A DNA stretch of 48,385 nt from Prochlorococcus sp. AG-670-O13 (GTDB taxonomy: Bacteria > Cyanobacteriota > Cyanobacteriia > PCC-6307 > Cyanobiaceae): positions 1 to 48,385 of the forward strand of contig QCTB01000003.1 in assembly GCA_003209055.1 (NCBI GenBank), read 5' to 3'. Positions within the stretch are counted from its first letter, which is position 1. The number at the start of each line of letters is the position of its first letter. Below the pieces are notes generated by a model. The model did no database searches. It had not been told where the DNA came from and worked only from the letters and a program-made list of their open reading frames with translations. A program made the translations under genes and the position numbers. Of the stretch, positions 1 through 48,385 are shown piece after piece.

Positions 1-1
1 T

Positions 2-673
2 ATTGAAAAGAAAGATATTATTAAAGGGCAAAAGCTTTATAAAAAGTCAAAAAAGCTAAAAAGAGCACAAAATTTAATTAAAGAAAGGCTTGATATATAT
101 AAAAACAAACTTGATAGATTAGAAGAATTTAGTGCCCTTTTGGGTAACTTAAATTCTTTAAAAAAGGAAGATCCCAATATTAGAATAAATTTACTTGAAG
201 AAATTAAAGCTGAACTTTGTCTAGAGTTTAATGTAAAAATCAAAAATATAAAAGAACAAAAAAGAGACTCTTCTGGGATAAAATCAAACCCTATAGAAAT
301 AATTTCTCCAACAGGCTTAAAAGTACAAATTGGAAGAAATATGAGGCAAAATGATTTAATAAGCTTTAAGTATTCAAAAAAAGGGGATCTTTGGTTCCAT
401 GCACAAGAATCACCTGGGAGTCATGTTGTTTTAAAGTCTTCATCTCAAAAACCATCAGATGAAGACATTCAACTATCAGCAGACTTAGCAGCTTTATTTA
501 GTAAAGCAAAAATGAATATTAAAGTCCCAATAAGTCTAGTAAATATAAAAGAACTTCAGAAAATTACCAAGGGAGGGCCTGGTTGCGTTTCTTTCAATAA
601 TGTAGAAATTCTTTGGGGCAATCCTACAAGAGGAGAAGATTACATTAAAAAAAATCTTAAAACAGTAATTTAG
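2..673 (+). CDS. NFACT/RqcH-family protein, 3' fragment
   Basis: This is the C-terminal 223 residues of a gene that begins outside the window; the frame is open from base 2 with no start. The first ~75 residues are Lys/Glu/Leu-rich and look like the coiled coil of NFACT proteins. An NFACT-R (DUF814) domain follows, with the diagnostic DLWFHA at residues 129-134, then SPGSHVV, and a terminal GGPGCVSFNN...WGNP segment. Family members (bacterial RqcH, eukaryotic Rqc2) bind stalled 50S subunits and recruit tRNA-Ala for C-terminal tailing; older annotations call them fibronectin-binding proteins. The family call is firm. Its role in ribosome rescue here is inferred from the family. Confidence 0.88.
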   Translation: MEKKDIIKGQKLYKKSKKLKRAQNLIKERLDIYKNKLDRLEEFSALLGNLNSLKKEDPNIRINLLEEIKAELCLEFNVKIKNIKEQKRDSSGIKSNPIEIISPTGLKVQIGRNMRQNDLISFKYSKKGDLWFHAQESPGSHVVLKSSSQKPSDEDIQLSADLAALFSKAKMNIKVPISLVNIKELQKITKGGPGCVSFNNVEILWGNPTRGEDYIKKNLKTVI

Positions 674-701
674 CCTATAATTAAGAAAAATAAATTTTTA
701 A

Positions 702-962
702 ATGTTAGATTTTCTTCTTGGGACTCACGAGTTTTTAGGTAATCATAGTTTTCCAGAATTTATTGTTGGCTACTTATTTGGAGCAGCATTAATTATTGGA
801 GCTCCCACTGTTTTTTTATTACTTGCGTTTGTAAGTGCTTTGATGAAAACAAATGGAAAAATGGGTGGTTACAGAGAGTATGAAACATATGGAGAATCTT
901 CTTTAAATGATGCTCCTCCATTTTTGTTACCTGATCCCACCAATCCAAAATTAAGTAAATAA
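702..962 (+). CDS. Small single-pass membrane protein, unknown function
   Basis: This 86-residue protein has one long hydrophobic stretch at about residues 20-47, preceded by a short N-terminus and followed by a hydrophilic tail rich in Gly, Tyr, Pro and Asp. It starts at an ATG 28 bases after the upstream NFACT stop, on the same strand, and is followed by an 88-base gap before tatC. The shape resembles small thylakoid-associated subunits of cyanobacteria, but I do not recognise a named family, so no function is proposed. The orderly composition and co-orientation with neighbours support a real gene. Confidence 0.75.
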   Translation: MLDFLLGTHEFLGNHSFPEFIVGYLFGAALIIGAPTVFLLLAFVSALMKTNGKMGGYREYETYGESSLNDAPPFLLPDPTNPKLSK

Positions 963-1050
963 TTATTAGATAACAATTTTCAAATATTACATTTTTAAGA
1001 AATGCTTTAAATAATCATTTATTTCAAACTATAAAATAAGTTAAATAATA

Positions 1051-1806
1051 ATGAGCATAGAAGAAAGTAAAAATAATATTTCTGAGTCGATGAGTTTTAC
1101 TGATCATTTAGAGGAGCTTAGACGAAGAATATTAAATTCTATTTATTCGATATTAATTTCAATTTTTTTTAGTTTTTTAATAATTAAACCATTAATTTCT
1201 TTTTTAGAGATACCTGCAAGTGACATTCATTTATTACAACTTGCCCCTGGAGAATTTTTATTCGTTGCAATCAAAGTAGCAGGTTACAGCGGCATAATCG
1301 TTTCAATACCATATATTTTTTATCAAATAATATTATTTATTTCTCCAGGTTTAACCAAAAAAGAAAAAAACCTAATTTTGCCGGCTGTTTTTGGATCGGG
1401 TTTACTATTCTTTCTTGGCCTAGTTTTTTCATGGTGGATATTAGTTCCTGCAGCAATAAATTTCTTTATAAATTTTGGAGCGGATATAGTTGAGCCAACA
1501 TGGTCCATAGAGAGATATTTTGATTTTGTTCTATTGTTAATGTCAAGTACAGCTGTAGCATTTCAATTGCCCGTTTTGCAATTTATTCTTGGTTCCCTTG
1601 GAATTATTTCCACAGCAAAAATGATCTCAAATTGGAAAATTGTAGTAATTTCCTCTGCAATATTATCCGCAGTAATCACACCTTCAACGGATCCTTTAAC
1701 TATGTCATTACTTTCAATTTCGATAATTTTCTTATTTTTTGTAGGCACCGGTTTAACTTACATATCTGAAAACCTTAAATCAAAAACTCTTTCATCCTCT
1801 CATTAA
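1051..1806 (+). CDS. tatC: Twin-arginine translocase subunit TatC
   Basis: TatC is the multi-spanning receptor of the Sec-independent Tat pathway, which moves folded proteins across the thylakoid or plasma membrane. The 251-residue protein has the N-terminal signature (MSFTDHLEELRRRI, residues 15-28) and about six hydrophobic segments, the usual length for the family. It lies about 400 bases before petC, whose Rieske product carries a twin-arginine signal, so the receptor and a well-known client are neighbours. The last 32 bases overlap the 3' end of the opposite-strand DUF3067 gene. Confidence 0.96.
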   Translation: MSIEESKNNISESMSFTDHLEELRRRILNSIYSILISIFFSFLIIKPLISFLEIPASDIHLLQLAPGEFLFVAIKVAGYSGIIVSIPYIFYQIILFISPGLTKKEKNLILPAVFGSGLLFFLGLVFSWWILVPAAINFFINFGADIVEPTWSIERYFDFVLLLMSSTAVAFQLPVLQFILGSLGIISTAKMISNWKIVVISSAILSAVITPSTDPLTMSLLSISIIFLFFVGTGLTYISENLKSKTLSSSH

Positions 1807-2092
1807 TATTAAGTTGAAGGCTTACAGCTCTTCCTAATCTTGGCCTTGAATTTACTTTTTTAAGCCATTCCCTTACTTCATCTGAATATCCACATCTATT
1901 TAAAATCTCAATTTTATCTGCAATTGATTTTTTATATTCCACTTCATTTAGAGGGAAAGATTCTTGTCCTAAGAAGCCCCACATCATTTGAAAATATAAA
2001 TAATTTCCTCTTTTGAAAAGTCTAAAGTCATATTTCTTTCCCCATCGATGAATCAAGTAATGGATAATCTCATCTACTAACAAAGGTTTCAT
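1775..2092 (-). CDS. DUF3067 family protein
   Basis: This is a 105-residue soluble protein rich in aromatic and charged residues, with an internal YHFR-like region (FRLFKRGNYLYFQMMWGFLG) typical of the cyanobacterial/plastid DUF3067 family as I remember it. The ATG at 2092 faces away from petC, giving a 123-base divergent promoter region. The 3' end overlaps tatC by 32 bases in tail-to-tail orientation. No enzyme motif is visible. Its conserved place between tatC and petC suggests, but does not show, a link to thylakoid protein biogenesis. Confidence 0.8.
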   Translation of the reverse strand: MKPLLVDEIIHYLIHRWGKKYDFRLFKRGNYLYFQMMWGFLGQESFPLNEVEYKKSIADKIEILNRCGYSDEVREWLKKVNSRPRLGRAVSLQLNINERMKEFLI

Positions 2093-2215
2093 GATTTAAT
2101 AATAAACAACCTCAACAAAACTTATGCTTTAAATTATTAAAAGTCCTATCTATTTGCAACAGAAAACGTACAATTTGATTCATAATAACTAATAAATAAC
2201 AGTCTAAAGTATCGA

Positions 2216-2752
2216 ATGACTCAATTAAGTTCCAATGACGTCCCCTCCATGGGTCGAAGGCAATTTATGAATCTTCTTACATTTGGTACAGCAACTGGTG
2301 TCGCATTAGGAGCTCTATATCCCGTAGCTAATTATTTCATGCCACTAAGAGCTGGTGGTGGTGGTGGTGGAACTTCTGCTAAAGATGAATTAGGTAATCC
2401 AGTAACAAAGACAGGTTGGCTAGCAAGTCATCAAGCTGGAGATAGAAGTTTAGTGCAGGGTCTCAAAGGAGATCCGACTTACTTAATCGTAAATAGTGAA
2501 GGCGAGATAGGAGAATTTGGACTAAACGCAATTTGTACACATTTAGGATGCGTTGTACCCTGGGATAGCGGCGCTAATAAATTTATATGTCCTTGTCACG
2601 GAAGTCAATATGACACAAATGGAAAAGTAGTGAGAGGACCTGCCCCTTTATCTTTGGCATTGGCCCATGTTGATGTAGATGAAGATGCCGTACTTGTTAA
2701 ACAGTGGTCAGAAACCGATTTTAGAACTAATGAAAATCCATGGTGGGCTTAA
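2216..2752 (+). CDS. petC: Cytochrome b6f Rieske iron-sulfur subunit
   Basis: The Rieske protein carries electrons from plastoquinol to cytochrome f in the b6f complex. In the 178 residues one sees: a twin-arginine motif (GRRQFMN, residues 13-19) before an uncleaved membrane helix (about 20-42); a flexible glycine hinge (six Gly, residues 47-52); and the 2Fe-2S fold with CTHLGC (C107, H109, C112) and CPCHG (C125, C127, H128). C107/H109/C125/H128 should bind the cluster and C112-C127 form the disulfide. petA follows 4 bases later, the standard cyanobacterial petCA operon. Confidence 0.98.
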
Positions 2753-2756
2753 GAAA

Positions 2757-3710
2757 ATGATTAATTTTAAAACCCTAATAATGAAAAGAACAACTTTATT
2801 TCTCTCCACACTGCTCTTAATTTCCAGCATATTAATTTTTCCAACATCCTCTTTTGCTTATCCCTTTTGGGCTCAACAAAATTATGAATCTCCCAGAGAA
2901 GCCACAGGAAAGATAGTCTGTGCAAATTGCCACCTAGCACAAATGCCAACTATTGCAGAGGTACCTCAGTCGGTTGGGGCTGATAGTGTTTTCAAGGCTG
3001 TAGTTAAAATACCCTATAAAAATGATTTAAAGGAAATAGGTGCTGACGGTTCTGAAGTCCCTTTACAAGTTGGGGCTGTTGTCATGCTTCCTGATGGCTT
3101 TAAATTAGCTCCTCAGGAAAGATGGAGTGATGAAATTAAAGAAGAAACTGAAGGTGTTTACTTTACTAACTACAGCGAAGAAAAAGATAACATAATTCTT
3201 GTTGGACCTTTACCTGGTGATACTAATAAAGAAATTGTTTTTCCAGTTCTTTCACCTAATCCAGCTACTAATAAAGAATATCACTATGGAAAGTATTCAT
3301 TACACATAGGAGGTAATAGAGGCAGAGGGCAAGTTTACCCAACTGGTGATAAAAGTAACAATGTAATATTCACTTCTTCTTCTGCAGGCACTATTAATTC
3401 AATAGAAACTCTTGAAGATGGAAGTTATCAAATTAATATTGAAAATAAAAAAGGAGAAATCATTACTGAGGCAGTTCCAGTTGGGCCTCAATTAATTGTA
3501 AAAGAGAAAGACCAAATAAATGCTGGAGATCCTCTTACTAATGATCCCAATGTGGGAGGTTTTGGACAACTAGATGCTGAAGTAGTACTACAAAGCCCTT
3601 ATAGAATAATAGGTTTAATTGCATTTTTTATTGGTGTAGGCCTAACTCAAATTTTATTAGTACTTAAGAAGAAACAGGTTGAAAAAGTACAAGCTGCTGA
3701 GGGTATTTAA
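2757..3710 (+). CDS. petA: Cytochrome f (apocytochrome f)
   Basis: Cytochrome f is the c-type heme subunit of b6f that reduces plastocyanin or cytochrome c6. From the ATG at 2757 the precursor is 317 residues: a signal peptide ending SSFA, mature start YPFWAQQ (Tyr35 is the expected axial heme ligand), the heme site CANCH (C55, C58, H59), a long beta-rich lumenal domain and a C-terminal anchor ([20 protein letters not shown]). A longer open frame reaches back to 2679 inside petC but would make no sense as a signal peptide; 2781 is an alternative ATG. It is cotranscribed with petC in all likelihood. Confidence 0.97.
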
Positions 3711-3721
3711 ATAGCCTTTAA

Positions 3722-4615
3722 ATGCTTACATATCAAGCTTTTATTCAATCCCCTGGAGACATATTTTTAAATTTAGGTTTTCTAATTATTAGATGGTATG
3801 GTCTGCTAATTTCTTTTTCTGTATTAATAGGTCTTTTTATTTCTAAAAGACTTGCAATATCGAGAAATATTAATCCACAATACATAAGCGATATTTTACC
3901 TTCTTTAATACTATCTTCAATTATTGGAGCTAGAGCTTACTATGTAATTTTTGAATGGAGGCAATATAGTGGTGAAAACTTTTTTACTTCAATAGACTTA
4001 TTTAATACTGTAATTCAAATACCTTCTTTTCTTGCGATTTGGGAAGGAGGCATAGCAATTCATGGAGGGTTAATAGGAGGATTCTTATCTATTTTATTGT
4101 TTTGCAAATCTAAAGACATACATTTGAAGACCTTTATAGATGTATTAATTCCTTCAATTATACTTGGGCAATCAATTGGCAGATGGGGAAATTTCTTCAA
4201 TAACGAAGCTTTTGGAATACCTACCAATTTACCTTGGAAGTTATTTATTCCTATACAAAATAGGCCATTAGAGTTTATAAATTTCCAGTTTTTTCATCCA
4301 ACATTTATTTATGAATCATTGTGGAATTTTTTGATTTTTCTACTGTTAATTTTTATTTTTTATAAACAAAACAAAAATAACTCAGTTAGGCCAGGCTTTA
4401 TTAGTTGTCTTTATTTGATTTTCTATAGCTTTGGAAGATTCTGGATTGAAGGTTTAAGGATTGATCCTTTATGTATTGGCGGACTTCCACCATTCTGTGA
4501 TGGAGGGTTACGAATGGCTCAATTTATTAGTATTTTTTTATTTTCCTCTGGATTAATTGGAATATTTTTTTTAAGATTAAAATCATTTAAAGGAAAAGCA
4601 AGATCGAATGGATAG
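3722..4615 (+). CDS. lgt: Prolipoprotein diacylglyceryl transferase
   Basis: Lgt transfers diacylglycerol from phosphatidylglycerol to the lipobox cysteine of prolipoproteins in the plasma membrane. The 297-residue protein has about seven hydrophobic helices, the HGGLIGG motif with catalytic-region H114, and the Lgt signature [13 protein letters not shown] at residues 153-165. It starts 11 bases after petA and overlaps cobM by 8 bases, so it sits within a plus-strand run. At least two lipoprotein-like substrates occur in this window (25780-26265 and 22915-23916). Confidence 0.97.
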
Positions 4616-5384
4616 AAAGATATCATTTATTGGAGTTGGGCCTGGCGATCCTGATTTATTAACAATTAAAGCATTAAAAAAAATAGAGTCTGCAGACGTT
4701 ATATTTTGGGCTGATTCTTTAATTCCTGAAAAAATCATAAATCTTTCTCGAAAGTGCTCTGAGAAAATAAAAACAAGTGGTCTTACCCTTGAAAGGATCA
4801 CTTCAATAATGATAGAAAGATTTAATGAAGGAAAAACTATTATTAGATTGCATGATGGGGATCCATGTCTTTATGGTGCAGTTAAAGAACAAATAGAAAT
4901 TTTAAAACATAAAAAAATCGAAATTGAAGTAGTCCCTGGGATTAGTGCTTTTCAGATAGCCGCAGCATCTCATCAAGCAGAACTTACAATTCCAGAAATA
5001 ACTCAAACCATAATTCTGACTAGAGCAGGAGGCAGAACTGGAATGCCTGGGAAAGAATCTCTTAAAGATCTTGCTAGACATAATTCCTCTTTATGTCTTT
5101 ATTTAAGTGCAAGACATATTAAAAGTTCTCAAAAAACACTATTAGAATTTTATCCTCCAGAAACTAAAGTAATCGTTGGCTATAGAGTATCTTGGGATGA
5201 TGGTTGGACATCTTTAATTGAATTGAAGGATATGGAAAAATTCACTCTAGAAAAAGGACTTATTAGAACTACTATCTATATTGTAAGTCCCGCAATTAAT
5301 TCTATTTCAAATAGATCTAATCTATATGATCCATCTTATAAACATCTCTTTAGAAATAAATTATCTAATAAAGTTGATAGATAA
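4608..5384 (+). CDS. cobM: Precorrin-4 C11-methyltransferase
   Basis: CobM/CbiF is the SAM-dependent tetrapyrrole methyltransferase that methylates C11 during corrin ring synthesis. The 258-residue sequence opens with the SAM-binding [14 protein letters not shown] (residues 8-21), contains [10 protein letters not shown] and a [11 protein letters not shown] segment, and ends at the usual length. It overlaps the lgt stop by 8 bases, suggesting translational coupling. Together with the CobT-like gene at 23917-25074 it reflects cobamide synthesis; marine picocyanobacteria are known to make pseudocobalamin. Confidence 0.95.
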
Positions 5385-5419
5385 AGATAAGTAACTATAA
5401 TTGGGAAAAATGAATTCCT

Positions 5420-5911
5420 TTGGAAGAAATAAAATCTACTAAGTTAGACAAACATTCTAAAAATAATTCCTCTTTAAAAAGAATTGGCAATTTTATTAAA
5501 GAAGCAAGAATAAGCAGAAATCAATCAGTTGAAGAATTAGCCTCCGATTTAAAAATCGGCGCTCATCAATTGCACGCAATAGAAGAGGGTAATGAAGATC
5601 TTTTGCCGGAAAAAGTTTTTATAAAAGCAATGGTTCGTAGAATTTCAGAGAAGCTAAAAATTGATACAGAATTTATAATGAGCGAATTTAAAACTGAAAG
5701 GAAAGAAGTAAAAGTTGAAGAAATTGTTCAAGAAGTCTCAATCAAAGCTAAACAAAACAAAAAAATTAAACATCAGAATTCTATGGGGTTTGTAGTTTTT
5801 ATTTTAATATCAGGAATTTTAGGACTTTTAGCTTCATCTCTAATTTTTAATATTTTTTCTAACTCTTCCCAAAATCAAATACCAAATAAAGAACTAATAA
5901 ATAAAAATTAA
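5420..5911 (+). CDS. RodZ-like HTH membrane protein
   Basis: This 163-residue protein has an N-terminal helix-turn-helix of the HTH_25/RodZ type (about residues 21-85: IGNFIKEARISRNQSVEELA and following), a charged linker and one membrane helix near residues 123-146, then a short tail. RodZ anchors MreB filaments to the membrane in other bacteria; this version lacks the usual large periplasmic domain. The only in-frame start I find is TTG at 5420; the ATG at 5410 is in another frame and soon stops. The 3' end overlaps ppx tail-to-tail by 4 bases. A membrane-bound regulator is an alternative reading. Confidence 0.75.
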   Translation: MEEIKSTKLDKHSKNNSSLKRIGNFIKEARISRNQSVEELASDLKIGAHQLHAIEEGNEDLLPEKVFIKAMVRRISEKLKIDTEFIMSEFKTERKEVKVEEIVQEVSIKAKQNKKIKHQNSMGFVVFILISGILGLLASSLIFNIFSNSSQNQIPNKELINKN

Positions 5912-7503
5912 ACAACTTTTAACTCTAAATTTTTTTGTTCTTTAATAACATTTTTACATAACTCTAAGTTCCATTTCTCAAGTAGAATATCTTGATCTGA
6001 ATTAAAAGGTAATAATTCAATTAAAAGAATATTCTTTAGAAGTTTAATTTTTAATGACGATATTACTTTCGCAGGTCTTTGATCAAGAGATGCAGCTAAT
6101 CTTAAAATTAAGGACATTTCAAGTACTAATGTTTTATCTTCTTTTGTCATCAAACTTTGCCATGAATCATGTCTTTTTTTTGGCAAAGTTTTTCTATGAT
6201 ATCTAGCAATCGAAGCAATAATATTTGTTTCTGATTGAGAATACCCCAACAATTCACAATGTTTAATTAAATACCAAGAATGTTTATGGTATGAACCTAT
6301 GTTTACATATTTCCCACAACTGTAAAGTTTACAGGCGGCCCAAAGGAGATCTTTTGCTTTTGAATCAATACCGCTATGAAAGATATTTTTAGTTTGATCG
6401 TAGATTTGAAATGCGATATCAGTAATTTTCTCAGATCTTTCTTTATCAACACCAAACTTTCTAGCCTGATGAACTATGGTCGTTTTCCTAATATTACTTT
6501 GAATATTAAATTCGTTTTTAATTATTCCTTTGCGTAGCATCCAATCAACTACTAATCCTTCCCTAAGAGCTCTCTCACTTATTGTTAACTCATTAAAATC
6601 CATCATATCCATTGAGGTATTTAGAATTAATGCACCTGGTATTATAATTTCTGCTCTTCTCTCACTTAATGAAGGAATTTTTTTTATTTCAGAACTAGGC
6701 AATTTAAGTAATTTTTCCAGGACAATCTTTAAACTCTCTTTTCTAAACTTATAGCCATGCATTTTTTGTTTTGGTTCTCCAAGATCTGACGAAATTAAAT
6801 TTCCTAGTGAGATCGCGGTACCACTGGTAGCAATCATTGAGACTACTTTTCCTTCTTGTAATCTCCTTTTAATTTTTCCAACAGATGGTTCCAAAGAACC
6901 TTGAATAAAAGTTCTCAAAAATTCAAATCTTTCTTTAGTAATAGATTCGCTATCAAAAAAATCATTTTTTAGCCTAACAGCTCCAACTCTTGAACTTGTA
7001 AGAGCAATCGCATCTTTATTATCTGCAAGTATTAATTCTGTAGAACCTCCTCCAATATCTATAATTACGTAAGACTCATCTGCCAGAGCCATTCCAGACA
7101 AAACTCCAAGATAAATTAATCTGGCTTCTTCAGATCCGCTTATAAGTTCTATTTGAATACCTAAATCACTTTGAACTCTCTTAATAAAGTTTCTTCCATT
7201 AGGTGCCTCCCTTACAGCACTTGTAGCTGCAGTTACTAAATGCTCGACACCATTACTTTTACAATACTCTTTAAACCGCTTAAGGGTATATAAAACTCTT
7301 TGAATTGATTCTTCTGTAAGATTTCCCTCTTCATCTTTCTCCCCTAGACGGGTTGTAGATTTATCCGTAAATTTTATTGAAAAGGTTTTAAGATCTAAAT
7401 TTATTTCTGCTATTAAAAGGTGTGTAGAGTTTGTTCCAATATCAATTGAAGCCACCAAAATATCTTTTTCTTGCAAAATGCTAAATTCATTTTTTTGTAT
7501 CAT
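5908..7503 (-). CDS. ppx: Ppx/GppA exopolyphosphatase
   Basis: Ppx/GppA enzymes hydrolyse terminal phosphates of polyphosphate or pppGpp. The 531-residue protein shows the ASKHA-fold motifs: DIGTNSTHLL (from residue 21), a second phosphate loop IDIGGGSTELIL (residues 148-159) and SGSEEARLIYLG near 122. A C-terminal HD-like helical domain (about 330-510) completes the long form of the family. The start is an ATG, divergent from the prenyltransferase gene across 121 bases. Distinguishing polyphosphatase from pppGpp phosphatase needs biochemistry; polyphosphate is the more likely substrate in a cyanobacterium. Confidence 0.92.
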   Translation of the reverse strand: MIQKNEFSILQEKDILVASIDIGTNSTHLLIAEINLDLKTFSIKFTDKSTTRLGEKDEEGNLTEESIQRVLYTLKRFKEYCKSNGVEHLVTAATSAVREAPNGRNFIKRVQSDLGIQIELISGSEEARLIYLGVLSGMALADESYVIIDIGGGSTELILADNKDAIALTSSRVGAVRLKNDFFDSESITKERFEFLRTFIQGSLEPSVGKIKRRLQEGKVVSMIATSGTAISLGNLISSDLGEPKQKMHGYKFRKESLKIVLEKLLKLPSSEIKKIPSLSERRAEIIIPGALILNTSMDMMDFNELTISERALREGLVVDWMLRKGIIKNEFNIQSNIRKTTIVHQARKFGVDKERSEKITDIAFQIYDQTKNIFHSGIDSKAKDLLWAACKLYSCGKYVNIGSYHKHSWYLIKHCELLGYSQSETNIIASIARYHRKTLPKKRHDSWQSLMTKEDKTLVLEMSLILRLAASLDQRPAKVISSLKIKLLKNILLIELLPFNSDQDILLEKWNLELCKNVIKEQKNLELKVV

Positions 7504-7624
7504 TTTTATTCTCTATAAAATAGAGAGTCTAAATACAATAATCAATATACTTAAGATTGATTATGAAATTATATAATTGACCAAATACTAGTTAGATTAT
7601 TTAAAGTTATGAAATATAAATCCT

Positions 7625-8512
7625 GTGATAACAAAAGACTTTAAATCCCAATTTAATGTTCTTTTTGAACTTTTAAGGTGGAACAAACCGACTGGCAGAC
7701 TCATTTTGCTTATTCCGGCTGGATGGAGTTTATATCTAACTCCCGAATCAAATCCAAACGTTTACATGTTGTTGAAAATTACGATAGGGGGATTATTAGT
7801 TAGTGGGTTAGGCTGTGTGGTAAATGATATTTGGGATAAAAGAATAGATCAAAAAGTCTTAAGAACCAAAAACAGACCTCTTGCTTCTAATAAAATCGGA
7901 ACCAAGACAGCCTACTTAATCCTTATATTTTTAATTGTATGCAGTTTTTTATTAACCTTGTCACTTCCTGAAGATGGAAGACTACTTTCAATTTCACTTG
8001 CTCTTTTTGCTTTACCATTAATCTTAATTTACCCTTCTGCAAAAAGATGGTTTAAATATCCACAATTTATATTATCTATATGCTGGGGGTTCGCAGTTTT
8101 AATACCCTGGGCTGCGAACGAAGGGAACATTAAAAGTATTGTTTTATTATTTTGCTGGCTTGCTACGATTTTTTGGACATTTGGTTTTGATACTGTTTAT
8201 GCCTTAGCTGATAAAAAATATGATCTTGAAATTGGAGTAAATAGTTCTGCGGTGAACCTTGCATCCAAGACTAAAATCACTATCCAAATTTGTTATTTTT
8301 TAACTTCCGGTTTTCTTGCACTTTGTGCTTTAATAAATCAACTTAATTTTATTTTTTGGCCTATTTGGTTAATAACAGCCGTTTTAATGCAAAAAGATGT
8401 TTTGAATATATTTCCAGAAACTAAACAATCCCTTAAAAAAATTGGTTATCATTTTAAAAATCAATCTCTATATGGAGGATTACTTTTGTTTGGATTCATA
8501 ATAGCTTCATAA
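7625..8512 (+). CDS. ubiA: UbiA-family prenyltransferase (4-hydroxybenzoate type)
   Basis: This integral membrane aromatic prenyltransferase attaches a polyprenyl chain to 4-hydroxybenzoate; in cyanobacteria that route leads to plastoquinone. The 295 residues contain about eight hydrophobic helices and both Asp-rich sites: NDIWDKRIDQ near residue 67 and DTVYALADKKYD near 189. The frame has no ATG near its beginning and a GTG at 7625 gives the expected start (MITKDFKSQF...). It is divergent from ppx and followed 12 bases later by the S66 peptidase. It is distinct from the chlorophyll synthase and ctaB prenyltransferases also in this window. Confidence 0.92.
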   Translation: MITKDFKSQFNVLFELLRWNKPTGRLILLIPAGWSLYLTPESNPNVYMLLKITIGGLLVSGLGCVVNDIWDKRIDQKVLRTKNRPLASNKIGTKTAYLILIFLIVCSFLLTLSLPEDGRLLSISLALFALPLILIYPSAKRWFKYPQFILSICWGFAVLIPWAANEGNIKSIVLLFCWLATIFWTFGFDTVYALADKKYDLEIGVNSSAVNLASKTKITIQICYFLTSGFLALCALINQLNFIFWPIWLITAVLMQKDVLNIFPETKQSLKKIGYHFKNQSLYGGLLLFGFIIAS

Positions 8513-8524
8513 ATTATTAAAAAT

Positions 8525-9400
8525 ATGCTAACTAAATTAAAAGAAGGAGATGAGGTTCATATCTTAGCACCAAGCTCTTTTATAGATAAAGAGGAGGATT
8601 TTTTAAAGGGCATCGATATCTTAAAAACATGGGGGCTGAAAGCACTAGATAATAATACACTCTCAAAAAAGTTTGGTTATTTTGCTGGAGATGATCTAAC
8701 TAGATTTGAAGAACTTGAAAAAGCTCAAAATAGTAAGCTAATCATTTTCGCTAAAGGAGGATGGGGGGCCGCAAGACTTTTAGAAAAAAATCCAAGTTGG
8801 GGAAATAGCTTGATGATTGGATTCTCCGATACATGTTCATTATTATTATCAAAATATTCACAAGGATATTTTGGTTCAATACATGGCCCGATGATAACTA
8901 CTCTTTATAAAGAACCGGAATGGAGTTTAAAGAGACTAAGAAATTTACTTTTTGAAGGATATGTTGAGGATATTAAGGGTATTTCTTTAAAAAAAGGAAC
9001 AGCAAAAGGAGAGATTGTTGTTTCTAATCTAACTATTGCCTCTTTTTTAATTGGGACTAATCACTTCCCAGACTTAAGAGGGAAAATAATAATATTTGAG
9101 GATATAAATGAAGATATTTATAAAATTGATCGGTTATTGACTTTTTTGAGAATGACAAAAAAATTAAATGGAGTTGTAGGTATTGGATTCGGAAGTTTTT
9201 CAGATGATCTATGTACCCTTGAGTGGAAAGACTTACTCAAAAGCTTAATAATTGAGAGACTTCAAGAATTTGATATTCCAATTCTTTTTGACCTCCCAAT
9301 TGGACATATATCAGGGAATGCATGCATTCCTTTAGGTTGTGAAGCGACATTAAATGGAAATAATGGAACTCTTAGTGTTTTTATTCCTTGTTACAAATGA
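8525..9400 (+). CDS. S66 family LD-carboxypeptidase (LdcA/MccF-like)
   Basis: S66 peptidases trim the terminal D-Ala from muropeptide tetrapeptides during murein recycling, or inactivate microcin C-like compounds. The 291-residue protein has the nucleophile motif GFSDTC (S101), a Glu in FEDINED (E192) and a His in GHISG (H261), the Ser-Glu-His triad in the expected order. It starts 12 bases after ubiA and overlaps the 3' end of ispD by 10 bases. Murein recycling is the more likely role given other envelope genes here. Confidence 0.9.
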   Translation: MLTKLKEGDEVHILAPSSFIDKEEDFLKGIDILKTWGLKALDNNTLSKKFGYFAGDDLTRFEELEKAQNSKLIIFAKGGWGAARLLEKNPSWGNSLMIGFSDTCSLLLSKYSQGYFGSIHGPMITTLYKEPEWSLKRLRNLLFEGYVEDIKGISLKKGTAKGEIVVSNLTIASFLIGTNHFPDLRGKIIIFEDINEDIYKIDRLLTFLRMTKKLNGVVGIGFGSFSDDLCTLEWKDLLKSLIIERLQEFDIPILFDLPIGHISGNACIPLGCEATLNGNNGTLSVFIPCYK

Positions 9401-10065
9401 TCCCTTATAAAGAGTTTCGCAATTTTTAAATCTAATGGAGATGTAATTTTGATGTTTGAACAATTTCCTTCAATAATCTTTACTGGCCAATTCAACATTT
9501 CAAAGAGTGAGGCATCATCTGTAACTGTCCAATTTTTCTCAATTGCCATTTCATGAGCTTTTCTTAAGCTCTTTATTAAAAAGCCTTGAGGTGTTTGAGC
9601 TGCCCACAAATTTTGTCTATTTGGGGTCTCATGGATGAAACCTTTATTATTAACAATCTTTATTGTGTCAGTAACTTTGGTCGCTAAAATTACCGCATCA
9701 TTTTCTTCTAATTTCAAAGCACATTTATTTATCAATTCTGGATTTATTAAGCATCTAGCCCCATCGTGAATTAAAACTTTTTCAGCATTAGATGGCAGAG
9801 ACTTTATACCATTAAAAACAGACTCTTGCCTAGTATCTCCGCCATTTATCCACTTGACTTTAGAGGAAAAATCTTTTACTGAATTTAATAACTCTTTTTT
9901 ATCATTTGGTTGCCCAATTATCCCAACCCAGCTAACTAAACTTGCAGAGAATACAGATTTTAAAGTCCAATAAATGAGAGATTCACCTTCTAATTCAATA
10001 AGTAATTTATTTTTTCCAGCTTTCATTCTGCTACCACTACCTGCAGAGGGTATTAATACATGCAC
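9391..10065 (-). CDS. ispD: 2-C-methyl-D-erythritol 4-phosphate cytidylyltransferase
   Basis: IspD couples CTP to MEP in the non-mevalonate isoprenoid pathway that feeds chlorophyll, carotenoid and quinone side chains. The 224-residue protein begins with the nucleotide-binding loop PSAGSGSRMKAGKNK (residues 6-20), has HDGARCLI near 100 and TDDASLFE near 183, all IspD hallmarks. The start is GTG at 10065; the nearby ATG is out of frame. It is convergent with the S66 gene (10-base overlap) and divergent from fabG. Confidence 0.95.
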   Translation of the reverse strand: MHVLIPSAGSGSRMKAGKNKLLIELEGESLIYWTLKSVFSASLVSWVGIIGQPNDKKELLNSVKDFSSKVKWINGGDTRQESVFNGIKSLPSNAEKVLIHDGARCLINPELINKCALKLEENDAVILATKVTDTIKIVNNKGFIHETPNRQNLWAAQTPQGFLIKSLRKAHEMAIEKNWTVTDDASLFEMLNWPVKIIEGNCSNIKITSPLDLKIAKLFIRDHL

Positions 10066-10158
10066 AATAATTTGACTTTATATTTTCTAGACAATTATAA
10101 ATAAAAGTAATATGTTTGCACAAATAGTACTACGATTTTAAATTATAAAAATTTCACA

Positions 10159-10908
10159 ATGTCAAATTCAGAATCTTTAACCGGACAAGTAGCTTTAATT
10201 ACAGGGGCCAGTAGAGGTATAGGAAAGGAAATCGCTTTAGAACTTAGTAATTTGGGAGCAGAAGTAATTATCAATTATTCATCTTCTGATAAAAAAGCAG
10301 AAGAAGTTGTAAATGCTATTAAAAAGTTTGGTGGTAAAGTTCACAAATTAAAATTTGATGTTTCAAAAGAGGAATCTGTTAGTGCAGCTTTTGAAGAAAT
10401 TATAAAAATCAATGGTTCTATCGATATCCTTGTGAATAACGCTGGAATAACAAGAGATGGTCTTTTAATGCGAATGAAATCAGAGCAATGGGATGATGTT
10501 CTAAATACCAATTTAAAAGGGGTTTTTCTTTGTACTAAATATGCTTCAAAATTTATGCTTAAAAAAAGAAGCGGTAAGATAATAAATATCTCATCAATTG
10601 TTGGAATAATTGGAAACCCTGGACAAGCAAATTATTCTGCTGCAAAAGCAGGTGTTATTGGCTTTACAAAAACTTGTGCAAAAGAATTTGCTTCAAGAGG
10701 AATAAATGTTAATGCTATAGCTCCTGGTTTTATTGAAACAGAAATGACTGAAAAACTAAATAATGAAGAAATCATCAAAGCTATTCCACTAGGTAAACTA
10801 GGAAGTTGCGCGCAAATAGCTAACTTAGTTTCATTTTTAGTATCAAGTAATGCTGGAAGTTACATTACAGGACAAACAATAAGTATTGATGGTGGAATGA
10901 GTATTTAA
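10159..10908 (+). CDS. fabG: 3-oxoacyl-[acyl-carrier-protein] reductase
   Basis: FabG performs the NADPH-dependent ketoacyl-ACP reduction of fatty acid elongation. The 249-residue short-chain dehydrogenase shows the cofactor loop TGASRGIG (15-22), NNAG (93-96), and the catalytic Ser146-Tyr159-Lys163 set (YSAAK). The C-terminal TGQTISIDGGM is typical of FabG. It begins at an ATG 93 bases from ispD and its stop directly abuts the stop of the next, opposite-strand small gene. Confidence 0.96.
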   Translation: MSNSESLTGQVALITGASRGIGKEIALELSNLGAEVIINYSSSDKKAEEVVNAIKKFGGKVHKLKFDVSKEESVSAAFEEIIKINGSIDILVNNAGITRDGLLMRMKSEQWDDVLNTNLKGVFLCTKYASKFMLKKRSGKIINISSIVGIIGNPGQANYSAAKAGVIGFTKTCAKEFASRGINVNAIAPGFIETEMTEKLNNEEIIKAIPLGKLGSCAQIANLVSFLVSSNAGSYITGQTISIDGGMSI

Positions 10909-11088
10909 TTAAGTACTTTCGTAAGGTTGTCCTAACTCATCTCTTAATCTTCTAATTTTTTGTAAAAGTTTTAATCTTCGACTTCTAGCCGTTAAAGTCA
11001 AGAAAAATCTCAAGGGGAAATATATAAGAGTCATTGCCACTGCTAGTGTGGCAGTTAAAGTAAAAATAAGATTGCCCGTAATATCCAT
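10909..11088 (-). CDS. Small membrane protein (59 aa), unknown function
   Basis: On the minus strand an ATG at 11088 opens a 59-codon frame ending TAA at 10909-10911, immediately touching the fabG stop. The product has a hydrophobic helix at about residues 7-31 followed by a strongly basic stretch (ARSRRLKLLQKIRRLRDELG) and a short acidic end. That layout, a helix then positively charged amphipathic tail, is coherent for a membrane peptide. I recall similar short proteins in marine picocyanobacteria but cannot name a family. It fills what would otherwise be a long gap before groEL. Confidence 0.7.
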   Translation of the reverse strand: MDITGNLIFTLTATLAVAMTLIYFPLRFFLTLTARSRRLKLLQKIRRLRDELGQPYEST

Positions 11089-11152
11089 AACTTTAAGATA
11101 CTCTTAATTTAATTAATTTGGATATCTGTTTAATAGAAATTCGGCTTTCCCC

Positions 11153-11164
11153 ACTTAATTAAGT
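11153..11164. promoter_or_regulatory. Palindrome upstream of groEL, possible operator
   Basis: A perfect 12-base palindrome, ACTTAATTAAGT, ends 10 bases before a TATAAT at 11175-11180 and so covers the expected -35 region of the groEL promoter. No CIRCE element (the HrcA inverted repeat) is visible. The AT-rich background makes short palindromes fairly common, so this is a candidate only. Confidence 0.35.
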
Positions 11165-11174
11165 ATCCCTTAAA

Positions 11175-11180
11175 TATAAT
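11175..11180 (+). promoter_or_regulatory. Candidate -10 box of groEL promoter
   Basis: TATAAT lies 40 bases upstream of the groEL ATG. There is no good TTGACA-like -35 at 17 bases; that position is taken by the ACTTAATTAAGT palindrome, which could mean an activated or alternative-sigma promoter. Assigned from sequence only. Confidence 0.4.
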
Positions 11181-11220
11181 TCCATGGGAGATTAGAATAA
11201 TAATATAGAATTAAATAAAG

Positions 11221-12942
11221 ATGCCAAAACAATTGAGCTTTTCGAACGAATCACGAGAAGCGCTCGAAAAAGGTGTAAATACTGTAGCAAATGCGGTTAA
11301 GGTAACTATTGGTCCTAAAGCAAAGAATGTTGTAATAGAAAGAAAATTCGGTTCACCAGATGTAGTAAGAGATGGATCTACGGTCGCTAAAGAAATAGAA
11401 CTTGAAAATGCCATCTCCAATTTAGGGGCAAAATTAATAGAGCAAGTAGCATCAAAAACTAAAGAAAGTGCTGGAGATGGAACTACAACAGCAACAATCT
11501 TGACTCAAATAATGGTCCAAGAAGGTTTAAAAAATATAGCTGCAGGTGCTAGTCCTATTGAGCTAAAAAAAGGAATGGGGAAAGGCTTAGAATTTGTTTT
11601 GGAGAAATTAAACTCAAAGAGTATCAAAATAAATGGCTCTGATATTCAAAAAGTTGCATCAGTAAGTGCTGGAGGAGATGAAGAAATAGGTTCAATAATT
11701 TCAAAAGCAATGGATATTGTAACTTCAGATGGAGTTATAACTGTAGAAGAATCGCAATCACTTGATACAGAGCTAGAAATCACTGAAGGAATGTCTTTTG
11801 ATAGAGGTTATAGCTCACCTTATTTTGTAACAGATCAAGAAAGGCAAATTTGTGAACTCGAAAATCCTAAAATCCTGATCACGGACCAAAAGATTTCAAG
11901 TCTAACCAACTTAGTACCTATTCTCGAAGAAGTTCAAAAATCCTCCTCTCCATTTTTGATTTTAGCTGAAGATATTGAAGGGGAAGCTCTAACAACTCTT
12001 GTATTAAATAAAAATAGTGGGGTTTTAAACGTTGCGGCTGTTCGAGCTCCATCATTTGGCGAAAGAAGAAAGGCGGCTTTAGAAGATATTGCGATTCTTA
12101 CAGGAGCTAAATTAATTAGCGAAGATAAATCTATGAAATTAGAAGACGTTACCATCAATGATCTTGGGAAAGCAAAAAAAATATCAATCTCAAAGGATAA
12201 AACAACTATCGTTGCTTTTGATGATACCAAAGACTTTGTCCAAGCCAGAGTAGAGAAATTAAAAAGAGAAGTAGATATAACTGAATCAGAATACGATAAG
12301 GATAAAATTAATGAAAGAATAGCAAAATTAGCTGGCGGAGTTGCTCTAATAAAAGTTGGAGCTGCAACGGAAACAGAGATGAAGTATAAAAAATTAAGAA
12401 TAGAAGATTCCCTAAATGCGACAAAAGCTGCTATCGAAGAAGGAGTTGTTGCAGGGGGAGGACAAACTTTAATTGAAATTTCAGACGAACTTTCTAATTT
12501 ACGTAAAGAAGCATCAGATGATCTAACTACGGGTATTGAGATTATTACAAATGCACTTTTAGAACCTACTAAACAAATTGCAAAAAATGCTGGTTTTAAT
12601 GGAGATGTAGTTATCGCTGATATAAAACGACTTAATAAGGGCTTTAATGCCAATAATGGAGAATATGAGAATTTAAACGAATCAGGGATATTAGATCCTA
12701 CTAAAGTTATTCGATTAGCTCTTCAAGATTCAGTTTCAATTGCAGGAATGATACTCACTACAGAAGTAGCGGTGGCTGATATCCCAGAACCAGAGGCAGC
12801 CGCTCCTGCAGGGCCTGGAGCAGATCCAATGGGCGGAATGGGTGGCATGGGTATGCCAGGAATGGGTGGCATGGGTATGCCAGGAATGGGTGGCATGGGT
12901 ATGCCAGGAATGGGTGGCATGGGTATGCCAGGAATGATGTAA
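11221..12942 (+). CDS. groL: Chaperonin GroEL, stand-alone copy
   Basis: GroEL forms the double-ring ATP-driven folding chamber that works with GroES. The 573-residue protein contains the ATP site GDGTTT (85-90), the GAATE motif of the equatorial domain and the full apical domain. No groES precedes it, so it is the separate copy that cyanobacteria carry in addition to a groESL operon (often called groEL2; the copy number is family knowledge, not seen here). The tail is unusual: four identical GGMGMPGM units instead of plain GGM repeats. A stop at 12942 leaves 4 bases to the convergent gene. Confidence 0.95.
12841..12936 (+). repeat. Four perfect 24-bp tandem repeats in the groEL tail
   Basis: Units at 12841-12864, 12865-12888, 12889-12912 and 12913-12936 are base-for-base identical and each encodes GGMGMPGM. 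A degenerate partial unit precedes them. Exact DNA identity, including synonymous positions, points to recent expansion by slippage or recombination. Copy number is therefore likely to vary among strains. Confidence 0.95.
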
Positions 12943-12946
12943 AAAA

Positions 12947-13396
12947 CTAACCAGCTTTTTTCTCGTTATTAATCCATTTTCTTAAATTATTTATATTAGG
13001 TAATGGTAGTTCTTCTATATCCGTATATTCAATTTTATTTTTATAAGACTGATTTCTTACTTTATTAATAATTTCATTATTTTTAAATTTTTCTGATTCT
13101 TGAGGTTTTAAGTTTTTCTCTTCTAGATATTTAACATTGTCTAAAATTTCCAATTTGACTTGATTTTGGTTTTCCTCTATCTGATCGTCTTCTATTAAAT
13201 TAATTTGATTTTGATTTTCCTCTATCTGATCGTCTTCTATTAAATTAATTTGATTTTGATTTTTTACTATTAGCTCATTAAGAGATTCAACTCCAAACCT
13301 ATGCGCCCATACATTTATTACTTTTTCTAAAACAATACTATTTTTTTTTAAAGATGCTTTTTGATAAATATCTTTTAGATTATCTTTTAAAAACAT
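12947..13396 (-). CDS. Hydrophilic protein with 15-residue repeats, unknown
   Basis: This 149-residue protein is highly charged and Asn/Glu/Lys/Ile-rich. The first ~45 residues (with VINVWAHRFGVESLNELI) look folded and helical. A run of 15-residue repeats (NQNQINLIEDDQIEE) follows, then a lysine-rich linker and a C-terminal IEELPLPNINNLRKWI segment. No known domain is evident. It is the last gene of the minus-strand block that starts with ctaA, 7 bases after the ABC-2 permease, so it may be cotranscribed with the exporter. The end pieces look more conserved in character than the middle, which may be a spacer of variable length. Confidence 0.65.
   Translation of the reverse strand: MFLKDNLKDIYQKASLKKNSIVLEKVINVWAHRFGVESLNELIVKNQNQINLIEDDQIEENQNQINLIEDDQIEENQNQVKLEILDNVKYLEEKNLKPQESEKFKNNEIINKVRNQSYKNKIEYTDIEELPLPNINNLRKWINNEKKAG
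13161..13250. repeat. 45-bp tandem repeat inside coding sequence
   Basis: Two 45-base units at 13161-13205 and 13206-13250 differ at only about one base, and a third decayed unit starts at 13251. Each encodes 15 residues, keeping the reading frame. It explains the NQNQINLIEDDQIEE repeats in the overlapping minus-strand gene. Confidence 0.93.
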
Positions 13397-13403
13397 AAGT
13401 TTA

Positions 13404-14228
13404 TTAGTTTAATTTTCTATTTAACAGTGGTCTTATAATAATTAAAGAAAAAACAGTTAAAGAAAATAAAATTGAGATACAACTCTTACAAGTTAAGTCA
13501 CCATATGGGGCATGTAAAGCCACTAATTCTAAATTCATTGTTTGAGTATATGCAATCCTGATCGGTTCAATCGCAAAAGTTAATGGATTTATAGATGCAA
13601 GCCAACCCAGCCAATTTGGCATAAAGGAAATTGGGGCCAATGCAGTGCTTGCAAAAAGAAGAGGCAGATTTATTACAAATATAAGCGCAATTAATTCAAT
13701 ATGGCCAGGCAAAACAAATGCTAAACATAAGCTAATTGATGTTACAAAAAGAACTAAAAGAATCAAAGTTGTAAATACAATTCCTAAACCATAAAAATCA
13801 GGCCAACCATAACCCAAAATGAATGAGACAACCATTATTACAATACTTTGAACAAAACTAAGAATTGTAATGTAAAAGAAAGAGGATAAAACAATTGATA
13901 ATCTACTCGCTAGAGGGGCGACAAGTAGCCTATTTAAAAAGCCAAACTCTCTATCAAACATTAATGGCAAACCAGAGTTTAATGCTCCACTAAATGCAGT
14001 AAAAACGATTAGTCCCGCCCCTAAAAAATTTCCATATGAATCTACTCCTGGTAGAAAACCTTCTGGAGCTTTCGAAAAAAGTGCTCCAAATAAAAAGAGC
14101 CAAATTATAGGTTGCAATATGCCTGCTAAGAGTGTTGAGGGTCTTCTTTGTAACTGGATAAATAATCTTTTGGTTAAAGCAAAAGTTTCTTGATATAAAA
14201 AAACTAAATTATATTGTTTTAATTCCAT
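13404..14228 (-). CDS. ABC-2 type exporter permease
   Basis: This is the membrane half of a two-gene ABC-2 exporter of the DrrB/NodJ type. The 274 residues have six hydrophobic segments, an N-terminal amphipathic stretch (LTKRLFIQLQRRPSTLLAG) and a mid-protein segment with the ABC-2 look (MFDREFGFLNRLLVAPLASR). It starts 50 bases after the ATPase gene at 14279-15295, with which it should pair. The substrate is unknown; the position downstream of ctaA-ctaB makes a cofactor- or oxidase-linked role possible but unproven. Confidence 0.9.
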   Translation of the reverse strand: MELKQYNLVFLYQETFALTKRLFIQLQRRPSTLLAGILQPIIWLFLFGALFSKAPEGFLPGVDSYGNFLGAGLIVFTAFSGALNSGLPLMFDREFGFLNRLLVAPLASRLSIVLSSFFYITILSFVQSIVIMVVSFILGYGWPDFYGLGIVFTTLILLVLFVTSISLCLAFVLPGHIELIALIFVINLPLLFASTALAPISFMPNWLGWLASINPLTFAIEPIRIAYTQTMNLELVALHAPYGDLTCKSCISILFSLTVFSLIIIRPLLNRKLN

Positions 14229-14278
14229 GTTTAAAGATATTTAATACTAATTATAATTACTTCTAAAAAATATTATTA

Positions 14279-15295
14279 TCATCTCATTGATTGCTTAGAT
14301 TCTTTTTTAAGATCTCTTTTACCTGTCATTGAAATTTCAGCATCTTGCAATGTTTTACCAGTTGCCTGTAGATATACATCATCTAAGCTAGGCTGACTTT
14401 GAGTTAGAGAAAAAATTTCAAACTTTGAAAAAGCTAATTCTACTTTTAGTTTTGTAAGCAAATCCTTTTCCTTATTTACTACAAAATTTATTGAATAACC
14501 TTGGGCTTTATTTATAATTATCTGACTAATTCCATCTATTGAAGATAAAATTTCATGTATTTTTTTAGACTCTTCTTCAGTACTAAATTCTCTAACTTTT
14601 AAAGTTATCCTATCTCCTCCTAATTTATTTTTAAGCTGAGCAGGTGTTCCCTTCGCTATAACTCTTCCATCATCAATTATTACTAAATTATCTGCTAATT
14701 TATCTATTTCATCAAGATAATGACTACTTAAAATGATAGTCATTCCATCATTCTTCAAATCTTTGAGTAGTTGCCAAATTATATTTCTACTTTCAATATC
14801 TAAACCCACAGTTGGTTCATCTAATATTAAAACTTTAGGCAAATGTAGTAGCCCAGCTGCTAAATCAATTCTTCTTTTCATTCCTCCTGAGTATGATCCA
14901 CATTTTCTATCAACCCAATCATTCATCTCTAATTGATCTATCAATAAATTTATTCTTTCGTATTTTTCTTTTTGTTTCATATGATACAAATCTGATTGAA
15001 AATCTAACAACTCACGTCCTGTAAGAATTTTATCGAGAGAAATATCTTGAGCTACATAACCAATTAATTCTCTAATTTTTCTTGGATTTTTTATTAAATT
15101 AATATTATTAATAAAAACTTCTCCACTATCAGGCTCAACTAAAGTAGATAAAATTTTTATGAGTGTTGACTTACCTGCGCCATTTGGTCCTAAGATTCCA
15201 AACAATGATCCAGCATTAATTTCCATTGATAAATCTTTTAATGCTTCAATATCAGAGTATGATTTTGAAAGATTTGAAACTTGTATATAATTCAT
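14279..15295 (-). CDS. ABC exporter ATP-binding protein (DrrA-type)
   Basis: This is the ATPase partner of the adjacent ABC-2 permease. In 338 residues: Walker A GPNGAGKST (36-44), Q-loop in VAQDIS, signature SGGMKRR (about 137-143), Walker B LILDEPTVGLD and H-loop SSHYLDE. The extra ~110-residue C-terminal domain is typical of daunorubicin-type (DrrA) exporters. It lies between ctaB and the permease, 37 bases downstream of ctaB. Drug export is only the namesake function; the cargo is not predictable from sequence. Confidence 0.93.
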   Translation of the reverse strand: MNYIQVSNLSKSYSDIEALKDLSMEINAGSLFGILGPNGAGKSTLIKILSTLVEPDSGEVFINNINLIKNPRKIRELIGYVAQDISLDKILTGRELLDFQSDLYHMKQKEKYERINLLIDQLEMNDWVDRKCGSYSGGMKRRIDLAAGLLHLPKVLILDEPTVGLDIESRNIIWQLLKDLKNDGMTIILSSHYLDEIDKLADNLVIIDDGRVIAKGTPAQLKNKLGGDRITLKVREFSTEEESKKIHEILSSIDGISQIIINKAQGYSINFVVNKEKDLLTKLKVELAFSKFEIFSLTQSQPSLDDVYLQATGKTLQDAEISMTGKRDLKKESKQSMR

Positions 15296-15332
15296 CGAAC
15301 TTAAATTTATTCTTTCAATATTTTACATCAAT

Positions 15333-16331
15333 TTAATTATTAAAGTTTGCTATTAAAGATAAAAATATTTGCAAAGATTGTTCTTCAAATTCTACCGAAA
15401 GTTGAGTTCTTGAAATCAATAGCAAAAGACAAATACCAAACATATAAAGTATTGACCATCTAAATAATCCTTTAGCTTTTACTAAATCATCTGGTGAACT
15501 TTTTAATCTATTTATTAATTGTAAAAGTCGTCCATTAAAAGGTAAAAGCATTATTAAATAAAGAATGCCTCCTTCGGGTAAAGCAAAAACCCCCAAAATA
15601 CTCATAAGAACAGTTGCCCAGCCGTAACGAGAAATAGCTTTAACAGTAAAAGCTGAACCTTTAACGGCAGGAAGCATAGGTATACCTACAGATGCATAAT
15701 CATCTTTCAATAAAATTGCAAGAGCCCAAAAATGAGCTGGTGTCCATAGCATTACCAAGCCAAATAACCACCAACCACTAAGTCCTACATGTCCAGTAGC
15801 AGCAGATGCACCAACTAAAGGAGGAATAGCTCCTGCAACACCACCAAAAACAATATTTTGAGTTGTTCGTGGTTTAAGAATTATCGTGTATAAAAGTACG
15901 TAACTACATAATCCCAAGAGTGTTAATCCAGCAGCCAGATAGTTAACGCCACTTATTAAAAGCATTGCAGCTGCAAAGGTACAAGATACAGCGCCTAAAA
16001 AAACAGTCTTAGATGATAATTTACCTGCGGGTAGAGCTCTTTCACTTGTCCTTTTCATCCTTTTGTCTAAGTCCATTTCCCACAAACAATTTAGAGCCCC
16101 AGCTGCCGCTGCCGCCAATGCACCTCCTCCTAAAGTACATATTAGTTTTGGGGAAGATAAAGGCCATTCTTCCGTTAATGCCATACCTCCTAAAGTTGTA
16201 GCAAGTAATAAAGGGATTAACCTAGGTTTGGCTACTTCAAGCCAAGCTGGAAGTATTACTTTTTTTCTTGAAGGTACAACTTGTTCTCGAATTGAAGTCT
16301 GGAAGTTCAAGTTTTCAATATTACTTTTCAT
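15333..16331 (-). CDS. ctaB: Protoheme IX farnesyltransferase (heme O synthase)
   Basis: CtaB (Cox10) adds a farnesyl group to heme b, giving heme O for the terminal oxidase. The 332-residue membrane protein has about nine hydrophobic helices and the UbiA-family site [21 protein letters not shown] (about residue 85), here in its CtaB-specific form ending with R-ALP. It overlaps the ctaA stop by 4 bases, indicating coupled translation of successive heme A pathway enzymes. The oxidase genes ctaCDE are transcribed divergently nearby. Confidence 0.97.
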
Positions 16332-17296
16332 GAGTTAAAACCTGCAATTACTGAATTAAACGGTTGATTTGTTTTTTTAGTTAAATAAGGATTCCTAAAG
16401 ATTAATGTTGTTAGAATTGCAATTAATAATGAAGCATTTAGTTGATGAGCAATAACAAAAAAAGGTTCACTCAAGTTAGTTTGAAGACTTAAAATTCCAA
16501 GAACAATCTGAGAAATTAGGAGGAAAAAAAGTGAGCAAAGATATTTCCAATTTTTTAGGAACAAATCTTGTTTATATATTGAGATAGCCAAAATTGATAG
16601 AATAGAAATGGAAATAGGGATAGAAAATAATTTATGAGTATCCAGTATTAAACATTGTTTATTAAAAGATAGACAGAGATGTGCAGACCAAGTTGATGAA
16701 AGCCTTACTCCAATAAATGATTGGACTAAAGAGAGTGATAGAGGTAAAAACAATAATATTTTCCACCAAATCAAGGACTTATTAAATTCACAATTTTCTA
16801 GATTCTGGTTAATAGTTATTGTTGTTATAAGAAGAAGAAAAGCTGTTAAAAGATGTGCCGTAACTGAGTATGAGTTAAGTAAATTTATTACTGTTAATGC
16901 TCCAATAGAACCTTGAACAATTACTAAGCAAACTAATAAAGAATATGTTTTCGGCAACCAATAAGGAAGATTTTTTCTCCAAATCATTGAAAGTATAAAT
17001 TTAGAGGTAATTAATAACCCAACCAGGAAGGCATCTAAACGATGAAACCACTCTAAAAAGACTCTCAAATTCATATGATTTAGAGGTAAAAATTTCCCAT
17101 AACACAAGGGCCAATCAGGGCAGGCGAGCCCTGCTTCCATAACCCTTGTAGCTCCCCCAACAACTATTAAAACTATTAATGCTAAAACACAATGATTTCC
17201 CAATTTTAAAAAAACTGACTTGTATTTTGAATGATATATTTTGTTTGTGAACAAGTTAATCAAAGCTCTTATTTTTGCATGATAATTTAGATTCAA
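16328..17296 (-). CDS. ctaA: Heme A synthase (COX15/CtaA)
   Basis: CtaA oxidises the C8 methyl of heme O to a formyl group, making heme A. The 322-residue protein has eight hydrophobic helices in two similar halves, a conserved [19 protein letters not shown] segment with its cysteine pair in the first extracytoplasmic loop, and heme-ligand histidines in [15 protein letters not shown] and AHQLNAS contexts. It is the first gene of the ctaA-ctaB-ABC block and is divergent from ctaC over 220 bases, which should hold both promoters. Confidence 0.94.
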
Positions 17297-17516
17297 TTAT
17301 CAAACATTAATTAAAAGTTAATGTTTTATTTTTAAAATTTATTTGTTATTTTAATCTTTTTTCCCTGACATAAATCTATAAAAAGTTATTGATAATACTT
17401 CTTTTGTTTTGAAAATATTAAGAAGTTGTGAATTTCAATAATTTTCCTTTAACAAACGATGCAAATCTTAAAAAAATGAATATGTTGAAAATATAAATAA
17501 CAACTTTTTACTTCAA

Positions 17517-18320
17517 TTGTTAAATAAAAACTTTTATTTAATACTAATAATTTCCGCTGTATTTGGTATATCTTTTTGGATTGGATTCAATGTTAACTTA
17601 CTTCCTTCTGAAGCAAGTATAAATGCACCAATTTATGATGAGCTTTTTAGAATTCTTTTTATAATTGGATTAATAATTTTTATAGGAATGACGATAGCAG
17701 TTATATATAGTTTATTTAAATTCAGGAAAAGAAAAGATGAATTCGGAGATGGTATAGCTTTAGAAGGTAATTTAAGTCTCGAGATTGTATGGACAATTAT
17801 TCCTTCTATTATCGTTTTAATAATAGGTTTATATAGCTATAACATTTACGATCGAATGGGGGGGATGAAAGAACTAAATCATAGCCATGAAATGATGGCC
17901 TCAAATACCGAAAAAATATGGGCTGGAATTAGTCCAGCATCTAATAATGAGGTTGGAAGTAATAATTTATCTGTTGAAGTATCAGCTATGCAATTCGCAT
18001 TTTTATTTAATTATCCAAAGGGTGAATTTATTTCTGGAGAGCTTCATGTCCCAGTTGATCATAAAGTTTCTATGAAGATGGAATCAAAAGATGTTATTCA
18101 TGCTTTTTGGGTACCAGAATTTAGAATAAAACAAGATATTATCCCAGGCCAACCTACTGTATTAAATTTTACTCCTACTAAAGTTGGTAAATATCCAATA
18201 ATCTGTGCGGAATTATGTGGTCCTTATCATGGAGGAATGAGAGCCTCAATAATAGTTGAAGAAGAATCTGACTACAACGATTGGTTTAACAAAAATACAA
18301 AAACTGAGGTTAGCTTATGA
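17517..18320 (+). CDS. ctaC: Cytochrome c oxidase subunit II
   Basis: Subunit II accepts electrons from cytochrome c or plastocyanin through its CuA centre. In 267 residues there is an N-terminal membrane segment (7-27), a second (about 43-66) and third (90-108), and a cupredoxin domain with CuA ligands H195, C230, C234, H238 and M241 (CAELCGPYHGGM). The open frame has no ATG near its beginning, so TTG at 17517 is the best start. The last 4 bases overlap ctaD, giving coupled translation in a ctaC-ctaD-ctaE operon. Confidence 0.95.
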   Translation: MLNKNFYLILIISAVFGISFWIGFNVNLLPSEASINAPIYDELFRILFIIGLIIFIGMTIAVIYSLFKFRKRKDEFGDGIALEGNLSLEIVWTIIPSIIVLIIGLYSYNIYDRMGGMKELNHSHEMMASNTEKIWAGISPASNNEVGSNNLSVEVSAMQFAFLFNYPKGEFISGELHVPVDHKVSMKMESKDVIHAFWVPEFRIKQDIIPGQPTVLNFTPTKVGKYPIICAELCGPYHGGMRASIIVEEESDYNDWFNKNTKTEVSL

Positions 18321-19942
18321 CAATATCAATTGATAATCAAAACTCTAATAACAACAGTCTTCAACCTAAAGGGTGGCTTAGATATTTAAGTTTTAGTCTC
18401 GATCATAAAGTAATAGGTATCCAATATCTTGTATGTGGATTTCTTTTTTATTTAATTGGAGGGACTTTGGCTAGTGCTATAAGAATTGAATTAGCAAGCC
18501 CAATGTCTGACTTTATGCCCAGAGATGTATATAACCAAGTTTTAACATTACACGGAACGATAATGATTTTCTTATGGATTGTGCCTGTAGTAAATGGTGC
18601 ATTTGGAAATTATTTAATTCCTTTTTATGTTGGAGCTAGAGATATGGCATTCCCAAGATTGAATGCTGTAGCTTTTTGGCTCATACCTCCCTCCGGTTTA
18701 ATGTTAGTAGCTAGCTATTTTGTTGAAGGTGCTGCGCAGGCCGGATGGACGGCTTATCCACCTTTGAGTATAACTACCCCTCAATCGGGACAAATCATTT
18801 GGATTATGAGCGTTTTACTACTTGGAGGAAGCTCTATATTTGGAGGTATAAATTTCATCGCAACAATTATCAAATTAAGGAGACCTGGATTAAAACTGAT
18901 GCAATTACCTATGTATTGTTGGGCGATGCTAGGAACAAGTTTATTAGTAGTTTTATCGACCCCAGTTTTAGCAGGGACATTAATATTACTAAGTTTTGAT
19001 ATTGTTGCTCATACAGGATTCTTTAACCCAGTTTTAGGTGGAAACGTAGTCGTTTATCAACACTTATTTTGGTTTTATTCTCATCCAGCGGTTTACATAA
19101 TGGTTCTTCCTGCGTTTGGCTTGGTTAGTGAAATCCTTCCAGTTCATTCTAGAAAGCCACTTTTTGGTTATACAACAATGGTTTTTTCAATTATGGGCAT
19201 AGTTGTACTTGGTCTAGTTGTTTGGGCTCATCACATGTTTACAAGTGGGACCCCACCTTGGATGAGACTATTTTTTACTATCGCGACAGCATTCATAGCA
19301 GTTCCAACTGGTATTAAATTTTTTAATTGGGTTGCAACCTTATGGGGTGGAAAAATATCTCTTAATAGTGCAATGTTATTCTCATGTGGATTTATTATAA
19401 ATTTTGTATTTGGGGGGATTACAGGAGTTGCTCTTGCTCAGGTCCCTTTTGATATTCATGTACATGATACATATTTCGTTGTCGCTCACTTCCATTACAT
19501 AGTTTACGGAGGAACAGTTTTTATTATCTTTTCATCTATATATCATTGGTTCCCAAAAGTCACAGGTAAGTTAATGAGTGAAAAACTCGGGATAATACAT
19601 TTTGCTATAACTTTTATTGGCTTTAACTTATGCTTTGCTCCTCAACATTGGCTTGGTCTAAATGGAATGCCTAGAAGAGTGGCAGAATATGATCCTCAAT
19701 TTCAATTTGTTAACCAAATTAGTAGCTTTGGAGCTCTCTTAATGGCTGTAAGTACTATCCCATTTTTAATTAATATATTTTTAAGTATTAAAAATGGTAA
19801 GGATTCTGGGGATAATCCCTGGAATGCTTTAACTCCTGAATGGTTAACATCATCTCCTCCACCAGTTGAAAATTGGGAAGGCGAAGCACCTTTAGTAAAA
19901 GAACCTTATGGTTATGGAAAATCAATATCCATAGAAAATTAA
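18317..19942 (+). CDS. ctaD: Cytochrome c oxidase subunit I
   Basis: Subunit I holds heme a, heme a3 and CuB and carries out oxygen reduction and proton pumping. The 541-residue, twelve-helix protein shows LHGTIMIFLW (heme a His), WFYSHPAVYIMVLPAFG (the His-Tyr cross-link pair), WAHHMFTSGTP (CuB histidines) and HDTYFVVAHFHYI (heme a3/a histidines). It overlaps ctaC by 4 bases and is followed by ctaE after 12 bases. In cyanobacteria this aa3 oxidase shares quinone-pool electrons with photosynthesis. Confidence 0.98.
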   Translation: MTISIDNQNSNNNSLQPKGWLRYLSFSLDHKVIGIQYLVCGFLFYLIGGTLASAIRIELASPMSDFMPRDVYNQVLTLHGTIMIFLWIVPVVNGAFGNYLIPFYVGARDMAFPRLNAVAFWLIPPSGLMLVASYFVEGAAQAGWTAYPPLSITTPQSGQIIWIMSVLLLGGSSIFGGINFIATIIKLRRPGLKLMQLPMYCWAMLGTSLLVVLSTPVLAGTLILLSFDIVAHTGFFNPVLGGNVVVYQHLFWFYSHPAVYIMVLPAFGLVSEILPVHSRKPLFGYTTMVFSIMGIVVLGLVVWAHHMFTSGTPPWMRLFFTIATAFIAVPTGIKFFNWVATLWGGKISLNSAMLFSCGFIINFVFGGITGVALAQVPFDIHVHDTYFVVAHFHYIVYGGTVFIIFSSIYHWFPKVTGKLMSEKLGIIHFAITFIGFNLCFAPQHWLGLNGMPRRVAEYDPQFQFVNQISSFGALLMAVSTIPFLINIFLSIKNGKDSGDNPWNALTPEWLTSSPPPVENWEGEAPLVKEPYGYGKSISIEN

Positions 19943-19954
19943 TCAAAAACACAA

Positions 19955-20557
19955 ATGACATCTCTCGATAGTTCAAAAGAAATTAAAAAAAATGATAGTA
20001 ATCTAAGTGAAAATCATGAAGATTTTAGGATGTTTGGATTAATAACTTTTTTAATTGCAGATGGGATGACTTTTGCTGGTTTTTTTGCTGCTTACCTTAC
20101 ATATAAAGCAGTTAATCCTTTACCAGATGGAGCGATATATGAATTAGAGTTGCCTATCCCTACATTAAATACAATTTTATTGCTTGTAAGTAGTGCTACT
20201 TTCCATAAAGCAGGGAAGGCTCTTCTGAAAAACAAAAATTCTGATGCCCAGAAATGGTTAATAGGCACTGCTCTACTTGGGATTACCTTTTTAATATGTC
20301 AACTATTTGAATATTTTAATTTACCTTTCGGACTAACGGATAATTTATTTGCAAGTACTTTTTATGCTTTAACAGGCTTTCATGGTCTACATGTGACATT
20401 AGGCACATTAATGATATTAATTATTTCTTGGCAAACAAGATCAAATGGAGGAAGAATTACAAATAAAAATATGTTTCCATTAGAAGCTGTTGAATTATAT
20501 TGGCATTTTGTAGATGGAATTTGGGTTATTTTGTTTATAATTTTATATCTTTTATAA
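19955..20557 (+). CDS. ctaE: Cytochrome c oxidase subunit III
   Basis: Subunit III stabilises the oxidase and is close to the oxygen path. The 200-residue protein is the short five-helix form usual in cyanobacteria, with FLIADGMTFAGFFAAYLTYK near residue 30, the GFHGLHVTLGT motif near 142 and the closing VELYWHFVDGIWVILF. It ends the ctaCDE operon; the 96 bases after it hold a TATAAT (20631-20636) that probably starts the next gene. Confidence 0.97.
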   Translation: MTSLDSSKEIKKNDSNLSENHEDFRMFGLITFLIADGMTFAGFFAAYLTYKAVNPLPDGAIYELELPIPTLNTILLLVSSATFHKAGKALLKNKNSDAQKWLIGTALLGITFLICQLFEYFNLPFGLTDNLFASTFYALTGFHGLHVTLGTLMILIISWQTRSNGGRITNKNMFPLEAVELYWHFVDGIWVILFIILYLL

Positions 20558-20653
20558 TTAATAATTTATTCTTTAGAAATCTATTTTTTATTAACTTGTA
20601 TTGCCACAATTCTCATTATTAGTAAGAATATATAATAAGAAATAGTTAATATA

Positions 20654-21007
20654 ATGCTAGTAGGAAAAGAACTTCTAGAAAAATCTAAATTACTCAGTAA
20701 AAAATCTGAGGACGAAATAGCAAGGGGCTGTGGCTATGTAAGCCCAGGTGGGCGAATCTTAAGGAAAAGTTTTTATAGAGCACTTATTAAAGCAAAGGGT
20801 TACAAGCTAAGTAATAGTAACCCTGGGAAGCTAGGTAATAGATCTTCAAGAGGGAGACAAGCAGTATTCAAAACAAAAGTTCATGGAAATGGTAACTTAT
20901 TAATAGGCCATACTTATACAAAGAAATTAGGCTTAGAGCCTGGCCAAGAATATAAAATTGATCTCAAAAAAGATTCTAAAACTATTTCTCTTACTCCAAT
21001 AAATTAA
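20654..21007 (+). CDS. cyAbrB family transcriptional regulator
   Basis: This 117-residue basic protein matches the cyanobacteria-specific AbrB-like family: an N-terminal helical part (ELLEKSKLLSKKSEDEIARG), a conserved GYVSPGGRILRKSFYRALI-like stretch, and a C-terminal swapped-hairpin AbrB domain (LIGHTYTKKLGLEPGQEYKI). In other cyanobacteria cyAbrB proteins bind DNA broadly and influence carbon and nitrogen genes. A TATAAT at 20631-20636 gives a leader of about 11 bases. Its stop is 3 bases from the ribE stop on the other strand. Confidence 0.88.
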   Translation: MLVGKELLEKSKLLSKKSEDEIARGCGYVSPGGRILRKSFYRALIKAKGYKLSNSNPGKLGNRSSRGRQAVFKTKVHGNGNLLIGHTYTKKLGLEPGQEYKIDLKKDSKTISLTPIN

Positions 21008-21010
21008 AAA

Positions 21011-21670
21011 TTATTTATTCCAGCCGTTTTCTTTAAGCCAATTTGAAGAGATTTCTTCTGAAAATTTTCCTGATTCTTTATTGTTGTTAAATTCAAGTAA
21101 TTTTTCTACGTATTTAATTAATGCATCTGCTTCAAGATTAACGCTATCGCCAATTGATAAATTTTTGAGATTAGTATTATGCCAAGTATGAGGGATTATA
21201 GCGATAGTAAAATGTTCTCCTTTATTCTCAGATTTTGCAATTGTTAGGCTAATTCCATTCACGCATATGCTTCCCTTATCGACAATATATTTTGAGAAAT
21301 TTTTATTTTGCCACTTAATTGATAAAAGCCATGATTTTTCCAGTTTCTCAATATTTTCAACTTTTCCCAAACCATCAATATGTCCACTAACTATATGACC
21401 ACCAAGACGATCTGAAATACGAAGAGCCGGTTCTAAATTAACTATTTGATTGGTACTGGATTTATCTCCTAAAGTAGTTTTTTTAAAAGTTTCTTCACTT
21501 ACATCTACTTTAAATTGATTATTTGAAATTTCTTTTACCGTTAAACAAATTCCATCAACTGCGATACTGTCGCCTATTTGCATATCAAAAGGCTGATCAA
21601 GAATTTCAATAATTAAGAAATTTTTTTCTTTCTTAAGTTTTCCTATTGACTGAATTATTCCTGTAAACAT
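21011..21670 (-). CDS. ribE: Riboflavin synthase alpha chain
   Basis: Riboflavin synthase dismutates two 6,7-dimethyl-8-ribityllumazines to riboflavin. The 219-residue protein begins with the family signature MFTGIIQSIG and has two similar lumazine-binding halves (VDGICLTV near 40 and VNGISLTI near 137; SGHIDG near 95). It is monocistronic on the minus strand, convergent with the cyAbrB gene and divergent from the aldo/keto reductase. No FMN riboswitch is evident in the 113-base upstream gap. Confidence 0.95.
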   Translation of the reverse strand: MFTGIIQSIGKLKKEKNFLIIEILDQPFDMQIGDSIAVDGICLTVKEISNNQFKVDVSEETFKKTTLGDKSSTNQIVNLEPALRISDRLGGHIVSGHIDGLGKVENIEKLEKSWLLSIKWQNKNFSKYIVDKGSICVNGISLTIAKSENKGEHFTIAIIPHTWHNTNLKNLSIGDSVNLEADALIKYVEKLLEFNNNKESGKFSEEISSNWLKENGWNK

Positions 21671-21783
21671 AAATTTGAATAAAGACTTTTTTTAAAAAAT
21701 TAATATTAACTTTAATTTACTTTAAATCATTTTCTACTATAAATAAATTAAAGAGTTCTTAAGTACGTATTAATTATATAAAG

Positions 21784-22926
21784 ATGATTATTCATTCTCA
21801 GAAAAGATCATTTGGCAAAGGTTGTAATGTTAGTTTATTTACTTTAGGCACAATGAGAGCGACTGAAAATCTTGATAAAATGTACTCTCTTATAAAAAAT
21901 GCCCATCATGCAGGCATTAATCATTTAGAAACAGCTGCATCTTACGGTAAAGCTGAAATACTTATAGGGGAGGCATTAAAGAAGTTAGAAAACTCTGAAG
22001 GAATAATTAAGAAAAAATGGATAATTACTACCAAAGTATTGCCTAAAGGAGATTTTAATTATCTAAAAAATAATTTCGAAAATTCTCTCAAAAATTTAAA
22101 GCTAAATAAAATACATAATCTTGCAATACATGGAATAAACTTAGATGAGCATCTTGATTGGGTTTTAAATGGAGAGGGGGAGAAATTTTTAAAATGGGTA
22201 ATTAAAAAAGGATTTGTTGAACAAATTGGTTTTAGTTCCCATGGCAGTTATTCACTTATTGAGAAGACAATTAACCGAGACTTATTTAGTTTTTGTAATC
22301 TTCATTTGCATTTTTTAGATCAATCAAAAATAAGTCTTGCCCAACTAGCTTTAAAAAAAAATATGGGTGTTTTAGCTATATCACCAGCTGATAAAGGTGG
22401 GAAATTATATTCTCCCAGTAATATTTTACTAAAAGCATCTGCACCATATCATCCTTTGGAATTGGCTTATAGATTTTTAATCTCGAAAGGAATCACAACT
22501 CTATCTTTAGGAGCTACAAAATTTGAAGATTTTAATATTGCAAAAAAGCTTATGAACTCAAATCAAAAACTGGCCTCTACAGAAATAACTGCGTTAGAAA
22601 ATATCGAAAAGTTAGCAAATGAAGAATTAAAAGCTTCAAAATGTGAGCAATGCAGATCTTGTCTCCCATGCCCAAGTGAAATTCCTATTCCTGAAATACT
22701 ACGTTTACGAAATATATCTATTGGATATGGCCAATTGGAATTTGCTAAAGAAAGATATAATTTAATAGGAAGAGCAGGACATTGGTGGGAAGAAAAAAAT
22801 GCCTCCTTTTGTTTAGAATGCAACGAATGTGTTCCGAGATGTCCAAGTAAATTAAATATTCCAGATTTATTAAAACAAACTCACAAGTTATTAGTTGAAA
22901 ATCCAAAAAAAAGATTATGGGATTAA
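21784..22926 (+). CDS. Aldo/keto reductase with C-terminal 2x[4Fe-4S] ferredoxin module
   Basis: This 380-residue protein joins an aldo/keto reductase barrel (residues 1-280; LFTLGTMRATEN near 18, HLETAASYGKAE near 47, Lys in ITTKVLP near 83) to a cysteine-rich tail. The tail has C287-C290-C293-C296-P and C343-C346-C349-C353-P, the spacing of two ferredoxin-type 4Fe-4S sites. Such proteins are annotated as ferredoxin-type oxidoreductases of unknown substrate; the design suggests electrons pass between ferredoxin and a carbonyl substrate. It overlaps the end of the opposite-strand solute-binding gene by 12 bases. Confidence 0.9.
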   Translation: MIIHSQKRSFGKGCNVSLFTLGTMRATENLDKMYSLIKNAHHAGINHLETAASYGKAEILIGEALKKLENSEGIIKKKWIITTKVLPKGDFNYLKNNFENSLKNLKLNKIHNLAIHGINLDEHLDWVLNGEGEKFLKWVIKKGFVEQIGFSSHGSYSLIEKTINRDLFSFCNLHLHFLDQSKISLAQLALKKNMGVLAISPADKGGKLYSPSNILLKASAPYHPLELAYRFLISKGITTLSLGATKFEDFNIAKKLMNSNQKLASTEITALENIEKLANEELKASKCEQCRSCLPCPSEIPIPEILRLRNISIGYGQLEFAKERYNLIGRAGHWWEEKNASFCLECNECVPRCPSKLNIPDLLKQTHKLLVENPKKRLWD

Positions 22927-23916
22927 AGATTGATTCCAAAAATCTTCTAGGTTGGATTTATCTTTTTTATTAATAGGCAAGAATGACCAACTATTTTCCC
23001 AACATATTTTAGATGGAGCAAAAGTATTTTTTTTATTATTGATATTATATTTACTTCTAGAATACGGATTATTAAAAGGTAAATACCAACCTTGATTAGC
23101 TAATTTATCAATAGTTGATATCTTTTCAAAAGATTTAATCCAATCAATTAATATTTGGTTATTAATTTTTGATTTACTTAAAAGGAAATTCCAAATTAAA
23201 GGCACACCTTTATCAGGGAAAACAATAGAAAGTCTTGAATCAACTTTAAGATATCTTACACCAAGAGAATAAGGAATAATAGCAACAGAAGCCTTAGAAT
23301 TAATTAACCAATTAATTGGATTTTGATCATCAAACAACATTGCCTGACTTTTAAGTTTGCTAAGAGAGTTTTTAGCATTAATTCTTTTTGAAATAGACAT
23401 TATTATTCTTGGACTTTCAGGAAATATGACTTTCCCTTTCAACTTCTCATCAAGAAGAAAATCCCAAGACTTTCTGGCATCATAAATTAAATCTTTATTA
23501 TTTTTCAAAATTACTGCATATGGCACTACACCTATTGGAAATAGTTTATTTCTTTGATATTCTTTCAAACCATTTAAATATTCTTTCGATTTAAGATTTA
23601 ATTTTTCATTTAATAATAAATTATTGATATTTTGAAAACTCTCAAAATTTATTTTATTAATCCATCCATCATTTATTAAAATAAAGTCAGAATTAAATAT
23701 TTTTTTCGCATATGTTTCTAACTCAAGCTTACTAAAATTAGTATTTTCTTGTTTCCAATTCGAAGGGAAAGTATCTTTTAAAGATTTTGGATAAAAAGAG
23801 CTTTGTAAAGAAATTCTTATTCTTCTTGAGGTATTACTACATGAATTTATGAGAAAAAGTAGAGACAATTTTCCGTAGTTAAGGAACTGCCTTCTTGATG
23901 AATATTTTTTAAGCAT
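22915..23916 (-). CDS. ABC-type solute-binding lipoprotein, polyamine/iron-like
   Basis: This 333-residue protein resembles type 2 periplasmic binding proteins (spermidine/putrescine or iron family), with a WDFLLDEKLKGKVIFPESPR-like hinge segment near 165 and NWLINSKASVAIIPYSLGVRY near 200. The N-terminus combines a Tat-like SRRQFL (7-12) with a lipobox-like INSC (Cys26), so export as a lipoprotein, perhaps by Tat, is possible. No permease or ATPase of this transporter class is adjacent. It begins at the very next base after the CobT-like stop, as last gene of the topA block. The substrate is unknown. Confidence 0.7.
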   Translation of the reverse strand: MLKKYSSRRQFLNYGKLSLLFLINSCSNTSRRIRISLQSSFYPKSLKDTFPSNWKQENTNFSKLELETYAKKIFNSDFILINDGWINKINFESFQNINNLLLNEKLNLKSKEYLNGLKEYQRNKLFPIGVVPYAVILKNNKDLIYDARKSWDFLLDEKLKGKVIFPESPRIIMSISKRINAKNSLSKLKSQAMLFDDQNPINWLINSKASVAIIPYSLGVRYLKVDSRLSIVFPDKGVPLIWNFLLSKSKINNQILIDWIKSFEKISTIDKLANQGWYLPFNNPYSRSKYNINNKKNTFAPSKICWENSWSFLPINKKDKSNLEDFWNQSLIP

Positions 23917-25074
23917 TTAATAATCCTTATCTGAGGAAATTTGACCTAAATCCTTCATCCTTTCAAGATTAATTTGACACATTGAAACTATTTCATCATT
24001 ACTAAAACCTTTCAGATAAGCAAGAATCGACATGCCTCCAGCACCTACCCCCTCTTTAACATAACCTTTTTCAAAGTCGTACAATTCCCTATTTTTAGAT
24101 AATTTAAAATTCAGCGGACTTGCTAAACCGATTAAGTTTACATTGTGTTTTTCAGTAATTAAATCTAATAAATCACTCAATAAATTATCTTTAATCAACC
24201 AACCAGTAGTAGCTATAAAAACAAAATCAATAAAAGCTTGTTTTTCTTTAGAATCTATAAATTCTAAGGCAAGTAAAACTACAGCTAACATCTGGCAACC
24301 ACCTGATAAAATAACTGATTGATTAGCTAATCTAGCTCCAATCAATAAACCCATAGAGAAGGCTTGGAATGGATCTCCAACTGAAGAAATAACATCTATA
24401 GAATCAAAATTATTTTTTAGATTTGCATTTAAAAGACCAGCTTTTATTACTTTTGTTTTTAAAGTTCTTGGAGCATTTATCAAACTACTTCCTATTAAAT
24501 CATTTACATTTAATCCAAAAGCAGCCATTACTGCCTGAGCCGTTGTAGTTCCTCCTGGAACCGATTCTGATATGAAGAGAGTTTGTTTAGAACATTTTCC
24601 AATTTCTAATCCTTTTGTGTAAAGATTCAAAACTCTCTCTTTGTTCATAGAGTTTCCTGTAGTTAAACATTTAGCTGGCCCCTCTAAATTGTCTTCTACG
24701 ACTAAATGACTAAAATAAGGTTTTTCTTCTATTCCTATAGGAACAACTATTGGACTTGCACAGATTAGTCTCGAACAAACATAACTTATTAATGCAGGAG
24801 TAACTCCTGAATTTAAAAAAGGTAATTTATATTTATGATCAACAGAGGGGCCAAAAAGAAGAAATTCAGCATCTGCCAATGCAGTCTTCCTCCTAGCTTT
24901 TGAATCCATTCCTGCTGCAGAAATTCCTCGAATTTGAGAAGTATCTGTTCCAGCAATTACAAGATAGAAAATAAAATTATCAATATCTTTTTTAAGAAGA
25001 TCGATTCTTTCAGAAAATAATTTTTCATTAATATTTCCACCAAATAACTTTAAACCTAAATACGATTTCTGCAT
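23917..25074 (-). CDS. CobT-like phosphoribosyltransferase (TIGR00303 type)
   Basis: The 385-residue protein matches the divergent nicotinate-nucleotide:dimethylbenzimidazole phosphoribosyltransferase family found in cyanobacteria and archaea. Visible: GTDTSQIRGISAAGMDSKAR near 42, a VPGGTTTAQAVMAAFG glycine-rich segment near 170, SGGCQMLAVVLLAL near 257 and GVGAGGMS near 343. These enzymes activate the lower-ligand base of cobamides. Marine picocyanobacteria make pseudocobalamin with adenine as lower ligand, so this enzyme may act on adenine; that substrate is inference. It is flanked by DUF2232 (10-base gap) and the binding protein (0 gap). Confidence 0.85.
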   Translation of the reverse strand: MQKSYLGLKLFGGNINEKLFSERIDLLKKDIDNFIFYLVIAGTDTSQIRGISAAGMDSKARRKTALADAEFLLFGPSVDHKYKLPFLNSGVTPALISYVCSRLICASPIVVPIGIEEKPYFSHLVVEDNLEGPAKCLTTGNSMNKERVLNLYTKGLEIGKCSKQTLFISESVPGGTTTAQAVMAAFGLNVNDLIGSSLINAPRTLKTKVIKAGLLNANLKNNFDSIDVISSVGDPFQAFSMGLLIGARLANQSVILSGGCQMLAVVLLALEFIDSKEKQAFIDFVFIATTGWLIKDNLLSDLLDLITEKHNVNLIGLASPLNFKLSKNRELYDFEKGYVKEGVGAGGMSILAYLKGFSNDEIVSMCQINLERMKDLGQISSDKDY

Positions 25075-25084
25075 TTATTTAATA

Positions 25085-25756
25085 TCAAAGACCTAAATCA
25101 ACAAATCCATTAATTATTTTTGGAGGATCAGGAATATTTGTATTTAATCTAGGGAAAAGAGAATGCGCCAGTATATGTATGGTTAAAACATAAACCATTT
25201 CTTGAAAAATAATTAATAATATTGCGATTAATTGAATAATAAGAATTGAGGGAGGGAAAGGCAGAGAAAAAGGTAAATTAAATACTCCTATAAACCAATT
25301 TATTACTCCTATAAACCAATCTATTAAACCGTAACTTGCCTTTGTTATTATTACCCAAAGGTTATCACCAACTAATGCAGATAAAGCAAATAATCTTATA
25401 AAAAAACCGAGAGCTCCAAGAATAATTCCTACACTCCAACTAAGCCACCAGTTTTTTTTCTTAAACCAAGACCACCCTAACCAAAAAGCTAATATCCCAT
25501 ATGGGAATAAAAATAAAGTTCCTCTAATTGGACCCATGAGTATTAATAATAACAAAAATTGTATTATGAGTCCCTCAAATGCAGTTCTAGTTCCTCTTCT
25601 CAAGTGCAATAAGATTATAGGGAGAGGTAAAATTAATCTTAATAATGCTCCGCCTACAGGTAAATAATATAAAGCGATCCAAAGTAATGAAGAAAGAGAT
25701 GCTAAATATGAAGGTTCAATTAATTTAAGTGCCTGATTTTTTTTTGTAAATTTCAT
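25085..25756 (-). CDS. DUF2232 multi-spanning membrane protein
   Basis: This 223-residue protein has about five hydrophobic segments with few charged residues, including PVGGALLRLILPLPIILLHL near 35 and RTAFEGLIIQFLLLLILMGP near 60, which resemble the S-component-like DUF2232 family of cyanobacteria and firmicutes. A role in membrane or transport processes is likely but no substrate is known. It lies between the repeat lipoprotein and the CobT-like gene with 23- and 10-base gaps. A cofactor-uptake link to CobT is possible by context only. Confidence 0.75.
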   Translation of the reverse strand: MKFTKKNQALKLIEPSYLASLSSLLWIALYYLPVGGALLRLILPLPIILLHLRRGTRTAFEGLIIQFLLLLILMGPIRGTLFLFPYGILAFWLGWSWFKKKNWWLSWSVGIILGALGFFIRLFALSALVGDNLWVIITKASYGLIDWFIGVINWFIGVFNLPFSLPFPPSILIIQLIAILLIIFQEMVYVLTIHILAHSLFPRLNTNIPDPPKIINGFVDLGL

Positions 25757-25779
25757 ATGAATTTTTTATTAATACTTAA

Positions 25780-26265
25780 TTAATTTTTTATACTTTTAAT
25801 TTTTGAATCAACAAAACGTTCAATCTTTTCTATTTCAAAATTTACTTCAGAATTTCTAAGAATGGTATTTAAATCTTTAGTAGGATCTTTTGGATCTACA
25901 TCTTTTAAAATGATAATAATTTTGTATGATTGTGGTTGATATTGTTTTTTTTGTTGAAACATATTTTGCTTATCAATTTTATTTTTTTCTACATTTCCCT
26001 CAGACTTTAAAACCAATTTATTCTTTAAATCTGTATTAACATCCTCTTTTATTTTTGGTTCTTTAACATTTTTATTTATTTCTGCATTTCCCTCAGACTT
26101 TATATCAATCTTATTCTTTAAATTATTATTGATAACTGCTTTTATTTTTGGTTCTTCAATATTTTGAAAACTAGATTCAAGAAAATCCCCAATTCTTCCT
26201 CCAGAACAGGATTGTAACATAATAAAAATTATCAATAAAAAAAAATTATTTATTTTTAAACCCAT
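25780..26265 (-). CDS. Lipoprotein with internal 31-residue duplication, unknown
   Basis: The 161-residue product starts with a hydrophobic signal (residues 5-17) and an LQSC lipobox with Cys20, followed by SGG, so it should be lipidated by Lgt. Residues 38-68 and 69-99 are two copies of a 31-residue lysine/asparagine-rich unit beginning EPKIK. A C-terminal part (about 112-161) looks more folded (YKIIIILKDVDPKDPTKDLN). No known family is recognised. The gene sits 2 bases downstream of topA and 23 before DUF2232, so it is probably part of that operon. Confidence 0.7.
   Translation of the reverse strand: MGLKINNFFLLIIFIMLQSCSGGRIGDFLESSFQNIEEPKIKAVINNNLKNKIDIKSEGNAEINKNVKEPKIKEDVNTDLKNKLVLKSEGNVEKNKIDKQNMFQQKKQYQPQSYKIIIILKDVDPKDPTKDLNTILRNSEVNFEIEKIERFVDSKIKSIKN
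25969..26154. repeat. 93-bp diverged tandem duplication in lipoprotein gene
   Basis: The two 93-base units (26062-26154 and 25969-26061) encode the two 31-residue copies. They differ at many positions, so this duplication is older than the perfect repeat in groEL. The frame is kept. Confidence 0.85.
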
Positions 26266-26267
26266 AT

Positions 26268-28880
26268 TTATTTTTTTCTTTTTTTAATCTTTGAACCCTT
26301 TTTAGTGATTACCTTATTTTTTTTTAAAGCAGGAACCTTTTTATCTTTAATTTTTTCATCTAATAAATGTAATGCATCATCAATTGTGAATTTTTCTATT
26401 TCAGTATCTTTAGGTAAAGAGACATTTATTTTTCCACACTTTACATAAACTCCATATCTTCCGTTTAAAATTTGTATTTTATCGTTTAGTTCTTTAGGTT
26501 TCCCAAAGTCCTTTATTACTTCTTGTCCGCCTCTACCCAATTTTGGCATCGCGAGGATTTCTAATGCTCGCTTAAGATCAACCTTAAATACGTCATCTTC
26601 TTTTTTTAAAGATCTATTTTCAGAATCATCTTCATTTTTTATCCATTTAATATATGGACCAAATCTTCCTCTATCAGCCTCAACAATTCCACCTTCTGGA
26701 TGTTCTCCAAGAAGTTTTGGCAAGCTTAAAAGTTCTAGAGCTTCAGATAAAGTTAAGTCATCAGTTTTTAATTCTTTTGGTAAAGAGGCTCTTCTTGGCT
26801 TAGCTTTATCTTGTTCACTATTACCTAACTGAACATAAGGGCCATAAGGGCCAAATCTTAAAAATACTTGCTCACCAGTTTTTGGATCAGTTCCAAGATC
26901 GGAGGGGCCACTTAAAATTTGATCAACTTTCTTTTTATCTAAATCCCCAGGAGTAATATCCATTGGAAGATTACCTTTTGCTTGTATTTCATTCCCAGAT
27001 TCATCTATTTTTACCCCTTCTAACCATGGGCCATTCGAACCAATTCTGACTACACAAGGTAAATCATCAAAATCAACTTGTCTGTAAGCTTTTCCATCAA
27101 TATCACCCTCTGTTTTCTGAACTTTTACCTCGAGACCATTTTTACCTTTATAAAAAGTTTCTAAATAAGGAAGCCACTCAAGATTACCTGACGAAATCTC
27201 ATCCAATGAAGATTCCATTTTTGCAGTAAAAGTAGTATCAACTAAATCAGGGAAATGTTCTTCTAATAATGCAGTAACAGCAAAAGCTGTAAATGTGGGA
27301 GATAAGGAATTTGAAGAAATATTTGCATAACCCCTATCAACAATTGTTCCAATAATACTTGCATAAGTAGACGGTCTTCCTATTCCCTCTTTTTCTAAGA
27401 TTTTAACTAATGCAGCTTCAGTATATCTGGCAGGAGATTTAGTTTCATGATGAGTAGCCTCTTTACTAGCGACCTTTAGATTAGACCCGAGAGTTAAATT
27501 TGGAAGAATAACTTCTTGCTGTTCTAATGATGCACTTGGATCATCACTACCTTCTACATAAGCTCTAAAAAATCCTGCAAAATCTATACTTTTTCCGCTT
27601 GACTTAAATATACCTTCCCCAACTTCTATTTCAGCATTAATCATTGTTAATTTTGCTTCAGCCATTTGACTCGCAACAGTTCTTTTCCAAATTAATTCAT
27701 ATAGAGAGAGATCTCTTCCAGACAAGTCTGTATCACTAGGTGCCTTAAACGCTTCACCCGCGGGTCTGATAGCTTCATGAGCTTCTTGGGCATTCCTTGA
27801 ATTTGAATTAAAATGGCGTACCGAACTTGATAAGTATTCTTTCCCATACTTTGAATTTACGCATTCTCTCGCCGCTTTAATAGCTTGTTCGGAAAGATGT
27901 ACCGAATCAGTTCTCATATATGTAATAAAACCTCTCTCGTATAAGCCTTGAGCACATCTCATTGTTTCTCTGGCAGATAGTCGAAGTTTTCGATTTGCTT
28001 CCTGTTGCAAAGTACTTGTAGTAAAAGGTGGGACAGGCTTCCTAATTGTGGGTTTTTTTTCTATCTTGAGTACTTTCCACTTTTCTTCAGAAGAAGATTC
28101 AAGCAGACTCTTTGCTCTATCTTCATTCAAAATTAAAGATTTATTACCTTTTTTTAAAGTACCTGTCTTCTCATCAAAATCAGAACCATTTGAGATTTTC
28201 TGGCCTTTTAAACTAAATAACTTGGCTTCAAAAGAGATGTTATCTTTTAGCAATAAGGCCTTTAATCCCCAGTAAGATGCTTTTTTAAAAGCTCTCCTTT
28301 GTCTTTCCTTATTAACAAGCAATCTTACAGATACCGACTGAACACGGCCAGCCGATAATCTCGGAGCGACTTTTTTCCAAAGTAATGGAGAAAGTTCATA
28401 ACCAAAAAGTCTATCAAGAATTCTCCTAGTTTCTTGGGCTTGAACTAATTCCATATCAATTTCTCTAGTCTCATCTAGAGCCTTATTAATCGCCTTTTTA
28501 GTAATTTCATGAAAAACCATTCGCTTAGTTGGAATTTTTGGTTTAAGAATTTGCATTAAGTGCCAACTTATACTCTCGCCTTCTCTATCTTCATCAGTTG
28601 CCAATAGTAATTGAGTAGCATCTTTTAAAGCATTTTTTAAATCTTTAACAACCTTCTTTTTTTCTTTTGGGACAATATAAAGTGGTTCAAAATCTTCTGT
28701 TGTGTTTACACCTATCCTGGACCATTTTTCTTTTTTTACTGATGCAGGGATTTCAGCTGCTCCTTTAGGAAGATCTCTTACATGTCCCATAGAAGCCAGA
28801 ACTTCAAAATTAGGAGGCAAAAACTTTCTTATGGTTTTTGCCTTTGTGGGACTTTCAACAATAACAAGTGTGTGATCCAA
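26268..28880 (-). CDS. topA: DNA topoisomerase I
   Basis: TopA relaxes negative supercoils through a transient 5'-phosphotyrosine break. In 870 residues: the Toprim domain with E9 (VESPTKAKT) and DED motif ATDEDREGE (D96, D98), the central type IA core with catalytic Tyr321 in GFITYMRTDS, and C-terminal repeats containing FGPYGPYVQ, FGPYIKW and YGVYVKCG blocks. The tail ends in a lysine-rich stretch. No ATG fits near the beginning and TTG at 28880 gives the standard start (DHTLVIVE). It leads a five-gene minus-strand block and is divergent from ndhB over 167 bases. Confidence 0.96.
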   Translation of the reverse strand: MDHTLVIVESPTKAKTIRKFLPPNFEVLASMGHVRDLPKGAAEIPASVKKEKWSRIGVNTTEDFEPLYIVPKEKKKVVKDLKNALKDATQLLLATDEDREGESISWHLMQILKPKIPTKRMVFHEITKKAINKALDETREIDMELVQAQETRRILDRLFGYELSPLLWKKVAPRLSAGRVQSVSVRLLVNKERQRRAFKKASYWGLKALLLKDNISFEAKLFSLKGQKISNGSDFDEKTGTLKKGNKSLILNEDRAKSLLESSSEEKWKVLKIEKKPTIRKPVPPFTTSTLQQEANRKLRLSARETMRCAQGLYERGFITYMRTDSVHLSEQAIKAARECVNSKYGKEYLSSSVRHFNSNSRNAQEAHEAIRPAGEAFKAPSDTDLSGRDLSLYELIWKRTVASQMAEAKLTMINAEIEVGEGIFKSSGKSIDFAGFFRAYVEGSDDPSASLEQQEVILPNLTLGSNLKVASKEATHHETKSPARYTEAALVKILEKEGIGRPSTYASIIGTIVDRGYANISSNSLSPTFTAFAVTALLEEHFPDLVDTTFTAKMESSLDEISSGNLEWLPYLETFYKGKNGLEVKVQKTEGDIDGKAYRQVDFDDLPCVVRIGSNGPWLEGVKIDESGNEIQAKGNLPMDITPGDLDKKKVDQILSGPSDLGTDPKTGEQVFLRFGPYGPYVQLGNSEQDKAKPRRASLPKELKTDDLTLSEALELLSLPKLLGEHPEGGIVEADRGRFGPYIKWIKNEDDSENRSLKKEDDVFKVDLKRALEILAMPKLGRGGQEVIKDFGKPKELNDKIQILNGRYGVYVKCGKINVSLPKDTEIEKFTIDDALHLLDEKIKDKKVPALKKNKVITKKGSKIKKRKK

Positions 28881-28911
28881 GGTCTATTTCAATAAATTGG
28901 TGTTTTTTTAA

Positions 28912-28962
28912 TCAATTAGGGCATATTATGATTAATTGAAACGCCTTTGAGCAATAATGCTC
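28912..28962. promoter_or_regulatory. Inverted repeats between topA and ndhB
   Basis: Two perfect inverted repeats lie in the 167-base divergent gap. TCAATTA (28912-28918) pairs with TAATTGA (28933-28939). A GAGCA/TGCTC stem with an ATAA loop spans 28949-28962. They could be an operator or an RNA hairpin in the ndhB or topA leader. No named element is recognised. Confidence 0.35.
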
Positions 28963-29047
28963 GGTATTTCAAAAATCATACCCACAAATTATAATCAAGT
29001 TAAGATTAACTCTTACATCCTTACAATCAAACATTCAATTTAATTAA

Positions 29048-30568
29048 GTGCCCAACGAAATCTTTACAATTAATTTAAATGCTCAAGCAATTATTCCAGA
29101 AGCTTTCATTTTGCTTGGTATTGTTGGTACTCTTCTTGTCGATCTAGCTGGCGAAAAGACTGCCTCAAGGTGGGCACCGGTAATTTGTTACATTTCATTA
29201 GGTAGTTCTCTTATAAGTCTCGCTTTACAGTGGAGTAGCCCGGTTAATAATGCATTCCTTGGCTCCTTTAATTCAGATAATTTAGCTATTGCATTTAGAT
29301 CAATTATTGCATTATCTACCCTAATTTCCTTACTCATTAGTTGGCGTTATACCGAGCAGAGTGGAAGTCCAATCGGAGAATTCGCTGCAATAGTTTTATC
29401 AGCGACTTTAGGAGCCATGCTTTTGTGTGGATCTACTGACCTTGTTAGTGTATTTATATCTTTAGAGACTTTATCAGTAGCAAGTTATTTACTTTCAGGT
29501 TATCTCAAGAGAGACCCAAGAAGTTCAGAGGCAGCTTTAAAATATCTCCTTGTTGGATCAGCTGCAGCCGCTGTTTATTTATATGGTTCATCATTCCTTT
29601 ATGGTCTAAGTGGCTCCACTAACTTATCAACAATTGGTGCAGAAATAATAAATAAACCATCATTTATTACATCATTATCACTTGTATTTGTCTTGTCAAC
29701 TGTAGCTTTTAAAATTGCTGCAGTTCCTTTTCACCAGTGGACACCTGATGTTTATGAAGGATCCCCCACTCCAGTAGTAGCTTTTTTATCTGTTGGATCT
29801 AAGACTGCTGGATTTGCTTTCGCAATAAGAATTTTAACCACTACTTTTTCTTCTTTCGATGAACAATGGAAACTCTTATTCACTATCTTGGCAATTTTAA
29901 GTATGGCCTTAGGAAATGTTGTCGCATTGGCTCAAACCTCAATGAAAAGGATGTTAGCTTATAGTTCAATTGGTCAAGCTGGTTTTGTAATGATTGGCAT
30001 AGTATCTGGTACTCAAGATGGTCTATCAGCAACTGTTTTATATTTAGCTGCATACTTATTTATGAATCTGGGAGCTTTCTCATGTGTAATCCTTTTTTCT
30101 CTCAGAACTGGTTCAGATAGAATTGCGGATTACTCAGGCCTTTATCAAAAAGATCCTTTAATTACTTTAGGTCTAAGCCTGTGTCTTCTTTCTCTTGGTG
30201 GGTTACCTCCAATGTTAGGTTTTTTTGGAAAAATATACTTGTTTTTTGCAGGCTGGGCTAATCATCAATATTTATTAGTAGTTATTGGATTAGTAACATC
30301 AGTCATTTCAATCTATTATTACATCTCGGTTATAAAAATGATGGTTGTAAAAGAACCCCAAGAAGCTTCTGAAATAGTTAAATCTTATCCTGAAGTCAAA
30401 TGGAATATCATAGGATTACCACCTTTAAGAATTGCTTTATATACTTGTATAGCTGTGACGGCTCTAGGGGGGATACTTTCTAACCCTCTTTTTAAATTAG
30501 CTAACTCAGCAGTATCAGAAACGCCTTTTTTACAGGATATATTAGCTATTACTAATAGTACGTTTTGA
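29048..30568 (+). CDS. ndhB: NAD(P)H-quinone oxidoreductase subunit 2 (NdhB)
   Basis: NdhB is an antiporter-like proton-pumping subunit of the cyanobacterial NDH-1 complex, which serves respiration and cyclic electron flow around photosystem I. The 506-residue protein has about fourteen hydrophobic helices, the discontinuous-helix lysine region ([17 protein letters not shown]), and the conserved [21 protein letters not shown] near residue 227. The start is a GTG at 29048; no in-frame ATG gives the conserved N-terminus. The next gene, an ABC ATPase, follows after 14 bases. Confidence 0.96.
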
Positions 30569-30582
30569 AAAAGTATTCATAA

Positions 30583-31269
30583 ATGATTAAAAAAGTTGCA
30601 ACCTTAGAAAAAGTATCAAAAACGTATGGTAAAGATGATCTTATTGTAAAAGCCTTAGATAATGTAAATTTAGATATTTATAAAGGTGACTATTTGGCTG
30701 TTATGGGGGCAAGTGGTTCAGGTAAAAGTACTGCAATGAATATTATTGGCTGTCTAGATAGACCATCTCAAGGTGTTTATAAATTAAATGGGATTCCAGT
30801 TGAGAATTTATCTGATGATGAATTAGCTGAGTTAAGAAACCAAAAATTAGGATTCGTTTTCCAACAATTCCACCTTCTTTCTGATGCTACAGCACTTGAA
30901 AATGTTCTTTTACCAATGATTTATGCAGGTGTAAATTCTATAGAAAGAGAAGAAAGAGCTAAAAATGCATTAGATAAGGTTGGACTTTCTAAGAGGATCA
31001 ATAATCGTCCTAACCAGTTATCAGGTGGGCAACAACAGCGTGTAGCAATTGCAAGAGCAATTATCAATAACCCAGCAATATTACTGGCAGATGAGCCAAC
31101 TGGAGCCTTAGATTCAAAGACGACAGAAGATGTATTAGACCTTTTTGATAAACTTCATGAATCAGGAATAACTATAGTTTTAGTCACTCATGAAGATGAA
31201 GTCGCAAATCGGGCGAAAAAAATAGCAAGGTTTAAAGATGGAAAAATAATTGAATTAAAAATCAAATAA
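30583..31269 (+). CDS. ABC transporter ATP-binding protein (LolD/MacB/DevA type)
   Basis: This is a 228-residue ATPase with Walker A GASGSGKST (42-50), the FQQFHLL segment that marks the MacB/LolD/FtsE subfamily, signature LSGGQQQRVAIARA (about 146-159), Walker B LLADEPTGALDS and switch VTHED. Partners in this subfamily are MacB- or DevC-like permeases, in cyanobacteria often for envelope glycolipid or peptide export. No permease is adjacent here, so its partner lies elsewhere. It is convergent with birA with 2 bases between stops. Confidence 0.93.
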   Translation: MIKKVATLEKVSKTYGKDDLIVKALDNVNLDIYKGDYLAVMGASGSGKSTAMNIIGCLDRPSQGVYKLNGIPVENLSDDELAELRNQKLGFVFQQFHLLSDATALENVLLPMIYAGVNSIEREERAKNALDKVGLSKRINNRPNQLSGGQQQRVAIARAIINNPAILLADEPTGALDSKTTEDVLDLFDKLHESGITIVLVTHEDEVANRAKKIARFKDGKIIELKIK

Positions 31270-31271
31270 AT

Positions 31272-32021
31272 TTAAAACCGCGTTAAAGTTTTTTCATGGA
31301 ATTCATTATAAATTTTCAAATTGCCATTATTATCTACCTTTTTAATTTTCCAATCTTCGGAGTCGTAACCTCTTGGTAAATATTTTTTTGTAAGGTAATT
31401 ATTTGCGTTTTCAATAATATATTGTTTTCTATCATTACATTCGACTGACTCATGAATAGTTTTGAGAATTTTTGCAGTCCAATAATATTCGCATATATTT
31501 TTAGTATTAAGTATCTCATATAAAGCAATGCCCTCTGATGGAGTTTTATTTAAAAGATTCATGCCTAGCCCAATTCTTACATAAATAATTTCTTTCCCTC
31601 TTGTAATCACTCTGGGTAAAAATCCAATTAATTTTTTTGAACCAAAGTAAATATCATTTGGCCATTTCAAATCAACTTTAATAGATTCCATCTTCAACAT
31701 TTCACATAACTTAATTGCAACTGAAAGACTGAATATCTCACTTGAGAATTTTGAAGAAAATATTGGATAAGCTGCACTTAACCATATTCCTCCTTTAGGA
31801 GAAACCCATATTCTAGAATTCTGACCTATCCCTGATAATTGCTCTTTAGCTACTATTACTATTGGTTTGTATCTTTTGATTTGATAATTATGAATCCAAT
31901 TTGTTAGTTCATATTCAGTACTTTTACACTTTAATTTGTATTGAAGTTTCCAATTCGGGGAAAATCCATGGATTTTTTTATAGTAATACGCTGTCTTTGC
32001 TGCAGATCCTAATACTTTCAC
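31272..32021 (-). CDS. birA: Biotin--[acetyl-CoA-carboxylase] ligase
   Basis: BirA activates biotin as biotinyl-AMP and attaches it to the carboxylase carrier protein. The 249-residue protein is the catalytic form without an HTH repressor domain. The biotin loop is GIGQNSRIWVSPKGGIWLSA (about residues 64-83), a divergent form of the usual GRGRxGR-W; DLKWPNDIYFGSKKLIGFLP near 118 matches the core well. The start is GTG at 32021. The drift in the biotin loop is worth noting, but the rest of the fold looks intact. Confidence 0.88.
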   Translation of the reverse strand: MKVLGSAAKTAYYYKKIHGFSPNWKLQYKLKCKSTEYELTNWIHNYQIKRYKPIVIVAKEQLSGIGQNSRIWVSPKGGIWLSAAYPIFSSKFSSEIFSLSVAIKLCEMLKMESIKVDLKWPNDIYFGSKKLIGFLPRVITRGKEIIYVRIGLGMNLLNKTPSEGIALYEILNTKNICEYYWTAKILKTIHESVECNDRKQYIIENANNYLTKKYLPRGYDSEDWKIKKVDNNGNLKIYNEFHEKTLTRF

Positions 32022-32095
32022 TAATCCTTAATACTAAAAAGATGCAATCTTTATAAGATTAAATTATCCTAAACCCATAACTTTGATTATACAAA

Positions 32096-32578
32096 TTGAT
32101 TAAAAAATATTTACCAATATTGAATAAAAGATATCCACATTCAATGCAAAATTGCCTTAATAATTTCAAAAAATCTTGGGAAGACTTAGATAAACTATCC
32201 AAACTGAATGAAAACTGGGAAAAAATAATTGGTTTGGAATTATCTAGAGCATGTAAACCGCTTATGATTGAGCAAAAAATACTTACTATCGCTGTAAATC
32301 ATCCACAATGGCGCCAAGCTTTGATATATAACAAGCACACATTAAAGGAGACTATCAGCAGAATTGGGATAAATCTAAATGAAATAAAGATAATACAAAA
32401 TTATGAAGTCAAATCTTTAGCCACAAATGAGATGCATGCAAAAACAGTCTGGGAAAATCATCCAAGCAGAATAAAGAATAATAATATGGTTATTTGTAAA
32501 TTATGTAATGCTCCTGCACCAAAAGGTGAAATATCAAGATGGGGGAAATGTACTTTTTGCTGGAGAAAAAATGTTTAG
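32096..32578 (+). CDS. DUF721/DciA-like protein with C-terminal zinc ribbon
   Basis: The 160-residue protein has a DUF721 (DciA-like) N-terminal domain (about residues 24-100, including LTIAVNHPQWRQALIYNK), the fold that binds replicative helicase DnaB in many bacteria. Unusually, the C-terminus carries C134-C137 and C152-C155, a CxxC-x14-CxxC zinc ribbon in a basic, Trp-containing setting. TTG at 32096 is the furthest plausible start; the ATG at residue 17 is an alternative. It is divergent from birA (74 bases) and convergent with menG. Helicase loading is inferred from the family. Confidence 0.8.
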   Translation: MIKKYLPILNKRYPHSMQNCLNNFKKSWEDLDKLSKLNENWEKIIGLELSRACKPLMIEQKILTIAVNHPQWRQALIYNKHTLKETISRIGINLNEIKIIQNYEVKSLATNEMHAKTVWENHPSRIKNNNMVICKLCNAPAPKGEISRWGKCTFCWRKNV

Positions 32579-32587
32579 GATAATTTT

Positions 32588-33289
32588 TTATTTTTCTAAA
32601 ATTAATATTCCCATTTGATTGAAAAAAATAGTCCTATATTCAACCTTCTTAAAACCTATTCTTTTTGCGATTAGCATTAGTTTATTTCCCTCCGGAAAAT
32701 TTTTAATACTTTTTTCAATATAAGCATATTCTTTACTTAATTTAAAAATTTTTGAAGTCGGAACCACAACTAACTTCAAATATATTTTTTGAAATCTATC
32801 AGCTATGGAATTCAATTTGGAATGATTAAAGTCTAAAAACCCAGCTCTTCCTTGATCATTCAAAAGACTAAAGACTTTTTGTAGTCCTTCTTCAATATTT
32901 ACCAAATTTCTTAAACCATAAGACATACAAATCCCATCATAATTTTTCGAATTTTTATCTATTTCAAAGATATCCTGCATCTCCCAAGCTATACATTTAT
33001 TTCCAATCAATTTCGACTTATTCCTTGCAATGTTTAAAATTTCTTCTGCGCTATCTACTCCAGTAACAGTTCCATTAGGTCTAACTTTTTTTAAGAGTAA
33101 AAAAGATAAATCTCCAGTCCCACAACATAAATCAGCCCAATTTTCTCCATCCACTGGTTTTAATAGATCGACTAATTTCTTTTTCCAATATTTGTGTAAT
33201 CCCAAACTTAGTAAACTATTTAAAAAGTCATAATTACGAGAAACTTTATTAAAAATACTCTTAACTTCAATATTTTTATTGTTCTGCAT
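32588..33289 (-). CDS. menG: Demethyl(naphtho)quinone methyltransferase (UbiE/MenG)
   Basis: In cyanobacteria this SAM-dependent enzyme methylates 2-phytyl-1,4-naphthoquinone in the last step of phylloquinone, the photosystem I cofactor. The 233-residue class I methyltransferase has YDFLNSLLSLGLHKYWKKK near 20, the SAM motif WADLCCGTGDLSF near 51, and the UbiE-specific MSYGLRNLVNIEEGL near 118. It is convergent with the DUF721 gene and upstream-adjacent to hisF on the same strand with a 30-base gap. Confidence 0.93.
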   Translation of the reverse strand: MQNNKNIEVKSIFNKVSRNYDFLNSLLSLGLHKYWKKKLVDLLKPVDGENWADLCCGTGDLSFLLLKKVRPNGTVTGVDSAEEILNIARNKSKLIGNKCIAWEMQDIFEIDKNSKNYDGICMSYGLRNLVNIEEGLQKVFSLLNDQGRAGFLDFNHSKLNSIADRFQKIYLKLVVVPTSKIFKLSKEYAYIEKSIKNFPEGNKLMLIAKRIGFKKVEYRTIFFNQMGILILEK

Positions 33290-33319
33290 ATTTAAATATT
33301 TTTAATTAATGATAAATTA

Positions 33320-34096
33320 TTATTTTTTTTCATTAGGTCTAATTGTTAGTTTCTTTTCAATAAGAAAAGATTTTATTTCCTCGATAGTCAGTTTTTTGTC
33401 ATGAAGTAATGATGCCAAAAGAGCTGCAGAAGCTTTACCTTTTGTAAATACATCATAAATATCTTCTATAGAGCCAGCACCTCCAGAAGCAATCACAGGA
33501 ATATTAACGGCATCAGAAACAGCTTGTGTCAATAGTAAATCATATCCATTTTGTGTTCCATCTCCATCCATTGAAGTTAATAGAATTTCTCCAGCACCTA
33601 ATTCCTCAACTTTTTTTGCCCAAGTTATTACATCTAAACCAGTATTCTCTCTACCTCCCTTAACATAAACTTCCCATTCATTATTTTTATTAGTTTTTTT
33701 TCTAGCATCAATAGCAATGACAATACATTGTGTTCCAAAATTTTTAGAGCTTTGGGTAATTATATATGGATTCTTAACTGCTGAAGAATTTAAACTTACT
33801 TTATCTGCTCCTGCTCTTAAAAGATCATTAATTGAGATAATTGAATTTATTCCGCCTCCAACGGTAAAAGGAATTTTAACTGATTTCGCAGTTCTAGAGA
33901 CAAGATCAACTAAAGTTTTTCTATTCTCTACACTTGCCCTAATATCTAAAAATACTAATTCATCAGCTCCTGCATCTGAATATCTACAAGCCAATTCAAC
34001 AGGATCACCAGAATCTCTAAGGTTTATAAAATTAACACCTTTAACTACCCTTCCATTAGCAACATCTAAACAAGGAATTAAACGAAGAGCTACCAT
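33320..34096 (-). CDS. hisF: Imidazole glycerol phosphate synthase cyclase subunit
   Basis: HisF closes the imidazole ring from PRFAR and ammonia supplied by HisH, giving IGP and AICAR. The 258-residue barrel has catalytic D11 ([16 protein letters not shown]) and the second Asp in VIAIDARK near 130, plus the phosphate loops VGGGINS and ASGGAGS. It starts with ATG, and is divergent from the DUF2862 gene over 59 bases. No hisH is nearby, as usual for dispersed cyanobacterial his genes. Confidence 0.97.
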
Positions 34097-34155
34097 TTTA
34101 AAAAAAATTGACCAAATACTGTTAATCTTGCATAATAGCTTTCATTTTACCTCTT

Positions 34156-34380
34156 ATGGCTGAAACAAAATTATTACCCAAAATAGGTAGTAAAGTTAAA
34201 ATTAACATTAACAAAGTTCAAGATAGATTACCTGCAAAGTTAATTGATCAAATAGCATCAAACCCAAGAGTTGTAACAACTGGTTATAAAATGACTGATG
34301 GTAGAAGCATAGGTATTACTGTTAGATTGCAAAATGGAGAAGAAAATTGGTTTTTCCCAGAAGAAATTGAAAAAGGTTGA
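34156..34380 (+). CDS. DUF2862 small protein
   Basis: This 74-residue basic protein matches the cyanobacterial DUF2862 family in length and form: an SH3-like beta pattern (IGSKVKININKVQDRLPAKL, then GYKMTDGRSIGITVRLQNG, ending WFFPEEIE). No function is established that I know of. It precedes chlG by 9 bases on the same strand, so the two are probably cotranscribed and a link to pigment synthesis is possible by context. Confidence 0.82.
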   Translation: MAETKLLPKIGSKVKININKVQDRLPAKLIDQIASNPRVVTTGYKMTDGRSIGITVRLQNGEENWFFPEEIEKG

Positions 34381-34389
34381 ATATCTAAA

Positions 34390-35337
34390 GTGAATGATCC
34401 GAAACAATTATTAGGAATTAAAGGGGCTTCAGAGACTTCAAGTATTTGGAAACTACGAATACAATTGATGAAGCCAATCACTTGGATACCTTTGATATGG
34501 GGGGTAATCTGTGGAGCCGCTGCTAGCGGAAATTTTCAGTGGACAATAAGTAACGTTTTAGCCTCACTGGCATGCATGCTTATGAGCGGTCCACTTCTGG
34601 CAGGGTATACCCAAACTATTAATGATTTTTTTGATAGGGAAATTGATGCAATTAATGAACCTAATAGACCAATCCCATCTGGAAAGATTTCTATTAAAGC
34701 AGTAAAAATACAAATTTGGGTATTACTTATTTGTGGACTAGTCGTTTCTTTTTTATTAGATTTGTATGCAAAACATAGTTTTCCTTCTGTCTTCCTACTC
34801 GCTTTAGGTGGCTCTTTCGTAAGTTATATCTATTCTGCTCCTCCATTAAAATTAAAGCAAAATGGATGGTTAGGAAATTATGCTTTAGGAGCATCATATA
34901 TAGCTCTCCCATGGTGGGCGGGACAAGCTTTGTTCGGGAAATTAACTATTGTTACTGCATTACTAACTCTTGCCTATAGTCTTTCTGGGCTAGGTATAGC
35001 AGTAATAAATGATTTTAAAAGTGTTGAAGGCGATTCAAAACTAGGATTGAATTCATTGCCTGTAATATTTGGAATTAAAAATGCTAGTCGAATAAGTGCT
35101 GGCCTAATTGATATTTTTCAATTAGCAATGGTTCTTGTATTGATTATTATCGGGCAACATTTAGCGTCAGTAATTTTAGTTTTATTGGTAATTCCTCAAA
35201 TTACATTTCAAGATATGTGGTTACTAAGGGACCCGTTAAAATTTGATGTTAAATATCAGGCAAGTGCACAACCATTCCTAATTACTGGGATGTTAGTAAC
35301 AGCTTTAGCAATAGGACATAGTTTTTTAGTAGCCTAA
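34390..35337 (+). CDS. chlG: Chlorophyll synthase
   Basis: ChlG esterifies chlorophyllide with phytyl or geranylgeranyl diphosphate in the last step of chlorophyll synthesis; in Prochlorococcus the product is divinyl chlorophyll. The 315-residue membrane protein has about eight helices and the UbiA-family sites NDFFDREIDAINEPNRPIPSG (from residue 78) and NDFKSVEGDSKLGLNSLPV near 208, both in their ChlG-specific form. A GTG at 34390 is the start. The next gene begins 1 base after its stop. Confidence 0.97.
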   Translation: MNDPKQLLGIKGASETSSIWKLRIQLMKPITWIPLIWGVICGAAASGNFQWTISNVLASLACMLMSGPLLAGYTQTINDFFDREIDAINEPNRPIPSGKISIKAVKIQIWVLLICGLVVSFLLDLYAKHSFPSVFLLALGGSFVSYIYSAPPLKLKQNGWLGNYALGASYIALPWWAGQALFGKLTIVTALLTLAYSLSGLGIAVINDFKSVEGDSKLGLNSLPVIFGIKNASRISAGLIDIFQLAMVLVLIIIGQHLASVILVLLVIPQITFQDMWLLRDPLKFDVKYQASAQPFLITGMLVTALAIGHSFLVA

Positions 35338-35338
35338 A

Positions 35339-37105
35339 GTGAGAAAAATAAAATATAAATATTTTATTTTTACCTCCTCAATATTTATTTTCTTTGGCAT
35401 ATTTTTATTCATACTAAATTTAATTAGGATTACTTTAAATTTTGATCCTTTAAAAAAAAACAATTCAAACTCAATAAATTTTTCTTATGAAATTTTATCC
35501 TCTGATAATAAAGTATTAAGTAAATTAAGTAGAAAATTTGATGTTCTAGATAATACAGATTCGATTCCATCTTATCTAAAGTATTCTTTTATCTCTGGAG
35601 AAGACAAAAGATTTCTAAATCATAATGGAATTGACTTAATAGGGCTATCAAGAGCCTTTATAAATAATCTTCAAAATGGTTATATTAAAGAGGGTGGAAG
35701 CACTATTACTCAGCAATTAGCAAGATTAATTTTTTTAAATAATGATTTAAGTATTCAAAGAAAAATTAAAGAAATAATAATATCTTTATTACTAGATTTT
35801 AAATACAGTAAAAATCAAATTTTAAAATTATATCTAAATAATATTTACTTAGGATCAGGTGCTTACGGGGTAAATGAAGCCTCCCAGGTTTATTTTGGGA
35901 AACTCATAACAGAATTAACCTTATCTGAGATTGCCTTAATAGCAGGTTTAGCTCCTGCTCCATCAATTTATTCTCCTTACGAAAATATAGATTTAGCTAT
36001 CAAACAAAGAAATAAAATTTTGCAATCTATGTATATTGATGGCTACATATCCCTAGGTGAAAAAGATAAAGCTCTTAAGGAAAAAGTTAAATTAAATTAT
36101 CAAATAAATAATAAAGATATAAAAGATAAATTATTAGTAAATTATATTCTTGAAGAAGCAAATAACAAAATTAAAAATCATAAAAAATATAGATTTTTAA
36201 GAATTAAATCAAGTATCAATAAAAATTGGCAGGAAGTAGGACAACAAATTGCAAAATCTATTGGGCCTAATGATATTGAAATAGCTTTGGTATCAATTGA
36301 ATCCAACACTGGTTTAATTAGAACAATGATCACAAGTAAAAATCCTAAAATTAACGAATTTAATAGAGTCACCTCTCCCATAAGGCCTTTAGGATCAACT
36401 TTTAAAATTATTCCTTATGCCGCAGCATTAATTGAAGGTATAAAGTTAGATAATAAATTTGAAGATTTACCTAATTGCTGGAAAGATTATTGTCCAAAAA
36501 ATTTTTCAGAAAAATACTCAGGGAAAATATCTTTAATTGAATCTTTTAAAAATTCTTCTAATATAGTCCCCTTAAAAATTGCTAATGATATAGGACTTAA
36601 AAAAATTATAAATTTAGCTAATTTATTTGGCCTAGGATATGAACAAAGGCTTGAAGAATTTCTACCCTTAGCTATTGGATCTTATGGAGATAACCTTCTA
36701 AATATTACAAATGCATATGTAGTTTTTAATAGCAATGGAAATCTATATAAACCTAGCGTTATTGAAACAATAGAATCAAATAATTATGAATTAATTTGGG
36801 AAAACAAATTTATATACAAAAAAATATTACCTCCCAAGGTAAACAAAAGTTTAAATAATCTTCTTGAAAAATCAGTATCGGAGGGGACTTCGATAGCTGC
36901 TTCAATTAAAGGTAAAAAAATATATGGGAAGACAGGCACTTCTGATGGAAATAGAGATCTTTGGTTTATAGGTTCAATAAATAATCTTACTACTGGAGTT
37001 TGGATAGGTTTTGATGAAAACAAAAAATCAAGCTTATCAAGTGGTAATGCAGCTAATTTTTGGAAAAAATTCATAAGTAAAATAATTTTAGATTTGGAAA
37101 ATTAA
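35339..37105 (+). CDS. Class A penicillin-binding protein (transglycosylase/transpeptidase)
   Basis: This bifunctional murein synthase has 588 residues: an N-terminal membrane anchor (9-29), a glycosyltransferase domain with catalytic Glu88 in GEDKRFLNHNGID and the EGGSTITQQLAR motif (118-129), and a transpeptidase domain with nucleophile Ser353 (STFK), SSN (406-408) and KTG (531-533). It polymerises and cross-links peptidoglycan in the periplasm. A GTG start lies 1 base past chlG. The transpeptidase part is compact compared with PBP1a. Which of PBP1a/1b/1c it equals is not clear. Confidence 0.94.
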   Translation: MRKIKYKYFIFTSSIFIFFGIFLFILNLIRITLNFDPLKKNNSNSINFSYEILSSDNKVLSKLSRKFDVLDNTDSIPSYLKYSFISGEDKRFLNHNGIDLIGLSRAFINNLQNGYIKEGGSTITQQLARLIFLNNDLSIQRKIKEIIISLLLDFKYSKNQILKLYLNNIYLGSGAYGVNEASQVYFGKLITELTLSEIALIAGLAPAPSIYSPYENIDLAIKQRNKILQSMYIDGYISLGEKDKALKEKVKLNYQINNKDIKDKLLVNYILEEANNKIKNHKKYRFLRIKSSINKNWQEVGQQIAKSIGPNDIEIALVSIESNTGLIRTMITSKNPKINEFNRVTSPIRPLGSTFKIIPYAAALIEGIKLDNKFEDLPNCWKDYCPKNFSEKYSGKISLIESFKNSSNIVPLKIANDIGLKKIINLANLFGLGYEQRLEEFLPLAIGSYGDNLLNITNAYVVFNSNGNLYKPSVIETIESNNYELIWENKFIYKKILPPKVNKSLNNLLEKSVSEGTSIAASIKGKKIYGKTGTSDGNRDLWFIGSINNLTTGVWIGFDENKKSSLSSGNAANFWKKFISKIILDLEN

Positions 37106-37120
37106 TAAAAAATTTTTTTC

Positions 37121-38434
37121 TTATTTATAAGTAATTTTTGCTGCATAAAACCCATCTCCAGGTTTATCAAATCTTGGCAAAATTTGTCTTTCACTATTTA
37201 ATTTTAATTCCTTATTTCTTGACAAAAATCTTTTAATTAGTAAGTTATTCTCATCAGGACAGATTGTGCAAGTTGAATAAACTAAAGTTCCATTTCTTTT
37301 TAAAAGAGGGAAGATACTTTCTAATAATCTTTCCTGTAAAATAATTAATTGATTTATTTTATCTTTACTTAAAGACCATCTTATATCAGGATTTCTTGCA
37401 ATGGTTCCTATTCCTGAGCAAGGTGCATCAATTAAAATTTTATCAAAATAAGATATAAAGTCTGACTTAATATTAATCAAACTTGTAGCATCCGCTTTTA
37501 AAGTTTTAACACTATTTATATTTAATCTTTCTAAATTAGATTGCAGTATTTTCAATCTTTTTTCTGATCTATCTACAGCAAAAATTTCAGCATCATCATT
37601 GGTTAATGCAGCTAAATGAGTCGTTTTGCTCCCAGGGGCAGCACAAGCATCCAGAATTTTTTCACCTTTCATTGGATTCAAAAGAGGAGCAACCCACTGA
37701 GAAGAACGATCTTGAACTACCCACATCCCATCTTTATAACCTGGAAGGTTTTTTATAGATCTTGGATTAGAACTTAAAGCAACCCCATTATTTAATTGAT
37801 TGATTGCTGCTCCATTTATATTAACTTTATTAAGTTCTTCCAAAAAATTATTTAGATTAGTTTTCAGAGTATTTATTCGTAAATCAATTAAAGGCTTTTT
37901 ATTAAATGCCTTAACGATATTTTTAGCTTCTTTTAGTCCTACCCAATTAACAATTTCATTTACAAGCCATAATGGTAATGATTCAAGACAAGACATCCTC
38001 CTTATTTCATCAGAGGGTATTTTTGGTAAATTATCTTTTTCTATATTTCTGACAGTATTTCTTAATATTGCATTCAAAGTACCAGCTAAACCTTTTAAAT
38101 CACTTCTTTTTGCTACTTCTACTGTGGAGGAGATAGCTGCTGAAAAAGGTACTTTATCCATTTTTAATAATTGATATAAACCTATATGTAAAAGCCATCT
38201 TAATTTTGGCGGTTGTTTTTGATGGGAAAGTTTTGAAATATGGTCTATCCAAAGATCAAGAAATTTTCTATATCTAATACATCCAAAAGATAATTCAGTT
38301 ATGAAGGCTATGTCTAAAGAGTTAAACTCATAATTTTTTAGCACCTTCTCTAGTGCATGATCCGAATAGATACCAGAACTTACCTTTAAAAGAATTTCCC
38401 AAGATGCTTTTCTTTGAAGGTGTCCTGTTGCCAA
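37121..38434 (-). CDS. rsmB: 16S rRNA (cytosine-5-)-methyltransferase RsmB
   Basis: RsmB methylates C967 of 16S rRNA (E. coli numbering). The 437-residue protein has the N-terminal NusB-like RNA-binding domain (about 1-140) and a class I methyltransferase domain with DACAAPGSKTTHLA (SAM loop), DAPCSGIGTIARNPDIRW and STCTICPDEN, whose cysteine is the catalytic nucleophile of the m5C family. No ATG is available; TTG at 38434 starts the conserved region. It lies convergent to the PBP gene with 15 bases between stops. Confidence 0.95.
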   Translation of the reverse strand: MATGHLQRKASWEILLKVSSGIYSDHALEKVLKNYEFNSLDIAFITELSFGCIRYRKFLDLWIDHISKLSHQKQPPKLRWLLHIGLYQLLKMDKVPFSAAISSTVEVAKRSDLKGLAGTLNAILRNTVRNIEKDNLPKIPSDEIRRMSCLESLPLWLVNEIVNWVGLKEAKNIVKAFNKKPLIDLRINTLKTNLNNFLEELNKVNINGAAINQLNNGVALSSNPRSIKNLPGYKDGMWVVQDRSSQWVAPLLNPMKGEKILDACAAPGSKTTHLAALTNDDAEIFAVDRSEKRLKILQSNLERLNINSVKTLKADATSLINIKSDFISYFDKILIDAPCSGIGTIARNPDIRWSLSKDKINQLIILQERLLESIFPLLKRNGTLVYSTCTICPDENNLLIKRFLSRNKELKLNSERQILPRFDKPGDGFYAAKITYK

Positions 38435-38495
38435 AGTATAAATTTTTTATTTGGGAATATACGCTAAATATACTATTTATTTGTCAATATTTAAC

Positions 38496-38633
38496 TTAAC
38501 TATTAATTGAATTATTAAACCAAATAAATCCAAGAACAGACACTAGGGTTAAATTAAATCCCAAAAATAAATATATGTTTAGGGAGTGAAGTTTTTCCCT
38601 AGAAAATATTTTATTGTTTTTAATATTTTTCAT
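38496..38633 (-). CDS. Small membrane protein (45 aa), unknown function
   Basis: An ATG at 38633 on the minus strand opens a 45-codon frame ending TAA at 38496-38498. The product is a basic N-terminus (MKNIKNNKIFSREKLHS) followed by one clean hydrophobic helix (about residues 19-40) and a short polar end, the layout of a small thylakoid or plasma membrane peptide. It lies 61 bases upstream of rsmB on the same strand. I do not recognise a family. The topological coherence in otherwise non-coding DNA is the main support. Confidence 0.6.
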   Translation of the reverse strand: MKNIKNNKIFSREKLHSLNIYLFLGFNLTLVSVLGFIWFNNSINS

Positions 38634-38936
38634 TAATTAGTATATATAAGAAAATTTGATTGAGTTAAAAGACAGCAAATATTTTTGTTTGCAGAATAGT
38701 TAATTATTCTTAAATTAAACAAAATTGATTCTTTTAGTCTGATAAATTTAAATCTCTGATTTGTAATCCAATCCGATTCGTAAAAAATAATCTCACTAAG
38801 AAAACTGACTTTTAAAAAGCTATAAAAACTCATTTAATTTCTATATTTCTATAAACCTAACACCTGTTTGTAATATTTCGTAATAATGTAAGGTTCTCTT
38901 AAGTTTTTAAAATTGGTTGTTAATTTAAAAATTTAT
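38634..38936. other. 303-base stretch without a convincing gene
   Basis: This gap between the photolyase-like gene and the 45-residue membrane protein is strongly AT-rich. A minus-strand frame of 66 codons (38633-38833) exists and its stop overlaps the next ATG, but its composition looks random. A weak hairpin (GCAAATA/TGTTTGC) lies near 38680. No tRNA or named RNA is seen. It may hold the promoter of the small gene or a short RNA. Confidence 0.5.
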
Positions 38937-40427
38937 TTAATAAAGATTACTAATAAATTTCTCGGCTATTGTTAAATGCCCATTTAACTTTTCCTTGCTC
39001 ATTTTATCTAAATTCCTTGTTAACATTGCTAGTCTATATTGCTTCCTAAAATAGGTTTCATTATCTTTTATAAATTTCCAAAACAAACCATCCCATATTG
39101 AGCACCATCGACCACTTTTGTAATCAGACATTTTTTTTATGTAATTTGAGCTCGAAATATAAGGTTTTGTAGAAAAGATACCCCCATCGCTAAACTGACT
39201 CATTCCATAAACATTAGGAACCATTACCCAATCGTAAGAATCTATAAACATTTCCATAAACCATTTATAAACTTGATCAGGATGTATACGACATAAAAGC
39301 ATAAAGTTACCAATAACCATAAGTCTCTCAATATGATGACAATAACCGTATTTAATAATATTCTTTATAACAATATCTACCGGCTCTATCCCTGTAGATC
39401 CTTTATAGAACGCATCAGGCATTGGTTTATTCTCAAAATTCCAAAAATTAGTAGTCCGCATTTTTGTACCATATTTTTCATAAACTAGGCAAATAAATTC
39501 TCTCCATCCAATAATTTGACGAATAAATCCTTCCAAAGAATTAATAGGGACTTTATTTTTTTCACAATAAATTAATGCTTTATTTATAACTTCTTTTGCT
39601 GTTAATAAACCAGTATTTAAAAGAGGGGATAGCAAACTATGCCACAAAAAGACTTGCTCTTTGCTAATTGCATCTTCATAATCTCCAAATAAAAAAATTC
39701 TATATTCTAAAAAATCATGAAGCCAATTATCTGCTTCTTCGAAAGAAGTTGGATAAATAAAATTATTACTTTCACCTATAAAATTAATCTTTAAATTTGA
39801 AATTACCTCTTCAGCCTTAATCACAAACTCATTTTTTACAAATTTTGGGATTGGAGGAATATTTATAGTCTTAGGTAATTTATTTCTATTTAATTCATCA
39901 TAGCTCCATTTTCCTCCTTGAGGTGAACCATCAGGATGAACTAATATATTTTGGCTTCTTCTCTGTTTCTCGTAAAATCTTCCCATTATTGGTTTTTTGG
40001 GGTTTAATTTAAAAGACTTTCTTAAGTCTTCATTAGTTATAAACATTGGGGATTCATAAACTTGTAATTTAAGATTGTAAGCTTCAACAAATCTATTTAT
40101 CCTCTTCATAATAAGAAAATCATGAGGATTAATAATGTTTATCTTTTGATATTTTTCTTCTAATTGTTTTGATAAATAATCAAATGTAGAAATATTATTT
40201 TTGTTTTCAATATACAAAACTTTATGACCTAAATTTTCTAGATATTTTTTATATGCGAGCATTGAGGCTTTATGAAAGATCAATTTGTTTTTATGATTAA
40301 TTAACTTATGAAATTTATCATTACCAAAAAATAATGAATCTTCGATCATTAAAATCTCACAATTAAATTCTAATATTGGACTTTCTCTAAAAAGTTGATT
40401 TGGGAAAATGATTGATATTTGATTCAT
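38937..40427 (-). CDS. Photolyase-related protein (prokaryotic 6-4 photolyase/CryPro family), FeS cysteines missing
   Basis: The 496-residue flavoprotein matches the deoxyribodipyrimidine photolyase-related (DPRP/FeS-BCP) family, which repairs (6-4) photoproducts or senses light. N-terminal Rossmann-like antenna part (1-130); FAD-binding helical part with [12 protein letters not shown] (300-311), [15 protein letters not shown] (361-375) and [13 protein letters not shown] (404-416). Family members have a CxxC plus further Cys after the ISxxNYIxxMSDY block to hold 4Fe-4S; here that block reads [13 protein letters not shown] (435-447), shortened and without CxxC. It overlaps the DUF2256 stop by 4 bases and ends a four-gene operon. 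Confidence 0.88.
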
Positions 40428-40555
40428 ACTGATGACTTCCTATTTCTGCATCTATTTGAACAGTATTTAACTTCCTTCCAACAATCTTTCCATTTTTTGC
40501 GCCAATTGAATGACCTATTACAAACAGGACATATTTTGCTTTGTAAATTTTTCAA
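40424..40555 (-). CDS. DUF2256 zinc-finger-like mini-protein (43 aa)
   Basis: This small gene has the cysteine pattern of DUF2256: ICPVCNRSF (C9, C12), then [15 protein letters not shown] (C25, C32, C36), with the KW-rich middle typical of the family. The only start in the frame is TTG at 40555, since a stop lies two codons before it; it is 3 bases beyond the TIGR03643 stop. Its TGA overlaps the photolyase ATG (ATGA). DUF2256 proteins are often next to photolyase-related genes, which supports a joint function, perhaps zinc-dependent DNA contact. That role is inference. Confidence 0.82.
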
Positions 40556-40558
40556 AAT

Positions 40559-40810
40559 TTATAACTTTCTTTTATGAGTAGATTTAAATCTAGTAGAGTC
40601 TTTTAATTCCATATGTTTTGTTTTTCTTCCTGAAACTCTTTTTCTCCAAACCTTAAATGATTTTGGTTTAAGATTATTTCTCATGATTTTAATTGCATCT
40701 TCTTCTTTTAGACCAAATTGATGCTCAATAGCTTCAAAAGGAGTTCTATCTTCCCAGCACATCTCAATTATTCTATCTATATCAATAATTTCCATATTTA
40801 TTGCTGACAT
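40559..40810 (-). CDS. TIGR03643 family protein
   Basis: This basic 83-residue protein matches the TIGR03643 (DUF2805) family: an acidic helical N-terminus with IIEMCWEDRTPFEAIEHQFG, a middle GLKEEDAIKIMR, and a strongly basic tail (KVWRKRVSGRKTKH). The helical pattern resembles a sigma-like or homeodomain-type DNA-binding unit. The ATG at 40810 overlaps the DCC gene by 13 bases; the ATG at 40795 would avoid overlap. Its place in an operon with DUF2256 and a photolyase suggests a light-damage response, but no function has been shown that I know of. Confidence 0.83.
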   Translation of the reverse strand: MSAINMEIIDIDRIIEMCWEDRTPFEAIEHQFGLKEEDAIKIMRNNLKPKSFKVWRKRVSGRKTKHMELKDSTRFKSTHKRKL

Positions 40811-41190
40811 TCAGTCGTACAAAGTTTTTCGATATTTGATCTCCCAGTAATCTTAAGTCTATATTTTGCCCAGAACTTATAAAAAAGTCTTAAAACTGGA
40901 GCAAGGAAATCAATTTTTAAAGGGTAATAAACCCAGCCTAGTCCAATTAATTCATATGAAAATGCTAGTACATCTAGACCTTTAATAACATCTCCATTTT
41001 CTAAAATCCCATGAAGATTTGACATCGCTTCTTTATATGAAATGTCCTTAAATAAAACAGGATCATATTTATCATTATTGATATCAACAAAATTAATTTT
41101 CTTAAAGACATCTTTCGTTTTTAAGAAATTAGTTTCTCTAAGACATAGAGGACATCCTCCATCAAATAAAAAAATTAATTTATTTTGCAT
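40798..41190 (-). CDS. DCC family thiol-disulfide oxidoreductase (DUF393)
   Basis: This 130-residue protein has the family hallmark DGGCPLC (residues 10-16) after a beta strand, giving a thioredoxin-like CxxC site. The remainder includes YKEAMSNLHGILENGDVIKG and a C-terminal LLFYKFWAKYRLKI-type helix, both typical of DUF393. Family members are thought to act as thiol-disulfide oxidoreductases. It is the first gene of the overlapping operon that ends with the photolyase-like protein. A redox or flavin-partner role is possible. Confidence 0.88.
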   Translation of the reverse strand: MQNKLIFLFDGGCPLCLRETNFLKTKDVFKKINFVDINNDKYDPVLFKDISYKEAMSNLHGILENGDVIKGLDVLAFSYELIGLGWVYYPLKIDFLAPVLRLFYKFWAKYRLKITGRSNIEKLCTTECQQ

Positions 41191-41369
41191 ACTACTTTTT
41201 AACTAAATATAAAATTTAAAAAACATTTTTGTGGACAATTAAAAAATTAAAAGTTTTTTCAAGAATCTTTTCTATCAACTAAAATCTTACATATTTAAAA
41301 TAACCTTTATAAAGCCTTAATAATTTCTTGCTCTAATTTAATTAAAACTCTCTTATCTTATGTATTAAT

Positions 41370-41399
41370 AACCATTGATTAAGGGATACATCAATGGTT
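41370..41399. terminator. Perfect 10-bp inverted repeat, probable terminator
   Basis: AACCATTGAT (41370-41379) pairs perfectly with ATCAATGGTT (41390-41399) around a 10-base loop. It begins 15 bases beyond the stop of the minus-strand gene at 41415-41618. The U-tract on that side is poor, while the plus-strand side is followed by TAAAATTTTT. It could be a terminator, a 3' stabilising hairpin or an operator for the DCC operon. Confidence 0.55.
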
Positions 41400-41414
41400 T
41401 AAAATTTTTGAAGA

Positions 41415-41618
41415 CTAGTCGTCTAATAAATGAACTCCTTCTCCAACATCCGGAGCAAATTTACAATATTTTTCGAACACAATACCTACTCCTCTCATCT
41501 TTTCACCAAGTTCATCGTTAAAATTTTTCCATTCTTTTGAATCTGGCTCAGGTAATGACCAACCTTGTGTTTCAACCATACTTGTTATCACAGTATAATC
41601 CCATTCAATGTAAGCCAT
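41415..41618 (-). CDS. Small acidic protein (67 aa), unknown function
   Basis: This acidic, soluble 67-residue protein contains WSLPEPDSKEWKNFNDELGE and a KYCKFAPDVGEG segment, with no membrane helix or signal peptide. The sequence complexity and acidic composition are unlike random AT-rich frames, so I take it as real. It stands alone with 170- and 224-base gaps on either side, an unusual amount of space here, which suggests its own promoter and terminator (hairpin at 41370-41399). No family is recognised. Confidence 0.72.
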   Translation of the reverse strand: MAYIEWDYTVITSMVETQGWSLPEPDSKEWKNFNDELGEKMRGVGIVFEKYCKFAPDVGEGVHLLDD

Positions 41619-41788
41619 TTAATCACATCTAATTTCTTAATTATTATAAACTATATAATCAATTAAATATTCTCTAAATTGAATTTAAATTAATAGAAAG
41701 TAAATTAATCAAACATAAAAGATCTATATTTTAAATTATCTATTATGGAATGAATATAATTAAATTAACATTTTAAATATTTTTTCAA

Positions 41789-42469
41789 ATGTCAATTTTG
41801 CCAAGAAGGTTTGATCGAATAAAAAATGTCTTAAATTGCCGAATGAAAAACTTAACCGTTTTAGTAGAAGCAGTAAATAAGCCGCACAATCTATCTGCAA
41901 TATTAAGAACTTGCGATGCAGCAGGAGTTTTCGAGGCAAACTTCATTTGTGAGAAAGATAAAGTTAAAACTTTTAACAGTACGGCTCAAGGAAGTCAAAA
42001 ATGGGTCAAAATAAATAATTATGATACATTAATTACTGCAGTATCTGGGTTAAAGAAGAAAGGATATAAATTATTTGGAACGTCACTTAACGCTAGCTCG
42101 ATCGATTATAGAAATTTTGACTATTCAGAAAATACTTGTTTTGTTTTAGGTGCAGAAAAATGGGGATTAAGTGAAGAACTCATTTCAAAGGTTGACGAAT
42201 CAATCTTTATCCCTATGACAGGAATGGTACAATCTTTAAATGTTTCCGTAGCAGCTTCTATTTTACTTTTTGAAGCTATACGCCAAAGACAAAATAAGAA
42301 TCTACTTCCTTTAAATGGGGAAGGATTAAGTGCAAAAGAATACCAAAAGACATTATTTGAATGGAGTTATCCTGAATTAGCTTCTATTTTCAGAAAGTCT
42401 GGGAGAAAATATCCTAATCTTAATGAGTATGGAGAAATTAATGAAGTTATTAAAAACTTAAAAATATAA
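41789..42469 (+). CDS. trmH: tRNA (guanosine-2'-O-)-methyltransferase, SPOUT family
   Basis: TrmH methylates the 2'-OH of G18 in tRNA. The 226-residue SPOUT enzyme has LVEAVNKPHNLSAILRTCDAAGV (about 25-47) and the knot motifs CFVLGAEKWGLSEEL near 112 and SLNVSVAASILLFEAIRQR near 147. A C-terminal extension rich in Tyr/Leu follows, as in TrmH proper. It is convergent with the dipeptide-type permease, 9 bases between stops. Confidence 0.93.
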   Translation: MSILPRRFDRIKNVLNCRMKNLTVLVEAVNKPHNLSAILRTCDAAGVFEANFICEKDKVKTFNSTAQGSQKWVKINNYDTLITAVSGLKKKGYKLFGTSLNASSIDYRNFDYSENTCFVLGAEKWGLSEELISKVDESIFIPMTGMVQSLNVSVAASILLFEAIRQRQNKNLLPLNGEGLSAKEYQKTLFEWSYPELASIFRKSGRKYPNLNEYGEINEVIKNLKI

Positions 42470-42478
42470 AATTAATCA

Positions 42479-43312
42479 TTACTTCTCAAAAATATTATCT
42501 ATTTCTTCCCCTATAAAGGAAAGACCTAAGACTAAAAAAAACATTGCTAAGCCCGGAAATAAAGCAGTCCACCAAATTCCTGTAGGAAGAGCAGCAAGCG
42601 CAAGATTTAGATCACTGCCCCATTCTGGTACATCTGCAGGAACTCCTAAACCTAAGAATCCTAAACTACCCAAGACTAAAACCGCATCTGCAGCATTTAA
42701 AGTAATAAGAATAGGCAAAGGTGTAATAACATTTGGTAAGATATATTTAAAAATTATAGTTTTAACATCAGCTCCCGAAACTCTTGCCGCTTCAACATAT
42801 ATCTCTGATTTAACTAATATTGTTTGATTTCTTATTAACCTAAAATATTGAGGAGAATAAACTATACACAAGGCTATAGAGGCATTAATAATCCCTTTAC
42901 CTAATACAAAAGCTACTACTACTGAAAGCAAAATGACTGGTATCGAAAAAATAGTATCCATTAAAAGTGATAAGCATTTATCAAAGATCCCTCCCAAATA
43001 TCCGCTCAACAAGCCTAACGGTAATCCTAAAATTAAAGAAAAGAAAATGGCAAGTAATACAACCTCAATAGCTATGGATGAGCCTTGTAAAGTTCTAAAA
43101 CAAACATCCCTTCCTAATCTATCCGTACCACATAAATGGTTAAATGAAGGTGGTGCAAAAATATCACTGCTAAAAGATGATAAAGAATAACCAAAAAAGT
43201 TATTAACCTCCAATACTTTCATAGTCAAAACTATAAGAAGATATAAAATTACAATTAAAAATCCAGTTCTTCTAATATTCTGAGCAACTTTATTTGGTGA
43301 GTTTGCGTTCAC
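42479..43312 (-). CDS. ABC transporter permease, dipeptide/nickel (DppC) type
   Basis: The 277-residue membrane protein has about six helices, an N-terminal FGTDRLGRD-like block (LCGTDRLGRDVCFR near 60) diagnostic of the DppC/OppC family, and the ATPase-contact loop EAARVSGADVKTIIFKYILPN (about 172-192). A PADVPEWGSDLN segment near 230 is also typical. The start is GTG at 43312. No DppB, ATPase or binding protein adjoins it, so it must act with subunits encoded elsewhere. The substrate is unknown; peptide or nickel is the family range. Confidence 0.92.
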   Translation of the reverse strand: MNANSPNKVAQNIRRTGFLIVILYLLIVLTMKVLEVNNFFGYSLSSFSSDIFAPPSFNHLCGTDRLGRDVCFRTLQGSSIAIEVVLLAIFFSLILGLPLGLLSGYLGGIFDKCLSLLMDTIFSIPVILLSVVVAFVLGKGIINASIALCIVYSPQYFRLIRNQTILVKSEIYVEAARVSGADVKTIIFKYILPNVITPLPILITLNAADAVLVLGSLGFLGLGVPADVPEWGSDLNLALAALPTGIWWTALFPGLAMFFLVLGLSFIGEEIDNIFEK

Positions 43313-43392
43313 AACTTAATAAAAATTCAAATCAATTAAAATATACCGATTGTTTAAACATAAAATAGCTTTTAGTTTTTATTTGAAATTAA

Positions 43393-45201
43393 TTACTGAT
43401 TTAATTTCAAAACTGCCATAAAAGCTTCTTGGGGAACATCGACTTTACCCATTGCCTTCATCCTCTTTTTCCCTTTTGCTTGCTTCTTTAAAAGTTTCTT
43501 TTTTCTAGAGATGTCACCTCCATAGCACTTAGAAAGAACGTCTTTTCTTAAAGCACTTATGCTTTCACTCGCGATAATACGACTACCTATTGAAGCCTGA
43601 ATAGGTATTTTAAATTGTTGTTTTGGTATAAGCTCCTTTAATTTTTCTACTAAGCCTCTACCTATCCCATAGGCCTTATCTTTATGAACAATTGAAGTTA
43701 AAGGGTCTGCTCTTTCTGAGTTTATAAGAACATCTAACCTAACGAGATCGTTTTTTCTATATCCAATTAAATGGTATTCCATTGATGCATATCCTTGAGT
43801 TCTACTTTTCATTTGATCAAAAAAGTCTGTCACAACTTCTGCTAAAGGTATTTCGTAAATCAAAGTTACTCTATCTGTTGTGATATATTTCATATCAATA
43901 AAAATACCTCTTCTTTCTTGGCATAAACCCATAAGTGTTCCGTTAAATTCATTAGGTGAATAAATTTCCATCTTCACATAGGGTTCTTCTATTGATTCTC
44001 TTGATTGTGGATCTGGGATTGTAGAGGGGTTATCAATAAAGATATGCTCCTTATCATTTAAATTAACCTTATAGATGACAGAAGGTGCCGTTACAATTAA
44101 ATCCAAATCATATTCTCTCTCCAATCTTTCTTGAACAATTTCCATGTGGAGTAGGCCTAAGAATCCACATCTAAATCCAAATCCCATAGCGCTACTAGTT
44201 TCGGGTTCATACTTAAGCGCAGCGTCAGACAATTGAAGTTTTTCTAAGGACTCTCTGAGATCTGGATACTGATCTGCATCTGTTGGGAACAATCCACAAA
44301 ATACCATAGGATTTGCTGTTTTATATCCAGGCAATGGATCTTTAGCCGGTGAATTAAATAGTGTAATTGTATCTCCCACTCTTGCATCTGCTACTGACTT
44401 AATGGAGGCCGCCAGATAACCAACTTCTCCTGCATGAAGTTCATTAACTTGCTTCTCATCAGGAGCCATTACACCAATTTCATCTAATTCATATTGTCTC
44501 TTACTCGCCATAAGTAGTATCTTATCTTTTTTATTAATTGATCCAGATATTACTCTGAAGTAAACAATTACCCCTCTATAAGGATCATAATAAGAGTCAA
44601 AAATGAGTGCCTTAGTATGAGATTTGATTTCATCTTTAGGATGAGGAATTCTACTTACAACTGCTTTTAATATATCTTGAATACCTTCTCCAGTTTTGGC
44701 TGAACAATTTATTGCATTAGATGTATCTAATCCAATTATCTCTTCAATTTCTTCCTTTATTCTTTCTGCATCTGCACCAGGTAAATCAACCTTATTCAAA
44801 ACAGGAATTATTTCTAAATTATTTTCTAGGGCAAGATAAACATTTGCTAAAGTTTGCGCTTCTACTCCTTGACTTGCATCAACAACCAATAAAGCACCTT
44901 CGCAAGCCTGCAAAGATCTACTTACTTCATAAGAAAAATCAACATGTCCTGGAGTATCAATTAAATTTAAAATATATTCTTGGGAATCTTCTGCTTTATA
45001 TTTCATCCTCGCAGCCTGTAATTTTATTGTTATACCCCTTTCTCTTTCAAGATCCATACTATCCAAAAACTGATCTTGCATATCCCTTTGTTTGACAGTA
45101 CCAGTATCTTGAAGCAACCTATCTGCAAGAGTAGATTTACCATGATCAATATGAGCTATTATGCAAAAATTTCTTATTTTTGAAACAGATATATCAGTCA
45201 T
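43393..45201 (-). CDS. lepA: Elongation factor 4 (LepA)
   Basis: LepA is a ribosome-associated GTPase linked to back-translocation and 30S maturation under stress. The 602-residue protein has G1 AHIDHGKST (15-23), G2 RGITIKLQ, G3 DTPGHVD, G4 NKVD, the EF-G-like domains and the unique LepA C-terminal domain ending [18 protein letters not shown]. It starts with ATG, 56 bases downstream of mqo on the same strand. Length is as usual for the family. Confidence 0.97.
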
Positions 45202-45257
45202 ATAAATGTAAGAACAATTCCTATATTTTCTTCTTAATTTATAATAGCCAATTAAAA

Positions 45258-46784
45258 TTATGGATGGAAACCTAAAATAGAATTATTTCTTTTTTTAATA
45301 ATTTCTAAAAAATTATTATCACTTTCATTTTTCGATTCAGATTCATAAAGAAGATAACTTAATTTCTTCTCAAGATCAAATTTATCAGAATTAAAAAGGC
45401 AAGATTTTTTTAAAACTTCGATCATTATAGAAACTGCGGTACTAGCTCCAGGAGACGCACCCAATAAAGCAGAAAGTGAGCCATCTCCCGAGTTGACAAT
45501 TTCCGTGCCAAATTGCAAAGAACCTCCATCTTTAGTTTTTTTGATTATTTGAACTCTTTGCCCAGCATTCTCTAAATACCAATTCGAGGGCTCAGCTGAT
45601 GGCATCATATTCCTCAAGTTTTCAACTCTAGAATTATGGCTCTTAAGAGATTGTGAAAAAAGATAATTAATTAAATCGTTATTCTTAATCCCAACATCAA
45701 GCATAGAAAATAAATTATTTTTTTTAATTGAACTAAATAAATCAAAATAAGAACCTTTCTTTAAGAATTTAGTCGTGAAACCAGCAAAAGGACCATAGAG
45801 AAGAAATTTTTTGCCTTCAATCCATCTTGTATCTAAATGCGGTACTGACATTGGAGGTGATCCTATATCTGCTTTACCATAAACTTTTGCATTATGCTTT
45901 TCCGTTAAAGACTTTTCCTCACAAATAAGCCATTTTCCGCTAACAGGAAAACCACCATATATTTTAGCTTCAGGAATTTTTGATTTTTGCAAAAAATTTA
46001 TTGTTTTGCCACCAGCTCCTAGGAAAACATATGAAGTGATCAGGGAAACTTCTCTATCTAGTGAACGAACTTTTAATTTCCATTGTTTTCTATCTATTTT
46101 TTTTAAATCTATTAATTCTGTGTTATAGCAAATTTCGACATTTTTATTATTAGAAATATAATTTAGATATTCCTTTGTTAAAGCCTCAAAATTGATATCT
46201 GTGCCTCTTTTTATTCGTGTAGCTGCAACTTTATCTAATGGATTTCTATTATTAGTAATAAGTGGTGCCCAACATTTTATTTGATTAAAAGATGATGAAA
46301 ATTCCATATCTGCAAACTCTTGATATTCAGACATTGCTTTAAATCTTTTTTTTAAAAAAGAAATATCTTCAGTACCTGTGACAAAGCTTATATGAGGAAT
46401 AAATTTTAAAAATTTTTTAATATCTATCTTCCCAGTTGCATACAATGAGGCCCATAAAGACATTGAATTTTCAAAGGAACGATTTATAGAAAGTGCTTTA
46501 TCTATTTGTAAATTTCCATTTTCATCTAAGGGGGTGTAATTTAATTCGCAATTTGCTGCATGACCAGTTCCTGCATTATTAAATGCACCAGTACTTTCAC
46601 TCCCTGGTTTATTTAACTTTTCTATAATTAATATTTTTATTTCAGGTAAAATCTCTGTAATTAGTAACGCAAGTGTTCCGCTCATTATTCCTGCCCCTAC
46701 CAATATCGCATCATAACTATTATTTTTATTTAAGATTTTTTTAGAAGTCACAACAGAAAATTTATTTTTTTTGCAATTAATCAC
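45258..46784 (-). CDS. mqo: Malate:quinone oxidoreductase
   Basis: Mqo is a peripheral FAD enzyme that oxidises malate to oxaloacetate and passes electrons to the quinone pool. The 508-residue protein has the FAD loop [11 protein letters not shown] (29-39), [20 protein letters not shown] near 67, [14 protein letters not shown] near 283 and a closing [14 protein letters not shown] near 442, matching the MQO family. The start is GTG at 46784. It is divergent from the Nfu gene with only 38 bases between, so promoters must overlap. It supplies a step of the incomplete TCA cycle of marine picocyanobacteria. Confidence 0.94.
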
Positions 46785-46822
46785 ATTTCTTTCTAGGCTT
46801 ATTATAAAGTCAATTTAAAATT

Positions 46823-47068
46823 ATGAGTACTGAAACATTACCACTTACGAATGAAAATGTAGAAACGGTTTTAGATGAACTAAGACCTTTCTTAATATCA
46901 GATGGAGGTAATGTAGAAATAGCAGAAATTGATGGCCCCATTGTTAAAGTAAGACTTCAAGGAGCATGCGGAAGCTGCCCAAGCAGTACCATGACATTAA
47001 AAATGGGAATAGAAAGAAAGCTAAAAGAAATGATTCCTGAAATAAGCGAAGTAGTCCAAGTTTTGTGA
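46823..47068 (+). CDS. nifU: NifU C-terminal-like Fe-S scaffold (Nfu)
   Basis: This 81-residue protein is a minimal Nfu domain that assembles or carries 4Fe-4S clusters, in cyanobacteria important for photosystem I. It has the characteristic [16 protein letters not shown] (about 18-33) and the cluster motif GACGSCPSS (C49, C52). A TTATAAAG at 46800-46807 could be its -10. It starts 38 bases from mqo, divergent. Confidence 0.95.
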
Positions 47069-47088
47069 GCTATTTTTAAAAATCTTTT

Positions 47089-47349
47089 TTACGAATCTTT
47101 ATTTAATTCCTTAGTTAATGATGATTTAAAATCTAAGCAATTTATAGGAAGACCTTGACCTATAGCTATTAAAAGAGGAGCTAAAATTCCAAGCGTAAAT
47201 ACTAAATTTGATTGGTTAACTTCATTTTTACTTAAAGTAAAAGTTATCAAATAAATAATAGTAAAATAAGCATGTAAAGAAAAAAATTCTTTTGGTTTTA
47301 AAGCGGGCCACCTTAAAGTATTACCCAAAAAATATAAAAACCCTGTCAT
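47089..47349 (-). CDS. Small membrane protein (86 aa), unknown function
   Basis: The 86-residue protein has hydrophobic segments at about residues 25-40 and 48-66 with a short loop, preceded by LGNTLRWPALKPKEFFSLHAYF, so two membrane passes are likely. The ATG at 47349 and coherent topology argue for a real gene. It converges on nifU with 20 bases between stops, where a short palindrome (ATTTTTAAAAAT, 47072-47083) lies. No family is recognised. Confidence 0.68.
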   Translation of the reverse strand: MTGFLYFLGNTLRWPALKPKEFFSLHAYFTIIYLITFTLSKNEVNQSNLVFTLGILAPLLIAIGQGLPINCLDFKSSLTKELNKDS

Positions 47350-47476
47350 AAATTTAAATTAACTAAAAAGCCGAAATTAAATATAAACCTAATACTTTTT
47401 AGAAATAATTCATAATAAAATTTACTTAAAATAATAATTAAAAAAAAATTAAAAATTTATTTCTAACTGTTAAATC

Positions 47477-47506
47477 TGGACAGTAGCACAAAAATAGGTT
47501 TATAAT
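47477..47506 (+). promoter_or_regulatory. Sigma70-like promoter of the riboswitch gene
   Basis: A TGGACA -35 (47477-47482) and a TATAAT -10 (47501-47506) are separated by 18 bases, one of the best promoter matches in the window. Transcription would begin near 47513, just before the glutamine aptamer. Confidence 0.7.
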
Positions 47507-47512
47507 AATATT

Positions 47513-47526
47513 GTAGCAACTGCTAC
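47513..47526. promoter_or_regulatory. Perfect NtcA-type site GTA-N8-TAC
   Basis: The 14 bases GTAGCAACTGCTAC fit the NtcA consensus exactly and extend to a TGTAGCA...TGCTACA palindrome. The site begins about 6 bases after the -10, on the predicted start point, where NtcA would repress rather than activate. NtcA is the global nitrogen regulator of cyanobacteria. The same bases could instead form a hairpin at the RNA 5' end. Confidence 0.65.
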
Positions 47527-47530
47527 ATTT

Positions 47531-47578
47531 TCGTTCACCCTCATTGAGGGCGCAGTTCGAGTCATACCAGGGAACGGG
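47531..47578 (+). ncRNA. Glutamine riboswitch, Downstream-peptide type
   Basis: The sequence folds like the Downstream-peptide/glnA aptamers. An outer stem pairs CGTTC (47532-47536) with GAACG (47572-47576). A hairpin CCCTC-ATT-GAGGG (47538-47550) follows, then CGCAGTTCGAGT and ATACCAGGGAACG, close to the conserved core as I remember it. This class is known to bind L-glutamine and to precede short open reading frames in marine Synechococcus and Prochlorococcus. Here it ends at the ribosome-binding region (GGGAACGGGGG) of a small gene, so ligand binding could affect translation start. Confidence 0.85.
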
Positions 47579-47580
47579 GG

Positions 47581-47778
47581 ATGGCCGTTTTGTCAAATCG
47601 AAACATGACTACTTTAACTTACAGAGGTAAAAACTACGTTCAAAACAAACAGGCTGTTAATAAGCAACCTGTTGAACTTACCTACAGAAGAAACGTATAC
47701 ACCAATAGAATGGATGACGCTTCTTCAAGTAACGAAAAAGCAGAATTAAATTACAGAGGTGCTAACTACACTAAATAA
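47581..47778 (+). CDS. DUF4278 mini-protein under glutamine riboswitch
   Basis: This 65-residue basic protein has three copies of the DUF4278 motif: LTYRGKNY (12-19), LTYRRNVY (33-40) and LNYRGANY (56-63), separated by polar linkers. The first ATG (47581) directly follows the aptamer; the in-frame ATG at 47605 (MTTLTYRG) would begin like other DUF4278 proteins and leaves a 24-base leader, so the start is uncertain. Glutamine-sensing control and an NtcA site suggest a role in nitrogen metabolism. I recall that the PII-interacting regulator PirA of Synechocystis is a small DUF4278-type protein, so a related function is possible but unproven. Confidence 0.85.
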   Translation: MAVLSNRNMTTLTYRGKNYVQNKQAVNKQPVELTYRRNVYTNRMDDASSSNEKAELNYRGANYTK

Positions 47779-47793
47779 TTTAATTCCAAAAAT

Positions 47794-47822
47794 AAAACTC
47801 CCTCTTAGGGGGGTTTTTTTTT
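47794..47822 (+). terminator. Intrinsic terminator after the DUF4278 gene
   Basis: AAAACTCCCT (47794-47803) pairs with GGGGGGTTTT (47808-47817) around a CTTA loop, with a run of nine T from 47814. It lies 15 bases past the stop and makes the riboswitch gene a monocistronic unit. Confidence 0.9.
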
Positions 47823-47851
47823 GCTATATTTAAAGAATTAGGATTACTTTA

Positions 47852-48385
47852 ATGTCTAGCGATTGCTGCAATACTGATGGGTCAAATAAAAATTTCAAAG
47901 GTCTTGATCATAAAGATGCTATACAAGAAAGGTATGGTTCTGCTGCATTAGAAAAAGAGAGTTGTCTTTGCACACCAGTTGGTTTTAATCCTGTTTTACT
48001 TGAAGCAATTCCTGAAGAAGTTATTGAAAGAGATTACGGATGTGGTGATCCAACAAAATATGTACAGAAGAATGATATTGTTTTAGACCTTGGCAGTGGG
48101 AGCGGCAAAAATGCCTTTATTTGTTCTCAAATTGTTGGGGAAAAGGGGAAAGTAATTGGGGTTGATCAAAATCCTGAAATGCTTACATTATCAAGATCTG
48201 CTTCCAAAAAATTTTCAGAAAAGATAGGTTTCGTCAATACAGAATTTCTTGAAGGTTCAATTGAAAATCTCGATGAATTAGATAAAGATTTAAATCCATT
48301 AATAGCAGACAAATCAGTTGATATTATCTTAAGTAATTGTGTTTTAAATTTAGTAAATCCTGAATCTAGAAATAATCTTTTAAGA
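47852..48385 (+). CDS. ArsM-like SAM-dependent methyltransferase, 5' fragment
   Basis: The first 178 codons of a gene run off the window edge. The start ATG at 47852 has an AGGA ribosome site 8 bases upstream. The N-terminus has paired cysteines (C5, C6; C38, C40) and YGCGDP (62-67), followed by the SAM loop DLGSGSG (79-85) and GVDQNPEML (103-111), a layout typical of arsenite methyltransferase (ArsM) relatives. ArsM methylates As(III) using conserved cysteines. Since the C-terminal part is missing, the full cysteine set cannot be checked, and another methyltransferase of this clan is possible. Confidence 0.8.
   Translation, partial: MSSDCCNTDGSNKNFKGLDHKDAIQERYGSAALEKESCLCTPVGFNPVLLEAIPEEVIERDYGCGDPTKYVQKNDIVLDLGSGSGKNAFICSQIVGEKGKVIGVDQNPEMLTLSRSASKKFSEKIGFVNTEFLEGSIENLDELDKDLNPLIADKSVDIILSNCVLNLVNPESRNNLLR

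Follow-up and report, generated by a model that had tools for sequence, protein, structure and literature searches.

The gene on the minus strand at 38937..40427 of the window, the 48,385-nucleotide stretch of Prochlorococcus sp. AG-670-O13 DNA analysed here, is very likely orthologous to PromaPL (Phr2) of Prochlorococcus, a cluster-free prokaryotic 6-4 photolyase of 'subgroup M' that would work as PhrB does but without the iron-sulfur cluster; this assignment follows the published descriptions of PromaPL and subgroup M. P. marinus PromaPL has been described as a prokaryotic 6-4 photolyase devoid of the cluster (PMC9178010, NAR 2022; PMC9426592), and subgroup M is reported to comprise 20 of 110 sequences, all of them without the four cysteines (PMC9178010). 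Picocyanobacterial Phr2 has been equated with PromaPL and divided into two subclades, only one of which has the cysteines (PMC9426592, mBio 2022), while 7% of 464 PhrB homologs were noted to be without them as early as 2015 (PMC4619345). The window gene is thus a new ortholog of an already described cluster-free enzyme, and a claim of novelty for such a protein is not supported.

The open reading frame (P0001) fills the interval 38937-40427 exactly, with an ATG start, 496 amino acids and no internal stop; its strand was absent from the earlier note. A DPRP domain corresponding to the PhrB-like N-terminal antenna (PF04244, E = 3.4e-44) covers residues 6-225 (39753..40412, minus strand), and a FAD_binding_7 domain with the His364-His365 pair (PF03441, E = 7.8e-08) covers residues 306-432 (39129..39512, minus strand), the two domains that together characterize the DPRP/PhrB family in its wide sense. 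In line with this, comparison with the PDB at E<=0.001 gave eight distinct sequences, each of them a PhrB-family 6-4 photolyase or CryB; the match to PhrB itself (4DJA) has E = 1.7e-68. The ortholog of Prochlorococcus sp. AG-686-M10 is 86% identical at the protein level, and those of the high-light type are 76-78% identical. The gene is under purifying selection, as indicated by a dN/dS of 0.120-0.143 (NG86) against four Prochlorococcus orthologs of the named-genome scan. Since a single DPRP gene is found per genome in the six Prochlorococcus-genus genomes examined (6/6), the window gene corresponds to the PromaPL/Phr2 gene.

The ligands of the [4Fe-4S] cluster in PhrB are Cys350, Cys438, Cys441 and Cys454 (PMC3204975). 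Alignment to 4DJA places Pro349 in the column of the first (codon 39381..39383, minus strand), a gap in those of the second and third and Ser443 in that of the fourth, so that the window photolyase has none of the four cysteines that define the FeS-BCP group. Codons 437-443 (KSGRWCS, which includes Cys442 and Ser443; 39099..39119, minus strand, this position and that of Pro349 being computed from residue numbers) encode a short loop that replaces PhrB residues 438-454 with their three ligands. Sixteen residues separate Tyr437 from Cys454 in PhrB and six separate Tyr436 from Ser443 here, which amounts to a deletion of 10 residues. Among the six cysteines of the protein (23, 288, 313, 363, 379 and 442), only Cys442 lies at the cluster site. 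Judging from these columns, the window photolyase is almost certainly without a [4Fe-4S] cluster. The sequence-only reading had described a photolyase-related protein without the iron-sulfur cysteines and had proposed an alignment of the ligands with PhrB; this alignment, in which no ligand column holds a cysteine (0/4), bears that description out for a protein of the DPRP/PhrB type. The string quoted there for a well-kept FAD core ([24 protein letters not shown]) and that quoted for a segment with one cysteine and a deletion after MSDY ([16 protein letters not shown]) are both found in the ORF. The absence of the Cys350 equivalent in the other helix, at Pro349, had not been located there.

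The identical ligand-free state is present in all 25 other Prochlorococcus-type loci (L073-L096 and L103) among the best 80 of 586 relatives, as well as in five further genomes of the same genus. An assembly error was considered and rejected, given this recurrence and the low dN/dS.

The rest of the enzyme is largely that of PhrB. Residues D179, D254, H365, H366, W390, Y424 and Y430 of PhrB are all kept in the alignment, the equivalents of D179, D254, His366, Tyr424 and Tyr430, by which the family is recognized, being D177, D252, H365, Y423 and Y429. In PhrB, loss of H366 abolishes repair, Y424 is needed for lesion binding, and W342 and W390 carry electrons (PMC4619345). The His at position 366 and the Tyr at positions 424 and 430 are present in all 123 cluster-free and all 70 four-cysteine rows. 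Other positions have changed: Trp342 is replaced by Tyr341, Tyr391, Tyr395 and Tyr460 by Phe, and Glu403 by Met, the Phe and Met changes at Tyr391, Tyr395 and Glu403 being common to many cluster-type cyanobacterial rows. As Trp342, Tyr391, Tyr395 and Glu403 are all replaced, photoreduction in the window photolyase must differ from that in PhrB. PhrB homologs without the cysteines were also said in 2015 to lack Tyr437 and Tyr460 (PMC4619345), a statement that our rows fit in part, Tyr being found at these positions in 64/123 and 27/123 cluster-free rows, respectively.

An AlphaFold model obtained with the window photolyase and 46 relatives as input has a mean pLDDT of 91.8 and a pTM of 0.92, the weakest residues being 401-420 (pLDDT 62-64). 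The model matches ten PhrB-family PDB entries with Z scores of 39.7-42.1, as compared to 26.1 for the next photolyase, and it can be superposed on 4DJA over residues 2-496 with a Z of 41.4 and an rmsd of 2.3 (483 residues aligned), so that the predicted fold is that of PhrB, including the roof-like C-terminal part.

The most probable mechanism is one in which the enzyme would bind the flipped-out (6-4) photoproduct, light-excited FADH- would give an electron to the lesion and His365, the second histidine in the HH pair, would protonate it, with the acidic pair Asp177/Asp252 assisting through Mg2+ as in PhrB. In this regard, (6-4) repair by the window photolyase itself is suggested by analogy with PhrB, and the protein is predicted to contain no iron. 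The Cys-to-Ser mutants of PhrB are insoluble (PMC4619345), which implies that folding without the cluster needs compensation; for the present protein such compensation is something that we infer. The short loop and the WC/WQ-x-x-WD-x-L(F/Y)W helix with Pro349 would close the site that houses the [4Fe-4S] cluster in PhrB-type enzymes. We propose that the shortened loop and the Pro349 helix fill this site and thereby make the cluster unnecessary for folding, in which case packing may stand in for the cluster.

The cluster-free state is widely shared and appears as an all-or-none character. The 195 relatives read comprise 123 without a single ligand cysteine, 70 with the full set of four, no intermediate with one to three and two (L031 and L181) that are truncated and were set aside, leaving 193 readable relatives; the values 123 and 70 are not frequencies, as some rows are near-copies. 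A DPRP gene is present in 82/151 Cyanobiaceae genomes, and in the 69 read out of the 81 other DPRP-bearing ones it encodes no ligands in 38, all four in 30 and a truncated sequence in one. The named-genome scan covered the best 80 of 586 confirmed relatives plus two viral loci, and 82/82 are without ligand cysteines, a result to be expected from a query made of an alignment of cluster-free proteins, so that these loci show spread and not frequency. Within the same best 80 of 586, the state extends to 53/53 non-cyanobacterial loci, from Verrucomicrobiota, Bacteroidota, Balneolota, a Spirochaetota and a Planctomycetota MAG. The Bacteroidota among them include presumed soil or terrestrial species such as Chitinophaga rhizophila and Dyadobacter crusticola. 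Another 44 loci, of which 36 belong to the phylum Cyanobacteriota and 8 to plasmids, comprise 40 with four ligands, three with none and one truncated. We also noted a Prochlorococcus-like photolyase (77% identity, with DCC and DUF2805 neighbours) on a contig titled as a Rhodobacteraceae MAG (L074), probably a misbinned Prochlorococcus contig. Carriage of the window gene by phages was considered as well and no sign of it was seen: a search of 50,697 phage records gave no match to the window photolyase, and the two viral-contig loci are distant relatives (43% and 34% identity).

In an unrooted tree of 63 rows (ligand columns dropped, quick method, 24/60 inner branches starred), a single branch (SH-aLRT 99) separates 38 cluster-free from 25 four-cysteine rows, the window photolyase falling with the 37 other cluster-free rows. 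Inside the cluster-free side, the Prochlorococcus and marine Synechococcus proteins belong to a 16-row set together with Verrucomicrobiota, and a second cluster-free type found in other Cyanobiaceae (L050, L052, L054 and L059) branches elsewhere, which implies at least two separate cluster-free lineages within Cyanobiaceae. For rooting, we used class I, DASH-like and short photolyase-like (SPL) sequences over the FAD region (258 columns), the outgroup consisting of only nine of the candidates matching the FAD profile; L154, L186 and L194, whose branches in the unrooted tree are long, were excluded for that reason, and the Phr7-like L001, L215, L216 and L219, together with L210 and L211, none of which matched the FAD profile, were not used as outgroup. 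At face value, the root lies inside the cluster-free rows, which become a paraphyletic, older set with two changes, but the stem branches carry 5 changes per column, and such a meeting of long branches makes the placement untrustworthy. Three SPL outgroups (L212, L213 and L218) have four cysteines at the PhrB ligand columns, as is likewise stated for Phr4/Phr6 (PMC9426592), and these cysteines favour an ancestral cluster that was lost once. That the cysteines were 'lost', as the sequence-only reading put it, is therefore a direction of change that the unreliably rooted tree does not support, and the word is kept here as conventional but unproven. We regard as unlikely the opposite scenario, in which the cluster-free form is the earlier one, or at least no younger than the cluster form, a single gain gave the four-cysteine lineage its [4Fe-4S] cluster, and the picocyanobacterial gene came from Verrucomicrobiota-like bacteria that were already cluster-free.

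The spread of the state also bears on why the cluster is missing. The sequence-only reading had suggested that iron saving would suit an open-ocean cyanobacterium, which as an account of the state would be an adaptive loss in the iron-poor habitat of Prochlorococcus, one 4Fe cluster per protein being spared. However, the ligand-free state of all 53 non-cyanobacterial loci among the best 80 of 586, terrestrial and freshwater heterotrophs (by name) included, and the nesting of the Prochlorococcus and Synechococcus genes with Verrucomicrobiota inside an older cluster-free clade mean that an origin in the ocean or in iron shortage is not required; in addition, four-cysteine enzymes are encoded in 30/69 examined Cyanobiaceae genomes. 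We thus hold the iron-saving account to be very improbable. Equally at odds with the data is the idea that a cluster is still held through Cys442 and non-cysteine ligands. Cys442 does remain at the site, and its position is a Cys in 86/123 cluster-free rows, but the remaining 37, mostly from Bacteroidota, have Gln, Glu, Asp, Ser, Val, Thr or His there, Cys442 aligns with PhrB Ala453, one residue off the ligand register, two ligands have gone with the loop and Cys350 has become Pro; this arrangement is hardly conceivable.

As to function, an alternative is that cluster-free Phr2 repairs CPDs and not (6-4) photoproducts, cluster loss having accompanied a change of substrate. CPD repair has been predicted from the missing cysteines and from a Synechococcus phr2 mutant that proved sensitive to UV-B (PMC9426592), but we consider it unlikely, inasmuch as the PhrB residues linked to 6-4 repair (H366, Y424 and Y430) are invariant in the 123 cluster-free rows and PromaPL is listed as a 6-4 photolyase with reference to Ma et al. 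2019 (PMC9178010). Moreover, other candidates for CPD repair exist, namely a Phr7-like gene in the window's genome and phr1/phr3, which are reported in most Prochlorococcus (PMC9426592). A decayed or non-enzymatic remnant, either a pseudogene or a cryptochrome-like sensor, might also be envisaged, as regulatory effects are described for Rhodobacter CryB, a member of this family (PMC9178010). This is highly improbable in view of the intact 496-aa frame, the dN/dS of 0.12-0.14 and the kept catalytic residues, and mutation of phr2 is reported to make Synechococcus RS9916 UV-sensitive, with phr2 protecting E. coli in a light-dependent manner (PMC9426592). A cluster-free 6-4 photolyase of the PromaPL type is the reading that we retain.

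The window's genome, which is 68% complete, has only two FAD_binding_7 matches. The second photolyase-family gene (L001; contig C33, positions 1291-2430) encodes 379 aa with an N-terminal FAD domain and is Phr7-like by the layout described in PMC9426592. Elsewhere, a second FAD-domain photolyase match (L217 and L214) lies within about 1 kb of the cluster-free gene in one Cyanobiaceae genome (G083) and in one of another genus (G056).

Upstream on the photolyase strand lies a DUF2805 gene (PF10985; 40559..40810, minus strand), a conserved neighbour that is not part of the enzyme, and it overlaps by 13 bases with a gene for a DCC1-like thiol-disulfide oxidoreductase (PF04134; 40798..41190, minus strand), a conserved neighbour as well. 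Both stand beside the photolyase in 24/25 close Prochlorococcus-type loci (L073-L096 and L103, the exception being L094) among the best 80 of 586. Among the same 80, 13/53 non-cyanobacterial loci have DUF2805 no more than 3 kb from the cluster-free gene; going by their titles all 13 are Bacteroidota, and in four DUF2805 directly follows it. Across 151 Cyanobiaceae genomes DUF2805 occurs in 25, all of which (25/25) have a DPRP gene (Fisher p 4e-8, shared descent ignored), and by type it accompanies the Prochlorococcus/Synechococcus cluster-free form in 21/21 of the genomes read, the other cluster-free form in 0/18 and the four-cysteine form in 4/30. Among the papers listed by a literature search pairing DUF2805 with photolyase, none names both, and a functional link of the two would be a guess.

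Taken together, natural cluster-free members beside cluster-bearing ones offer a way to ask what the cluster does, a question still described as open in recent structural work (PMC12082625). To this our results add the all-or-none pattern of ligands (zero or four in 193 readable relatives) with its single split, an occurrence across several phyla that counts against an ocean-iron explanation, and the finding of DUF2805 together with DPRP photolyases in Cyanobiaceae.

With respect to known systems, the window photolyase resembles PromaPL and picocyanobacterial Phr2 in its genus, the lack of Fe-S cysteines, the PhrB-like N-terminal domain and its standing as the only DPRP gene per genome, and no difference of substance from their descriptions was found. 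With Agrobacterium PhrB (4DJA, Z 41.4) and Rhodobacter CryB (3ZXS, Z 41.0) it shares the fold, the FAD core, the HH pair and the equivalents of Tyr424/Tyr430 and Asp179/Asp254, whereas these FeS-BCP enzymes hold a [4Fe-4S] cluster on four cysteines and the window photolyase has none of them, along with a shortened loop, a Tyr in place of Trp342 and Phe in place of Tyr391 and Tyr395. The best fold match is SePhrB of Synechococcus elongatus (8IJY, Z 42.1; FeS-BCP subgroup HC), which according to its published description also has Met at the Glu403 equivalent, but which, unlike what is expected of the window photolyase, bears a cluster, with about 3.5 Fe per protein (PMC9178010).
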